Below, piece after piece: positions 1 to 37,989 of a stretch of 37,989 nucleotides of DNA. A program made the translations under genes and the position numbers. The notes below the pieces were generated by a model. The model was not told the origin of the DNA. It saw nothing but the letters and a program-made list of their open reading frames with translations, and searched no databases. The stretch covers positions 1 to 37,989 of IMG/VR virus record IMGVR_UViG_3300026116_000536. The stretch is one strand, 5' to 3'. The DNA is from a virus. Positions within the stretch are counted from its first letter, which is position 1; the number at the start of each line of letters is the position of its first letter.

Positions 1-60
1 CGCCGCTAACCCCCGCCGCTCTCGGGACCCCTGGGAGGGGGTCCCTCCCCAGGGTGCGGC
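1..60. other. Left genome end, probable cos region
   Basis: The 7-mer CGCCGCT occurs at 1-7, again at 14-20, and as the last seven bases of the window (37983-37989), so the joined ends would carry three copies in close order. Bases 24-30 (GGGACCC) pair with 39-45 (GGGTCCC), and a second overlapping near-palindrome runs from 28 to 54. Hairpins and short repeats flanking a nuclease gene are typical of cos regions. The segment also encodes the C-terminal tail of the HNH protein. That the genome is cos-packaged is an inference; the cut position cannot be seen. Confidence 0.5.
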
Positions 61-377
61 TCGATGGTACGCAGTCCCGGGTGACGTTGGGTAGCGCGGG
101 CACGCCGCGGGCGCGTGGCGTTCGCCGCGGCCGCGCCCTGTTGACCAGTGCGGTAGGCGTGGCAGCGCGAGCACACGCCGCGCAGCTGCTCGTCGCGGTG
201 GTCCCATGCCTCACCCCTGTGGTCAACTTCAGTTGATCGATCACCATCACAGTGTGTGCGCAGCATGCACGAGGGATCACGCTTGAGGATGCGAGGTACC
301 ACCCTCGTACTCCAATCCCTGGGCAGGGGGTGGGTACGTCGTTGGGTGGGGGATGGTTTTTTGAAACGATCAGTCAT
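6..377 (-). CDS. HNH endonuclease at genome end
   Basis: A 123-residue protein with an HNH-type core: CMLRTHC near residue 37, EVDH at about 50-53, then CSRCH near residue 69-73, which supplies the zinc-binding cysteines and the catalytic His. HNH proteins of this size next to terminase genes assist cos cleavage with the terminase in HK97-like phages; here the gene would lie directly upstream of the small terminase once the ends are joined. The start ATG at 377 overlaps the upstream gene by 8 bases. The last 30 residues are Pro/Gly/Arg-rich because they are encoded by the GC-rich hairpin region of the end. Confidence 0.8.
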   Translation of the reverse strand: MTDRFKKPSPTQRRTHPLPRDWSTRVVPRILKRDPSCMLRTHCDGDRSTEVDHRGEAWDHRDEQLRGVCSRCHAYRTGQQGAAAANATRPRRARATQRHPGLRTIEPHPGEGPPPRGPESGGG

Positions 378-918
378 TTCGCTGCAGCCATTCGGTCAGC
401 TGCTCACACCCCATACGCTGCAGTACGGGACGCATCACTACCGCAGTGTCAAACCGCCCATTGGCCCAGATAGCCACACATCGCCTCGTGTCCCCTGGGT
501 GGTACATGCGCAGGGCAATGCTCTCCCGCCTCGCCTCACCCCGCATCATCGTCCCATCGTCACCCCTGCGCCCGTGCGCCCTGATGGCCCCCGTCTTCGT
601 CACCGCGCCGGGGTTTCCGCACAGCGGGCACGTCCACTCCTCGCCCTGCTCGCTGGCCACCAGGAGCGCCGTACCGCCCTCGCAGGGCACGTTCACGGGG
701 ACGAGCGCGAGGGCGTAGGTGGGCGTGATCCGGAATCCGACACCGCGCGCCACCCTGCCCACGGCCAGCGCTCCGCGAGGAATCTCCGCCCGAAGCGCCG
801 GCCGTGCAGCGACGAGCACGACCGGACCCGGCTCGCGCTTCGCCTCGAGCTCGAGCTGCTCCGCCTTCCAGCGGAGCCGCGCGGCCTGCCGCTCGAGCTC
901 GTCGTCACGAATGGTCAT
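370..918 (-). CDS. Hypothetical protein with zinc ribbon
   Basis: A 182-residue protein of unknown function. The N-terminal 30 residues are a charged helix likely to form a coiled coil. A CPLCGNPG element near residue 96 looks like half of a zinc ribbon, and further cysteines (RRCVAI, RMGCEQL) follow. The ATG overlaps the stop of the MazG-like gene as ATGA, so it is translated together with it. Its place in the leftward replication operon suggests a DNA- or RNA-related role, but no family is recognised. Confidence 0.75.
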   Translation of the reverse strand: MTIRDDELERQAARLRWKAEQLELEAKREPGPVVLVAARPALRAEIPRGALAVGRVARGVGFRITPTYALALVPVNVPCEGGTALLVASEQGEEWTCPLCGNPGAVTKTGAIRAHGRRGDDGTMMRGEARRESIALRMYHPGDTRRCVAIWANGRFDTAVVMRPVLQRMGCEQLTEWLQRND

Positions 919-1238
919 TCCTGCCCGTACTCCCAGACCAGTCCCGGAGAGAACCCTCCGCGCTCATGGCGCTTGTCCTCGGCCATCCGCTCGACGCGAT
1001 CGAGGCTGCCGCCGGCGAGCACCACGTAGGTCATGACCGCCTCAAGCAGGTCCGCAGACTCCTCCTCGATCTCGTCGACACCGATCGCGTCGTACAGCTC
1101 CGTCGACTCCTCGAGGATCTTCCGGCGAAGCAGCTTGAGGTGCTCCGCCTCATCCCTGACCGGCCGGAAACCGTCTTTCACCCGCTCGAATTGCAATGGG
1201 ATCGTGCCAACTTTGCTACGCACCAGTTTGGCGCTCAT
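915..1238 (-). CDS. MazG-like nucleotide pyrophosphohydrolase
   Basis: A 107-residue all-helical protein with the pattern of phosphoribosyl-ATP pyrophosphatase/MazG-type NTP pyrophosphatases: LLRRKILEESTELYDA (E-E-x-x-E metal motif near residues 43-46) followed by EIEEESADLLEAV (E-x-x-x-D motif near 58-63), and the closing KRHERGGF segment typical of the short phage and archaeal forms. Such enzymes hydrolyse NTPs to NMP and PPi and may adjust nucleotide pools or alarmone levels during infection. GGGAG lies 6 bases before the ATG at 1238, which overlaps the upstream gene by 23 bases. Confidence 0.75.
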   Translation of the reverse strand: MSAKLVRSKVGTIPLQFERVKDGFRPVRDEAEHLKLLRRKILEESTELYDAIGVDEIEEESADLLEAVMTYVVLAGGSLDRVERMAEDKRHERGGFSPGLVWEYGQE

Positions 1239-1446
1239 CGCGCTCCCTTCGCCTCACTCGCTGCCGTTGCTCTTTGCTGCGTCGAGCCGCGGTGCGATCG
1301 CGCACGTGCCAATGGTCTTCACAGCGATACGCTTCCGCATTGCACTTTTTGTTGAAACTGACCGAAATGGCGGCCGCGTGGGCTGACGACTCGTCCCGAT
1401 ATCGCTTTTTGCGCGGCGTACCGCATTTCTTTGGGTAGCCGCTCAT
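1216..1446 (-). CDS. Small basic zinc-binding-like protein
   Basis: A 76-residue, strongly basic protein starting at the ATG that overlaps the helicase stop as ATGA. It has KKCGTPRKKRYRDESSA near the start and KCNAEAYRCEDHWHV in the middle, the C...C...CxxHWH arrangement often seen in small actinophage proteins thought to bind zinc. The C-terminal 25 residues are almost all Arg, Glu, Lys and Gln. Function is unknown; nucleic-acid binding is plausible from charge and context. Confidence 0.7.
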   Translation of the reverse strand: MSGYPKKCGTPRKKRYRDESSAHAAAISVSFNKKCNAEAYRCEDHWHVRDRTAARRSKEQRQRVRRRERDERQTGA

Positions 1447-3140
1447 CGCGCTACTCCGGCGAGCATGGGAAGCGCATCGATGCGCGCAGAGGCTTTCGCC
1501 ACACTGATTGCGTCGCTCAGCTCGCCGCGAGTCATGCCGGGCGCCGGCGAGCCACCCCACGAGCGCAGATAGTTGGCCTGCTTCTCGCTGCCGTACTCAC
1601 GCCGCCAGCTGGCGCTTTTCGCGTGGTAGCCGCCGAGCGCGACCGCCTCACGCTCGCCCCAGGTCATCGCATAGCCCATGTCGACACCCTCGACAACCCA
1701 GCGGCCACCGGCCTTGTCCACCGGCACCGCGGCGACCGAGTACGTACCCGGCTCACCGGTCGGCACGAGGAAAACGATCGTCGGCTCCGTGGTACCGGCC
1801 TCGATGAACCACACGCCGCGGTTGGTTTGAAGCCAGCGCCGATGCGATTCCTCAAATAGCGAAAATTCGTACGATCCCAGCTTTCCGTCGTACAGCTTCG
1901 GTGGCGCACTGCCGGCGCCGGCCACCCGCTCGTCCTCATCGGGCAGCTCCGCCATGCCGAGGAGCGTGAGCGCCTCGAGCTCGTCGTCGCTGAGCTCGTC
2001 GGCAAGCTTCGCGATGCGCTCCCGGCCATCGAGCGTGGCCAGAGTCGCCAGGCGGTGCCGCGCGCCCACGCCCACGACATCCATGAGCAACGCCAGCTCC
2101 TGGCCCGGGTACGGGCGCAGGATCCGGCCGGCCATCTGCACGAAGAGCGGCGCGCTCGTCGTGGGCCGGCCCATCACGCCGACGTCGACCCACGGGAGGT
2201 CTGTGCCCTCAGTGAAAAGGTTGCAATTACACAGAACGTGTATCTCGCCCTTTTCGGAGAGCTCGAGCAACCTCCGGCGCTCGTCGATCGGCATGGTGCC
2301 GTCGAATCCGGCGGCCGGAATGCCCTCCGCGTTCAGCGCGTCCGCGGTCGCGTAGGCGGTCTGCACGGTCGGCAGGAACGCGATGCCGCGCCGGCCCTCA
2401 GCGTGCTTGCGGTACGCCCGTGCGATCGCTTCCGGCGCGAGGCATTGCATCATCGCCTCGCCGAGGTCGCCGTCCTGGTAGTCGCCGCGGCTCCGCCGAA
2501 CGTCGCGCAGATCGAGACCCTCGACGTGCACCCGCAGTGCGGTCACGTTCAACAGGAACCCGCGACGGATCATATCGACGATTTGTACCCGGTGTGAAAC
2601 CTTTTGCCAGATCTCGCCGAGCGAGACACCGTCGCCGCGAGCGAGCGTCGCGGTGAAGCCAACGGCAAGCGCTCCGCCGTCCGACCCGTCAGGCTCCATG
2701 CACCCCAGAGCCTCCAGGAGCTCCCTGTAGGTCCGCGCGGTCGCGTGGTGGCACTCATCCACGACCACGACCGTCGGGCGCCAGCTGGCCAGCTGGCGCC
2801 GCGCGGCGGCCGTCTGAGTCGACTGCACGGACGCCACGACCACCCGTCGGCCGGCGAGCTCGCGCCGAGCACCCTTCACGACGCCAACCGGCACGCTCGG
2901 CGCGACCGCCCGGAACTTGCGTACCGCCTGCTCGATCAGCTCATCGCGATGGGCGAGGACGAGCACCCGGCCGCCGCGGGCGACCGCCCAGGCGCCCAGG
3001 TGGGCAAACCCGACCGTCTTCCCCGCCCCGGTGGGCCAGACGACGGCCACCCGGCGCAGACCCGCGCGCCAGTCGGCGATGACCGCGGCGACGCCCTCGC
3101 GCTGGTAGTCACGCATGGGCAACGTGCCCGCGGCGGTCAC
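1443..3140 (-). CDS. DEAD/DEAH-box superfamily 2 helicase
   Basis: A 565-residue SF2 helicase, likely acting in replication or recombination. Motif I PTGAGKT is at about 36-42, motif II DECHH at 128-132, motif III TAT at 163-165, FTEGTDLPWVD at about 309-319, and motif VI QMAGRILRP at 335-343, so both RecA-like lobes are complete. Residues from about 400 to the end form an extra domain that I do not recognise. The GTG at 3140 overlaps the upstream stop as GTGA, which decides this start over an earlier in-frame one. Confidence 0.9.
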   Translation of the reverse strand: MTAAGTLPMRDYQREGVAAVIADWRAGLRRVAVVWPTGAGKTVGFAHLGAWAVARGGRVLVLAHRDELIEQAVRKFRAVAPSVPVGVVKGARRELAGRRVVVASVQSTQTAAARRQLASWRPTVVVVDECHHATARTYRELLEALGCMEPDGSDGGALAVGFTATLARGDGVSLGEIWQKVSHRVQIVDMIRRGFLLNVTALRVHVEGLDLRDVRRSRGDYQDGDLGEAMMQCLAPEAIARAYRKHAEGRRGIAFLPTVQTAYATADALNAEGIPAAGFDGTMPIDERRRLLELSEKGEIHVLCNCNLFTEGTDLPWVDVGVMGRPTTSAPLFVQMAGRILRPYPGQELALLMDVVGVGARHRLATLATLDGRERIAKLADELSDDELEALTLLGMAELPDEDERVAGAGSAPPKLYDGKLGSYEFSLFEESHRRWLQTNRGVWFIEAGTTEPTIVFLVPTGEPGTYSVAAVPVDKAGGRWVVEGVDMGYAMTWGEREAVALGGYHAKSASWRREYGSEKQANYLRSWGGSPAPGMTRGELSDAISVAKASARIDALPMLAGVAR

Positions 3141-3541
3141 CCGAGAGTCCTCAAGCCGGCCATGAAAACCCAACCGTCATCGATACCAGTCGGGTTGTAC
3201 GCGCAACCGGCGAGCACTGCCCGCGGCGGCTCCGCGGCGCCAGTCACCAGCCAGCCCACCACCGCGTAGCAACCGCGGCCGTCGTCGGCCATCGCGGTCA
3301 GCGCGTACCCCTGCGGGATCACGGTAGCGAGCTCCTGCGCGGCCGCGGCCTTCCCGATCAGCTCGAGCACACCGATCGGCTCGAGGTTGCCCCGCGGCGT
3401 CCGCGGCTTCCAGTCGATCGCGTCGAGCGCGGAGTCCATCACGTCGGGCGTGACGATCGACGCCGGCGCGTCCGTGTCGGCGAGCGGCGAAACCGCGGCG
3501 CCGCGGGTCGCCAGCTCCTCCGTCCAGGGCATGTCTCTCAT
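3137..3541 (-). CDS. Hypothetical protein
   Basis: A 134-residue protein without a recognised family. It begins with MRDMPWTEELATRG and continues as an alpha/beta protein with no membrane segment. GAAGGTGG sits about 9 bases upstream of the ATG at 3541. It lies between the origin-like repeat region and the helicase gene and is coupled to the helicase by a GTGA overlap, so a role in replication is possible but not shown. Confidence 0.7.
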   Translation of the reverse strand: MRDMPWTEELATRGAAVSPLADTDAPASIVTPDVMDSALDAIDWKPRTPRGNLEPIGVLELIGKAAAAQELATVIPQGYALTAMADDGRGCYAVVGWLVTGAAEPPRAVLAGCAYNPTGIDDGWVFMAGLRTLG

Positions 3542-3565
3542 GATCCAACCACCTTCGTTTGTGGG

Positions 3566-3597
3566 GTACCGAGTACCAGGGCGTACCCGGATCGTAC
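3566..3597. promoter_or_regulatory. GTAC half-site cluster
   Basis: Four GTAC-centred half-sites occur at 3566, 3573, 3583 and 3594, spaced 7, 10 and 11 bases apart, just upstream of the leftward gene starting at 3541. On the minus strand the segment reads AGTACGATCCGG, nearly the same as GGTACGATCCGG at the palindrome 7436-7457. It is probably an operator or promoter for the helicase operon; this is inference. Confidence 0.45.
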
Positions 3598-3624
3598 TAC
3601 AAGCAGAACGCTCTTCACTCGCTT

Positions 3625-3818
3625 ACTTGGAAACATCAACTTGCTCCTCAGCGGGGCCTAAAGGCCCCTGCTGAGTAAGTTGACCAAGTGGTTAAGTAGG
3701 TGGGTAAGTTGATCTAAGTGGATTCCCTGGTCACAGGCTTGCGGGACCAAGTTGATCATAAGTTCTACTAAGTGGCAGAGACTGACACTTTGCATGATCA
3801 ACTTGGTATACCAAGTGG
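3625..3818. repeat. Iteron-rich region, probable replication origin
   Basis: About 190 non-coding bases, clearly richer in A+T than the rest. AAGTTGA occurs at 3677, 3706 and 3749, and inverted as TCAACTT at 3636 and 3798; AAGTGG occurs at 3686, 3716, 3770 and 3813; AAGTAGG and AAGTTC lie at 3694 and 3760. Many copies are 8-12 bases apart, roughly one helical turn. A perfect 16-bp palindrome ACTTGGTATACCAAGT lies at 3801-3816. The region abuts the primase-polymerase/helicase gene, where iteron origins of such replicons commonly lie. Confidence 0.6.
3649..3673. terminator. Hairpin inside a larger cruciform
   Basis: CAGCGGGGCC (3649-3658) pairs with GGCCCCTGCTG (3663-3673) with one bulged base and a TAAA loop. 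The outer arms TCAACTT (3636-3642) and AAGTTGA (3677-3683) extend it. It could terminate the leftward primase transcript or be a structural part of the origin. Confidence 0.5.
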
Positions 3819-3835
3819 TATGATTCAAGCATCGA

Positions 3836-6067
3836 TCAGTCCATACCCAACATATCGGATACGCCCGTTCCCTCGGACTTATGTTCGATGAGCACCAGCC
3901 GCGAAACGCCCATCCGCTCGACGAGTGGAGGTCGCTCCGCGGTGCCCTCGACGAGCGACTTGACGGCTGAGGCGAACGACGTCTCCGGCATCGCGGGACG
4001 CTCGTCCCGCGATCGACGCTCGTTGATCCATCGCCTGGCCTCAGCGCCCGTCGCGCCGTTGGCGTCGCCATGCGCCCGGAAGGCCGCGAGGACATCCGCC
4101 TGATTCTCCGTGAGGTTGGCTACCCAGTCTGGCTCCGGCCGCCGGCTCCGCGGCGGGCCGAACGGGTCCCACCGGGCCAGCGCCAGCGAGGAGAGCGGCC
4201 GGCCGTCCTCGGACTCGCCGAGCTCTATCTTTTTGAGCTGAATGTCAAATACGTGCGACTCGTCGCCATCCTTCTGTTTGTCCATGCTGATCGTCGCCCA
4301 GAGCGCATCCCGTTCCGCCTTGACCCGCGGGCGGTCCACCCGGATCTCCGTGTCCTGGGCGCCGTCGACCGCGCTGGCGCCGCGGGCGTCGCGGCCATCC
4401 CGCCCGGTGTGGTGCACGACGAGTACGCACGCCCCGGTGGCTTCCTTCAGCCGACGGATGCCGTCCACGAGCTGACCCATGGCACCGTTGTTGTTTTCGT
4501 CCAGCCCGACCGTGATCCGCGCCTGAGTGTCGATGACGACCATCACCGGCTCGAGCCGCCGGCACGCCTCGACGAGCGCGGCCCAGCCCGCCTCATTGCT
4601 CACCTGTACCGGTTGGGGCAGCACGATCAGCCCGTCGGCCCGGACGCTGTACTCGGACTCCCAGGCGCTCACCCGCAACTGGATGCTCTTGCGCCCCTCC
4701 GCGGCGACGTAGACCACCGGCCCGCGGTGCACGTGCTTGCCTCGCCAGTGCAATCCCGTCACGATGTGACACGCCCAGTCCAAAGCGACAAACGACTTGA
4801 AGCACCCCGGAGCGCCGATCAGCCACGACTCGCTTTCGAGGTCGAGCACGTCGCGGATCAGCGGCCGCGGCGCGGGGATCTTGTCGAGCGCGTCGCGATC
4901 GAGCATCCGGGACAGCAGGAGCTCGACGAGATCAACCGGTTGGCCAGCCGCCTCACTGTCCACTGTGGTCAATCGATGATCGCCGTCCGGATAAGCCGGA
5001 TCCCGTTGCGGCGCCTCAGATTGACCAGCCTCAGCCGACCCAAAAGGGCCAGGGTCGAACTCCAGCCCCCGGCCCGCCCAGACGTCGCACCCGCACGCTT
5101 GGCGTGGCTCGCGGTCAGTGCCCGCGGCGAGGCGGACGGCTCCGGCCAGCGCGCGCAGCCACTCGCCGGCCGCCGTCTGCTCGCTGCGGTCGTCGCTGAC
5201 CGCCTCGATGAACCGCGGCCGGAGCCAGCCCAGCGCATCCGCGGCGCCGGCGTGCCCCTCGCCGCCCATCCGCGCCAGCGCGTGCACGGCGTCGCGCATG
5301 ACCTCGTGCCGGGCGCTAGCGCGCGCGGCGAGCTCGGCGGCCGCCGTCTGGGCGGTACGCAGCACGATGTCGCAGGCCGGCGAGGCGCGACACTTGTCGA
5401 GCCAGCTCCTCGAGGCGTCGTCGTCGAGCTCGGCGCCGTGGCGCCGCTCGCCGGCCCTGGCCAGCCCCTGCGCCCACGTCAAGGGGAGCTCGGCGAGCTC
5501 GTCGCGGCGCGGGATCGGATCGAACGCGGTACGTATCCGGGTGCCACCCGGCCAGACCCAGCCATACTCCGCGCCGTCGGCGTGCGGGTTGATCGACGGC
5601 CAGACGACGGCGTACCGGTGCCCGTACTGAATGATCTCTATGTTCGGGCCGGCCTCGCCCGGCCAGTGCACCGCGCCGGGGCCCTCGAGCTCGGCGAACT
5701 CGGCTGGCAGGCGATAGAGCCGAATGCCCGACACGCCGTCGTCGCGGGCTGAGCTCATCCACGTGTCCGGGAGCGGCCCGAACTGCTCGGCGAGCTCGGC
5801 GAGCGTCGCGGCGCCGCGCTTGTCGCCGTACGCGTCCACGTCCAGCCCGAGCACGCCGCGGGGCAGGCGGAGAGCGATGTTGCCGTGTCGCTCGGCGCCG
5901 TCGAGCCACGCCTGCAGGTCAGCCCAGGACGGCTCCGCACCGTCGTGTCCGGTCCATCCGGGCGGGGGTGGCCATTTCTGGCCCGGGGGGAGCGGTAGTA
6001 CTTCCCGCCAGCCCAGCGACCAATACTGTTGCGCCGCGGCGCCGAACGGTCCGTTATCATCGACCAT
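3836..6067 (-). CDS. Primase-polymerase/RepA-like helicase fusion
   Basis: A 743-residue replication protein. The N-terminal domain is a bifunctional primase-polymerase type: GWREVLPLPPGQKWPPPPGW at about 19-38 and the metal-binding DVD at 76-78, with NIEIIQYGHRYAVVWPS further on. The middle holds a RepA/DnaB-like ATPase with Walker A GAPGCFKS at 418-425, Walker B VMVVID ending at D513, and VLVVHHTGRDGRDARGAS. The last 90 residues look like a winged-helix DNA-binding domain. GGAGGT lies 9 bases before the ATG at 6067, which decides the start. It probably initiates replication at the adjacent iterons (3625-3818). Confidence 0.88.
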   Translation of the reverse strand: MVDDNGPFGAAAQQYWSLGWREVLPLPPGQKWPPPPGWTGHDGAEPSWADLQAWLDGAERHGNIALRLPRGVLGLDVDAYGDKRGAATLAELAEQFGPLPDTWMSSARDDGVSGIRLYRLPAEFAELEGPGAVHWPGEAGPNIEIIQYGHRYAVVWPSINPHADGAEYGWVWPGGTRIRTAFDPIPRRDELAELPLTWAQGLARAGERRHGAELDDDASRSWLDKCRASPACDIVLRTAQTAAAELAARASARHEVMRDAVHALARMGGEGHAGAADALGWLRPRFIEAVSDDRSEQTAAGEWLRALAGAVRLAAGTDREPRQACGCDVWAGRGLEFDPGPFGSAEAGQSEAPQRDPAYPDGDHRLTTVDSEAAGQPVDLVELLLSRMLDRDALDKIPAPRPLIRDVLDLESESWLIGAPGCFKSFVALDWACHIVTGLHWRGKHVHRGPVVYVAAEGRKSIQLRVSAWESEYSVRADGLIVLPQPVQVSNEAGWAALVEACRRLEPVMVVIDTQARITVGLDENNNGAMGQLVDGIRRLKEATGACVLVVHHTGRDGRDARGASAVDGAQDTEIRVDRPRVKAERDALWATISMDKQKDGDESHVFDIQLKKIELGESEDGRPLSSLALARWDPFGPPRSRRPEPDWVANLTENQADVLAAFRAHGDANGATGAEARRWINERRSRDERPAMPETSFASAVKSLVEGTAERPPLVERMGVSRLVLIEHKSEGTGVSDMLGMD

Positions 6068-6141
6068 CGAGTCTGACCTCCGCAAGGGTTGCTCATGGGC
6101 GGGACCGCGGCGAGCGGTCCCGCTTGGCATGTCCGACGAGA

Positions 6142-6348
6142 TCAGGCCACCGTACGCTCGTCGACCGCGTCCCAGTCCCCCCGGATGACGTCAAGCCCGC
6201 GGCGCAAGCACTCGCGAACGACGTCCGACGCGTTGATCCCGTGAGCCACCGCGTGGGGGTGGCGGAGCAACGTGTCCACTCTGGACATTGTTGTCTCATC
6301 CACCCATGCGTTGATCTTGAATGGGTATTTCACCCTGCCGTTACTCAC
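6142..6348 (-). CDS. Ribbon-helix-helix DNA-binding protein
   Basis: A 68-residue protein with the pattern of an RHH (Arc/CopG-type) regulator: a basic beta strand KYPFKINAWVDE, helix 1 TTMSRVDTLLRHPHAVAHG, and helix 2 NASDVVRECLRRGLDVIRG. The GTG start has GAAAGGG upstream. It is the first gene of the leftward replication operon and lies 38 bases from a 20-bp palindrome, which makes autoregulation and control of the divergent rightward genes likely. The target sites are inferred. Confidence 0.75.
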   Translation of the reverse strand: MSNGRVKYPFKINAWVDETTMSRVDTLLRHPHAVAHGINASDVVRECLRRGLDVIRGDWDAVDERTVA

Positions 6349-6385
6349 GACATGTCGCCCTTTCCTCGATCACCAGTGGTGGGAC

Positions 6386-6405
6386 CGTACCACGATGCTG
6401 GTACG
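6386..6405. promoter_or_regulatory. 20-bp palindromic operator, divergent region
   Basis: CGTACCACGATGCTGGTACG: 7-bp perfect half-sites CGTACCA and TGGTACG around 6 bases. It sits between the divergent genes starting at 6348 (minus) and 6415 (plus). TACGCT on the plus strand (6402-6407) ends 7 bases before the ATG at 6415, the spacing of a -10 element for a leaderless transcript; no -35 box is evident. The same half-sites with a different centre recur at 7436-7455. Confidence 0.6.
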
Positions 6406-6414
6406 CTGCCCAGC

Positions 6415-6723
6415 ATGACGACACCCCATGAACCGAACCCCGACCACGCCTACTGTGATCAGGGGTGCGACGCGCCGGACTGCGCTCACACTCCGATGCT
6501 CGTCGAGGTACCCGACCCCATGCCGGTGTTCCCACTGAGGGCGAAGGACCGCCTCGCCCTCGCGACCATCGAGTTCTACCGCGCCGAGTGCGAGGCGCAT
6601 GGCCTCACCGAGCAAGCGCGCGAGGTCGATGCGGCGATCGACGAGTGGGTCGCCTGGCAGGCGCGCAACCTCGATCAGATGAAGATGCCCGACCACAAGC
6701 ATGTCCTGGCGCGGCCGGCGTGA
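6415..6723 (+). CDS. Hypothetical early protein, first rightward gene
   Basis: A 102-residue protein. The first 25 residues contain HAYCDQGCDAPDCAHTP, a Cys/His cluster that may bind zinc; the rest (RLALATIEFYRAECEAHGL onward) is predicted helical and charged. There is no Shine-Dalgarno sequence before the ATG, and a -10-like TACGCT ends 7 bases upstream, so the transcript may be leaderless. It opens the rightward early operon. No family recognised. Confidence 0.7.
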   Translation: MTTPHEPNPDHAYCDQGCDAPDCAHTPMLVEVPDPMPVFPLRAKDRLALATIEFYRAECEAHGLTEQAREVDAAIDEWVAWQARNLDQMKMPDHKHVLARPA

Positions 6724-6959
6724 GTCGACTCAGCGCCTCGCGGCGCGACCTGCGCGACACGCTGAGGGTTGCCGCCCGGCTGTACGCGGCTCGCGGCGAC
6801 GGCGAGCGGGCAGCGTCCGCTCGATGGCGCGCAGCACGGGTCGACCGCCCGGTGCACCCGCCGCGGCTCACCCGTGATCACTACTGGCGGTGCGACGGCG
6901 GATGTGGTCGGTTCGCCAGCGAGCGGGAAGGCTGGGCATGCGAGGGGGATCATGACTGA
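6720..6959 (+). CDS. Small zinc-finger-like protein
   Basis: A 79-residue basic protein starting with GTG that overlaps the previous stop as GTGA. The N-terminal half is an Arg/Ala-rich helix; the C-terminal CDGGCG...WACEGDHD supplies three Cys and one His for a possible zinc site. Function unknown. Confidence 0.65.
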   Translation: MSRLSASRRDLRDTLRVAARLYAARGDGERAASARWRAARVDRPVHPPRLTRDHYWRCDGGCGRFASEREGWACEGDHD

Positions 6960-7221
6960 CGATGTCGAGGTGACCACCTGGGGCGACCTGTCGGCCGGCG
7001 ATGTCGTGCTCGGTGTCGACAATCGGGCGTACTACCTCGCCCAGCGCGACGGCCGCACGTTCCACCTGCGCCACCCGGACGACCAGCGCGAGATTGTCGG
7101 AAATCCGCCACTGACCCAGAAAGTCATCCGTCTGCTCGCCGGCGAGACGACCTACGCCAGGCGCACGCTCGCGGCCGGTGGCATTGTGACCGAACTACTG
7201 TACGAAAGGGTGACGCGATGA
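6952..7221 (+). CDS. Hypothetical protein
   Basis: An 89-residue protein starting at the ATG 8 bases before the previous stop; GAGGGGG lies just upstream. WGDLSAGDVVLGVDNRAYYLAQRDGRTFHLRHP suggests a small beta-barrel fold of the kind found in short phage proteins, but no family can be named. It is translationally coupled to both neighbours. Confidence 0.65.
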   Translation: MTDDVEVTTWGDLSAGDVVLGVDNRAYYLAQRDGRTFHLRHPDDQREIVGNPPLTQKVIRLLAGETTYARRTLAAGGIVTELLYERVTR

Positions 7222-7418
7222 TCTCGACGGGTGATCGCTATCGTTGCTCCGAGGCACTTAGGCATGACCCAGGAAGGTCGGGAAATTGTCGCTGGTGTGG
7301 CAAGCGTTGCGACACGCCGGCGCTGCGCCCCGACCGCTACCCGGCCAGCGACACCAGCGACGCGTATCGCTACTTCTTTGATCCGGACTTTGGGTCCGAC
7401 CGCATGGACGTGTACTGA
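7218..7418 (+). CDS. Small Cys-rich protein
   Basis: A 66-residue protein, ATGA-coupled to the previous gene. RCSEALRHDPGRSGNCRWCG followed by KRCD has the C...H...CxxC...C spacing of a compact zinc finger. The C-terminal half is acidic and aromatic (YRYFFDPDFGSD). Function unknown. Confidence 0.6.
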   Translation: MISTGDRYRCSEALRHDPGRSGNCRWCGKRCDTPALRPDRYPASDTSDAYRYFFDPDFGSDRMDVY

Positions 7419-7435
7419 CGCGCCAATGCCCATCG

Positions 7436-7457
7436 CGTACCAGGATCGTGGTACGAT
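7436..7457 (+). promoter_or_regulatory. Second copy of the CGTACCA/TGGTACG operator
   Basis: CGTACCA (7436-7442) and TGGTACG (7449-7455) flank GGATCG, the same 7-6-7 arrangement as at 6386. TACGAT (7452-7457) is a -10-like hexamer, followed by 7 bases and then the ATG at 7465, again suggesting a leaderless mRNA under control of whatever binds the palindrome. Confidence 0.55.
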
Positions 7458-7464
7458 CCGGCGC

Positions 7465-7566
7465 ATGCATGATCCCGTCCGCCGGATCAGAATCCGGCTA
7501 CTCGTGTTCACCGCGGCCATGATCGCAGCGACGATCATCGTCGCCGCGCTGGTCGGCCGGCGATGA
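7465..7566 (+). CDS. Tiny membrane protein, 33 residues
   Basis: Begins MHDPVRRIRIRLL and continues as a single hydrophobic helix (LVFTAAMIAATIIVAALV) ending in GRR. The basic N-terminus predicts the C-terminus outside. It follows its own operator-like palindrome and is ATGA-coupled to the next tiny membrane gene. Function unknown; small phage membrane proteins can act in lysis control or superinfection exclusion, but nothing here decides. Confidence 0.55.
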   Translation: MHDPVRRIRIRLLVFTAAMIAATIIVAALVGRR

Positions 7567-7667
7567 CCCGCGCCGAGCTCCGCGAGCTGGGCATCCTGGT
7601 GTCCTGTCTGGTCGCCGCGCTGGCGCTGGGCGCCGCGGCCGTCGCTACCTTCAGAAAGAAGGGATGA
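7563..7667 (+). CDS. Tiny membrane protein, 34 residues
   Basis: Overlaps the previous stop as ATGA. Sequence begins MTRAELRELG and has one hydrophobic helix (ILVSCLVAALALGAAAVATF) closed by RKKG, so the C-terminus is probably cytoplasmic, the opposite orientation to its partner at 7465. The two may act as a pair. Function unknown. Confidence 0.55.
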   Translation: MTRAELRELGILVSCLVAALALGAAAVATFRKKG

Positions 7668-7669
7668 TC

Positions 7670-8089
7670 ATGACCCTTGCGGAACGCAAGCTCATCGCGC
7701 AGATCAATCACTGGGCTCGCCGGCACGGTTGGGAGCGGCGGGCCCGGCAGGCGTACCGCAACCCGACGCGGGATCTCACCGTGGCTTTCCCGTGCTGGTC
7801 GTCCGCCTATCAGTACTTCATCGGTGATGCCCTGGTCACGGTCGTTCGCGGACATGGCCATCAGGCGTCCACGTCCACGTACCCCGCGCGCAGCGTCACG
7901 GAGGCCGTGGACATCCTGGTGTCGGTCGGCGTCCTGCCGGAGCGCTTCCATTCGATCTACCGCGCGCTGATCGGCATGTTCGACGAGCACGCCGAGCGGG
8001 CGATGGCGTTGACCCGCGACGGCACCGCGATGCGCCCAGTTGCCGCCGTGCTCCGCGAGGCAAAGCTCTACCCCCGTCGATTTCGATGA
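7670..8089 (+). CDS. Hypothetical protein
   Basis: A 139-residue protein. Two ATGs are possible (7664 and 7670); AGAAGGG is 5-6 bases from the second, which also has the GATC-ATG context seen at other starts here, so 7670 is preferred. The protein is rich in Trp, His and Arg at its start (INHWARRHGWERRARQAY) and mixed alpha/beta later. No family recognised. Confidence 0.65.
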   Translation: MTLAERKLIAQINHWARRHGWERRARQAYRNPTRDLTVAFPCWSSAYQYFIGDALVTVVRGHGHQASTSTYPARSVTEAVDILVSVGVLPERFHSIYRALIGMFDEHAERAMALTRDGTAMRPVAAVLREAKLYPRRFR

Positions 8090-8099
8090 AAGGATCATC

Positions 8100-8240
8100 A
8101 TGACCGAAGAGAAGCGGCCGGCCGGTCACGTGCCGGCGCACGCCAAGAAACCGCCGACGTGGTTCGTGATCGGCTTTTCCGTGTTCATCGCGGTTGCCGT
8201 GGGCGGATGCCTCTACGGGTGCCTGGGAGTGATGCTGTGA
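8100..8240 (+). CDS. Small membrane protein, 46 residues
   Basis: Begins MTEEKRPAGHVPAHAKKPPT and has one transmembrane helix (WFVIGFSVFIAVAVGGCLYGCLGVML). AAAGGATC precedes the ATG. The stop overlaps the start of the exonuclease gene as GTGA. Function unknown; the position suggests co-translation with the exonuclease rather than a shared job. Confidence 0.55.
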   Translation: MTEEKRPAGHVPAHAKKPPTWFVIGFSVFIAVAVGGCLYGCLGVML

Positions 8241-9688
8241 GCGACGAGTTCGGCGCTCCCGCGGCGCGACCGAAGGACGCGGAGTACGACCGGTTTGGTC
8301 GGTACCTCCTACCCGACCCGGTAACCGGCGAGGTGACGTCGTACACCCGCGCGACCACGCTCGCCGGCACGCTCGATGACCGGTGGGCCCTCGAGGCGTG
8401 GAAGATGCGCATGGTGGCCCTGGGGCTGGGCAAGCGGCCGGACCTGCTCGCGCTCGTCGCGACCGCCCACGATCCGCACGACACGGACAAGTCGATGATC
8501 AATGACGCGTGTCAGCGCGCCCTCGAGGCGGCCGGTGGCACCGAGCGGCGTGACCTGGGTACCGCGCTGCACGCGCTGACACACTCGTACGACCGCGGCG
8601 ATCCCGCGGTCGTCGAGCCAGGCCGTGTCGTCGAGTCGCTCCGGCCCGGCCTCGCGGCCTACGCCGCGGCGATGCGGACCTACGGCCTCGAGGTCGCGCC
8701 CGACTACGTCGAGCGCAAGACGGTTGTCCCGGGTTGGGGCGTCGCCGGCACGGTGGACCGGTGCATGGTCCGCGACACCGAGGGGAAAGTCCGCGTGCTC
8801 GACATCAAGACCGGGCGGACCCTCGAGTACTCCGAGGTGTACATCGCCATCCAGCTTGCGGTGTACCAGCGCGGGTTGGCCGAGGTCGGGGTGTTCGACG
8901 AGCAGGCGCGGCGCTGGGATCCGCTCCCGCCCGGCGTGAAGCTGGACGACGCCGTGGGGTACGTGATGCACCTGCCGGGCCGGGACCCGAAGGCCGGGCA
9001 GGAGCTCGAGCCGACGCTGTACATGGTCGACCTGACTCGCGGCCGCGCGCTCGTCGAGCTCGCGCTCGACGTCCGGGGCAAGCGCAAGACGAAGGGTCTG
9101 CTCGCCCCCCTCCATCAGCCCGCGGCCAGCGCGCAACAGGTTGCCGACCGCCCGCCGGTACCGCCCGCGGACGTCGAGCTCGTCGAGCCGGTTCGGGACG
9201 TGACGGAAGCGGAACTTGCGCAGATGGCGTACGGCGGCCGGGCGCCCGACGTGGTGGTACGCGAGGCTGAGGCGATGCTCGAGGCCATCGCGGAAATCCG
9301 CGCGGCGGGCACGCTCGGCGAGCTGTCCAAGCTCTGGCGGAGGTACTCCGGGGCTGGCCTCTGGCATGGTGCCGTCGAGCAGGCGGGTATCGACCGCGGC
9401 CGGGAGATCGAGGCGGAGACCGCCCGCGCGGCAGAGGCCGCGGCGCCGTGCTCGTGCGGGCCCGGTCAGTACTGCCACCGGTCCGACTGCAAGAGCATCG
9501 ACGCCAGCGCGCTTCCCGACGTCCGCTCGCTCCTCGAGCTCGTCGCCCTGGCCAACTCCCGCGAGGAGCTCTCCGCGCTCTGGCAGCTGTGCCAGCCTGG
9601 CGGACTCCGCGAGGGGGAGTGGACGGCGGAAGTTCACGCGGCCGGCCTCGCTCGCCGCGCCCAGCTCGACGACACGGGAGCCGCCTAG
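8237..9688 (+). CDS. RecB/Cas4-like PD-(D/E)XK exonuclease
   Basis: A 483-residue protein. The nuclease core shows GTALH (about 108-112), GTVDR with D174, LDIKTG with D189 and K191, and the QLAVY motif at about 206-210, the order expected for RecB/Cas4-family nucleases, which degrade DNA ends in recombination or host DNA breakdown. From about residue 300 a Pro-rich linker leads to an additional region with CSCGPGQYCHRSDC near residue 408, possibly a zinc site, and repeated helical segments (LGELSKLWRRYS and REELSALWQLCQ are similar). The GTG start overlaps the upstream stop as GTGA. Confidence 0.85.
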   Translation: MSDEFGAPAARPKDAEYDRFGRYLLPDPVTGEVTSYTRATTLAGTLDDRWALEAWKMRMVALGLGKRPDLLALVATAHDPHDTDKSMINDACQRALEAAGGTERRDLGTALHALTHSYDRGDPAVVEPGRVVESLRPGLAAYAAAMRTYGLEVAPDYVERKTVVPGWGVAGTVDRCMVRDTEGKVRVLDIKTGRTLEYSEVYIAIQLAVYQRGLAEVGVFDEQARRWDPLPPGVKLDDAVGYVMHLPGRDPKAGQELEPTLYMVDLTRGRALVELALDVRGKRKTKGLLAPLHQPAASAQQVADRPPVPPADVELVEPVRDVTEAELAQMAYGGRAPDVVVREAEAMLEAIAEIRAAGTLGELSKLWRRYSGAGLWHGAVEQAGIDRGREIEAETARAAEAAAPCSCGPGQYCHRSDCKSIDASALPDVRSLLELVALANSREELSALWQLCQPGGLREGEWTAEVHAAGLARRAQLDDTGAA

Positions 9689-9690
9689 CC

Positions 9691-9704
9691 GTTTCACGTG
9701 AAAC
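9691..9704. other. Perfect parS partition site
   Basis: GTTTCACGTGAAAC is a perfect 14-bp palindrome and is identical to the consensus ParB-binding parS site of Streptomyces and other actinobacteria. It lies 2 bases after the exonuclease stop, in non-coding DNA. No parA or parB gene is present in the window, so a host ParB would be the expected partner. Sequence identity is seen directly; binding is inference. Confidence 0.8.
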
Positions 9705-9710
9705 CAACCG

Positions 9711-9726
9711 TGTGACCTATATCACA
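9711..9726. promoter_or_regulatory. Crp/GlxR-type binding site
   Basis: TGTGACCTATATCACA matches TGTGA-N6-TCACA exactly, including the central TA of the actinobacterial GlxR/Crp consensus. Its centre is about 72 bases upstream of the predicted start of the promoter at 9756-9784, one of the classic class I activator positions. Suggests activation by the host cAMP receptor protein. Confidence 0.65.
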
Positions 9727-9755
9727 AAAATAACACGCGCCGGAGCTTGTGGGGG

Positions 9756-9784
9756 TTGCCTACACGCACCGGCGCGTGTACACT
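9756..9784 (+). promoter_or_regulatory. Promoter with internal palindrome
   Basis: TTGCCT (-35, 9756-9761), 17-base spacer, TACACT (-10, 9779-9784). The spacer carries TACACGC-N6-GCGTGTA (9761-9780), a 20-bp palindrome touching both boxes, so a repressor bound there would block RNA polymerase. The same arrangement recurs at 10679-10707. Predicted start is near 9791. Confidence 0.7.
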
Positions 9785-10036
9785 TAGGGGTGCAAGCACA
9801 ACTAAAGAAAGTCCGGCCGGCACTCGGCGAAGCGCGATGATCTGAGGGGGGACCTCAGGGAGCGGCCAGAGTGAGGACAAAGACCCACCAGCACAGACCA
9901 GCACTACCCCACGGGCGCGTCCGGTGACGGCGCGAGTTCGGGCAGGGTTCGAATACCACCGTCAGCCCCGACGCCTGGCCAGCTCGACACTGGCAGCGCC
10001 CACGCAAGCAAGATCCCCCCACGGAAGGAACGGATC
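9785..10036 (+). other. Long untranslated leader before gene at 10037
   Basis: About 250 bases without a convincing gene. It contains a hairpin CTGAGG (9842-9847)/CCTCAG (9853-9858) and a GGTTCGAATACC sequence at 9946-9957 that resembles a tRNA T-loop but lacks a paired stem. The end (10014-10036) is the shared C-run/AAGGA leader. It could be a structured 5' leader or contain a separate small RNA; I cannot assign a known class. Confidence 0.4.
10014..10036 (+). promoter_or_regulatory. Shared start-associated leader, copy 1
   Basis: T-CCCCCC-ACGG-AAGGA-ACG-GATC directly before the ATG at 10037. AAGGA is the ribosome-binding site; the flanking C-run and GATC are conserved in copies at 10721, 11212 and (slightly changed) 14590. 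Confidence 0.6.
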
Positions 10037-10375
10037 ATGAACGAGCCGATCGAGGCGCACGTCCAGCTCAGCATCACCCACATCGAGGGCTCCGGCCCCG
10101 TGGTCGACAGCCCGGCCCACGTCAGGGCCTGGCTGGTGGCGGACGGCATGTGGACCGGCTACGCGGTCAACGGATTCGAGTTCGACGTGTGCACGACACA
10201 CGCCGATCCGGTCGCCTGCCCCGACTGCGAGCACGACGGATGTAGCGGCCCCTTCGCCAAGTACCTTGCGAAGATCGTCGGGGTGGAGGACGCGAGCCCG
10301 GTCGCCGGTGCGCGGTGCACCCGGCCGGACTGCCCGAACGCCTGGGCGGAGCACGACGCCCACGACGAGCGCTGA
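10037..10375 (+). CDS. Hypothetical Cys-rich protein
   Basis: A 112-residue protein. The first 60 residues resemble a small beta-rich domain (HVQLSITHIEGSG...WTGYAVNGFEFDVC). The second half has ACPDCEHDGCSG and RCTRPDCPNAWAEH, two Cys pairs and His residues that could form a zinc ribbon. It is the first gene after the parS/Crp promoter region and has a strong ribosome-binding site. Function unknown. Confidence 0.7.
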   Translation: MNEPIEAHVQLSITHIEGSGPVVDSPAHVRAWLVADGMWTGYAVNGFEFDVCTTHADPVACPDCEHDGCSGPFAKYLAKIVGVEDASPVAGARCTRPDCPNAWAEHDAHDER

Positions 10376-10387
10376 ACGGTTTGGAGC

Positions 10388-10409
10388 GGCGCCGGCCACG
10401 GCCGGCGCC
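10388..10409 (+). terminator. Intrinsic-type hairpin
   Basis: GGCGCCGGCC (10388-10397) and GGCCGGCGCC (10400-10409) form a very strong hairpin 13 bases after the stop of the gene at 10037. There is no U-run, as is usual in actinobacteria. Confidence 0.65.
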
Positions 10410-10603
10410 CATCCTGGCGGCTCAGCTGCCACGTCTACCGACCCCAAGACGTTAACCAGGGGAAGTGGCCGCACCGAGCACGAATGCCGGGTGCTAGGGA
10501 TTCCGCCGAAACTGGATAGCCCGACCGTGAGCGAAGTCACGAGTAAGAGCGCCACTGACAAAGGCGCGCGGTTGCCGGACCCGCGGAGAAAAAACCGGCA
10601 CAT

Positions 10604-10675
10604 TCCCGCCAGCCACGGAGCACGGCGCGATCCTCCGCGGGACGCGCCGACCGGGTTCGAGACCTGGGGCGGGAG
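10604..10675 (+). ncRNA. tRNA-like RNA 1 (72 nt)
   Basis: TCCCGCC (10604-10610) pairs perfectly with GGCGGGA (10668-10674), leaving discriminator G10675. A T-arm CCGGG-TTCGAGA-CCTGG (10651-10667, one G-U pair) has a canonical TTCRA T-loop, and the spacing between acceptor and T-stem is 40 bases as in a normal tRNA. A D-like arm GCC/GGC (10612-10614/10624-10626) with a GG loop is possible. An anticodon arm with loop CTCCGCG (Arg CCG) needs an A-A mismatch, and a long competing helix GGCGCG/CGCGCC exists, so this is either a poor tRNA-Arg or a tRNA mimic. Confidence 0.45.
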
Positions 10676-10678
10676 CGC

Positions 10679-10707
10679 TTGCCTACACGCACACTCGCGT
10701 GTACAAT
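10679..10707 (+). promoter_or_regulatory. Promoter with internal palindrome, second copy
   Basis: TTGCCT (10679-10684), 17-base spacer, TACAAT (10702-10707). The palindrome TACACGC-N6-GCGTGTA (10684-10703) has the same half-sites as at 9761-9780 but a different centre, which indicates selection on the half-sites. It drives the gene at 10744; predicted start near 10714. Confidence 0.7.
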
Positions 10708-10720
10708 TCACGGCACGACC

Positions 10721-10743
10721 TCCCCCCACGGAAGGACAAGATC
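10721..10743 (+). promoter_or_regulatory. Shared start-associated leader, copy 2
   Basis: T-CCCCCC-ACGG-AAGGA-CAA-GATC immediately before the ATG at 10744. With the promoter at 10679, the leader would be almost the whole 5' untranslated region. Confidence 0.6.
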
Positions 10744-11163
10744 ATGAGCGCACGTAGCGACCTGAACGACTTTCTCCACCACCGCGGCCAGGCTCACCGG
10801 ATCGACGAGATTCTGAGGGCGTACCGCGACGGCATGCTGACCTACTGGCTGGATCAGCACGGGCTGAACCACTTGGCGGACACGGACCTCCCGCACCTGC
10901 TCATGCTCGCGCACGCCGACGAGCAGTACGAGCAGTGCCGGCGCTGGCGCGACCTGCTCCGCGCCGCGGGCTACACGGTGCGCTTCAGCCACATCGACGA
11001 GCCGGCCCCGTTCGATCGCGAGTGGACGGCCTACGAGATCGACGCCGAGGGCGTCGAGCGCCAGCTCGCCACGTTCGACATCGACGGGTGCGGCGCCAGC
11101 TGGCACGGGCCGGACGACCTCTGGCTCGACGTGATCGGCCCGAGCGAGGGCGTCACCAATTGA
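10744..11163 (+). CDS. Hypothetical protein
   Basis: A 139-residue acidic, helical protein (DLNDFLHHRGQAHRIDEIL; LLMLAHADEQYEQCRRWRDLLRAAG). The last 50 residues are beta-like (EWTAYEIDAEGVERQLATFDIDG). It has its own promoter, operator and leader and is followed by a hairpin at 11177, so it is a single-gene transcription unit. No family recognised. Confidence 0.7.
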   Translation: MSARSDLNDFLHHRGQAHRIDEILRAYRDGMLTYWLDQHGLNHLADTDLPHLLMLAHADEQYEQCRRWRDLLRAAGYTVRFSHIDEPAPFDREWTAYEIDAEGVERQLATFDIDGCGASWHGPDDLWLDVIGPSEGVTN

Positions 11164-11176
11164 TCAGCTTCGGGCG

Positions 11177-11194
11177 GGGCCGGTACGCCGGCCC
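11177..11194 (+). terminator. Hairpin after gene at 10744
   Basis: GGGCCGG (11177-11183), TACG loop, CCGGCCC (11188-11194), 14 bases past the stop. A probable terminator or attenuator between two units that share the same leader. Confidence 0.55.
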
Positions 11195-11211
11195 TCACCG
11201 TGGAAGATCAA

Positions 11212-11234
11212 TCCCCCCACGGAAGGAAATGATC
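11212..11234 (+). promoter_or_regulatory. Shared start-associated leader, copy 3
   Basis: T-CCCCCC-ACGG-AAGGA-AAT-GATC directly before the ATG at 11235, differing from copies 1 and 2 only in the three bases after AAGGA. Confidence 0.6.
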
Positions 11235-11612
11235 ATGAGCAACTGGTATCTATGCGGGACGTGTGGCCGCGAGTTTCTCAACTACAACACTCCTCCGCGC
11301 GTCAACAATCAGTCGGCGTGCGAGGACTGCGACAACGCCACCCGTAACGGCGTCGACCGCGCGAGCCACCTCGCGTACCCGGGACTGAAGTCCTACCTCG
11401 CCAAGCGGTTCCGCCCGCTCAGCGTGGGCGACCACATCCACATGTCCGGCGAGCTGGACCCGTGGCGCTGCGATGAGGACTGCCACCGCGTCTGGTCGAT
11501 GCTGCCCGGTCAGAGTCGCGTCAACCTGGTCAACCACCGGGGCCAGATGTCCACCCTCAGCTACGGGCTGGCCGCGGGGCTCCGCGTCGAGCGCACCGAG
11601 CGTGTGTCATGA
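11235..11612 (+). CDS. Zinc-ribbon-containing hypothetical protein
   Basis: A 125-residue protein. YLCGTCGREFLNY and SACEDCDNATR form a CxxC...CxxC zinc ribbon in the first 40 residues. The rest contains GDHIHMSGELDPWRCDEDCHRVW, a second Cys/His group. Binding to nucleic acid or to a host protein is plausible; no family is recognised. Confidence 0.65.
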   Translation: MSNWYLCGTCGREFLNYNTPPRVNNQSACEDCDNATRNGVDRASHLAYPGLKSYLAKRFRPLSVGDHIHMSGELDPWRCDEDCHRVWSMLPGQSRVNLVNHRGQMSTLSYGLAAGLRVERTERVS

Positions 11613-11629
11613 CCGGCCACTACTTGAAA

Positions 11630-11645
11630 ACGAAAGGATTTTCGT
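11630..11645 (+). promoter_or_regulatory. Hairpin presenting the ribosome-binding site
   Basis: ACGAAA (11630-11635) pairs with TTTCGT (11640-11645) and leaves GGAT, the core of the ribosome-binding site of the gene at 11647, in the loop. It could modulate translation or protect the RNA end. Confidence 0.35.
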
Positions 11646-11646
11646 C

Positions 11647-11883
11647 ATGAACCCAGACGACGGCTGTCGGCACTGCGGTACAACCGACAGCACCCACCTA
11701 TCCGACTGCCCGAGCCGGCGTCGCGAGCTGGCCGGCGCCGGCCCCCGACCGAAGAGTGCCCGCGGGGCACCGTGCGACGTGTGCGAAGGGCCGTGTCGAT
11801 ACGGCCACTGCGCCGAGTGCGGCGGTCACAGCGAACACAACTGGGGCTGTCCGCAGACCGCCACGGGGGAGCGTGCGTCATGA
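11647..11883 (+). CDS. Small Cys/His-rich protein
   Basis: A 78-residue protein with ten cysteines in four groups: GCRHCG, LSDCPS, PCDVCEGPC, HCAECGGHSEHNWGC. The spacing suggests two zinc-binding knuckles joined by a basic linker. GAAAGGA lies upstream. Function unknown. Confidence 0.65.
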   Translation: MNPDDGCRHCGTTDSTHLSDCPSRRRELAGAGPRPKSARGAPCDVCEGPCRYGHCAECGGHSEHNWGCPQTATGERAS

Positions 11884-12194
11884 CCGGCCAGCGCACACCG
11901 CGGCGGGCGTGGCTCCGGAAGCTCCGCGATGAGGTGCTCAGCCTGCGGTTCGAGGTCAACCGATGGGACTGCCGCGGCACCGTGTACCTCGAGCCGGCCG
12001 AACGGACCGACCCGCGCATCTACCTACGCAAGCGCGAGCCGCACGAGTATCCGGAAAATAGCGTCAAGGCGCTGCGCGCGTCCGCCTCAAATCTGCGCGG
12101 CATCGCCTGGCGATTGAATGATCTCGCCAACGCGATGGACCGCCACTGCGCCGAGCTCGATCGGCAGGCCGCGCGGAGGAGTGTGGACGGCTGA
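11880..12194 (+). CDS. Hypothetical helical protein
   Basis: A 104-residue protein, ATGA-coupled to the previous gene. It starts very basic (MTGQRTPRRAWLRKLRDEVL) and ends with a long amphipathic helix (LRGIAWRLNDLANAMDRHCAELDRQAARR), likely a coiled coil. Unknown function. Confidence 0.65.
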   Translation: MTGQRTPRRAWLRKLRDEVLSLRFEVNRWDCRGTVYLEPAERTDPRIYLRKREPHEYPENSVKALRASASNLRGIAWRLNDLANAMDRHCAELDRQAARRSVDG

Positions 12195-12206
12195 GCTTGG
12201 GTACCC

Positions 12207-12234
12207 TCTGTGGTCGGGATATCCCGACCACAGA
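12207..12234. promoter_or_regulatory. 28-bp perfect palindrome
   Basis: From TCTGTGGTCGGGAT at 12207 to its exact complement ending at 12234, with no loop. It begins at the last base of a -10-like TACCCT (12202-12207) and ends one base into the GAAAGG ribosome-binding site of the gene at 12248. It may be an operator covering the transcription start, or an RNA hairpin next to the ribosome-binding site. Confidence 0.6.
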
Positions 12235-12247
12235 AAGGTACTCGATC

Positions 12248-12502
12248 ATGACCGACGAGAAGCCGGACGCTGAGATCACCACGAGCGTCAGCCCGCAGGG
12301 TCCCGACACCGAGGGCACCGAGCTCGTTTCCACCACGCCCGCGTGGGTCGACGAGCGCCGCGAGACCGAGGACACGCCGGACGACTCGATGAAAGCGCGT
12401 ACGAGCGCCGAATTCGAGAAGCTCGATGACGCGGAGCGCACCCGCGCCGGCCTGCCGACGCTGGCGCAGGAGCGCGAGGCAATCCAGGACGCCGGCAACT
12501 AG
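12248..12502 (+). CDS. Small acidic disordered protein
   Basis: An 84-residue protein with many Asp, Glu, Thr and Ser residues and almost no hydrophobic core, so probably disordered for the first 45 residues, followed by a charged helix (SAEFEKLDDAERTRAGLPTL). Highly acidic small phage proteins are sometimes DNA mimics or inhibitors, but that is speculation. It is expressed from behind the 28-bp palindrome and ends before a strong terminator. Confidence 0.6.
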   Translation: MTDEKPDAEITTSVSPQGPDTEGTELVSTTPAWVDERRETEDTPDDSMKARTSAEFEKLDDAERTRAGLPTLAQEREAIQDAGN

Positions 12503-12517
12503 CCAGCGCCTACGGCT

Positions 12518-12567
12518 CGCGAGGCGGGCCCGTACTCCGCTTCCCCGGAGCGCGGGCCCGCCTCGCG
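12518..12567 (+). terminator. Strong 15-bp terminator hairpin
   Basis: CGCGAGGCGGGCCCG (12518-12532) pairs perfectly with its complement at 12553-12567; the loop itself can fold (CTCCG/CGGAG). It lies 15 bases after the stop at 12502. Confidence 0.75.
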
Positions 12568-12588
12568 TCTACCCCGAGAGGTCCCCCC

Positions 12589-12696
12589 ATGTCTGATCAC
12601 CTCCCCCACATCCCACCCCCGCCGCGCGGCTGGTGGCTCGCGCTCGTCGTGATCATTGTCGTGGTCGCGATCATCGTGATCGTGAGCTCGCGGTGA
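12589..12696 (+). CDS. Tiny membrane protein, 35 residues
   Basis: Begins MSDHLPHIPPPPRGWW, then one long hydrophobic helix (LALVVIIVVVAIIVIV) closing with SSR. GAGAGG lies about 8 bases upstream. Its stop overlaps the GTG of the next gene, a predicted exported protein, as GTGA, so the two may act together at the membrane. Confidence 0.55.
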   Translation: MSDHLPHIPPPPRGWWLALVVIIVVVAIIVIVSSR

Positions 12697-13169
12697 ACGC
12701 GCGCACCCGCGTGCGCCTGGGACTCGTGGCCTTCGCCATCGCCGCGGTCGTAGCGGTCGTGGCCAGCGCGCAGTACACCGCCAACCACGCGGACGACGAG
12801 CACGGCGCCCGGCCGGCGCCCACGCCCAGCCCCGACGCTGCGGACTACCTGATTGTCGTCAAGATCACCCCTCAGCCGCGGCGCGTAGACCGCCCGGTGC
12901 TGGTGTCGATCGTGGTCGGCGGTGTCACCCTGCCGCCGGCTCCGCCGAACGGCTCAGCGCCGCACCTGCGCGGCTTCACGGAGACCGTATTCGGGACCAT
13001 GGCGACGTCGATCGTGGTCACCGTGCAGCAGACCGAGCGCCAGCGCGAGCCGTACGGCGTGCGCTGCGAGCTGTACCGCGCGCCGACCGGGCGCCCGCAG
13101 TCGCTCGTACAGGTAGCCGAAACCGCCGGCGCTGCCACGATCAAATGCGCGACCGAGAATGCCCGCTGA
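12693..13169 (+). CDS. Membrane-anchored extracytoplasmic protein
   Basis: A 158-residue protein with an N-terminal signal anchor (NARTRVRLGLVAFAIAAVVAVVASA) and a beta-rich outer domain. Two late cysteines (VRCELY, IKCATE) could form a disulfide. The strand pattern and Cys placement recall the MmpS/immunoglobulin-like accessory domains of actinobacteria, but similarity is weak. An exported early phage protein could alter the host surface, for example in superinfection exclusion; this is inference. Confidence 0.6.
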   Translation: MNARTRVRLGLVAFAIAAVVAVVASAQYTANHADDEHGARPAPTPSPDAADYLIVVKITPQPRRVDRPVLVSIVVGGVTLPPAPPNGSAPHLRGFTETVFGTMATSIVVTVQQTERQREPYGVRCELYRAPTGRPQSLVQVAETAGAATIKCATENAR

Positions 13170-13181
13170 CCGGAGGAGACC

Positions 13182-13430
13182 ATGGAATACGACACCCCCG
13201 ACGGCCTCAGCCGACCGCTGTACATCGCCCAGGCGGCCGCGGCGTACGGCGTCACGGAGAAGCACTGGCGTTGGCTGGTGAGCAACGACAAGGGTCCCGC
13301 GCCGGACCTGTATGACTGGGAGGGCCGGCCGCGCTGGTGGCTGACCACCGTACGGGACTGGCCGTACTACCCGCCTCGCCGGCCGCCACGCCGCGCTCGT
13401 CGCGACCCTGCAGGGGTTGCAGGGGGGTAG
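13182..13430 (+). CDS. Helix-turn-helix protein (Xis/MerR-like)
   Basis: An 82-residue protein. YIAQAAAAYGVTEKHWRWLVSND matches the helix-turn-helix of the excisionase/MerR-type small DNA-binding proteins, followed by a wing (DLYDWEGRPRWWLTTVRDW) and a basic tail. GGAGGAG lies 4 bases before the ATG. Without an integrase in the window a transcription-control role is more likely than excision. The -35 box of the next promoter lies in its 3' end. Confidence 0.65.
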   Translation: MEYDTPDGLSRPLYIAQAAAAYGVTEKHWRWLVSNDKGPAPDLYDWEGRPRWWLTTVRDWPYYPPRRPPRRARRDPAGVAGG

Positions 13431-13444
13431 GATCCTGGTACAGT
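13417..13444 (+). promoter_or_regulatory. Promoter for the tRNA-like RNA unit
   Basis: TTGCAG (13417-13422), 16-base spacer, TACAGT (13439-13444), giving a start near 13451. It resembles the promoters at 9756 and 10679 in its -10 (TACANT) but lacks their palindrome. It precedes 400 bases of non-coding, highly structured sequence. Confidence 0.6.
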
Positions 13445-13509
13445 CGCAGACGAGCCGCACCGGTCACCGAACCGGCCAGGACTCGGCTACGGAACCAAAA
13501 TGCACTACC

Positions 13510-13605
13510 GGTACCGCGAGCCACGGGATGGACAGTGGCACGAGCCAGGGCATGTCTTAGATTGCCGCGAGCTCGGGGGCGGGGGTTCGACTCCCCTCGG
13601 TACCA
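13510..13605 (+). ncRNA. tRNA-like RNA 2 (96 nt)
   Basis: GGTACCG (13510-13516) pairs perfectly with CGGTACC (13598-13604), discriminator A13605, CCA not encoded. T-arm: GGGGG-TTCGACT-CCCCT (13581-13597) with a canonical T-loop. D-like arm: GCCAC/GTGGC (13520-13524/13535-13539) with a 10-base loop containing two G. The third arm is too long: CGAGC/GCTCG (13541-13545/13571-13575) encloses GGCA/TGCC with an internal loop. A Lys(CUU) anticodon loop GTCTTAG can be drawn only with a bulged U. It is either a highly irregular tRNA-Lys or a tRNA mimic. Confidence 0.6.
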
Positions 13606-13665
13606 CGGAGGCCAGGCGCCTCTAGAAATACGGCACGGCGGGTCGCGCCGCACGGCCGGGCATCA

Positions 13666-13759
13666 AGTCACGAGGTGTGCGGCGCACAGGATTCCTGGGC
13701 CGTGCTCGGCGGAGTTGCGGCAGGGAATCCGGGGCGGGGTTCAACTCCCCGCGTGACTG
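13666..13759 (+). ncRNA. tRNA-like RNA 3 (94 nt)
   Basis: AGTCACG (13666-13672) pairs perfectly with CGTGACT (13752-13758), discriminator G13759. T-arm: CGGGG-TTCAACT-CCCCG (13735-13751), canonical T-loop. The D position holds a tight hairpin TGTGC-GGC-GCACA (13676-13688). The anticodon position holds an extended helix GGATTCC/GGAATCC (13689-13695/13724-13730) with 28 inner bases, and a 4-base variable loop follows. I find no 7-base anticodon loop with U33. Same architecture as the neighbour at 13510. Confidence 0.6.
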
Positions 13760-13763
13760 CGAA

Positions 13764-13825
13764 CGTACGGCGTCCGGTGGGCACACTGCACACGCACGCG
13801 CCCAGAGATGGCCGGGCGCCGTACG
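13764..13825 (+). terminator. Terminator of the tRNA-like unit
   Basis: A 14-bp stem: CGTACGGCG-T-CCGG (13764-13777) against CCGG-G-CGCCGTACG (13812-13825), including one U-G pair, with a further TGGGC/GCCCA stem inside the loop. It lies 5 bases after the second RNA. Confidence 0.6.
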
Positions 13826-13871
13826 CTCACCATCACCACAACCGATCATCGACAACCGAAATGAGGAGCTC

Positions 13872-14486
13872 GTGACCGATCCCTTCGCCCGCGGCCCCGC
13901 CGCGGCTACCACGCCCGCGCCGGCACCCGTCCAGACTCAGCCCGCCTCGCCGGCGAACGCCGGCGCCCCAGACCCGTTCGGCGGGCCCGCGCCGCGAGGC
14001 GACCGACCCAAGATGCGCGACCTGTACGGTCGTCTGGTGTTGATCATGCCGAAGAAGCTCGAGCTCGGCGTGGCCACGAAGTGGCGCGATCCGGTGACCC
14101 AGGAGGTCAAGCGGCAGGACCGGCTGACCATGGACATCGTCGTGCTCGACGGCGGTCCGCTCGCCTACGGAGGTGACCCGACGGCCGTCCCGCCGGTGCC
14201 ACACAACAAGTCCGCTGAGGTGCCGGTGCGCTTCGACGGTATGTACGACTCGCACACCGGGATCATCAGCCAGACCCGCGACGCGCTGGCCAACTTCCAG
14301 CGCCAGGCGGCCGGCCAGCAGCTCCGGCAGGGTGAGACGACGATGGTCCTGGGCAGGGTCACGGTCGGCGAGAAGTCCGGTGAGAACAAGGCGCCATTCA
14401 TCCTCGAGCCGGCCAACGAGCAGGACATCGCGCGCGCCCGCGCATGGGTCCAGGCCAACCACCGGGACCCGTTCGGTAACGCGTGA
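13872..14486 (+). CDS. Single-stranded-DNA-binding-like protein
   Basis: A 204-residue protein. The first 45 residues are Ala/Pro-rich and disordered; from MRDLYGRLVLIMPKKLELG the sequence has the beta-rich pattern of actinophage proteins annotated as SSB-like, with a likely OB fold through LGRVTVGE, and it ends in DPFGNA. GAGGAG lies 4 bases before the GTG at 13872. A role in coating single-stranded DNA during replication or recombination fits its position before RusA, but the family call rests on recalled pattern only. Confidence 0.6.
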   Translation: MTDPFARGPAAATTPAPAPVQTQPASPANAGAPDPFGGPAPRGDRPKMRDLYGRLVLIMPKKLELGVATKWRDPVTQEVKRQDRLTMDIVVLDGGPLAYGGDPTAVPPVPHNKSAEVPVRFDGMYDSHTGIISQTRDALANFQRQAAGQQLRQGETTMVLGRVTVGEKSGENKAPFILEPANEQDIARARAWVQANHRDPFGNA

Positions 14487-14504
14487 GGCGAAACGCCCTT
14501 ACCC

Positions 14505-14523
14505 GTTACGCGTATCGCGTAAC
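14505..14523. promoter_or_regulatory. GTTACGCG/CGCGTAAC palindrome
   Basis: Perfect 8-bp arms around TAT, 19 bases after the SSB-like gene, with a further copy of the half-site (GTAACGCG) at the end of that gene. Possible operator or small hairpin. Confidence 0.45.
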
Positions 14524-14535
14524 AACCCCGGACGC

Positions 14536-14573
14536 CCCGGCCAGGTACCGGCGAGAGTGCCTGCCTGGCCGGG
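14536..14573 (+). terminator. 10-bp hairpin before gene at 14615
   Basis: CCCGGCCAGG (14536-14545) pairs with CCTGGCCGGG (14564-14573). It probably terminates the SSB-like transcript; it could also attenuate transcription into the next operon. Confidence 0.55.
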
Positions 14574-14589
14574 CGCGGGGGCAACCGAC

Positions 14590-14614
14590 TCCCCCACGGA
14601 GAGAGGAAACGATC
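14590..14614 (+). promoter_or_regulatory. Shared start-associated leader, copy 4
   Basis: T-CCCCC-ACGGAGAG-AGGAA-AC-GATC immediately before the ATG at 14615; same plan as the copies at 10014, 10721 and 11212, with a small insertion before AGGAA. Confidence 0.5.
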
Positions 14615-14959
14615 ATGTGGTACACGATCATGATTACTCTGGCGATCATGGCCGGGCTGGGCGGTCTCGTCGCGCTGGGCCTGTACGGCGCCGCACGCCT
14701 CGCCCGCCGGAGCGGCGATCACCCGACCGCCGCGGACCTGCCGACCGCCGAGCTCCGCGCGGGCTGGCTCGACGACGTGACCGCGGAGCGGCACTGGTTC
14801 GACGTCACCCTGCGCCACGACCTGCAGGCTCTCGCGGAGACTGAACGAGCGTTTAGGGCGAGCATGGACAAGTGGTTCGAAGGCAAGCTTCGCGCGCTGG
14901 GCATGGCGCCGGCTGAGGACAACTGGGCGCGGCTCGCCGCGGGGATGGCGGCCGCGTGA
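14615..14959 (+). CDS. Membrane protein with cytoplasmic helix
   Basis: A 114-residue protein with one N-terminal transmembrane helix (MITLAIMAGLGGLVALGLYGAA) followed by RLARRSG and a charged helical domain (LRHDLQALAETERAFRASMDKWFEGKLRALG). The basic stretch after the helix places the main domain in the cytoplasm. Heads a run of overlapping small genes to 17065. Function unknown. Confidence 0.65.
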   Translation: MWYTIMITLAIMAGLGGLVALGLYGAARLARRSGDHPTAADLPTAELRAGWLDDVTAERHWFDVTLRHDLQALAETERAFRASMDKWFEGKLRALGMAPAEDNWARLAAGMAAA

Positions 14960-15057
14960 TGGACGGCATCGACCCGGGCGCCCTCGGCTACCTCGTGGTG
15001 ATCATCATCGCCGCGATCCTGTGCGCGATCGGTGCGAGCGGGGGAACATCACGATGA
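14959..15057 (+). CDS. Tiny membrane protein, 32 residues
   Basis: Overlaps both neighbours (TGATG and ATGA). MDGIDPGALGYL leads into one hydrophobic helix (VVIIIAAILCAIGASGG). Its tight coupling suggests it is expressed, but nothing indicates its job. Confidence 0.5.
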   Translation: MDGIDPGALGYLVVIIIAAILCAIGASGGTSR

Positions 15058-15290
15058 GACCGGTCAAGATTTCCCACGTCGTGCTGCTCTGCGTTCTGCT
15101 GTGCGGGCTGCTGGCGGTCGCGTTCGCCCCCCCGCCTACCCGCGCGCACCCGCTCAACGGGACCCGCAACGCGACCCAGCTCGAGCAACTCCACCACGAG
15201 CTCGACAACACCCGCCAGCTTCTCGCCGCGTGCGCCGGCCAACCGCGCGATACGTGGCCATGCTCGGCGCTCGAGGAGGTATCACGGTGA
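15054..15290 (+). CDS. Predicted exported small protein
   Basis: A 78-residue protein with an N-terminal signal sequence or anchor (KISHVVLLCVLLCGLLAVAFA), a possible cleavage near PTRAHP, and a short helix (ATQLEQLHHELDNTRQLLAAC) with two cysteines at AAC and PCS. Unknown function. Confidence 0.6.
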   Translation: MRPVKISHVVLLCVLLCGLLAVAFAPPPTRAHPLNGTRNATQLEQLHHELDNTRQLLAACAGQPRDTWPCSALEEVSR

Positions 15291-15532
15291 AGTGGCGAGT
15301 CGTCCTCACGGACAGCGAAGACTTGACCGGGATCGCTCCGGAGTGTCCGCGAGCGACAGAGCCGGAGGGGCCCCACGATATAGACCGCGACGAGCCGGAC
15401 CTGACAGCTCGATACGACGAGCACGGGGTGTACGACTGCTGCCCGCACCCGCATATCGAGTGCTGGTCGCCGTTGGCCGCGGAGCTCGCCGCCAACGGGC
15501 TAACCGGGTCCGACGCGGAGCCGTGCTCATGA
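15287..15532 (+). CDS. Hypothetical acidic protein
   Basis: An 81-residue protein, GTGA-coupled with a strong GAGGAGGT upstream. YDCCPHPHIECW near residue 50 and a late Cys may bind metal. No family recognised. Confidence 0.6.
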   Translation: MKWRVVLTDSEDLTGIAPECPRATEPEGPHDIDRDEPDLTARYDEHGVYDCCPHPHIECWSPLAAELAANGLTGSDAEPCS

Positions 15533-15810
15533 GCACGGCCCGATACTGGCAGCCGCCGGCCGATCCGACACTCCGCCTCTGGTGGGAGCGCGGCGCGCAG
15601 AGCGAGGTCGCGTGCGAGCTTAAGGGCGTGAACGACGACGGGCGTCAGGTGCTCGACTACGTCCGAGTGCTCGCCCAGACCCGCCAATGGACGTCCGAGG
15701 AGTACGCCGCGGTGACCGCGTACGTCTTCACGCACGGTTGGCGGGCACGGCTCCGACTGGTGTGGTCAATCCTGCGTGACCGCCCGCCGCGGTGTACGGC
15801 GCAGCGATGA
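15529..15810 (+). CDS. Hypothetical protein
   Basis: A 93-residue protein, ATGA-coupled on its 5' side. Rich in Trp and Arg, with a central helix (EEYAAVTAYVFTHGWRARLRLVWSILR). No signal for a known domain. Confidence 0.6.
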   Translation: MSTARYWQPPADPTLRLWWERGAQSEVACELKGVNDDGRQVLDYVRVLAQTRQWTSEEYAAVTAYVFTHGWRARLRLVWSILRDRPPRCTAQR

Positions 15811-16031
15811 GCGTGAGCGCGTTCCGCAAGTGCCCCGGGTGCGCCCGCGGGATGCTCTCCGGCATCGACAAGATTTGCTGTCGGTCGTGTTGGCACCGCC
15901 TGCCCTGGAAGTTGCGCTACGAGCTCATCCAGGGATGGAACGCGATCATGCTCGAGCGCCGCGGAGCGCTGGCTCAGCACGCCCGGAACAAGCTCGCTGC
16001 CCTCGAGTGGTGGGAAAGGAACTACCGATGA
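15807..16031 (+). CDS. Small zinc-finger protein
   Basis: A 74-residue protein beginning at an ATGA overlap (an upstream in-frame GTG at 15792 is less likely). KCPGCARGMLSGIDKICCRSCW gives a CxxC...CxxC zinc site followed by a helix (KLRYELIQGWNAIMLERR), the plan of the small treble-clef proteins common in actinophage early regions. Likely DNA or protein binding. Confidence 0.7.
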   Translation: MSVSAFRKCPGCARGMLSGIDKICCRSCWHRLPWKLRYELIQGWNAIMLERRGALAQHARNKLAALEWWERNYR

Positions 16032-16282
16032 ATAGTTCGCGCAAGCCCGACCTCGCCCGCGTGGTGCGCGGCCGGATGGTGCATGTCTACCGGCGCCGCG
16101 GGTTCGTCGAGGCGCTCGTGTACGCCGGGCCAGTCGCCGAGGGTGAGCCGCTCGCCGAATGGGAGATGCCCAACCAGCTGAGGTACAACCTTGACGCCGT
16201 CGCCCTGACCGCGGAAGCGCAGACGGAGCCCACAACCGCGGCGTCTGCGGCCTTGCCGGCGGAGGGGATTACCAGTGCATAG
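16028..16282 (+). CDS. Hypothetical protein
   Basis: An 84-residue protein, ATGA-coupled. Basic start (SSRKPDLARVVRGRMVHVYRRR), a short beta-rich core, and an Ala/Thr-rich tail. The stop overlaps the RusA-like gene. Unknown function. Confidence 0.6.
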   Translation: MNSSRKPDLARVVRGRMVHVYRRRGFVEALVYAGPVAEGEPLAEWEMPNQLRYNLDAVALTAEAQTEPTTAASAALPAEGITSA

Positions 16283-16742
16283 CCAGCCATCCATCCCCGG
16301 AGCGCGGGTACTCGAGTTCACCGCGTACGGGCGGCCGGCTCCGCAGGGGAGCAAGAGCCGCGGCGCGACCGGGCAGATGCGGGAGTCGAGCGAGTACCTC
16401 GCGAACTGGCGCGAGGCGGTCAGGCTCGCGGCCGCGCGCGCGCGCATCGCGCAGGGGTGGACGCTGGCCGAGGGGCCGTGCCAACTCGACCTGATCGTCT
16501 ACGTCAAGCGGCCGGCGCGCCCGGCGTCGCACTGCGAGCTGTACCCCGCGGGGCCGCCGGACCTCGACAAGTACGCCCGCGCGGTCAGTGACGCGCTCAC
16601 GCTCGCTGGCGTGTGGCGAGACGATTCCCGTTGGGTCATCAGCGGGATCTTGAAGAAGTGGTACGCCGGGCAGGCTGGCGCACCGGCCGATCCGGGCGCC
16701 TGGATTCGGGTGTCCGAAATACCGAAAGGTGTATTGATTTGA
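16275..16742 (+). CDS. RusA-like Holliday junction resolvase
   Basis: A 155-residue protein. GRPAPQGSK at about 18-26, then PPDLDKYARAVSDALTLAGVWRDDSR near 93-119 contain the conserved Asp residues of the RusA family (DLDK and the later DD). These dimeric nucleases cut four-way DNA junctions, useful for resolving phage recombination intermediates before packaging. The GTG start overlaps the upstream gene by 8 bases. Confidence 0.85.
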   Translation: MHSQPSIPGARVLEFTAYGRPAPQGSKSRGATGQMRESSEYLANWREAVRLAAARARIAQGWTLAEGPCQLDLIVYVKRPARPASHCELYPAGPPDLDKYARAVSDALTLAGVWRDDSRWVISGILKKWYAGQAGAPADPGAWIRVSEIPKGVLI

Positions 16743-17065
16743 CCACCTACTACCGTGTCGTCCTCGAGCGGGTCGACGAGAGCAACCCCGACACCGCGGC
16801 CAACACGACCACGCTCGCCGAGCTCGCCGGCTCCGCGGAGTTCGTGGCGTCTGGCGTCGGCAGCCTGGCCCGCGAGCTGCAGCGCGACGCCAACCCTGCC
16901 GGCGACGCTGTCCGCTTGCAGCCACCGGCGACCGCGGCCGTCAACCCCGACAGGCCGCGGCGCGGCCGCCCGCCGAAGGATCGCACCGTCGAGCAGGCGC
17001 CGGCCGCCTCGCCGGCCGCGGAGCCCGCGGCCGCGCCGGCAACGGACGAAGATCCATTTAAGTAG
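16739..17065 (+). CDS. Hypothetical protein with AT-hook-like motif
   Basis: A 108-residue protein starting with TTG inside the RusA stop (TTGA), with AAAGGT upstream. The first 60 residues are alpha/beta; RPRRGRPPKDR near residue 76 is an AT-hook-like element and the tail is Ala/Pro-rich, ending in DEDPFK. It is the last rightward gene before the converging terminators. Confidence 0.6.
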   Translation: MTTYYRVVLERVDESNPDTAANTTTLAELAGSAEFVASGVGSLARELQRDANPAGDAVRLQPPATAAVNPDRPRRGRPPKDRTVEQAPAASPAAEPAAAPATDEDPFK

Positions 17066-17136
17066 CGTGCTACTCTGACCGGGTAGCAGTACGGCGGTAT
17101 GCATCACCTTGATCCTTTGGTCCGTGGGGGACCCCC

Positions 17137-17175
17137 GAACGGCCCGAGCTCACATGCTGGGAGCTCGGGCCGTTC
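17137..17175. terminator. Bidirectional terminator, perfect 15-bp stem
   Basis: GAACGGCCCGAGCTC (17137-17151) pairs exactly with 17161-17175 around a 9-base loop. It lies between the ends of the rightward early and leftward late operons and can stop transcription from either side. Confidence 0.8.
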
Positions 17176-17229
17176 ACTGTCTCCGGCCAGGGGTGCCCCG
17201 CGCGCCCGCCGTACGCGCCGCTGACGCCA

Positions 17230-17265
17230 CGAGGGCCCACACGCCCAGTGGCGTATAGGCCCTCG
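17230..17265. terminator. Terminator at end of the late operon
   Basis: CGAGGGCC (17230-17237) pairs with GGCCCTCG (17258-17265), with an inner ACGCC/GGCGT stem (17241-17245/17250-17254). It is 22 bases beyond the stop of the last leftward gene. Confidence 0.7.
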
Positions 17266-17287
17266 TTCGGGGGCGGGAGGGAAAGGC

Positions 17288-17554
17288 TCAGGGCTTGGGT
17301 GGCGTCGCGGCCAGCGCGGGCAGCCACTTCTGTATCCAGAGGTTAACCGTGGGGATGGCGAGTACCCGCGTGACGCCGGCGACGACACCGAGGAATCCGA
17401 CCGCCCAGGCGTACCCGCCCAGCCCGAGCTCGTCGACCACCTGGGGCATGATCGGCAACATGGCCAACACAACCGCCACGCCGGTGCGCAGGGTCGCCCG
17501 CCAAGGGTGCCGGACCTGGGTCGGGGTTACTGGTCTGATCGCCTGATCGGTCAT
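17288..17554 (-). CDS. Probable holin
   Basis: An 88-residue protein with two hydrophobic segments (ATLRTGVAVVLAMLPIMPQVVDELGL and YAWAVGFLGVVAGVTRVLAIPTV) and a polar C-terminus. Size, topology and position at the end of the lysis cluster match actinophage holins, which open the membrane for the lysin. ATG immediately follows the upstream stop (TAAATG). Confidence 0.65.
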   Translation of the reverse strand: MTDQAIRPVTPTQVRHPWRATLRTGVAVVLAMLPIMPQVVDELGLGGYAWAVGFLGVVAGVTRVLAIPTVNLWIQKWLPALAATPPKP

Positions 17555-17899
17555 TTACGCTCTCCCATCGTCGTCCTGGGCGGAGCGTACCTGCTCGATG
17601 ATCTGGCGTTCGAACGCGCGCGCGGCGCGCGCCTGCCGGCGAGTCTGGACGAGCAGCACCAGCCGCCAGGCGAAGACGCCCGCGGCGACGACCTCGACGA
17701 CCGCGGACGGCCAGAGGGAAATCCCTGACAGGGTGAACGCGATGGGCTGGATTACCCCGATGCCGGTCGCCACCACCAGGTGCCAGGAAACCTGAGGGTC
17801 GGGCGACTTGCGCGGGTCGCCGTAGATCAGAATGAATGCGACACCGAAAACGATCAACGCGAACCACGCCAACAAAATGATCATGCCGGCCACGCCCAC
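17555..17899 (-). CDS. Membrane protein of the lysis cluster
   Basis: About 114 residues with three transmembrane segments: MIILLAWFALIVFGVAFILIYG, WHLVVATGIGVIQPIAFTLSGI and AVVEVVAAGVFAWRLVLLV, followed by a charged tail (RRQARAARAFERQIIEQV). GGGAGC is 8 bases before the GTG at 17899, favoured over an internal ATG at 17884. It could be a second holin or holin partner. Confidence 0.55.
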   Translation of the reverse strand: MGVAGMIILLAWFALIVFGVAFILIYGDPRKSPDPQVSWHLVVATGIGVIQPIAFTLSGISLWPSAVVEVVAAGVFAWRLVLLVQTRRQARAARAFERQIIEQVRSAQDDDGRA

Positions 17900-17903
17900 G
17901 ACT

Positions 17904-18095
17904 TCACGCTCCCATTGCTCGGCGTACCCGTTCCGCGAACACGTCGGGCGGCAGCTGGGCCAGACGCTCCGCGGCGCGCTCGATCGTCGGCGTCTGCCGG
18001 CGCGCGACCTCAAGCTTCAGCTCTTGCTCGCGACGCTCCGCGGCCGCCTGCTCGTCCTCACCACGATGCCGCGCCCGATCCCAGGGCCACCGCAT
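17904..18095 (-). CDS. Small charged protein
   Basis: A 63-residue protein starting MRWPW and continuing as a highly charged helix (EQAAAERREQELKLEVARRQ) with a final amphipathic helix (PPDVFAERVRRAMGA). Similar short Trp-led coiled-coil proteins recur next to lysis genes of actinophages. Function unknown. TAATG coupling to the upstream gene. Confidence 0.6.
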   Translation of the reverse strand: MRWPWDRARHRGEDEQAAAERREQELKLEVARRQTPTIERAAERLAQLPPDVFAERVRRAMGA

Positions 18096-18328
18096 TACAC
18101 CACCGGCTCCCGTGCCCGGTCGTCACGCACTCCCCCGCGCAAGAGGATACCCATCTGCTCCTCCCGGAGGTCGGCGCGTCGCTCCGCGGCCTCTGCGCGT
18201 GCCCGCGCATCATCTGCTCGACGTCGTTCCGCGGCGATCGCGCCGACGTGCAGCTTGTAGAACACGCCGGCGATGACCGCGGCCAACCCGCTCTGAGCGA
18301 AGAGCGGCAGGAGTTCGGCGAGGGTCAA
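18095..18328 (-). CDS. Membrane-anchored coiled-coil protein
   Basis: A 77-residue protein with an N-terminal hydrophobic helix (ELLPLFAQSGLAAVIAGVFY) and a long Ala/Arg/Glu helix (AERRRADDARARAEAAERRADLREEQ). This resembles the spanin-like or Rz-like plan and also one-helix holins. TTG start overlapping the lysin stop (TTGA). Part of the lysis cluster. Confidence 0.55.
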   Translation of the reverse strand: MTLAELLPLFAQSGLAAVIAGVFYKLHVGAIAAERRRADDARARAEAAERRADLREEQMGILLRGGVRDDRAREPVV

Positions 18329-19203
18329 CTTGTGGGCTGCAGCGCGGCGGCCGCGGCATCCGCACCGCCGTCCCCGAACGCGGAGACGACCTTGCTCGTG
18401 TCCTGTCCGACGTGCTCACGGAGCTCGGCGAGAGCGCGGTTCAGTACGACCGTGAAGGCCGCGACGTCAGCACTGCCGCCGGCCGCCTCGAGCATGGTCT
18501 TGATCTCGGCCACCGAGGTCTCGAGCGCGGCGAGCCGCTCGCCCTGCGCGGCGACCCCGTGCTCCGTCTTGATCACGTGATCTTGCATGTTGTATGCGGT
18601 GCCGTCCGGCCCGACCGGAGCCCGGAAGAGCTCCCAGACGCCCTGCGCCACCCGGCGTACGTCGTCGTCAGTGATCGTCATGCTGTCTCCCGTTGGGTCA
18701 TAGAGCGCCGCGGCGACGGTCCACTTGACGTTGAGGTCCGCGTCCGACCGGCCGCTGATGTGGATGTGTTCGCGGTCGGTACTCGAGCGCGTCTCGTGGC
18801 TGGGCGTCCAGCGCTCCTGCCGGCAGACCCCACCCTCATCCGTCCAGTTGAGGTACTTGATCCATTCGGTGCCCGGCCGGCCGGCCGTCTTGTCGGCGAT
18901 GATCCGACGAGCGAGGTTGGCGAGCTCGTGCCGTGCCGCCCAGCTGGCCCGCGCCGCGGCCGTGCTGCCCTTCGGCATGATGTCGAGCGCCCGCGCATTC
19001 CAGCGCGCGTTAGTGCCCGGCCAGCCGGTCACGCTGTACGGCGTGTGATCTTCCGGCGGTTCGTCGATCTGGTGGGCGTAGTCGGGGTAATCCCAGACCG
19101 TGAACCCCCGGGCCCTCAGCGTGCGCTGCAGGGCCCGCGCGGGCGGGATCAGCGTGTACGGCGAGCCGGCAGCGATCCAGTCCCGAAACCCGGAGCTGGC
19201 CAC
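18325..19203 (-). CDS. Lysin, M15-like peptidase
   Basis: A 292-residue protein. WNARALDIMP (D74) and REHIHISG (H146, H148) are arranged like the metal ligands of D-Ala-D-Ala carboxypeptidase/M15-type peptidases, which cleave peptidoglycan peptides. Residues from about 180 on are a mostly helical region with a coiled coil (AAQGERLAALETSVAEIKTMLEAAGG). Its place between tail genes and membrane proteins fits an endolysin; a tail-bound lysin is an alternative. GTG start. Confidence 0.65.
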   Translation of the reverse strand: MASSGFRDWIAAGSPYTLIPPARALQRTLRARGFTVWDYPDYAHQIDEPPEDHTPYSVTGWPGTNARWNARALDIMPKGSTAAARASWAARHELANLARRIIADKTAGRPGTEWIKYLNWTDEGGVCRQERWTPSHETRSSTDREHIHISGRSDADLNVKWTVAAALYDPTGDSMTITDDDVRRVAQGVWELFRAPVGPDGTAYNMQDHVIKTEHGVAAQGERLAALETSVAEIKTMLEAAGGSADVAAFTVVLNRALAELREHVGQDTSKVVSAFGDGGADAAAAALQPTS

Positions 19204-19206
19204 GAC

Positions 19207-19455
19207 TCAGCCGACCGCTACCGCAGTGACCGGGCGGACCTCGACCTCGCGGCCGTCCGGCAGGTGCGACATCACACCGGGCACAAACCCGACGCTCGGG
19301 CCCGCCCACCACGAGCGCGAGGCGGTCAGCTCGACGTCGTCCGGGAGACCCGCGGCCGCGCGCACCCGCGCCAGCGCGTCGGCCAGCTCGACGCCGTGAC
19401 CATCGATCAGGTACAGGCCGTCGTCGATCTTCTCAACGCTCACGTCATCCGGCAT
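19207..19455 (-). CDS. Hypothetical protein
   Basis: An 82-residue protein starting MPDDVSVEKIDDGLYLIDG, likely a small alpha/beta fold; the ATG overlaps the upstream gene by 11 bases. No family recognised. Located between minor tail and lysin genes. Confidence 0.6.
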   Translation of the reverse strand: MPDDVSVEKIDDGLYLIDGHGVELADALARVRAAAGLPDDVELTASRSWWAGPSVGFVPGVMSHLPDGREVEVRPVTAVAVG

Positions 19456-19906
19456 TGATCCTCCACGCTCGCAGGCTGGAGCCAGCGTATACGGTCGTGG
19501 TCCCCGACGCGGAGACCTGGGCGATGAGCAGCCGGAAGGCGCCGGCGCCCGCGGTCAGCACCCGCCCGGACATGCGCGCCACGCGGACCCCCGTGGTCGG
19601 CGTGAAGTTCAGATCTGTGTCCAGCGCGGAGAAGAATGCCGCGGTGTCGTCCACGCCGACCAGCGAACCGGTCGCCCCGGTTGGGCTGTCGACAAACACC
19701 TTCAGCCGTCCGGCGGACGGGCCGTAATTCAAGACGATCTCATAGCCGTAGTCCACGCTGGCCGCGAGGTTCACCGTCAGGTGCGGGTCGGGATCGAGGC
19801 TGGTGTCCGCGACGATCGCGGTGTCGAGCGTCTTGACCGCGATGAGCGCGGCCAGCGCGTTCAGCCGCGCGGGCGTGAGCCGTTGCATCGATCGGATGAG
19901 ACCCAA
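19445..19906 (-). CDS. Minor tail or fibre-associated protein
   Basis: A 153-residue protein. After a short helix (PARLNALAALIAVKTLDTAI) it is all beta (YEIVLNYGPSAGRLKVFVDS; GRVLTAGAGAFRLLIAQVSASG), like a receptor-binding or fibre-tip module. AGGAGGG is 7 bases before the TTG start, which decides it. Function inferred from fold and position. Confidence 0.55.
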   Translation of the reverse strand: MGLIRSMQRLTPARLNALAALIAVKTLDTAIVADTSLDPDPHLTVNLAASVDYGYEIVLNYGPSAGRLKVFVDSPTGATGSLVGVDDTAAFFSALDTDLNFTPTTGVRVARMSGRVLTAGAGAFRLLIAQVSASGTTTVYAGSSLRAWRINAG

Positions 19907-19918
19907 CGGTCAACCCTC

Positions 19919-22468
19919 CTACAGCGCGGCGTACGCGGGGTCCCAGGCGTCGACCGGGCTCCCCGCGTCGTGTGATCGTACGACGCCGTTCACCGCTCGG
20001 GCGGTGAACGTCAGCGTCTGGGGCGAGGCGGCTCCGGCGACCGCGGACAAGGTGATCCGCTCGCCATTGATCGCGATGTCCACCGGGTAGTCCGCGGCAT
20101 CCGTCGACCAGAGGTCGCCGCTCGTCGACAGCTGAGCGCTGAGGTCGTTCGCGTCGATGCCCGCGGTCAGCGCGGCGCCGTCGCTGGCCACCACCTGATC
20201 GCCGTCCGCTTCCGCCACAAACCACGGGGCGGCCGGTACGCAGTTGATCGTTACCGACCAGTCGCGCTCCGGGTGCGGTGTCTGGGTAGCGCCGAGCAAC
20301 ATCAGCAGTGCGGTGTCGCCGCCCGTCTCCGGCGGTAGCCCGCGGAGTTCGATCAGGTCGCCCCGCTTGCAGGCCAGCCATGGCGTGATGAGCTCGGGCG
20401 AGCCGGCGAGATTGATCTCGATGACCGGCCAGCTCATCGCCGCGACGGTCCCCTGCCGCACGAACCATTCGGCGTAGTCGGCGAGCCGCGAATCATCAGC
20501 CAGACGGAGCGTGACGGTCCCGGCGTCGTACGGCCCGGACCTCGCGATGGACTCCTCGTTCTCCGCGACAGCCGAGGAGCCGCCCTCGCGGTTCACCCGC
20601 GCCCGGTTGCGGAGCCGCTGGTCGTCGTCAACCGGTTGGGGGGACTCGCCGCGGAGGTGGTCCTGCTCGATGTCGAGGACGAGCGCCGCGCTTTGATTGA
20701 AGAGCAGCTGTCGCGGCGTGTACCGGAATCCGAAACGGTACTCCGCGAGAATCCCCTGCTCCGCGCGGACCGTCTCGGCGATCAGGTCCGCGGTCGTCGC
20801 GTCGGGCTGGCTGCCCATGACGGTCGGCTCGATCCACGTCAGGTCATCGATCCACGCGGCATCTTCGCCGGCCGCCGTGCCGGCGCTCTTCGTGTACCGG
20901 AAGGTGACCGTGCTCGCCTGGCTGACGTCCAGGCTGAACCGCGCCCAGCCAATCTCGCCGCTCTTCTCGACCGCGAGCACGCCGTCCACCAGGATCCGGA
21001 AGAAATCGGCGCCCTCCTCGCTCGACACCGAGTACCAGCCCGACAGGGTGACCGCCTCGGTGGGCACTGTGAGCACAGCGTCAGAGGTCGCACTGTTGCC
21101 GATCGCCGCGCTCCGGTACGCCCACTGACCGGAGCGGGTGGGCGAGGTGTTGTCCCGCGCCCAGGTCCCGGTAAAGGTCATCGACAGGTCGCTCGACTCG
21201 AAACCCTCGACGCCATCGACCGTGATCGGAATGCCGTTCTCTCCGCATATCCGGATCAGTCGATCATGCGCGAACTCGAATATCCATGCGCTGGTCTGGT
21301 GCGGCTCGCGCTCCCCGCTGAGCGGGCGGGTCGCGTCGCGCTCGATGAGATTCCAGATCTCAGGGTGACTCACGGTGAGTCCCGCGCCTGGCTCAAGCGA
21401 GGCGGGATTTCCGGTGAACCGGGACGGCCGGCCCAGGGTGCCGGCGACGCTCGCGCTGTCCTCGTACACCCGTCCCGGCTGACTTTTCAGCATGAGCACA
21501 AAGTCGATATTGCCGCCGTTCTGTCGAGCGTCGAGACGGTACTCGATAACCTCGATGAATTGAATTGTCGCAACCTCGACAAGTGTGGTCGGGCTGTATG
21601 CGGAGTTGTAGCCGATTATCGCGGTGTCGCCCGACGGTTGCTCGAGCACGAAATCGATCCGGATGTACGTCCCGCCGGCTATGTCGATGGACGCGAGGAT
21701 GCACGTCTCGTCGAATCCGAAGGTGTACAGGCCACCGAAGAAACGGACACTCCACTCGACCGGGCTGGACGTGCCGGCGCGTACCGCTCCGCCAATCTGA
21801 CCACCGTTACGTAGATCCGGAATGGCCTTCGTGCCGCGCCTCGAGGCGGCACCGGGAGACGTGGACGGGTCGAGTGCGGCGAAGTCGACATCGCCCGCGG
21901 GTAGCGCGGGCGGGCGCCCGGGTACCGCGCTGGCCACAGTCGTCGAGTCACCTTCGTCCTCGCACGGCCAGTAGTCGAGCAGGCCGTACCCGACCCGCCG
22001 GAGCGAGGTGACGTGCCGCCGGATCGGACTGTGGTCGGGGGGCGTGCCCTGCCGGAGCCGATCGAGTACGCCGCGGACCGCGATGGGGGAGTTGATATCC
22101 GCCATCGAGCGGTCCCAGCGCAGGGGCCACGTGCTGACGAAACCGGCGAAGAGCACGGCGGGGTCCGCGCCGCTGTCGGTCGGATCCTCGATCTCCATTA
22201 GAAACGGCGTGTTGGTTCCGATGAGTCCGAAGTACGGGCCCATCGGGTTACGCGGGATCAGCGCTCCGTCGCGGTTGTTGAGCGTCGGGGAGAGGTGTCC
22301 GGCGTCGAGCGTGTCGGTCTGGTCGGGCTGCCCGGTGGTGATCGGGGTATTCGAGCTGAGCCGCCAGCGACCGGTGATGTCCTCGTACAGGCCGGACCAG
22401 GTGTCAGGATCCGCAGTGATGTCCGCGCCGGGGGCGACCTTCATCGTGATCACAAACCGCCGGCTCAC
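19919..22468 (-). CDS. Large minor tail protein with sugar-binding-like domains
   Basis: An 849-residue protein. The first 150 residues look like a tail-hub/distal-tail start. Residues about 165-350 form a concanavalin/LamG-like insert (GLLDYWPCEDEGD...VEWSVRFFGGLYTFG). Residues about 440-560 form a second beta-sandwich insert resembling carbohydrate-binding modules. The C-terminal third resembles tail-hub sequence again. It probably forms the tail tip and contacts the cell surface. GTG start overlaps the tape-measure stop (GTGA). No separate distal-tail gene is visible, so this may combine both roles. Confidence 0.75.
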   Translation of the reverse strand: MSRRFVITMKVAPGADITADPDTWSGLYEDITGRWRLSSNTPITTGQPDQTDTLDAGHLSPTLNNRDGALIPRNPMGPYFGLIGTNTPFLMEIEDPTDSGADPAVLFAGFVSTWPLRWDRSMADINSPIAVRGVLDRLRQGTPPDHSPIRRHVTSLRRVGYGLLDYWPCEDEGDSTTVASAVPGRPPALPAGDVDFAALDPSTSPGAASRRGTKAIPDLRNGGQIGGAVRAGTSSPVEWSVRFFGGLYTFGFDETCILASIDIAGGTYIRIDFVLEQPSGDTAIIGYNSAYSPTTLVEVATIQFIEVIEYRLDARQNGGNIDFVLMLKSQPGRVYEDSASVAGTLGRPSRFTGNPASLEPGAGLTVSHPEIWNLIERDATRPLSGEREPHQTSAWIFEFAHDRLIRICGENGIPITVDGVEGFESSDLSMTFTGTWARDNTSPTRSGQWAYRSAAIGNSATSDAVLTVPTEAVTLSGWYSVSSEEGADFFRILVDGVLAVEKSGEIGWARFSLDVSQASTVTFRYTKSAGTAAGEDAAWIDDLTWIEPTVMGSQPDATTADLIAETVRAEQGILAEYRFGFRYTPRQLLFNQSAALVLDIEQDHLRGESPQPVDDDQRLRNRARVNREGGSSAVAENEESIARSGPYDAGTVTLRLADDSRLADYAEWFVRQGTVAAMSWPVIEINLAGSPELITPWLACKRGDLIELRGLPPETGGDTALLMLLGATQTPHPERDWSVTINCVPAAPWFVAEADGDQVVASDGAALTAGIDANDLSAQLSTSGDLWSTDAADYPVDIAINGERITLSAVAGAASPQTLTFTARAVNGVVRSHDAGSPVDAWDPAYAAL

Positions 22469-24429
22469 GACGTCCTCACCACCAGGTCGGGATTGTGCCG
22501 CAAGAGGTCACGGAAGAACCGCTTGAAAGCCTCGTCCGCGCCCGTGAGGTCGATGACGAGCGGGTCGCGCTCGTCGCCGCGGGCGGAGTCGAGCGGCGTG
22601 ACGCGGGCGCCCTTGGGTAGGTCGATGACCTCGCCGCCGCGGTTGTTGCGGTCAGCGACGATCGCCGCACCGCCGGCCCTGATCCGGCCGCCGTGCTGCA
22701 GCTGAGGCAGCTGAGGCATGCTGAAGCCCTTGCCGCCCAGCCCCGGTACCCAGCTGGGCACGGAGAAGCTGAGCTTTCCGACGGTTCGGTTCCAGAACCC
22801 CGTGATCGCATTGAAGCCGGCGCGGAACGGCGCGGAGATCACGGTGGCCACGTTCGCCAGCGCGGCCTTCGCGCGCCCGGGTACCGCGGCGATGGCGTCG
22901 CCCAGCGCGGTCAGCTTGCCGTCGACCCAGCGCCAGGCCGCGGTCGCTCCGTCCTTGACCATTTTCCACATGCCAGTCCAGTATCCGACAACCGCCTTCA
23001 GTCCCGCGGCGAGGTTGTCGAATACGAACTTGTAGTACCCCATGAACCAGTCCCAGACGGCTTTAGCGACCGCCTTGATGAATCCCCAGCTGGCGCCCCA
23101 CACGGTCTGGAAGAATTTGGTCTTTGTCGCGATCAGCACTATTGCCGCGATGAGCAAAAGGATTCCGGCGACAATCCACGTAATCGGCGAGGTCCAGAGT
23201 GCGAGATTCATCACAATCTGAATTGCCGCCCAGATCTTCATCGCAGTCGTGATCGCGTAGATAGCCGTCGCGAATGCGGCGAGGCCGGTCACGATCGGGA
23301 CTACCCAGCTGCTATTCCTCTGCAACCATCCGAACGTCTTCTCCATATACGGGACCGCGGCGGCCAGCTTCTCGATGAGCGCCTGCTGAACACTGCGCTT
23401 GAAACTCTCAAGGGTTGTCTTCGCATTCTTGTTCAGCGTGTCCGACATGCGATCGGTCGCGCCCTTGACGTCCTTCAGCGCGTTCTCTCCCGCGTCCAGC
23501 CCCGCGAGGAACTTCGGGATCTCCGATACCGAGAGATCCTCGAGCGGCGTGCCGAAGAGCGCGAGTGCCGCCTGGCTCTGGGCAACCGGGTCTTTAATCT
23601 TGAGGAGACCCGCAATGATCATGTCGAATGCTTCGGCGCCGGCCTCGCCACCCTTGAGGAGCTCCGCGGCCATCTTCTGCTGGCTCATGCCGAGGATGTC
23701 GAATCCGACCTTGCTCGCGGTCGACATGTCGGTTGCGCGGATCGTGAATTCCTTCAGCGCGTCACCGGTCTTGTCGATTCCGTACATACCCTTTTCGGCG
23801 CCCTTGACCAGGAGCGAGAAAGCACGATTGCCCTGTACGCCTATCTTGGACAGGAATGGGCCGTACTCGTCGAGCGCGTCGAGCAGGTCGTCCCGCACCG
23901 CCGCGGGGACCTTGCCCAGCGCGACCGTGAGTAGATCCATGCCGTACTGAACGTCCTTCACCAGCCCCGACTTGACGAGCTGGCCAACGATTTGCGCGGC
24001 ACGCGGCACGTCGATGCCGAACGCGGTAGCAAGATCCATGACGTCGGTCGTCATCGCCTTGATGTCGTCCGACCCCTTGGCCCGGAGACCGTCGATCGAC
24101 GTGAGCACAGCGCCAACCGCTTCAGTGACCGACTCCATCGAGTCGCCCCACGCCCCGGCGTACACGTCGCCGGCAATCTTGCCGAGCTTGGCGGCTTCGT
24201 CGGGCGCCGCGCCGAGCGAGGCGGACAGCTTGTCCGTGACCGCCTCTTGATCCATGCCGCCCAACACGCCCGCCGTGAGGGCCACAGCGACCGCGGCGCC
24301 GGCGACCGCGGCCGTCTTCTGCATGGCGCCCCAGGTCTTCTCCAGCTTCTTCTCAACCTGCTTCGCGCCCTTGTCCGCGCCGGACGGGTCGATGCCGAGC
24401 TTGATGATCAGATCATCGAGAACCGACAT
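22465..24429 (-). CDS. Tape measure protein
   Basis: A 654-residue protein. It starts MSVLDDLIIKLGIDPSGADKG and is mostly helical, with hydrophobic stretches around VVPIVTGLAAFATAIYAITT and TWIVAGILLLIAAIVLIATK and a Trp-rich region (AVWDWFMGYYKFVFDN). GGAGGGGGAGGG precedes the ATG at 24429, which decides the start over an upstream in-frame codon. At about 0.15 nm per residue it would set a tail near 100 nm, a rough estimate from general knowledge. Lies directly after the tail chaperone frameshift genes. Confidence 0.9.
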   Translation of the reverse strand: MSVLDDLIIKLGIDPSGADKGAKQVEKKLEKTWGAMQKTAAVAGAAVAVALTAGVLGGMDQEAVTDKLSASLGAAPDEAAKLGKIAGDVYAGAWGDSMESVTEAVGAVLTSIDGLRAKGSDDIKAMTTDVMDLATAFGIDVPRAAQIVGQLVKSGLVKDVQYGMDLLTVALGKVPAAVRDDLLDALDEYGPFLSKIGVQGNRAFSLLVKGAEKGMYGIDKTGDALKEFTIRATDMSTASKVGFDILGMSQQKMAAELLKGGEAGAEAFDMIIAGLLKIKDPVAQSQAALALFGTPLEDLSVSEIPKFLAGLDAGENALKDVKGATDRMSDTLNKNAKTTLESFKRSVQQALIEKLAAAVPYMEKTFGWLQRNSSWVVPIVTGLAAFATAIYAITTAMKIWAAIQIVMNLALWTSPITWIVAGILLLIAAIVLIATKTKFFQTVWGASWGFIKAVAKAVWDWFMGYYKFVFDNLAAGLKAVVGYWTGMWKMVKDGATAAWRWVDGKLTALGDAIAAVPGRAKAALANVATVISAPFRAGFNAITGFWNRTVGKLSFSVPSWVPGLGGKGFSMPQLPQLQHGGRIRAGGAAIVADRNNRGGEVIDLPKGARVTPLDSARGDERDPLVIDLTGADEAFKRFFRDLLRHNPDLVVRTS

Positions 24430-24852
24430 GACCCTCCCCCTCCGCGCTCGTCCCCGTGCTCGGTGCCCGGCGCTGGCCGCGGCGCGTCTGACGCTCGGCG
24501 GCTGCCTGGAATCCACGGAGCATCCGGAGCTGCTCCTCGGGAGTCTGCTCGCGGCGAGCCTTCGCCAGGCGGCTTCCCTCCGGATCCCAGTCATACATGA
24601 AATCTTCGGGTTTGAGCGGTCTGCCCTTTCTGCCTCGCAGTGCGCTAACGATGCTGGCCGTCATCCGCCCGAAGAGCAGATCATCGCGTTCCGGTCCGAC
24701 CGGGCCGGCGACCCGCTCGTATGCCACCCATTCGGTCAGCTCCCGCGAATCGATCCGGGCGAGCAGCTCGCCGACCGTGCAACCCAGGGCTAGGGCAAGT
24801 CGGAAGTAGATTCGTCGCCCTGGGTCTCGCCGAAATCCTCGGTGATCTTTTT
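24413..24852 (-). CDS. Tail assembly chaperone, frameshift extension (T-like)
   Basis: The -1 frame relative to the upstream chaperone carries YFRLALALGCTVGELLARID, then RELTEWVAYERV, a pattern typical of the T part of G-T tail chaperones in actinophages. No plausible start codon lies near its beginning, so it is most likely reached by a -1 shift from the gene at 24790. Candidate slip points are AAA-AAG at 24847-24852 and CAG-GGC close to 24813-24818. The left end of this entry at the shift site is approximate. Confidence 0.7.
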
Positions 24853-25191
24853 CACATCGTCGTCCGTGAGGCCGGCAATGTCGCGGCAGGCGTCGAACAG
24901 ACGATCGAGCGGTTTGGCATTCTTCGCGCTCAGCGCACGGAGATCCTCCGCGGTGAACAACGGCCGGCCGTCGTCGCCCACGGCGCACATGACGATCAGC
25001 TTCGCCCGCGCGTGGCGCAGGTTCATCTGACGATCGTTGCCCCGTTGCTCGATGAGCGACTGCTCGTAGGCGTCGCGCTGCAGTCCGGTGATTGACCGGA
25101 TCTTGACAGTGCCGCCCCACTCAGGGCAGTCGACCTCGCCGAATGTCCGGTCTTCCGCGGCGAGGATCGCCTCGCGGGTCAGGTTGGCCAT
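24790..25191 (-). CDS. Tail assembly chaperone (G-like)
   Basis: A 133-residue protein starting MANLTREAILAAEDRTFGEV, with helical middle (ARAKLIVMCAVGDDGRPLFT) and an acidic end. Size, position between tail tube and tape measure, and an overlapping -1 frame that continues the fold identify it as the G protein of the G/G-T pair. These chaperones coat the tape measure before tail assembly and are absent from the virion. Confidence 0.8.
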   Translation of the reverse strand: MANLTREAILAAEDRTFGEVDCPEWGGTVKIRSITGLQRDAYEQSLIEQRGNDRQMNLRHARAKLIVMCAVGDDGRPLFTAEDLRALSAKNAKPLDRLFDACRDIAGLTDDDVKKITEDFGETQGDESTSDLP

Positions 25192-25194
25192 GGG

Positions 25195-25638
25195 TTAGCT
25201 GCTACCTCCGGTCGCGGTGAGCACTGGCTTGCCGGTCACCTTGACCGTGAGCGAGCGGCTCATCTTGTCGTCGTACGGGAACTCGTCACCGAGCTCGGTC
25301 AGGACGCCGGCGAAGTCCCAGGTGTACTCGTCGATCGTGTCCGGCAGGATCACGACCTGGTAGTTCCGGGGATCGACGTCCATGAAATCCCCATCGAGAT
25401 CATGAGTAGTCTCGGTGGGGTCGTAGTTGATCTCTAGTGTGACCTCGCCGCCGTTCTTCAGCCCGCCCAGGAATTCCATGTAGGCGTCCGCGCTGTCGTG
25501 CGCGGTGACGTCGATCGTCTCGCGGGTGCGGTTCGGCCCGGAGATCGTCTGAACGTTGGCAATCGTGGTGAAGAGCTCGGTCGGCGTGGCACCGTTGCCG
25601 CGCCGGAACTGGGTTCCAAAGGCGTCGCGTCCGGACAT
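25195..25638 (-). CDS. Major tail (tube) protein
   Basis: A 147-residue, mainly beta protein: TIANVQTISGPNRTRETIDVTAHDS...AYMEFLGGLKNGGEVTLEINYDP is the characteristic pattern of gpV-like tail tube subunits, ending LTVKVTGKPVLT. It polymerises into the tail tube. Position directly after the tail terminator supports this. Confidence 0.85.
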   Translation of the reverse strand: MSGRDAFGTQFRRGNGATPTELFTTIANVQTISGPNRTRETIDVTAHDSADAYMEFLGGLKNGGEVTLEINYDPTETTHDLDGDFMDVDPRNYQVVILPDTIDEYTWDFAGVLTELGDEFPYDDKMSRSLTVKVTGKPVLTATGGSS

Positions 25639-25643
25639 GTGTC

Positions 25644-26105
25644 CTACCCCTCAATCTGCGCGGTCACGATGCGGTACCGCTGTACATGATGCCGTATATC
25701 CGGATCAGGATCGCCCATCGACTGGTCAAACTCCTGCCGCGAGCTGACACACCGGTGCCCGGAGCCGGCCATCAGCGCGGTCAGCGCGTCGGGCTGATGG
25801 TCGAGCAGCTCGCCCGCCCGCTCGGCGATGCGCTGGCCCTGCTGGTTACCGCGCGTCTTTGACCAGACGTGCAGAGTGAGGGTGATCGTCCGGCCGAAAC
25901 TACCGTGATCATTGTCCTCGGTGGACAGCATGTCGCCCAGCGTCCCGTATGGGTGGGTCTGGCCCTCCGGTACTTCGTCGAACCACGCCGCGGAGCCGCC
26001 CAGCCCACCGGGCGCCAGCTCGATCATTTCGGCGTCGCCGGAGAGCAACTGGTACACCACCCGCTGGACGACCTCGAGCGGCGACCGGGAGAGGGGCTGG
26101 GTCAC
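25644..26105 (-). CDS. Tail terminator protein
   Basis: A 153-residue protein starting at a GTG that overlaps the upstream stop. LEVVQRVVYQLLSGDAEMIEL, then ITLTLHVWSKTRGNQQGQRIAERAGELLD is the pattern of small tail completion/terminator proteins (gp17/DUF3168-like). It caps the tail tube and joins it to the head. Confidence 0.75.
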   Translation of the reverse strand: MTQPLSRSPLEVVQRVVYQLLSGDAEMIELAPGGLGGSAAWFDEVPEGQTHPYGTLGDMLSTEDNDHGSFGRTITLTLHVWSKTRGNQQGQRIAERAGELLDHQPDALTALMAGSGHRCVSSRQEFDQSMGDPDPDIRHHVQRYRIVTAQIEG

Positions 26106-26479
26106 TTCGTCACCTTCGCGAGCTGCTCGTTCACGTGCCGGACCACGGTGTTCGGGAACCGCTTACGCGCGCGCTCCGCGGCCGGCTGGGCGAAGGGCTG
26201 GGCGGGCGTGTCCTCGGTGCCATGCTCGACGGCCGCGGAGTAACGCACGGTGGACACGGCGCGGCCCTCGAGACCCTTGCGCTTGTACTCCTCCTGGATG
26301 CCCTCGACGAGCGCGCCAGTATCCTTCGGCGCGTTGCGGCGCTCGTCCTGCGCGGTCTCGTGGGTCTCTTCCTTCACCGCGGCCACGCCCGCCGCGCGCG
26401 CCAGTTCCGGCAGCTTGCGCAACTTACGCAGGAGTCGGTCCTGCCCCACGATCTCGAGCGTCTTGACGCGGCGCGGCAC
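26102..26479 (-). CDS. HK97 gp10-like tail/head-tail protein
   Basis: A 125-residue protein. The GTG at 26479 follows the upstream stop with one base between. LLRKLRKLPELARAAGVAAV, NAPKDTGALVEG and YSAAVEHGTEDTPAQPF are the typical blocks of the HK97-gp10-like family, which act at the head-tail joint or tail completion. Confidence 0.8.
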   Translation of the reverse strand: MPRRVKTLEIVGQDRLLRKLRKLPELARAAGVAAVKEETHETAQDERRNAPKDTGALVEGIQEEYKRKGLEGRAVSTVRYSAAVEHGTEDTPAQPFAQPAAERARKRFPNTVVRHVNEQLAKVTK

Positions 26480-26480
26480 G

Positions 26481-26711
26481 TCACTTGCTCCGGCGTCGAT
26501 GGGCCATTTCGCGACGGATACCGGACAGCTCGCCGGCGATGGCGAGCAGGGCCAGCCCAATGGCCTGCCCCAGGCCGGTGTCGCTTTCCGGATCGCCCTC
26601 ATTCGAACTGGCCCAGGTGCTGAGCAATCCGTGTGCCTGGCGGGCCAGGTCTTCCGGATCGAGCCGCTCGGTCGCCGCGAACGGCCGCCCGTCGTCAGGA
26701 CTCGTCGGCAC
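26481..26711 (-). CDS. Small hypothetical protein
   Basis: A 76-residue protein from a GTG that lies 17 bases inside the end of the glycosyltransferase gene. Helical (PEDLARQAHGLLSTWAS; GQAIGLALLAIAGELSGIRREMAHRRR). It sits between the fusion glycosyltransferase and the gp10-like gene and may be a small head-tail factor. No family recognised. Confidence 0.6.
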   Translation of the reverse strand: MPTSPDDGRPFAATERLDPEDLARQAHGLLSTWASSNEGDPESDTGLGQAIGLALLAIAGELSGIRREMAHRRRSK

Positions 26712-27873
26712 GATGCGCCGCCATGTACTGATCGACGAGCGCCTGCGGGAGCCGGCCGCGGGCGCTGTGCTCGATGCCCTGACCGTCGAGCCAAGCGCGG
26801 ATGATCGCCGCTTCCGGCTGCTCCGCGATCTCGACGCTCGGCGCGGCCGCCGGCGTATCGCCCGCGCCACTGTCCAGCTCGACGACCGGCGAGCTGACCG
26901 GAGCCGCCTGCTCGGCGGCCGGCACTCCGGGGAAGTTCAGCACCAGCGGAGTCCAGAGCCGCGGGTAGTCGGTCACCACCGAGCTCGTCTTGTGGGCGGT
27001 CGTCTGCCCGCGGCGCACCGTGTACCGGCGCCGGCCCACGTAGACGATGGCGTTCTTTGCGGCCATCATGATGTCCGTTTCGACCATGCCCAGACTCCCG
27101 TCGTCACCCGCGCGGCGAGCCGCGGCGAGCGGGTTGTACCGCGGCGCCGGCGCGCGGCGATTCTCGTACCGCGATGGTACGGGAAACCGGTCCCGGATAT
27201 CGCGTCCCACCTGACCGCGCTCGAAAGCGCGCTGACTGGTCGACAGGTACGGCCACTCCGCGCGCCATTCGGTGGGATCCCCGTGGTGGACCTTGACGTC
27301 ACAGTGCCGAGCTCCGCCCAGGCGCGCGAGGTTGCCGTACACGGTGCGGATGTAGAACGGGTCTACCCCCTCGTACATCTGCAGCGCCGCGGCCGCCCGC
27401 GCCCGGTCCATCATCATCGGGACGTGCAGCTCGTAGCTGTACAGGCGACCGCCCAGCCTATGCGCGCGCATCACCTGGGCGGTCGCGCGCATGCCCGCGC
27501 GGCAGACACCGGAGCCGTACCGCTTGATCTGCTCGTCCGTGGTGCCGGCGTGCCAGACAGGGAAGCCGTCGGGGCCCACCGGCCGCATGAGGTAGAAATC
27601 GTCATTCATCAGTAGGAATTGCTCGGGCGGGCCAGCCGGGCCGTAGCCCCGCGGCTCGAGCGCAGCCCGGAAGTTGTCGAGCGCGCGGCGCCACTTGCTC
27701 TGTCCGATCGCCTTGACTGGAACGTGCTCGACTCCCGTCAGCCATTCCGGACAGTAGCCGGCGACGATCACCCGGCCATGATCCGGGAGGTTCGTCTCGA
27801 GCGAGCGGAGCGAGTACCGGAGCTCTTCGTTGCGCGGCTCCGCGGCGACGTAATAGACGACGTCCACGCTCAC
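26695..27873 (-). CDS. Stealth-type glycosyltransferase fused to Lsr2-like domain
   Basis: A 392-residue protein. Residues 1 to about 225 resemble Stealth-family sugar-phosphate transferases: VDVVYYVAAEPRNEELRYSL at the start, FLLMNDDFYLMRPV with NDD at 90-92, and the later VHHGDPTEWR. Residues about 271-315 (VYVGRRRYTVRRGQTTAH...YPRLWTPL) resemble a short module of actinophage head proteins. Residues about 357-387 (IIRAWLDGQGIEHSARGRLP) match the Lsr2 C-terminal DNA-binding pattern. It may glycosylate virion proteins or the cell surface. GTGA-coupled to the head-tail joining gene. Confidence 0.7.
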   Translation of the reverse strand: MSVDVVYYVAAEPRNEELRYSLRSLETNLPDHGRVIVAGYCPEWLTGVEHVPVKAIGQSKWRRALDNFRAALEPRGYGPAGPPEQFLLMNDDFYLMRPVGPDGFPVWHAGTTDEQIKRYGSGVCRAGMRATAQVMRAHRLGGRLYSYELHVPMMMDRARAAAALQMYEGVDPFYIRTVYGNLARLGGARHCDVKVHHGDPTEWRAEWPYLSTSQRAFERGQVGRDIRDRFPVPSRYENRRAPAPRYNPLAAARRAGDDGSLGMVETDIMMAAKNAIVYVGRRRYTVRRGQTTAHKTSSVVTDYPRLWTPLVLNFPGVPAAEQAAPVSSPVVELDSGAGDTPAAAPSVEIAEQPEAAIIRAWLDGQGIEHSARGRLPQALVDQYMAAHRADES

Positions 27874-28229
27874 GACGACTCGAGCACCAGCCCGTCGCGC
27901 TCCGGCTGGATGCGCTCGACGTCGGCCCGCAGGTAGACCGGCGTACTCGGCTGGATGACGCTGTGCACTTCGAAGGTGTCGCCCTGCCCGCGGAGCTGAT
28001 CTCCGCGACGGACGTCCGCGTTCGGGAGCAGGTGCACGACGTGGGTCAGCGTGGCGCCGGCCTGCGCCGCGACGAGTCGCTCCTGTGCGCTGGGCTGGGA
28101 GACCTTCGCCCAGACCATCCCGTTCCGCACGTAAGTCAACGTGCTGCCGCCCTGGCCGTCCGGGACGCGCTCGTTTACCCAGACCTCGAGCCGGCGATTG
28201 AGCTCGTGCGCTCCGATGCGTTCGGTCAT
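27870..28229 (-). CDS. Head-tail joining (head closure) protein
   Basis: A 119-residue protein; the ATG at 28229 overlaps the upstream stop as ATGA, which decides it over a longer frame. ELNRRLEVWVNERVPDGQGG, VWAKVSQPSAQERLVA and a beta-barrel end match the SPP1 gp16/head-tail joining family. It seals the portal and docks the tail. Confidence 0.8.
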   Translation of the reverse strand: MTERIGAHELNRRLEVWVNERVPDGQGGSTLTYVRNGMVWAKVSQPSAQERLVAAQAGATLTHVVHLLPNADVRRGDQLRGQGDTFEVHSVIQPSTPVYLRADVERIQPERDGLVLESS

Positions 28230-28948
28230 GAGCCGAGCAGATCTACCGCGTCCGTACCGGAGTACGGAGAGACCAGCGTCATCGACGTGAATGAGCTGTG
28301 TCCGCCCAGCTTCTGCACGGTGCGGAGCTCGTTCTCCGTGAGGTAGACCGCCTCGCCACCCTCGCGCTTGCTCGCGGTGTACATCTTGGCGGAGTCCCCG
28401 ATCGATCGCTGCAGGAGACCCTCGGGGTTGAGGAATGCCCGCGCGGTCACCCACGCGCAGATCGACTGGATACGGAACGGGACCGCCTCGAGGTCGCCGT
28501 CTTCGTCGAGCCATGTCCGGCCGGCCTCATCACGGATCAGCGCTGAGGCGTCGCTGAGGTAGCCCTGCAGCCGCTCGAGCTCGTCCTCCGGGAGGTCGTC
28601 GAGTACCCGGCCGGCGCGCTTGGCCGCCTGCAACATCGAACACAGCGGCGTAACGTCGCCCGCCCGGGTGACGGCCGCGGGGAGCACCTCGAAAACGAGC
28701 TCGCGGATACCGGCGCCTGGTCCGGGCCCGACCACCCAACGCTCCACCCACTCACCGGTGGCGTCGATCTGGTACGGCGTACCGGTCCACGTCTGCGAGC
28801 CAACCTCTGGCGTGTCGTCCTCGGACGTCACGACGTTAGGATCAGTGCCCTCCGGGCTGACGATTTCGAGGGTGGCCTCTGTGCTCTCGTCGAACGGTGT
28901 AACGACGAGCGTCGGCGTGCGCCAGCTGCCCACTTGGTACTGCGCCAT
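28226..28948 (-). CDS. Head-tail adaptor with N-terminal Ig-like domain
   Basis: A 240-residue protein. Residues 1 to about 90 are beta-rich (ATLEIVSPEGTDP...TPYQIDATGEWVERWVVG), probably an Ig-like domain. The rest has the helical pattern of HK97 gp6-like connectors (ELERLQGYLSDASALIRDEAGRTW; SICAWVTARAFLNPEGLLQ). It binds the portal ring and leads to the head-closure protein. Ig-like extensions on head and tail proteins are known to aid surface attachment. Confidence 0.75.
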   Translation of the reverse strand: MAQYQVGSWRTPTLVVTPFDESTEATLEIVSPEGTDPNVVTSEDDTPEVGSQTWTGTPYQIDATGEWVERWVVGPGPGAGIRELVFEVLPAAVTRAGDVTPLCSMLQAAKRAGRVLDDLPEDELERLQGYLSDASALIRDEAGRTWLDEDGDLEAVPFRIQSICAWVTARAFLNPEGLLQRSIGDSAKMYTASKREGGEAVYLTENELRTVQKLGGHSSFTSMTLVSPYSGTDAVDLLGS

Positions 28949-28963
28949 GGCGCACCCCCTGCC

Positions 28964-30358
28964 TTAGTTTGCGATCAGCGTAACCGGCTCGACGCCAGCG
29001 TTGAGCGTGACGGCCGCGGCGCCGGCGAGCAGCGCCGGGGGAAGGTCTCCCGGCTCGAGCACTCCGGGGATGACCTCGCCCAGGAATATCGGCGAGCTCG
29101 CCGCGTGCGCGTGCGCGGCCACGGCCGCGACGAGTTCGTACGTCTGGCCGAGCACGGGCGCCCCGGCCGCCTGGCCGTGCGCCGCGCTGGCGGCCGCGAG
29201 CGTATGGTCCTGGACGAGCGCCGGGACCCCGGCGCTCTGCGCGTGAGCGGCCGCCTGGGCGGTCAGCGCGTGCCCCTGAGTCAACGTCGGCGAGGCGGCC
29301 GTGTGCGCGTGGGCGGCGTCGGCTACCTGCAGCTCTTGAATCACGCTCGGCGAGCTCGCCGCGTGCGCGTGGGCGGCCGCGGCCGCGGCGAGCTCGTGCT
29401 CTTGGGTCAGCGTCGGCGAGGCGGCCGCGTGCGCGTGGGCGGCCGCGGCCGCGGCGAGCTCGTGCTCTTGGGTCAGCGTCGGCGAGGCGGCCGTGTGCGC
29501 GTGGGCGGCCGCGGCCGCGGCGAGCTCGTGCTCTTGGGTCAGCGTCGGCGAGGCGGCCGTGTGCGCGTGGGCGGCGTCCGCGGCGACGAGATCTGTCGCG
29601 CTCGACAGCTCGCGGATCCGGAACCAGACCGTCGAGCCGGCCCAGTTGGCGATCGCCCCCGTCGCGGACATGGTGACGTCGGGCCCGCCGGACGCGGTGC
29701 CCGCAGTGATCGGGATGGTGTCGACTACCCAGGCGCCATCGTTACCGGTTGTGGTCTGCACAAGCGCCCGGTTGACCGCGGTGCCCAGCGTGCAGCCGGC
29801 GACGGCGTAGGTCGCCGGCACGGTGATGGTGCCCGCTTCGTCATTGATGAAATGGCAGGCGACGAGCCAGTCACCCGCCTGTAGGTCGAGCACAACGGCC
29901 GCGGCCGCCGGATCGTACGGCGAGCCGGCCGACGTGTCGCCAGAGACCGCACAGGTGGGCGCGGCCCAGGTCTTCCCGGCGTCCTTCGTGAAACCGAGGA
30001 GCTGGGCGATGGTCGGGTTGCCCGCGGCAGACAGGTCGATACCGGGAGACGTGTCGCCGGACTGCCACTCTCGGTAGAACCCAGTCGTCCGCGTCTGTCC
30101 GCCCGTGCTCGCGCCCCCGGCCCCAGTGCCACCAGTCCCGGAGTTGCTGGCCGGAGCGGTGTACGTGTCTCCGGTGATCGCCGAAACGGTGGGCGCCGCG
30201 CCGGATGAAATCCCCTTGGACCCGACGGCAAGCAAATTGAGGTCGCCGGCCGCATTGCCGGTCGGCATCGCGGAGCACGTGGCCGGGTCGATCGCCGCGG
30301 AGATACCCGCGGCGCCGGAGAGCGCGCCGGCCGCCCGGAATCCGATCGTCACGTGCAC
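28964..30358 (-). CDS. Virion repeat protein with Ala-His repeats
   Basis: A 464-residue protein. The first 250 residues are beta-rich and Gly/Thr/Ala-rich (YREWQSGDTSPGIDLSAAG; VPATYAVAGC), like phage head or tail surface proteins. Residues 257-430 hold eight repeats of about 22 residues with the core AAHAHTAASPTLTQEHEL. The tail (LPPALLAGAAAVTLNAGVEPV) may anchor it. Repeat arrays of this type occur in phage virion proteins; a head fibre or decoration role is inferred from its place between capsid and adaptor genes. Confidence 0.65.
   Translation of the reverse strand: MHVTIGFRAAGALSGAAGISAAIDPATCSAMPTGNAAGDLNLLAVGSKGISSGAAPTVSAITGDTYTAPASNSGTGGTGAGGASTGGQTRTTGFYREWQSGDTSPGIDLSAAGNPTIAQLLGFTKDAGKTWAAPTCAVSGDTSAGSPYDPAAAAVVLDLQAGDWLVACHFINDEAGTITVPATYAVAGCTLGTAVNRALVQTTTGNDGAWVVDTIPITAGTASGGPDVTMSATGAIANWAGSTVWFRIRELSSATDLVAADAAHAHTAASPTLTQEHELAAAAAAHAHTAASPTLTQEHELAAAAAAHAHAAASPTLTQEHELAAAAAAHAHAASSPSVIQELQVADAAHAHTAASPTLTQGHALTAQAAAHAQSAGVPALVQDHTLAAASAAHGQAAGAPVLGQTYELVAAVAAHAHAASSPIFLGEVIPGVLEPGDLPPALLAGAAAVTLNAGVEPVTLIAN
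29069..29590 (-). repeat. 66-bp tandem repeat array inside coding sequence
   Basis: Eight units, the three or four nearest the right side almost identical at the base level with a period of exactly 66 bp (for example at 29365-29575), the others diverged. One unit is shortened to 20 residues. Near identity implies recent expansion or ongoing unequal recombination. Confidence 0.85.
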
Positions 30359-30380
30359 CCCCTCCGCTCGCCGCGACGGC

Positions 30381-30767
30381 TCACGTCGGGTCGGCTACCT
30401 CGACCTTCCAGGCGCCCACGTTGGCAGTGTTGCCGGAGGTCAGCGCTTGGCTGGTGCACGTCGTGACGTACCGCAGGAGATCCGTGGCGCCACCGGTGGC
30501 CAACACAACGTGAGTCGCTGTGCCTGAAGCACTGACCGCGGCTCCGGTCTGCGCGGCCGTGGTCACCTTGCGGCCGTTCGTGTCTCCGTTGGCGATCGTG
30601 AAATCGCCATTCCCGTTACCGGGCGTGAGCGCGATCGGGCCGACGAGCGCGACCGCCGCGATACCGGCGTAGTTCGCTGGCTCCGCGGAGCACACGTACA
30701 TCTCGTCGGCGAGTGCGACCTGGGCGAGCAGGCCATCGATGGTGCTGTCGGGCGCGGCCTTTCCCAC
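30381..30767 (-). CDS. Putative head decoration protein
   Basis: A 128-residue protein starting from GTG. Rich in Ala, Thr and Gly with regular beta pattern (IAAVALVGPIALTPGNGNGDFTIANGD; GTATHVVLATGGATDLLRYVT). Shape and position after the capsid gene fit a surface decoration or head-stabilising protein; this is inference. Confidence 0.6.
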   Translation of the reverse strand: MGKAAPDSTIDGLLAQVALADEMYVCSAEPANYAGIAAVALVGPIALTPGNGNGDFTIANGDTNGRKVTTAAQTGAAVSASGTATHVVLATGGATDLLRYVTTCTSQALTSGNTANVGAWKVEVADPT

Positions 30768-30768
30768 G

Positions 30769-30987
30769 TCAGCCCTCCGTACCCATGGTCGCGTCGTTCG
30801 GCGCGACTTCGTGCGTGGTCGTGTCGACCACGGCGCCCGTCTCGTCCTCCGACGCTGTCACGTCGTGGGCCCAGCCCAGCGCGCAGAACTTCGCGGCCAG
30901 CTCGTCACTGACCTCGTACTCCTGGCCTGGCTCATACCGGTCGTACTCCTCGAGTACGGGAGCCTCGCCGATGATGATCTTACGCAA
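30769..30987 (-). CDS. Small head protein
   Basis: A 72-residue acidic protein starting MRKIIIGEAPVLEEYDRYEPG. The GQEYEVSDELAAKFCALGWA segment is typical of short proteins encoded after the actinophage capsid gene. Role unknown. Lies after the hairpin at 31012-31060. Confidence 0.65.
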   Translation of the reverse strand: MRKIIIGEAPVLEEYDRYEPGQEYEVSDELAAKFCALGWAHDVTASEDETGAVVDTTTHEVAPNDATMGTEG

Positions 30988-31011
30988 CTGATCCTCCGCT
31001 CGAGGGTGAAT

Positions 31012-31060
31012 GGGAGCCGCGCCCCGGCAGTACGGGGGGACGGCTAAGAGCGCGGCTCCC
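31012..31060 (-). terminator. Attenuator hairpin after capsid gene
   Basis: GGGAGCCGCGC (31012-31022) and GCGCGGCTCCC (31050-31060) form a perfect 11-bp stem 14 bases after the capsid stop. It probably reduces downstream transcription so that capsid protein is made in excess. Confidence 0.7.
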
Positions 31061-31074
31061 AGCTATTGGCCTGC

Positions 31075-31974
31075 TCAGCTCGAGGCGGTGTCCATCACGA
31101 ACGCGCGGACGTAGACGGGGTCGCCGGACTCGCTCGTGTCGTTCTCCTGTACGACCGCGGCACCGGCGAAGGTCGAGATCACCGTGGCGTCGGACAGCTT
31201 GTCCGGAACGTAGTGGAAGATCTGCCGCATACCGATCCCGCCGCTCTCCGCGGTGGCGGAGTCGTTCACGCCGCGGGGCACCACGGGGACGCGGTTCGTG
31301 AAGACGAAACCGGACTTGTGGTAGGCGACCGCGCGGCCGGCCGCGAGGCCGGCTGACTCGACGACCGTGAATCCGCGCCAGCGACCGATGATCGCCTCAC
31401 GGAGCGCGGTCGGTGAGCCGCTCGCGTCGACCCGAGTGAACTCGTCCTGATTCAGTACGAAGGTCGCGACCTCCGGGGACACCGCGAGGAACCGGTTATC
31501 CAGCGGAACGAGCGCGCGGCCCAGCGTCTGGCGGGCGATCAACACGACATCGTTGATGTTGGCACCGGTCGGGTCGAGCTCGCCCTCGGCGCTCATCGCC
31601 AGCGCGTTCATGGTCGCGGCGAGCAGATTCTCGGCGCGGGTGGCGACCGCCTCGACCTGCGGGAGGGTGATCTGCCGCGCGAAGTTCTCCAGGGTGTAGG
31701 TGAGCTCCTGGTCACTGACGAGCTTGGCGTGGTACAGGTGCTCGAGGGTCACGTCGACCGGTACCTCAGTGAGGTCGTCGTACGTGATCGTGTCACCGGG
31801 GTTGGTCTGGGTACGCGCCGTGGTCGGCTGAGGTACCCGAACGGTGATGGTGTCGCCGTTGTGGCCGGAGAACTCCGGGCCCGGGACACGCGCGACGGTC
31901 ATGGGCAGAACGAGCGTGCGGGTCAGCAGCTCGATCGCCAGCTGAGAAATGCCTTTCGCGGTCAGAACGGCCAC
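31075..31974 (-). CDS. Major capsid protein
   Basis: A 299-residue protein. Pattern of the P22 coat/HK97-fold capsids of actinophages: ELLTRTLVLPMTVARVPG, FSGHNGDTITVRVPQPTTAR, LEHLYHAKLVSDQELTYTLENF. AAGGGAG precedes the GTG start by 9 bases. It follows the scaffold gene and is followed by an attenuator, both expected for a capsid gene. Confidence 0.85.
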   Translation of the reverse strand: MAVLTAKGISQLAIELLTRTLVLPMTVARVPGPEFSGHNGDTITVRVPQPTTARTQTNPGDTITYDDLTEVPVDVTLEHLYHAKLVSDQELTYTLENFARQITLPQVEAVATRAENLLAATMNALAMSAEGELDPTGANINDVVLIARQTLGRALVPLDNRFLAVSPEVATFVLNQDEFTRVDASGSPTALREAIIGRWRGFTVVESAGLAAGRAVAYHKSGFVFTNRVPVVPRGVNDSATAESGGIGMRQIFHYVPDKLSDATVISTFAGAAVVQENDTSESGDPVYVRAFVMDTASS

Positions 31975-32021
31975 TGTCCGTTACTCCCTTGTGATGTTGG
32001 CCGTGGCGTTCCTGCCGCGGC

Positions 32022-32666
32022 TCAGAGGCCCTTAAGGATGTCCTCCGCCAGCTTGGCGTGATCGACCTGATCCGTCCCGCCGGCCGCCGGTACGGCGCCT
32101 GACGTCAGGTTGTCCCGCGGGCGGGTGCCGAGCAACGACTTGCCCGCTCCACCCTTCGCGTCCTCCGTGCCCGCGGCGCCCTTGCCCGCGTCCCCCTTGC
32201 CGTCGCCCTTACCCGCGTCGCCCCCGGTCGCACCCTTGCCGTCACCGTTGCCCGCGTCGCCCCCGGCCGCACCCTTGCCGTCACTCCCCGCGCCCGACGG
32301 CTTCATGTCCTCGAGGAGTTCCTTCGCGTCCGCCACGAGCTCCTCGCGGGTCTTGCCCTGCAACCGCCGCGCCTGCCGCGGCGTGAGCTTGTGCTCCGCG
32401 GCGACCTCGGCGATGAGCGCCGCGTGCTCAGCCTTTTCGGTGCGAGCCTTCATCTCGGCCAGCTGCTCGATCACCTTGTCGAGCTTGTCCTTGTCCTTGT
32501 CCGCGGCCGCGGCCTTCGCCTTGAGGTCGTCGTAATCGGCGTACTTCCCGCGCTCCCGCGCAAGCCGGGCGTCAATCAGTCGATCAAGGTCAGCCTGCGT
32601 GAACTTGCGATCGTCGGTCGCCGTGCTGCCCGCGGCGCCAGCGCCCGCAGTCGTGTCGTCAGCCAT
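32022..32666 (-). CDS. Capsid scaffolding protein
   Basis: A 214-residue charged protein: FTQADLDRLIDARLARERGKYADYDDLKAKAAAADKDKDK is a typical scaffold coiled coil, followed by a helical region (LTPRQARRLQGKTREELVADAKELLEDM), a low-complexity Gly/Ala/Lys/Asp repeat (DGKGAAGGDAGNGDGKGATG) and a C-terminal helix that binds capsid in relatives. Directs capsid assembly and is then lost. Confidence 0.85.
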   Translation of the reverse strand: MADDTTAGAGAAGSTATDDRKFTQADLDRLIDARLARERGKYADYDDLKAKAAAADKDKDKLDKVIEQLAEMKARTEKAEHAALIAEVAAEHKLTPRQARRLQGKTREELVADAKELLEDMKPSGAGSDGKGAAGGDAGNGDGKGATGGDAGKGDGKGDAGKGAAGTEDAKGGAGKSLLGTRPRDNLTSGAVPAAGGTDQVDHAKLAEDILKGL

Positions 32667-32758
32667 GCCCGGAGTGCTCCGTTCCGACCGTAGTCGTCAT
32701 CGTACGTACGTGCTCGCAGGGTACAGCCCGCGCCGCGGTGCGGAGAAGCCCGACCCGC

Positions 32759-32986
32759 TCATTCCCGCGTGATCATAACGTACCCGTTTGACCACCCACC
32801 GCTCAGCAGTGAATCCCAGACCTGATCAGCGGTCCGGCGTCCGCTCGGCGTGCGCGCGATGCTGTCCATCAGTCCGACCGCGGCGCCGGACTCGACGACC
32901 GGGCCGTCGCCATCGCGCTCGAGCGCACCGATTTCCTCACCCGGCTCGCCCTCGCCGACCACCCGTCGGAGAATCAGCCTAACCAT
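32759..32986 (-). CDS. Small hypothetical protein
   Basis: A 75-residue protein starting at the ATG that overlaps the MuF-kinase stop by 8 bases. Begins MVRLILRRVVGEGEPGEE and is alpha/beta with DSIARTPSGRRTADQVW. Between minor head and scaffold genes; function unknown. Confidence 0.6.
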   Translation of the reverse strand: MVRLILRRVVGEGEPGEEIGALERDGDGPVVESGAAVGLMDSIARTPSGRRTADQVWDSLLSGGWSNGYVMITRE

Positions 32987-34010
32987 AGATGCCCTCACCG
33001 GTGCCGGTTGGAAGAATGTCGAGCATTCTCAGCGTCCAGTCTAGCCAGGCGCCGCGGCCAATCTTGACGAAATCCGGGCGGAGCTTTTCGAGCCGCTCGC
33101 GGATGATCTCGACGTCGCGCCGGGAGAGCAACCGCCGAGCGAGCACCCTCGAGGAGAATGGGTTGTCCTCGGTGCGGGCCGGGATCTCCATCGGCTGGTC
33201 GACATGACCCGCCTCGCGCCGCGCCTTGAACTCGTCGAGCCGCCGGAAATACCAACTCTGTCCGTGGTCGATACCGACCAGCCGCCCGGCCACGTCGGCG
33301 AGCCAGTTCCGGTCACTGCGATCGAGGTTGCCGACGAGCATGTCGAGGACACCCAACCGGTGACCCTCTGGGGAGTCGATCAGCGACGGGTCGCCGGCGT
33401 TCTCCGTGTCGCGGACGTGCTCCATCCACACCGCGGTTTTCTCGGCGCGGTACACCCGGGCCACCGGCGCCTCGAGCGCCTGGGCTACCAGCGCGGTCAG
33501 CTGCTCCGCGTCGGCTTGCTCGAGCACGTCGTTGTCATCGCCGAAGTTGTGCGCCCGCTTCTTAATGATCGTCCTGCGATCGAGCAGCGTTAGTACCTGT
33601 ACCTCAGCCGACTCGCCGCCCATGAGCCGGCGCTTTCCGGCCACACTGCCAGGACGGAGCGTGATCTCCTCGACGATCGCGGCGAGATCCTCCAGCCCGA
33701 CCGTCGAGCGGTGGAACTTAGCGGCTCCGCCGGACGCCTTGCCGCCGGCCGCCTGAGCTCGGCGGAACGCGTTGAGCGCGTTCTTTCCGGACAGCCCGCG
33801 GGTCGACCGGTCCCAGAGCTCGCGCAGCGCGATGACGTCGGGCGGCTCTTGCTCGCCGGCGTGAAAGATGGGTTCCGCCGAGCAGGTGCACCCGTCGTGC
33901 GCTTCGAAGTTGGCGCCACGCTTGCTGTAGACACCGCCCCTGCTGGCCAGCATCTGACAGAACGCGCACGCTCCCCCGCTTGCCACCCGCCGGAAGCCCT
34001 TGACCGACAC
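32979..34010 (-). CDS. MuF C-terminal part fused to kinase-like domain
   Basis: A 343-residue protein. Residues 1-50 are the C-terminal MuF/minor head motif: GFRRVASGGACAFCQMLASR with C15 and C18, then HDGCTCSAEP with H38, C41 and C43. Residues about 130-290 resemble an ATP-grasping PI3K/HipA-type kinase: RTIIKK (K150/K151), VWMEHV hinge, GNLDRSDRNW (D220, N225) and GIDHGQSW (D238). The last 50 residues are helical. MuF proteins enter the virion with the head and may be injected, so the kinase could act in the host. The GTG start follows the stop of the gene at 34013 by 2 bases. Confidence 0.7.
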   Translation of the reverse strand: MSVKGFRRVASGGACAFCQMLASRGGVYSKRGANFEAHDGCTCSAEPIFHAGEQEPPDVIALRELWDRSTRGLSGKNALNAFRRAQAAGGKASGGAAKFHRSTVGLEDLAAIVEEITLRPGSVAGKRRLMGGESAEVQVLTLLDRRTIIKKRAHNFGDDNDVLEQADAEQLTALVAQALEAPVARVYRAEKTAVWMEHVRDTENAGDPSLIDSPEGHRLGVLDMLVGNLDRSDRNWLADVAGRLVGIDHGQSWYFRRLDEFKARREAGHVDQPMEIPARTEDNPFSSRVLARRLLSRRDVEIIRERLEKLRPDFVKIGRGAWLDWTLRMLDILPTGTGEGIYG

Positions 34011-34012
34011 GG

Positions 34013-34465
34013 CTACCGCCCGGCCGCCATGGTGCCCACGACGGTATCGCGGTCGCCGGCGAGGATGAGCCGCTGAACTGAGCGGATGGTTGCCGCGGAC
34101 ATGGCTCGCCTGGCCACGTCCGGCGAGCCGGTGCGACGCAGGGTGCTCATGAACGTCGCGACGCTGGCCACGAAGAGCGAGTTACGCATGGCCTCGATGT
34201 CGAGCGGCGCCGGCAACGGGTCCACGGTCCCGCGGGCCACGCGCGCGCTCTCGCGCAGGTAGCGCACGGACAGCGTGACCGCGGCCCGGTGCCCGGCCGC
34301 CACGATCGACTCCACTCGCCGCCCGCCGCGGCCCGTCCACCATGCCTCGATGGCCGCGACGTCGGCTGTCCGCATGACCTGACCGGTCGCCCGCGCGGCG
34401 AGCTGGGTCAACATGGCGAGGTTGCCGCGGTGCCGATGGGTCAGCTCACGCGCTCTCGTCACCAT
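34013..34465 (-). CDS. MuF N-terminal part, minor head protein
   Basis: A 150-residue helical protein overlapping the portal gene by 20 bases. LARAIEAW-like helices (TADVAAIEAWWTGRGG; LSVRYLRESARVARG; RLILAGDRDTVVGTM) match the N-terminal half of actinophage MuF/capsid maturation proteins, which normally continue straight into the GWxRV...CAFC segment now encoded by the next gene in another frame. Termination-reinitiation or a frameshift could link the two. Confidence 0.7.
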   Translation of the reverse strand: MVTRARELTHRHRGNLAMLTQLAARATGQVMRTADVAAIEAWWTGRGGRRVESIVAAGHRAAVTLSVRYLRESARVARGTVDPLPAPLDIEAMRNSLFVASVATFMSTLRRTGSPDVARRAMSAATIRSVQRLILAGDRDTVVGTMAAGR

Positions 34466-35831
34466 CGAGTGCCCCGTTCAGCTTGGCGACGAGATCAGCC
34501 GCGGCCTTCGCGTCGCGCCACCGGTCGACGTCCTGCTGGGTAACGCCGGGGATCTTCGCCCAGAGCTCCTCCACCGGAACCTCAAGCATCTGCGCCAGCT
34601 TGCCCAGACCGTCAACGGTCGCCGCGAACGCGCGCGCGGAGCTGTCCTGCCAGATAACCTCCGCGTCGACCGGGACGGGTACCCCGATCAGTGCCCCAAC
34701 CACGCTGAGCGACTGCTCGTGAGACTCGCCGAAACCGGTCTTCCGCTCTTTGATCTTGCGATCGTGCCCGGCCTCCGCGGCCGCCAGCGCTTCCGCGGCC
34801 ATGTTGATCAGCTCGCCGGAGAGCTCGTGTACCGGGGTCTGGCTCAGCGTCGCGGCGAACCGCATCGTTGAAATCCGCGAGCTGAGGAATCCGTCGAGAG
34901 GGGTGTCCGAAAACTCCCCTAGCTTTATATTCTCCGGATCATCCTCGAATGTCCACAGTTGCGATGATGCGGCCTTCATCTTCTCGGTGCGATCGCTCGG
35001 CGTCCAGCCGATGGCCCAGCGCTGGCGGAACGCGCCGTACCATTCCGCGGCCTTGAGACTAAAGCTCGTCAGGTTGATCGCGTCCTGCAGCGACATCATC
35101 GGCGCGACCTGTCCGGCCAACAGGGTGCACGGCTCCGGGGCGTGTCTCGAGCCCAGCCCCCCGACGGGAATGTCGTCGTCGAGATCGAGGTCTTCCGCGT
35201 CGCGGTACCGCACGATCGGCGCGTATCCCAGTTCGTGCGGGGTGGCGCCGCGGAACACGAGATCTCCGCCGTCCATGCCGAACTGGTAGATCCCCTCGCT
35301 GTCATACAGGAGCCAGTCCCGCGCGGCTGGCCGCTTCTCGAGCGCGAGCACGGGCCAGTCAGGATCCGCGCCGTACTGAGCGGTCAGCAGGCGCGGCGAG
35401 GCCGGCCGCATCACGGGCCCGGGATCGCCTGGCGTGATCGCCATGTACGCCGTGCCGTACGCGCACGCCGCGCGGTGAAGCCCGTTCTGCCCGCGGTCCA
35501 TCCGGTTGCCCTGCCACACCCTCCACACGGGAGCGAGCGGATCCTCCGGCACGCCCTCACCCTCGGCCGGCGAGGTGAGCTCGCTCGCTGGCGAGCGGAG
35601 ACCATCGACGAAAAGCCCCTGCGCCAGCGACTGCACGATGAGATCGATCACGTTGATCCGGGACACCCGGGCCATGGCCCGGACCTCTACCGGCGCGTCC
35701 TCCGGGATGGTGGCCGGAAAGGGTTGCTTGCCCTTCCAGTAGGCGCGGATCACGTCGAGCTGGCCGCGCTCGTCCTGCAGCGTCCTGCGCAAACCCACGG
35801 CCGCCTCGAGCGCGGCACTCTCCGTCAGCAC
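34446..35831 (-). CDS. Portal protein (SPP1 gp6-like)
   Basis: A 461-residue protein: YWKGKQPFPATIPEDAP, INVIDLIVQSLAQGLFVDGL, YGADPDWPVLALEKRP and a late SDRTEKMKAASSQLWTFE segment are characteristic of Gp6-type portals. It forms the dodecameric DNA channel at the head vertex. GTG start one base after the large terminase stop. Confidence 0.88.
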   Translation of the reverse strand: MLTESAALEAAVGLRRTLQDERGQLDVIRAYWKGKQPFPATIPEDAPVEVRAMARVSRINVIDLIVQSLAQGLFVDGLRSPASELTSPAEGEGVPEDPLAPVWRVWQGNRMDRGQNGLHRAACAYGTAYMAITPGDPGPVMRPASPRLLTAQYGADPDWPVLALEKRPAARDWLLYDSEGIYQFGMDGGDLVFRGATPHELGYAPIVRYRDAEDLDLDDDIPVGGLGSRHAPEPCTLLAGQVAPMMSLQDAINLTSFSLKAAEWYGAFRQRWAIGWTPSDRTEKMKAASSQLWTFEDDPENIKLGEFSDTPLDGFLSSRISTMRFAATLSQTPVHELSGELINMAAEALAAAEAGHDRKIKERKTGFGESHEQSLSVVGALIGVPVPVDAEVIWQDSSARAFAATVDGLGKLAQMLEVPVEELWAKIPGVTQQDVDRWRDAKAAADLVAKLNGALDGDESA

Positions 35832-35832
35832 G

Positions 35833-37467
35833 TCAGAAAACCGCCTTCCCGCTACGGCGTCGTTTCTTCCAGGCGCGCGACGCGAGCACCAGCCTACGCA
35901 CCAGCCGAACCCCCACGACGCAGGCCGCGGCGTCGATCTTATGCGGCGAGGCGGGAGATTCCTTCCGGATCGACAGACCGAACCGGTTGGGATCGTTCCG
36001 CGCCGCGGTCACGTGCCGTGTGGTCGCCGCGTTCCCGTCGTGAGTAAACCCCCCATCGGCGATCTCCGCGGCGGTCAGCTCGCAGGCCACCGTGAAGTCG
36101 TACACATGGGTACGCATGTCCCACGCAATCTTTTGCGGATTCTTCCCACCCGGCACCGCGTGCACCATCAGGTCATCACCGAAGAGCTCGGGCCAGGCTA
36201 CCTGTACGTACGACTCCCATTCGCGGACGTCTCCAAAGAATCCCGCGACGCGCCAGCGCTCACGCGCGCGCCTGACCGCCAGATCGACCACCGCGGGGTT
36301 GACGTCGTGCTTCATCAGCAGGGGTTCCCACACGCCGATGGTGAACACGTGCCCGGTCTCGATGACGCATCCGAGGAGCGCGGTGGAGTCGGCCGATTTC
36401 GACCCGTCGAAAAACATCGCGATGTACTCTTTGTCGGGTACGACTGTACCCGACGCCGCGAGGTCGCTCCATTGCTCCGGCTCAACCCAGGCGTCTTCCG
36501 CCACGCTTGGCCGGTTTCCGTACTTACGCTTGGAGTCGGACAGTTTCGACTTTGGCGAGTAGATCCGACCCATAATACTGTCGATATCCTGCCAAAATGA
36601 GTCCTGGTATATCCGCTCGAGCTCGGCCCGAACCTGCTCGGGCTGGTACCAGTCGAGGTCCGGCCGGCTCACGATGGCGTCGTACAGAATGCGCCCGGAT
36701 TCCGGGATCAGTTGGTCGCTCTCCTGCAGTACCCAGGCATCCCAGGTCTCCTCCGCGACGCTTCCCTGCCCCGGCGTCCAGGCATTGTTGGTCTCGACCA
36801 TCCGCGAACTCGATTTGGCGAGATTGTCCAGGAGCGTCGCGCTCAGGTCGTCGCCACCGTTGTTGGGTTTCCAGTGCTCGGTCTCGTCGGCGATGATGAG
36901 CGACGGCTCCGCGCCCTCCGCGGCGGTCGCGCTCGACGTGATGACCTCGAGCGTGCCCTCCGGAAGCCGGTAGTACCGCGTCTTGCCGGGGTCGAGCTTA
37001 TACTTGTCGACGATCGGCGAGCCTTTCGGCGCGAATGCGCGCACCATCCGCATGGTATTTCCGGTCTGACTCTCGGCCGTCGCCGCTATCTGTACCAATG
37101 GCATATTGACCGGTTGGCCGATCACCAGTCGTCTCTTGTGGTCGATGTCCTTCACCCGCGTCGGACCGCAGAACTCGCCCAGCCCGAGCACGGCGACGAA
37201 AGGCGACTTCCCCGACCCCTTCGCCAGGCGCCGCGCGCCATGCTGGAAGAGCCAGCGACCCTCATCGTCGACCGCGTACCACCAGAACAGATACCGCAGC
37301 TGCCGCGGGGTGTACCGAAACAGCTGCCCCGCGCGGGGGCCGTTGGGTTGGATCAGCGTCGACTCCGCCCAGCGCGCCACGCTCGGGCCGAGCGTGAGCA
37401 CGGAGCCGTCGAACGGGAATGGCGGGAGGGTGTCGAGGCGGTCAGCCGGCGCGACCGCGGTATTCAT
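35833..37467 (-). CDS. Terminase large subunit
   Basis: A 544-residue packaging motor. ATPase: Walker A-like AKGSGKS at 82-88 and Walker B IIADETEHW with D194/E195. Nuclease: acidic residues D354 (MFFDGSKSAD), D413 (FFGDVREWE) and D512 (PHKIDAAAC) in the RNase H-like arrangement. It cuts concatemeric DNA at the ends and pumps it into the head. Overlaps the small terminase gene by 26 bases. Confidence 0.92.
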   Translation of the reverse strand: MNTAVAPADRLDTLPPFPFDGSVLTLGPSVARWAESTLIQPNGPRAGQLFRYTPRQLRYLFWWYAVDDEGRWLFQHGARRLAKGSGKSPFVAVLGLGEFCGPTRVKDIDHKRRLVIGQPVNMPLVQIAATAESQTGNTMRMVRAFAPKGSPIVDKYKLDPGKTRYYRLPEGTLEVITSSATAAEGAEPSLIIADETEHWKPNNGGDDLSATLLDNLAKSSSRMVETNNAWTPGQGSVAEETWDAWVLQESDQLIPESGRILYDAIVSRPDLDWYQPEQVRAELERIYQDSFWQDIDSIMGRIYSPKSKLSDSKRKYGNRPSVAEDAWVEPEQWSDLAASGTVVPDKEYIAMFFDGSKSADSTALLGCVIETGHVFTIGVWEPLLMKHDVNPAVVDLAVRRARERWRVAGFFGDVREWESYVQVAWPELFGDDLMVHAVPGGKNPQKIAWDMRTHVYDFTVACELTAAEIADGGFTHDGNAATTRHVTAARNDPNRFGLSIRKESPASPHKIDAAACVVGVRLVRRLVLASRAWKKRRRSGKAVF

Positions 37468-37915
37468 TGATGTCCGGCACGCCGTCGGGAAGCTCGGGCA
37501 GCTTCTGGTCGCCCTTGGCGAGCTCGATGCGGAGCCGGCGACGGTCGCCCTCGGTGGCGAGGAGTGCGGTACACGCCTTCAGGAACGCCTGCACGCTGGC
37601 GCCGGTGACCTGCTGACGGGCCAGCGTCGGTACGCCGGTGGCCAGGTCGACGCCGTGCACCGTGGGCAGGAGGTCGCGACTCATGACGTCGGCAATGAAG
37701 TACGCGGTCGCCCAGTCACTCTGTTGGTAGCGCACGCTCTGGCCGGACTGGGCGAGGGCGTCGTACCACTGAATGGCGGTCGGGTGCCAGGTCTCGTCTG
37801 CCGGGTACGGAGCGGCCGGCCGGCGCTCGATATCCTTATCGATAGGTATCTCTGGCTGGTTCGCGCGGCGCCGCTGGTCGCTCGGCGTGGGCACTGGCCC
37901 CGGTATCCCTGACAC
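37442..37915 (-). CDS. Terminase small subunit
   Basis: A 157-residue protein starting at GTG with AAAGAGG 7 bases upstream. It begins SGIPGPVPTPSDQRRRANQP, the usual opening of actinophage small terminases, and has helical oligomerisation segments (ASVQAFLKACTALLATEGDRRRLRIELAK). It recognises the packaging site, here expected in the adjacent end sequence. Confidence 0.8.
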   Translation of the reverse strand: MSGIPGPVPTPSDQRRRANQPEIPIDKDIERRPAAPYPADETWHPTAIQWYDALAQSGQSVRYQQSDWATAYFIADVMSRDLLPTVHGVDLATGVPTLARQQVTGASVQAFLKACTALLATEGDRRRLRIELAKGDQKLPELPDGVPDINEYRGRAG

Positions 37916-37937
37916 GCTGTGCCTCTTTTCTCAAACC

Positions 37938-37989
37938 CGACCAAAATGGTCGTATCCGGACATGTATCCCGTAGAAACTGGTCGCCGCT
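37938..37989. other. Right genome end, probable cos/terminase-binding region
   Basis: CGACCA-AAA-TGGTCG (37938-37952) is a perfect inverted repeat, and a further TGGTCG lies at 37979-37984, overlapping the terminal CGCCGCT (37983-37989). Repeated half-sites beside the small terminase gene suggest terminase binding. No convincing late promoter is seen here. Confidence 0.45.

Follow-up and report, generated by a model that had tools for sequence, protein, structure and literature searches.

The window, by which we mean the whole 37,989-base stretch analysed here, is an IMG/VR virus record whose gene content resembles that of a tailed actinobacteriophage. Its structural block occupies the minus strand, from the end that carries the terminase small subunit down to ~17.3 kb, and its plus-strand early region comprises an exonuclease, numerous small genes, and a RusA-like resolvase (Table 1). 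The phage has a replication gene of its own, encoding a Prim-Pol/helicase protein, with no partition genes seen, and no integrase was recognised among the scanned proteins. Just past the exonuclease stands a perfect palindrome, GTTTCACGTGAAAC, which occurs once in the window, there being no other match at up to three mismatches. Given that the exonuclease TAG stop codon lies at 9686-9688, 2 bp before the palindrome begins, and that the next gene is called from 10037 onwards, the palindrome falls in non-coding DNA. The initial annotation, which had described an exact parS in non-coding DNA directly after the exonuclease, was thus correct on both counts. The bases immediately flanking the site are C..C, rather than T..A.

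Table 1. Features of the window around the parS site and the main recognisable genes of the phage.
Feature	Position	Strand	Basis or remark
HNH endonuclease	6-377	-	Protein family/phrog searches
Helicase	1443-3173	-	Protein family/phrog searches
Prim-Pol/helicase replication protein	3836-6130	-	PF13481 4.5e-39, PF09250 4.1e-18
PD-(D/E)XK / Cas4-type exonuclease, upstream of site	8237-9688	+	PF12705 3e-7; phrog_466 exonuclease 1.4e-65
Non-coding gap around parS, 348 bp	9689-10036		G+C 62.6% vs ~69% in neighbouring kilobases
Perfect 14-bp parS palindrome, proposed host-ParB loading site	9691-9704		Exact match
CRP-type perfect dyad TGTGA-N6-TCACA	9711-9726		6 bp past parS
Long hairpin after parS and CRP-like dyad	9733-9779	+	Inverted repeat, 21-nt arms, 86% complementary; fold
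112-aa gene downstream of site	10037-10375	+	ORF and gene calls
RusA-like resolvase	16275-16742	+	Protein family/phrog searches
Terminase large subunit	35833-37467	-	Protein family/phrog searches
Terminase small subunit	37442-37894	-	Protein family/phrog searches

The site shares its gap with a CRP-type dyad, the sole exact copy of that motif in the window (two others occur at one mismatch), and with a long hairpin that is possibly a terminator without a T-tract. The CRP-like dyad was considered as a regular companion of parS and rejected, as it was seen in this window only among the parS sites examined. A search of the gap for RNA families gave no credible match, a classical promoter scan found none, and family searches with the 112-aa product of the downstream gene returned no match. 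Elsewhere in the window, a perfect 16-bp palindrome, ACTTGGTATACCAAGT, lies at 3801-3816, directly downstream of the Prim-Pol/helicase gene, and a perfect 28-bp palindrome, TCTGTGGTCGGGATATCCCGACCACAGA, lies at 12207-12234, directly before the small early gene at 12248-12502. Within the structural block, positions 26695-27873 encode a phrog_7999-type protein whose C-terminus is weakly similar to the Lsr2-like phrog_1223 and phrog_6269; a Lsr2-type DNA-binding tail is possible for this protein.

The consensus of the bacterial chromosomal parS, or ParB/Spo0J box, is TGTTTCACGTGAAACA (as used in PMC10197239). The 14-mer of the window had been described as the actinobacterial chromosomal type, and it is indeed present in 115 of 148 genomes from the Actinomycetes, the class of Sciscionella, in which a reversed control pattern has no match. 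Like the parS of chromosomal ParABS systems, the site in the window has the 14-bp core and a non-coding location; unlike them, it is a single copy, in a phage genome in which neither parA nor parB was seen, and with C..C instead of T..A flanks. At the chromosomal sites of actinobacteria, T or C occupies position -1 in 61 of 69 cases, while the pair T..A is found at 13 of the 69 and C..C at one. A scan of the genome collection with the phage terminase recovered three loci only, in a Micromonosporaceae MAG, an Actinomycetes MAG, and Sciscionella, and all three of these genomes contain the 14-mer. Because these terminase relatives reside in actinomycete genomes, the host of the phage is itself likely an actinomycete.

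Neither DNA searches nor a search with the exonuclease in IMG/VR recovered a close relative of the window, although near records may fall outside the search. Among 49 terminase-related records (46-69% amino acid identity), the exact 14-mer occurs in none, with one record at one mismatch and one at two, and the exonuclease was absent from the 28 terminase-related records in which it was sought. A second group of carriers bears on how such absences are read. Specifically, three IMG/VR contigs (L237, L254, and L273) have a parS in common that is missing at the corresponding place in their farther relatives, and, given this turnover among distant relatives, the absence of the site from the 49 terminase relatives is weak evidence. 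Pelagibacter phage HTVC027P (57.6 kb; the record of L463) has an exact parS elsewhere, at MN698241.1:16413-16426. Since no close relative of the window was found, the claim made for it rests on the class of parS-carrying phages to which it belongs.

The number of exact parS matches expected in the window is 2.4e-5 to 5.8e-5, depending on the order (0 to 3) of the Markov model. A motif recognised after the fact invites multiple testing, and we therefore made a collection-wide control, in which 2.9 million IMG/VR contigs were scanned for parS and for palindromes of equal composition. The form flanked by two G/C bases at either end, SSGTTTCACGTGAAACSS, was found in 111 contigs in a complete scan, compared with 3 and 2 contigs for two control palindromes under the same SS..SS flank rule, such that parS with G/C flanks is ~40-fold over-represented relative to matched palindromes in IMG/VR. 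With a single G/C base required on each side (S..S), parS was present in at least 120 contigs, the counts for three controls being 12, 7, and 12; the last of these controls departs from parS in its outermost base pair only. As SS stands on both sides in 29 of 114 unique S..S sites sampled (25%), the 111 contigs extrapolate to ~440 S..S carriers, versus 7-12 for the controls, and by that extrapolation ~2% of S-flanked matches would be due to chance. The collection-wide control, too, excludes chance as the main cause. The earlier judgement that an exact 14-mer is improbable by chance in 38 kb is hence borne out by the expectation and the control palindromes alike.

In neither flanking sequence nor gene content are the carriers related, and their G+C ranges from 0.30 to 0.70. 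When no constraint is placed on the flanks, T..A flanks, which complete the 16-bp TGTTTCACGTGAAACA, are found at 94 of 148 viral sites, and C..C flanks at one of the 148, among the matches listed. By the calls of a home-made gene caller, parS is intergenic at 184 of 369 sites (50%), compared with 11% of random positions in those contigs and 3 of 19 control sites. Divergent gaps, which make up 17.7% of intergenic bases, are under-represented, with 15 of 149 parS sites; convergent gaps, at 7.7% of those bases, are over-represented, with 30 of the 149. The idea of a preferred neighbouring gene was rejected, as no function dominates among the genes adjoining parS, even the large-subunit terminase standing at 8 of 93, versus 3 of 92 for controls. 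Most carriers have one or a few sites, and a few contigs have clusters, with a maximum of five. The contigs with five exact copies (L185, L029, and L074) hold them within ~0.8-2 kb, like chromosomal or plasmid centromere arrays, and the record of L185 has no TIGR00180 match.

Matches to ParB families were infrequent among the carriers. PF02195 (ParB_N) was over its cut-off in 5 of 42 carrier records, and TIGR00180 was over its cut-off in none of 50, with weak matches in 9 of the 50; as these records may be fragments, the absence of ParB is unproven for individual carriers. In the window itself, PF02195 gave no match and no ParA-type protein was present among the scanned proteins, some small ORFs lying outside the scan. 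The earlier statement that this phage has neither parA nor parB accordingly stands for ParB, and for ParA it extends as far as the proteins scanned. Many unrelated phages bear a perfect host-type parS, mostly without a recognisable ParB.

Conservation of the site could be followed in phages of Arthrobacter. Six of the IMG/VR carriers (L235, L268, L287, L310, L322, and L324) have a parS site and its flanks in common, and the L268 locus matches the Arthrobacter Korravirus phages (Cluster AK; 101 records), from which 14 genomes were chosen over a range of identities down to ~76%. The first Korravirus site, in the gap between polI and a PurA-like gene and close upstream of the PurA-like start, is an exact 14-mer in all 14 genomes. 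Its 14 columns are all invariant, versus 58% of other aligned columns, and its immediate flanks vary symmetrically (cc..gg or tct..aga). Thirteen of the 14 genomes have the exact 14-mer once more, at 23.6-25.2 kb, and this second site is identical throughout, with several unrelated upstream flanks; in Temper16, its bases include the last part of gene 30 as well as the GTG with which gene 31 starts. Two Microbacterium relatives lack parS at the polI/PurA-like locus. A paper on the Arthrobacter phages of this set describes them as primarily lytic (PMC5513430) and nowhere mentions parS; Korravirus phages, like Arthrobacter sp. ATCC 21022, are organisms of the laboratory. Further, the annotation of Temper16 contains no parA, parB, or integrase, and PF02195 had no match in three Korravirus genomes. 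An invariant site beside a diverged upstream flank, in phages without ParB, points to selection on parS itself, and the alignment provides direct evidence that a host-type parS is under selection in lytic phages unable to read it on their own. The proposal that a host parS has been borrowed is therefore supported for the class, by the enrichment, the intergenic bias, the 16-bp flanks, and the Korravirus sites, while for the phage of the window, whose distant terminase relatives lack the site, such borrowing is put forward by class. As separate observations, the second Korravirus site (L448-L461) lies at the junction of unrelated upstream sequences with a conserved downstream gene, resembling a mosaic boundary, and Bodacious (L452) has a third exact parS, at ~25.65 kb, in a context that differs from the other sampled Korravirus.

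Having recognised parS, ParB dimers bind CTP, close as clamps, and slide away to accumulate over kilobases, and the accumulated ParB is a platform for partners such as ParA and SMC (PMC12704722, PMC10197239). Considered against this background, the site in the window is probably a genuine parS, at which host ParB clamps would load and act on the whole phage genome. The phage would supply the DNA site, and the host would supply ParB, together with ParA and SMC. Specifically, dimers of the chromosomal ParB of the host would load at the phage parS as CTP-bound clamps, and, once loaded, they could affect the phage genome as a whole replicon by positioning, compacting, or protecting its DNA, presumably to the benefit of the phage. 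Action on the whole replicon seems most likely because no type of gene is preferred near the site and because sites turn over among distant relatives. Further, the excess of convergent gaps and the deficit of divergent gaps fit whole-replicon effects, such as nucleoid or origin placement, compaction, and shielding. Phages thus probably enlist, via parS, the protein with which the host segregates its chromosomes. Whether such borrowing of a centromere amounts to a general strategy, whereby unrelated phages, lytic ones included, would carry a selected parS so that host ParB clamps coat their genomes like origin DNA, is a question on which we are evenly divided.

The main alternative to whole-replicon effects is the titration of ParB, and sequence alone cannot tell titration from positioning. 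Replicated phage genomes would here be decoys that draw ParB off the host origin and upset host segregation. The same sequence evidence that favours a loading site favours a decoy, and there is a precedent in SGI1, whose parS-like sites bind the ParB of an IncC plasmid, stabilising SGI1 and destabilising the plasmid (PMC10954446). However, arrays of sites might be expected of a decoy, and the carriers mostly have one or a few; we consider this explanation unlikely, if a serious one. Alternatively, host ParB at parS could exert local transcriptional control, as a roadblock or silencer of the gap and the gene downstream. In Pseudomonas aeruginosa, the promoters that adjoin parS3 and parS4 are repressed by ParB (PMC5521831), and both the other dyads in the gap of the window and the nearness of the first Korravirus site to the PurA-like start would be in keeping with such a role. 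Nevertheless, the sites concentrate neither in divergent promoter regions, which are under-represented where convergent gaps are over-represented, nor beside one type of gene, which makes promoter silencing the less favoured reading, and we regard local control as distinctly unlikely.

Two further explanations were considered. The palindrome could be the operator of a phage-encoded regulator and equal parS by coincidence, an idea for which the Korravirus genomes offer some encouragement, given that symmetry there reaches past 14 bp into flanks that vary symmetrically and that HTH proteins are annotated in Temper16. However, no regulator was recognised in the window, and the same ParB site, mostly with T..A flanks, recurs in carriers that have neither their genes, their G+C, nor the surrounding sequence in common, which renders a private regulator improbable as the cause; we think it very improbable. 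Finally, the match in this particular phage could be fortuitous, as the motif was picked by a reader, its C..C flanks are unusual, and the 49 terminase relatives have no exact site. Against this stand the expectation of 2-6e-5 in the window and the excess of S-flanked carriers over the control palindromes, which together leave chance with scarcely any credence.

ParB is the protein by which the bacterial origin is marked and moved. Should lytic phages maintain parS by selection without a ParB of their own, host segregation machinery would handle phage DNA in the infected cell. The searched literature yielded no description of such a layer of interaction between phage and host. Such handling, if true, would also be relevant to the way in which phages locate the nucleoid or the replication machinery and to the question of whether infection is aided or hindered by ParB or SMC. 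No paper on host-type parS in ParB-less phages was found in a search that lay outside preprints and most subscription journals. A mobile element with the site only is known from SGI1, while the use of the chromosomal system by lytic phages appears to be new.

Comparison with known systems places the window among several partial resemblances. SGI1 and the phage of the window are both mobile elements with a parS-type site and without their own ParB. However, SGI1 is an integrative mobilizable element that uses a plasmid ParB and a plasmid-type site, with binding and stability shown experimentally (PMC10954446), whereas the window is known from sequence. P1 and the mycobacteriophages that form extrachromosomal prophages (PMC7157519) have ParB-type centromere sites on phage genomes, as does the window, but they encode their own parABS, and no partition proteins were seen in the window phage or in Korravirus. 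The ParB-only Staphylococcus phages, such as Lacachita (PMC10286716), resemble the window in having a partial partition system that is thought to rely on the host, with the parts reversed: Lacachita-type phages have the protein, whereas the phage of the window has the site only.

What the first reader, a model, noticed from the sequence alone, without database searches (positions are those of the whole stretch)
32979..34010. MuF head protein fused to a PI3K/HipA-like kinase domain
The conserved MuF cysteine motif is followed by about 160 residues with a lysine pair, hinge, DRSDRN-type catalytic loop and IDHG metal motif. MuF proteins are in the capsid and some carry toxin domains at the C-terminus (polymorphic MuF toxins). 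A kinase carried in the virion could act on the host right after injection, or modify virion proteins.
Basis: partly seen in the sequence, partly recalled or inferred. Interest (0 to 1): 0.7.

Follow-up and report, generated by a model that had tools for sequence, protein, structure and literature searches.

The report
Phage head protein carrying HipA-like kinase
A phage minor head protein of the kind thought to be injected with the DNA carries an intact-looking HipA/PI4-kinase-like enzyme, which is swapped between head proteins of many phages together with a tiny conserved partner protein that is predicted to fold like the known inhibitor of HipA-type kinases, so the pair looks like an injected toxin and its immunity protein.

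Summary
ORF 32979-34010(-) is the C-terminal part of a VG15/MuF minor head protein (E 1e-15) followed by a ~245-residue domain with a predicted kinase fold (pLDDT 77.5; nearest PI4KIIalpha Z 13.3, CtkA 12.9, HipA 9.6). The same domain sits on at least three unrelated MuF backbones and in portal and multi-effector virion proteins. Homologs with an invariant WSNG motif follow the kinase gene in 21 pairs, 17 overlapping it by 4-11 nt; a search with this small family alone returned only kinase loci. Kinase and partner swap together between MuF backbones. The partner's model best matches HipS/HipA N-subdomain 1 (top six of 996 chains, Z 4-5), by fold only. Best reading: a polymorphic MuF effector cassette of injected HipT-like kinase plus HipS-like immunity protein. 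Caveats: the window's MuF is broken into two frames at 34013; virion presence, activity, target and toxicity are untested.

The parts
34013..34465 (-). N-terminal part of the MuF (VG15-type) minor head protein, 150 aa, ends at TAG 34015-34013
   Evidence: ORF; in alignment with five VG15-MuF relatives it is contiguous with the C-terminal ORF, no residues missing at the junction
32979..34010 (-). ORF with MuF C-terminus and kinase domain (343 aa, GTG start)
33810..33998 (-). MuF C-terminal cysteine motif, residues 5-67 (CAFCQMLASRGGVYSK...AHDGCTCSAEPIF)
   Evidence: Pfam VG15 E 1.1e-15
32982..33716 (-). HipA/PI4K-like kinase domain, residues 99-343
   Evidence: AF2 pLDDT 77.5 pTM 0.79; PI4KIIalpha Z 13.3, CtkA Z 12.9, HipA Z 9.6; 37% identity to pMLP1
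33558..33560 (-). K151, ATP-binding lysine
   Evidence: invariant in 24/24 homologs
33321..33323 (-). D230, catalytic aspartate of LDRSDRN
   Evidence: invariant in 24/24 homologs
33306..33308 (-). N235, metal ligand of the catalytic loop
   Evidence: invariant in 24/24 homologs
33267..33269 (-). D248 of IDHG, metal ligand
   Evidence: invariant in 24/24 homologs
32759..32986 (-). 75-aa partner (WSNGY family), start overlaps the kinase stop codon by 8 nt; predicted HipS/HipA N-subdomain-1-like fold
   Evidence: homologs directly downstream of the kinase gene in relatives; AF2 pLDDT 89.9; top six VIA matches HipA N1/HipS
32022..32666 (-). head scaffolding protein (context)
   Evidence: phrog_4638 E 5e-20
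31075..31974 (-). major capsid protein (context)
   Evidence: phrog_283 E 1e-34; Pfam P22_CoatProtein E 1.8e-9
34446..35831 (-). portal protein (context)
   Evidence: phrog_104 E 7e-85, SPP1_portal
35833..37467 (-). terminase large subunit (context)
   Evidence: phrog_9 E 1.8e-49
37442..37915 (-). terminase small subunit (context)
   Evidence: Pfam Terminase_7 E 2e-36

Best explanation
The gene pair is an exchangeable effector cassette carried on a MuF minor head protein. The MuF part places one or a few copies inside the capsid next to the portal, and the C-terminal HipA/PI4K-like kinase travels into the new host cell with the DNA and phosphorylates a host target there; as in HipA/HipT the target is most likely a protein, but it is unknown. 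The 75-aa gene, translated through the kinase stop codon, makes a HipS-like protein that binds and silences the kinase in the cell that is assembling virions. Injection would deliver the kinase without its inhibitor. Shown here: MuF context, predicted kinase fold, invariant active site, strict genetic coupling, joint swapping of kinase and partner, and a HipS-like predicted fold of the partner. Inferred: packaging, injection, kinase activity, inhibition by the partner, effect on the host.
For: Head-gene context TerS-TerL-portal-MuF/kinase-partner-scaffold-MCP. Kinase fold and invariant catalytic residues. Same domain on VG15, Phage_min_cap2 and Phage_Mu_F proteins, on a portal fusion, and beside ADP-ribosyltransferase and 2H phosphoesterase domains in the same polypeptides. 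Reciprocal swaps: pMLP1/L017 head parts 78% identical with kinases 39% and partners 38%; pMLP1/L010 head parts without meaningful similarity but kinases 58% and partners 59%; L017/L016 likewise with kinases 70% and partners 55%; L010/L016 head parts 60%, kinases 41%; L028/L029 kinases 92%, partners 94%, head parts 54%. Partner gene follows the kinase gene in 21 pairs measured, 17 overlapping it by 4-11 nt; a search with the partner family alone gave 8 loci, all with the kinase directly upstream, 4 of them new and independent. Phages with the same gene order but a MuF without the kinase lack the partner. Purifying selection: dN/dS 0.35 kinase, 0.19 partner for L028/L029. Partner fold: top six of 996 chains are HipA N1/HipS, next unrelated row Z 3.2. 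[quoted passage not shown] HipS inhibits HipT through an inserted Trp (PMC10627512).
Against: No experiment; nothing here shows packaging, injection or activity. The HipS resemblance is fold-only with modest Z (at most 5.0): no sequence match (hhalign and HMM no better than shuffles, PF13657 no hit), and Foldseek itself did not list HipA among its first 50. In L006, L019, L021 and L022 the partner domain is the N-terminus of a larger protein (ART, MuF-like, GNAT, HD), so there it may itself be packaged, which a cell-retained immunity protein would not be. L007/L008 show no partner in the 380 nt held downstream. The window's MuF frame is broken. No integrase was found in the contig, while MuF toxins are reported only from temperate phages (PMC5576092).
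Confidence: 0.6

Rival explanations
1. Morphogenetic kinase: the kinase acts inside the assembling phage, phosphorylating scaffold, capsid or portal proteins, and the small partner is a cofactor or chaperone.
For: Kinase and partner lie between portal and scaffold genes; in four loci the partner is fused to a larger, probably virion, protein.
Against: Kinase and partner swap between unrelated head proteins; phages with the same head gene order do without both; the kinase co-occurs with ADP-ribosyltransferase and 2H phosphoesterase domains, which are effectors, in one polypeptide.
Confidence: 0.15
2. Early counter-defence or take-over enzyme rather than toxin: the injected kinase modifies host defence or transcription/translation proteins to help this phage, as T4 Alt does by ADP-ribosylation, and the partner restrains it until injection.
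For: Same delivery logic as Alt and polyvalent proteins (PMC5512222); co-occurrence with ART and 2H domains; no integrase found in this contig.
Against: It differs from the main explanation only in purpose (helping the phage versus harming the cell), and nothing here tells the two apart; the joint diversification of kinase and partner fits a toxin/immunity pair slightly better.
Confidence: 0.35
3. Inactive or decaying: the window copy is a pseudogene or a pseudokinase used as a structural domain.
For: MuF is split into two frames at 34013/34010 with no strict -1 slippery heptamer in the overlap.
Against: All six catalytic residues are invariant in 24 homologs including the window; purifying selection between L028 and L029; the kinase frame and the overlapping partner gene are intact. 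A single-base assembly error or a coupled restart at the GTG would also explain the break.
Confidence: 0.12

Closest known systems
MuF polymorphic toxins (Jamet et al. 2017, PMC5576092)
   Same: MuF minor head protein with a C-terminal enzymatic extension, followed by a small ORF proposed to be immunity; effector swapped between MuF types
   Different: Activities listed there are mostly nucleases, peptidases, ADP-ribosyltransferases and RelA-like; the word kinase does not occur in the main text. The present family is found in uncultured phages and one named phage of an actinobacterium, with a dedicated HipS-like partner
HipBST / HipA kinase toxin-antitoxin systems
   Same: HipA-like kinase fold (HipA Z 9.6) with a separate small protein whose predicted fold matches HipS / HipA N-subdomain 1
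   Different: No HipB HTH gene beside it, no sequence match to PF13657, gene order kinase then partner, kinase fused to a capsid protein instead of being a chromosomal TA module; whether the WSNG Trp plays the part of HipS Trp65 is unknown
H. pylori CtkA and type II PI4-kinases
   Same: Second-best and best fold matches (Z 12.9 and 13.3); D-x5-N and DHG/DFG-like motifs; CtkA is also a delivered bacterial Ser/Thr kinase
   Different: CtkA depends on a type IV secretion system and acts in gastric epithelial cells (PMC5536186); no MuF; the PI3_PI4_kinase Pfam score of the window is below cut-off
Kinases of polyvalent proteins (Iyer et al. 2017, PMC5512222)
   Same: Kinase domains in multidomain proteins injected by mobile elements; zeta-toxin-like kinases fused to MuF are reported there
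   Different: That protein-kinase group has lost the C-terminal subdomain and occurs mainly in Verrucomicrobia-Chlamydia and Bacteroidetes prophages; the present domain keeps a helical C-terminal lobe and aligns over 216 residues to PI4KIIalpha
phrog_3162 (PHROGs, function unknown)
   Same: 14 of 19 kinase domains match it, best E 5.6e-11
   Different: Unlabelled in PHROGs; this work gives it a predicted fold, a context and a partner

Membership tests
MuF polymorphic toxins | MuF head-protein domain at the N-terminus, in the head gene cluster | tested here: met
   VG15 E 1.1e-15 and phrog_193 E 3.5e-22, between portal and scaffold; in this contig the MuF N-half is in another frame
MuF polymorphic toxins | C-terminal extension of at least 100 aa with an effector domain | tested here: met
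   245-aa domain with predicted kinase fold and invariant active site
MuF polymorphic toxins | effector exchanged between different MuF backbones | tested here: met
   reciprocal swaps among pMLP1, L017, L010, L016
MuF polymorphic toxins | small ORF (<150 aa) directly downstream as candidate immunity gene | tested here: met
   75-aa gene, 8-nt overlap; 21 kinase/partner pairs
MuF polymorphic toxins | effector domain shared with other, non-MuF polymorphic toxin families | tested here: inconclusive
   no tblastn match in plasmids; two genome contigs pattern scans gave no relative; a deeper search of bacterial genomes was not possible
MuF polymorphic toxins | carried by temperate phages | tested here: inconclusive
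   no integrase or resolvase in this contig, completeness unknown
MuF polymorphic toxins | protein present in virions and toxic to bacteria | not testable with these tools
   needs mass spectrometry and expression tests
HipA/HipT kinases | HipA kinase fold | tested here: met
   predicted model against HipA 4pu5: Z 9.6, rmsd 4.1, 191 residues; fold shared with CtkA and PI4K
HipA/HipT kinases | HipA sequence family match at curated cut-off | tested here: not met
   no HipA family hit at E<=1 for the window; L020 matches HipA_2 at 4e-4, below cut-off; hhalign to E. coli HipA not significant
HipA/HipT kinases | adjacent HipB-type HTH antitoxin | tested here: not met
   neighbours are MuF, partner, scaffold and MCP
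HipS / HipA N-subdomain 1 (partner gene) | fold of HipA N-subdomain 1 | tested here: inconclusive
   six best rows of 996 are HipA N1/HipS, Z 4.0-5.0, rmsd 3.3-3.6, 64-67 of 75 residues; modest Z
HipS / HipA N-subdomain 1 (partner gene) | Couple_hipA (PF13657) sequence match | tested here: not met
   0 of 20 records; HMM score of HipA N1 within shuffles
PI3/PI4 kinases (PF00454) | Pfam gathering score | tested here: not met
   window 23.3-23.9 bits vs 27.1; several relatives exceed it
Polyvalent-protein kinase group of Iyer 2017 | loss of the C-terminal kinase subdomain | tested here: not met
   model keeps helices 186-234 and aligns over 216 residues to PI4KIIalpha

The most novel reading that the evidence does not exclude
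A virion-delivered split HipA system: the phage packs the HipT-like kinase on its MuF protein and leaves the HipS-like antitoxin behind in the producing cell, so that injection itself is the act that frees a toxin from its antitoxin. The cassette is passed between unrelated phages as a unit.
Probability: 0.4. Interest if true: 0.87.

Novelty: new variant of a known kind. Interest (0 to 1): 0.72.

Why it matters
It would add phosphorylation by a HipA-type kinase to the activities that phages inject inside their head proteins, tie the MuF effector world to HipA-type persistence kinases, and give a likely function to an unlabelled phage family (phrog_3162) and to an undescribed small family (WSNGY). 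It makes a testable statement about how a phage makes a toxic virion protein without poisoning its own factory. pMLP1, from Micromonospora carbonacea, is a named phage in which this can be tried.

Tried and rejected
WSNGY protein as a general head gene: rejected as the simplest reading, since phages with the same gene order and a MuF without the kinase lack it and a blind search with it returned only kinase loci. Programmed -1 frameshift in the MuF: no strict X XXY YYZ heptamer in the 57-codon overlap; not supported, not excluded. Sequence homology of WSNGY to HipA N1: not detectable. Foldseek on the partner gave nothing significant (best E 1.0); only the VIA second look pointed to HipA/HipS. 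Distant kinase in Pumpernickel gp82 (profile E 1e-23) has no WSNGY gene next to it, so the pairing belongs to this clade. Acinetobacter phage qsb1 hit (profile E 2e-8) is a stand-alone protein in another context. Genome-contig scans and the window's portal as query found no relatives; taxonomic rings could not be searched because the window is a virus record. Literature searches for a MuF-HipA or injected virion kinase found no paper describing it, within an open-access library only.

Full report
Observation. Pfam PI3_PI4_kinase matches residues 217-252 at E 7e-5, below its cut-off, and NCBIfam TIGR03843 matches weakly. The gene lies in a head cluster: small terminase, large terminase, portal, MuF, this ORF, a 75-aa gene, scaffold, major capsid protein. 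The window is a linear IMG/VR virus record. The correct residue numbers are K151, E169, D230, N235, D248 and H249.

The MuF protein is broken in this contig. Its first 150 residues are ORF 34013-34465; the second ORF starts 2 nt after that stop in another frame. Aligned with the VG15-MuF relatives L010, L016, L028, L029 and L031, in which MuF and kinase are one frame, the two halves are contiguous without missing residues. No strict slippery heptamer lies in the overlap. A single-base assembly error, a real mutation, or coupled re-initiation at the GTG are all possible; reads would decide.

Relatives. tblastn in annotated phages gave one full kinase relative, Micromonospora phage pMLP1 (37% over 235 aa), with an unannotated 647-aa protein made of Phage_min_cap2 (E 1.7e-75) plus the kinase, above the PI3_PI4_kinase cut-off, between portal and scaffold/capsid genes. 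Searches of IMG/VR then gave further loci. The kinase domain sits on VG15 MuF proteins (L010, L016, L031 above cut-off; L028, L029 below it), Phage_min_cap2 proteins (pMLP1, L017), Phage_Mu_F proteins (L004, L005, L021, weakly L020), a portal-containing fusion (L012), and in large proteins with ADP-ribosyltransferase, 2H phosphoesterase, peptidoglycan-binding or second kinase domains (L004, L005, L013, L018, L019). L004 and L005 join MuF, 2H phosphoesterase and kinase in one chain; L005 also has a Pfam-scored ADP-ribosyltransferase domain.

Kinase. The AlphaFold2 model from seven sequences has pLDDT 77.5 and pTM 0.79, with a poor stretch at 154-185. VIA-align ranks PI4KIIalpha first (Z 13.3, rmsd 3.7, 216 residues), CtkA second (12.9, 211 residues), HipA next (9.6, 191 residues), then RIO kinases near 9; Foldseek's list is led by RIO kinases at E 4e-7. 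In 24 aligned domains the six catalytic positions are invariant, although identity to the window is only 24-37% in the 19-sequence alignment. L028/L029 give dN/dS 0.35. The family corresponds to phrog_3162, unlabelled. In BFVD similar folds occur in large proteins of haloarchaeal tailed viruses and of Gordonia and Mycobacterium phages, one annotated as ADP-ribosyltransferase.

Partner gene. At 32759-32986 a 75-aa gene starts inside the end of the kinase gene (8-nt overlap). Homologs with an invariant WSNG motif and no Pfam or PHROG family start at the stop of the kinase gene in the relatives: of 21 kinase/partner pairs, 17 overlap by 4, 8 or 11 nt and one has a 2-nt gap; the three with gaps of 119-280 nt are those where the kinase is not the last domain of its protein. 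A search of IMG/VR with the small family alone returned eight loci; every one has the kinase directly upstream. Three of the eight are the query's own contigs and two are near-identical, so four are new and independent. L007/L008 show no partner in the 380 nt held, and in L006, L019, L021 and L022 the module is the N-terminus of a longer protein. Controls: Streptomyces phages phiScoe15 and phiScoe55 have the same gene order, a short MuF, the scaffold immediately after it, and neither kinase nor partner; Arthrobacter phage TforTroy has a VG15-like MuF with an ADP-ribosyltransferase and a different small ORF in that place.

Cassette exchange. Pairwise identities show that kinase and partner move together between head proteins: pMLP1 and L017 share 78% in the head part but 39% kinase and 38% partner; pMLP1 and L010 share no meaningful head similarity but 58% kinase and 59% partner; L017 and L016 likewise 70% and 55%; L010 and L016 share 60% head part and 41% kinase; L028 and L029 share 92% kinase and 94% partner on 54% head parts. 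All four combinations of two MuF types and two cassettes exist. This is what toxin-immunity cassettes of polymorphic toxins do.

Mechanism. Before the partner's structure was predicted I noted the idea that it might be a HipS-like inhibitor. The AlphaFold2 model (pLDDT 89.9) then gave, among 996 aligned chains, HipA N-subdomain 1 and HipS as the six best rows (Z 4.0-5.0, rmsd 3.3-3.6, 64-67 of 75 residues, 17-23% identity), with the first unrelated row at Z 3.2. The Z values are modest, Foldseek alone did not see it, and sequence methods find nothing, so this is a fold-level lead, not membership. In HipBST, HipS is the antitoxin and blocks HipT by inserting a tryptophan near the Gly-rich loop (PMC10627512). 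I therefore propose an injected HipT-like kinase whose HipS-like partner protects the producing cell. Packaging, injection, activity, inhibition and target are inferred. The partner fused to larger proteins in four loci is the main point against a purely cell-retained immunity protein.

Relation to the known. MuF polymorphic toxins are a described kind (PMC5576092; PMC3482391); I found no kinase of this type among their listed activities. Polyvalent phage proteins include another kinase group without the C-terminal lobe and zeta-toxin-like kinases fused to MuF (PMC5512222). Searches of an open-access library found no description of a MuF-HipA/PI3K kinase. I rate it a new variant of a known kind.

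Noticed in passing
34013-34010: The MuF gene is split into two frames (TAG then GTG two bases later), unlike five relatives; assembly error, mutation or coupled restart.
   Followed up: partly
L006:7365-11588: Operon of two kinase proteins alternating with two WSNGY-headed proteins, one of them WSNGY plus ADP-ribosyltransferase.
   Followed up: partly
L004:4185-9389: Intein-like insertion (Pfam Intein_splicing, E 5.7e-5, below cut-off) inside the MuF domain of a 1734-aa MuF/2H/kinase protein.
   Followed up: no
L005:4632-9320: One open frame joins MuF, 2H phosphoesterase, ADP-ribosyltransferase, kinase and, by eye, a second ART-like C-terminus.
   Followed up: no
L006, L013, L015, L019, L021, L022: Recurrent linker motifs in front of effector domains, such as RDxxGRWT/RDxxGRFT and PGKHDQSSHGKGG; possible packaging or protease-processing signals.
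   Followed up: no
L033:5593-5952: TforTroy gp5, a 120-aa ORF after a MuF-ADP-ribosyltransferase, sits where WSNGY sits after the kinase and may be its immunity gene.
   Followed up: no
28964-30358 (-): 464-aa protein between the capsid and tail genes with several imperfect copies of a roughly 20-residue repeat (AAAAAHAHTAASPTLTQEHEL).
   Followed up: no
26695-27873 (-): 392-aa protein whose last 40 residues match the Lsr2-like DNA-binding family phrog_1223 (E 1.7e-5).
   Followed up: no
BFVD R4T6E8, L7TJZ0: Haloarchaeal tailed viruses HHTV-1 and HSTV-2 have proteins with a similar predicted kinase fold (Foldseek E 1.5e-8 and 1.6e-5).
   Followed up: no
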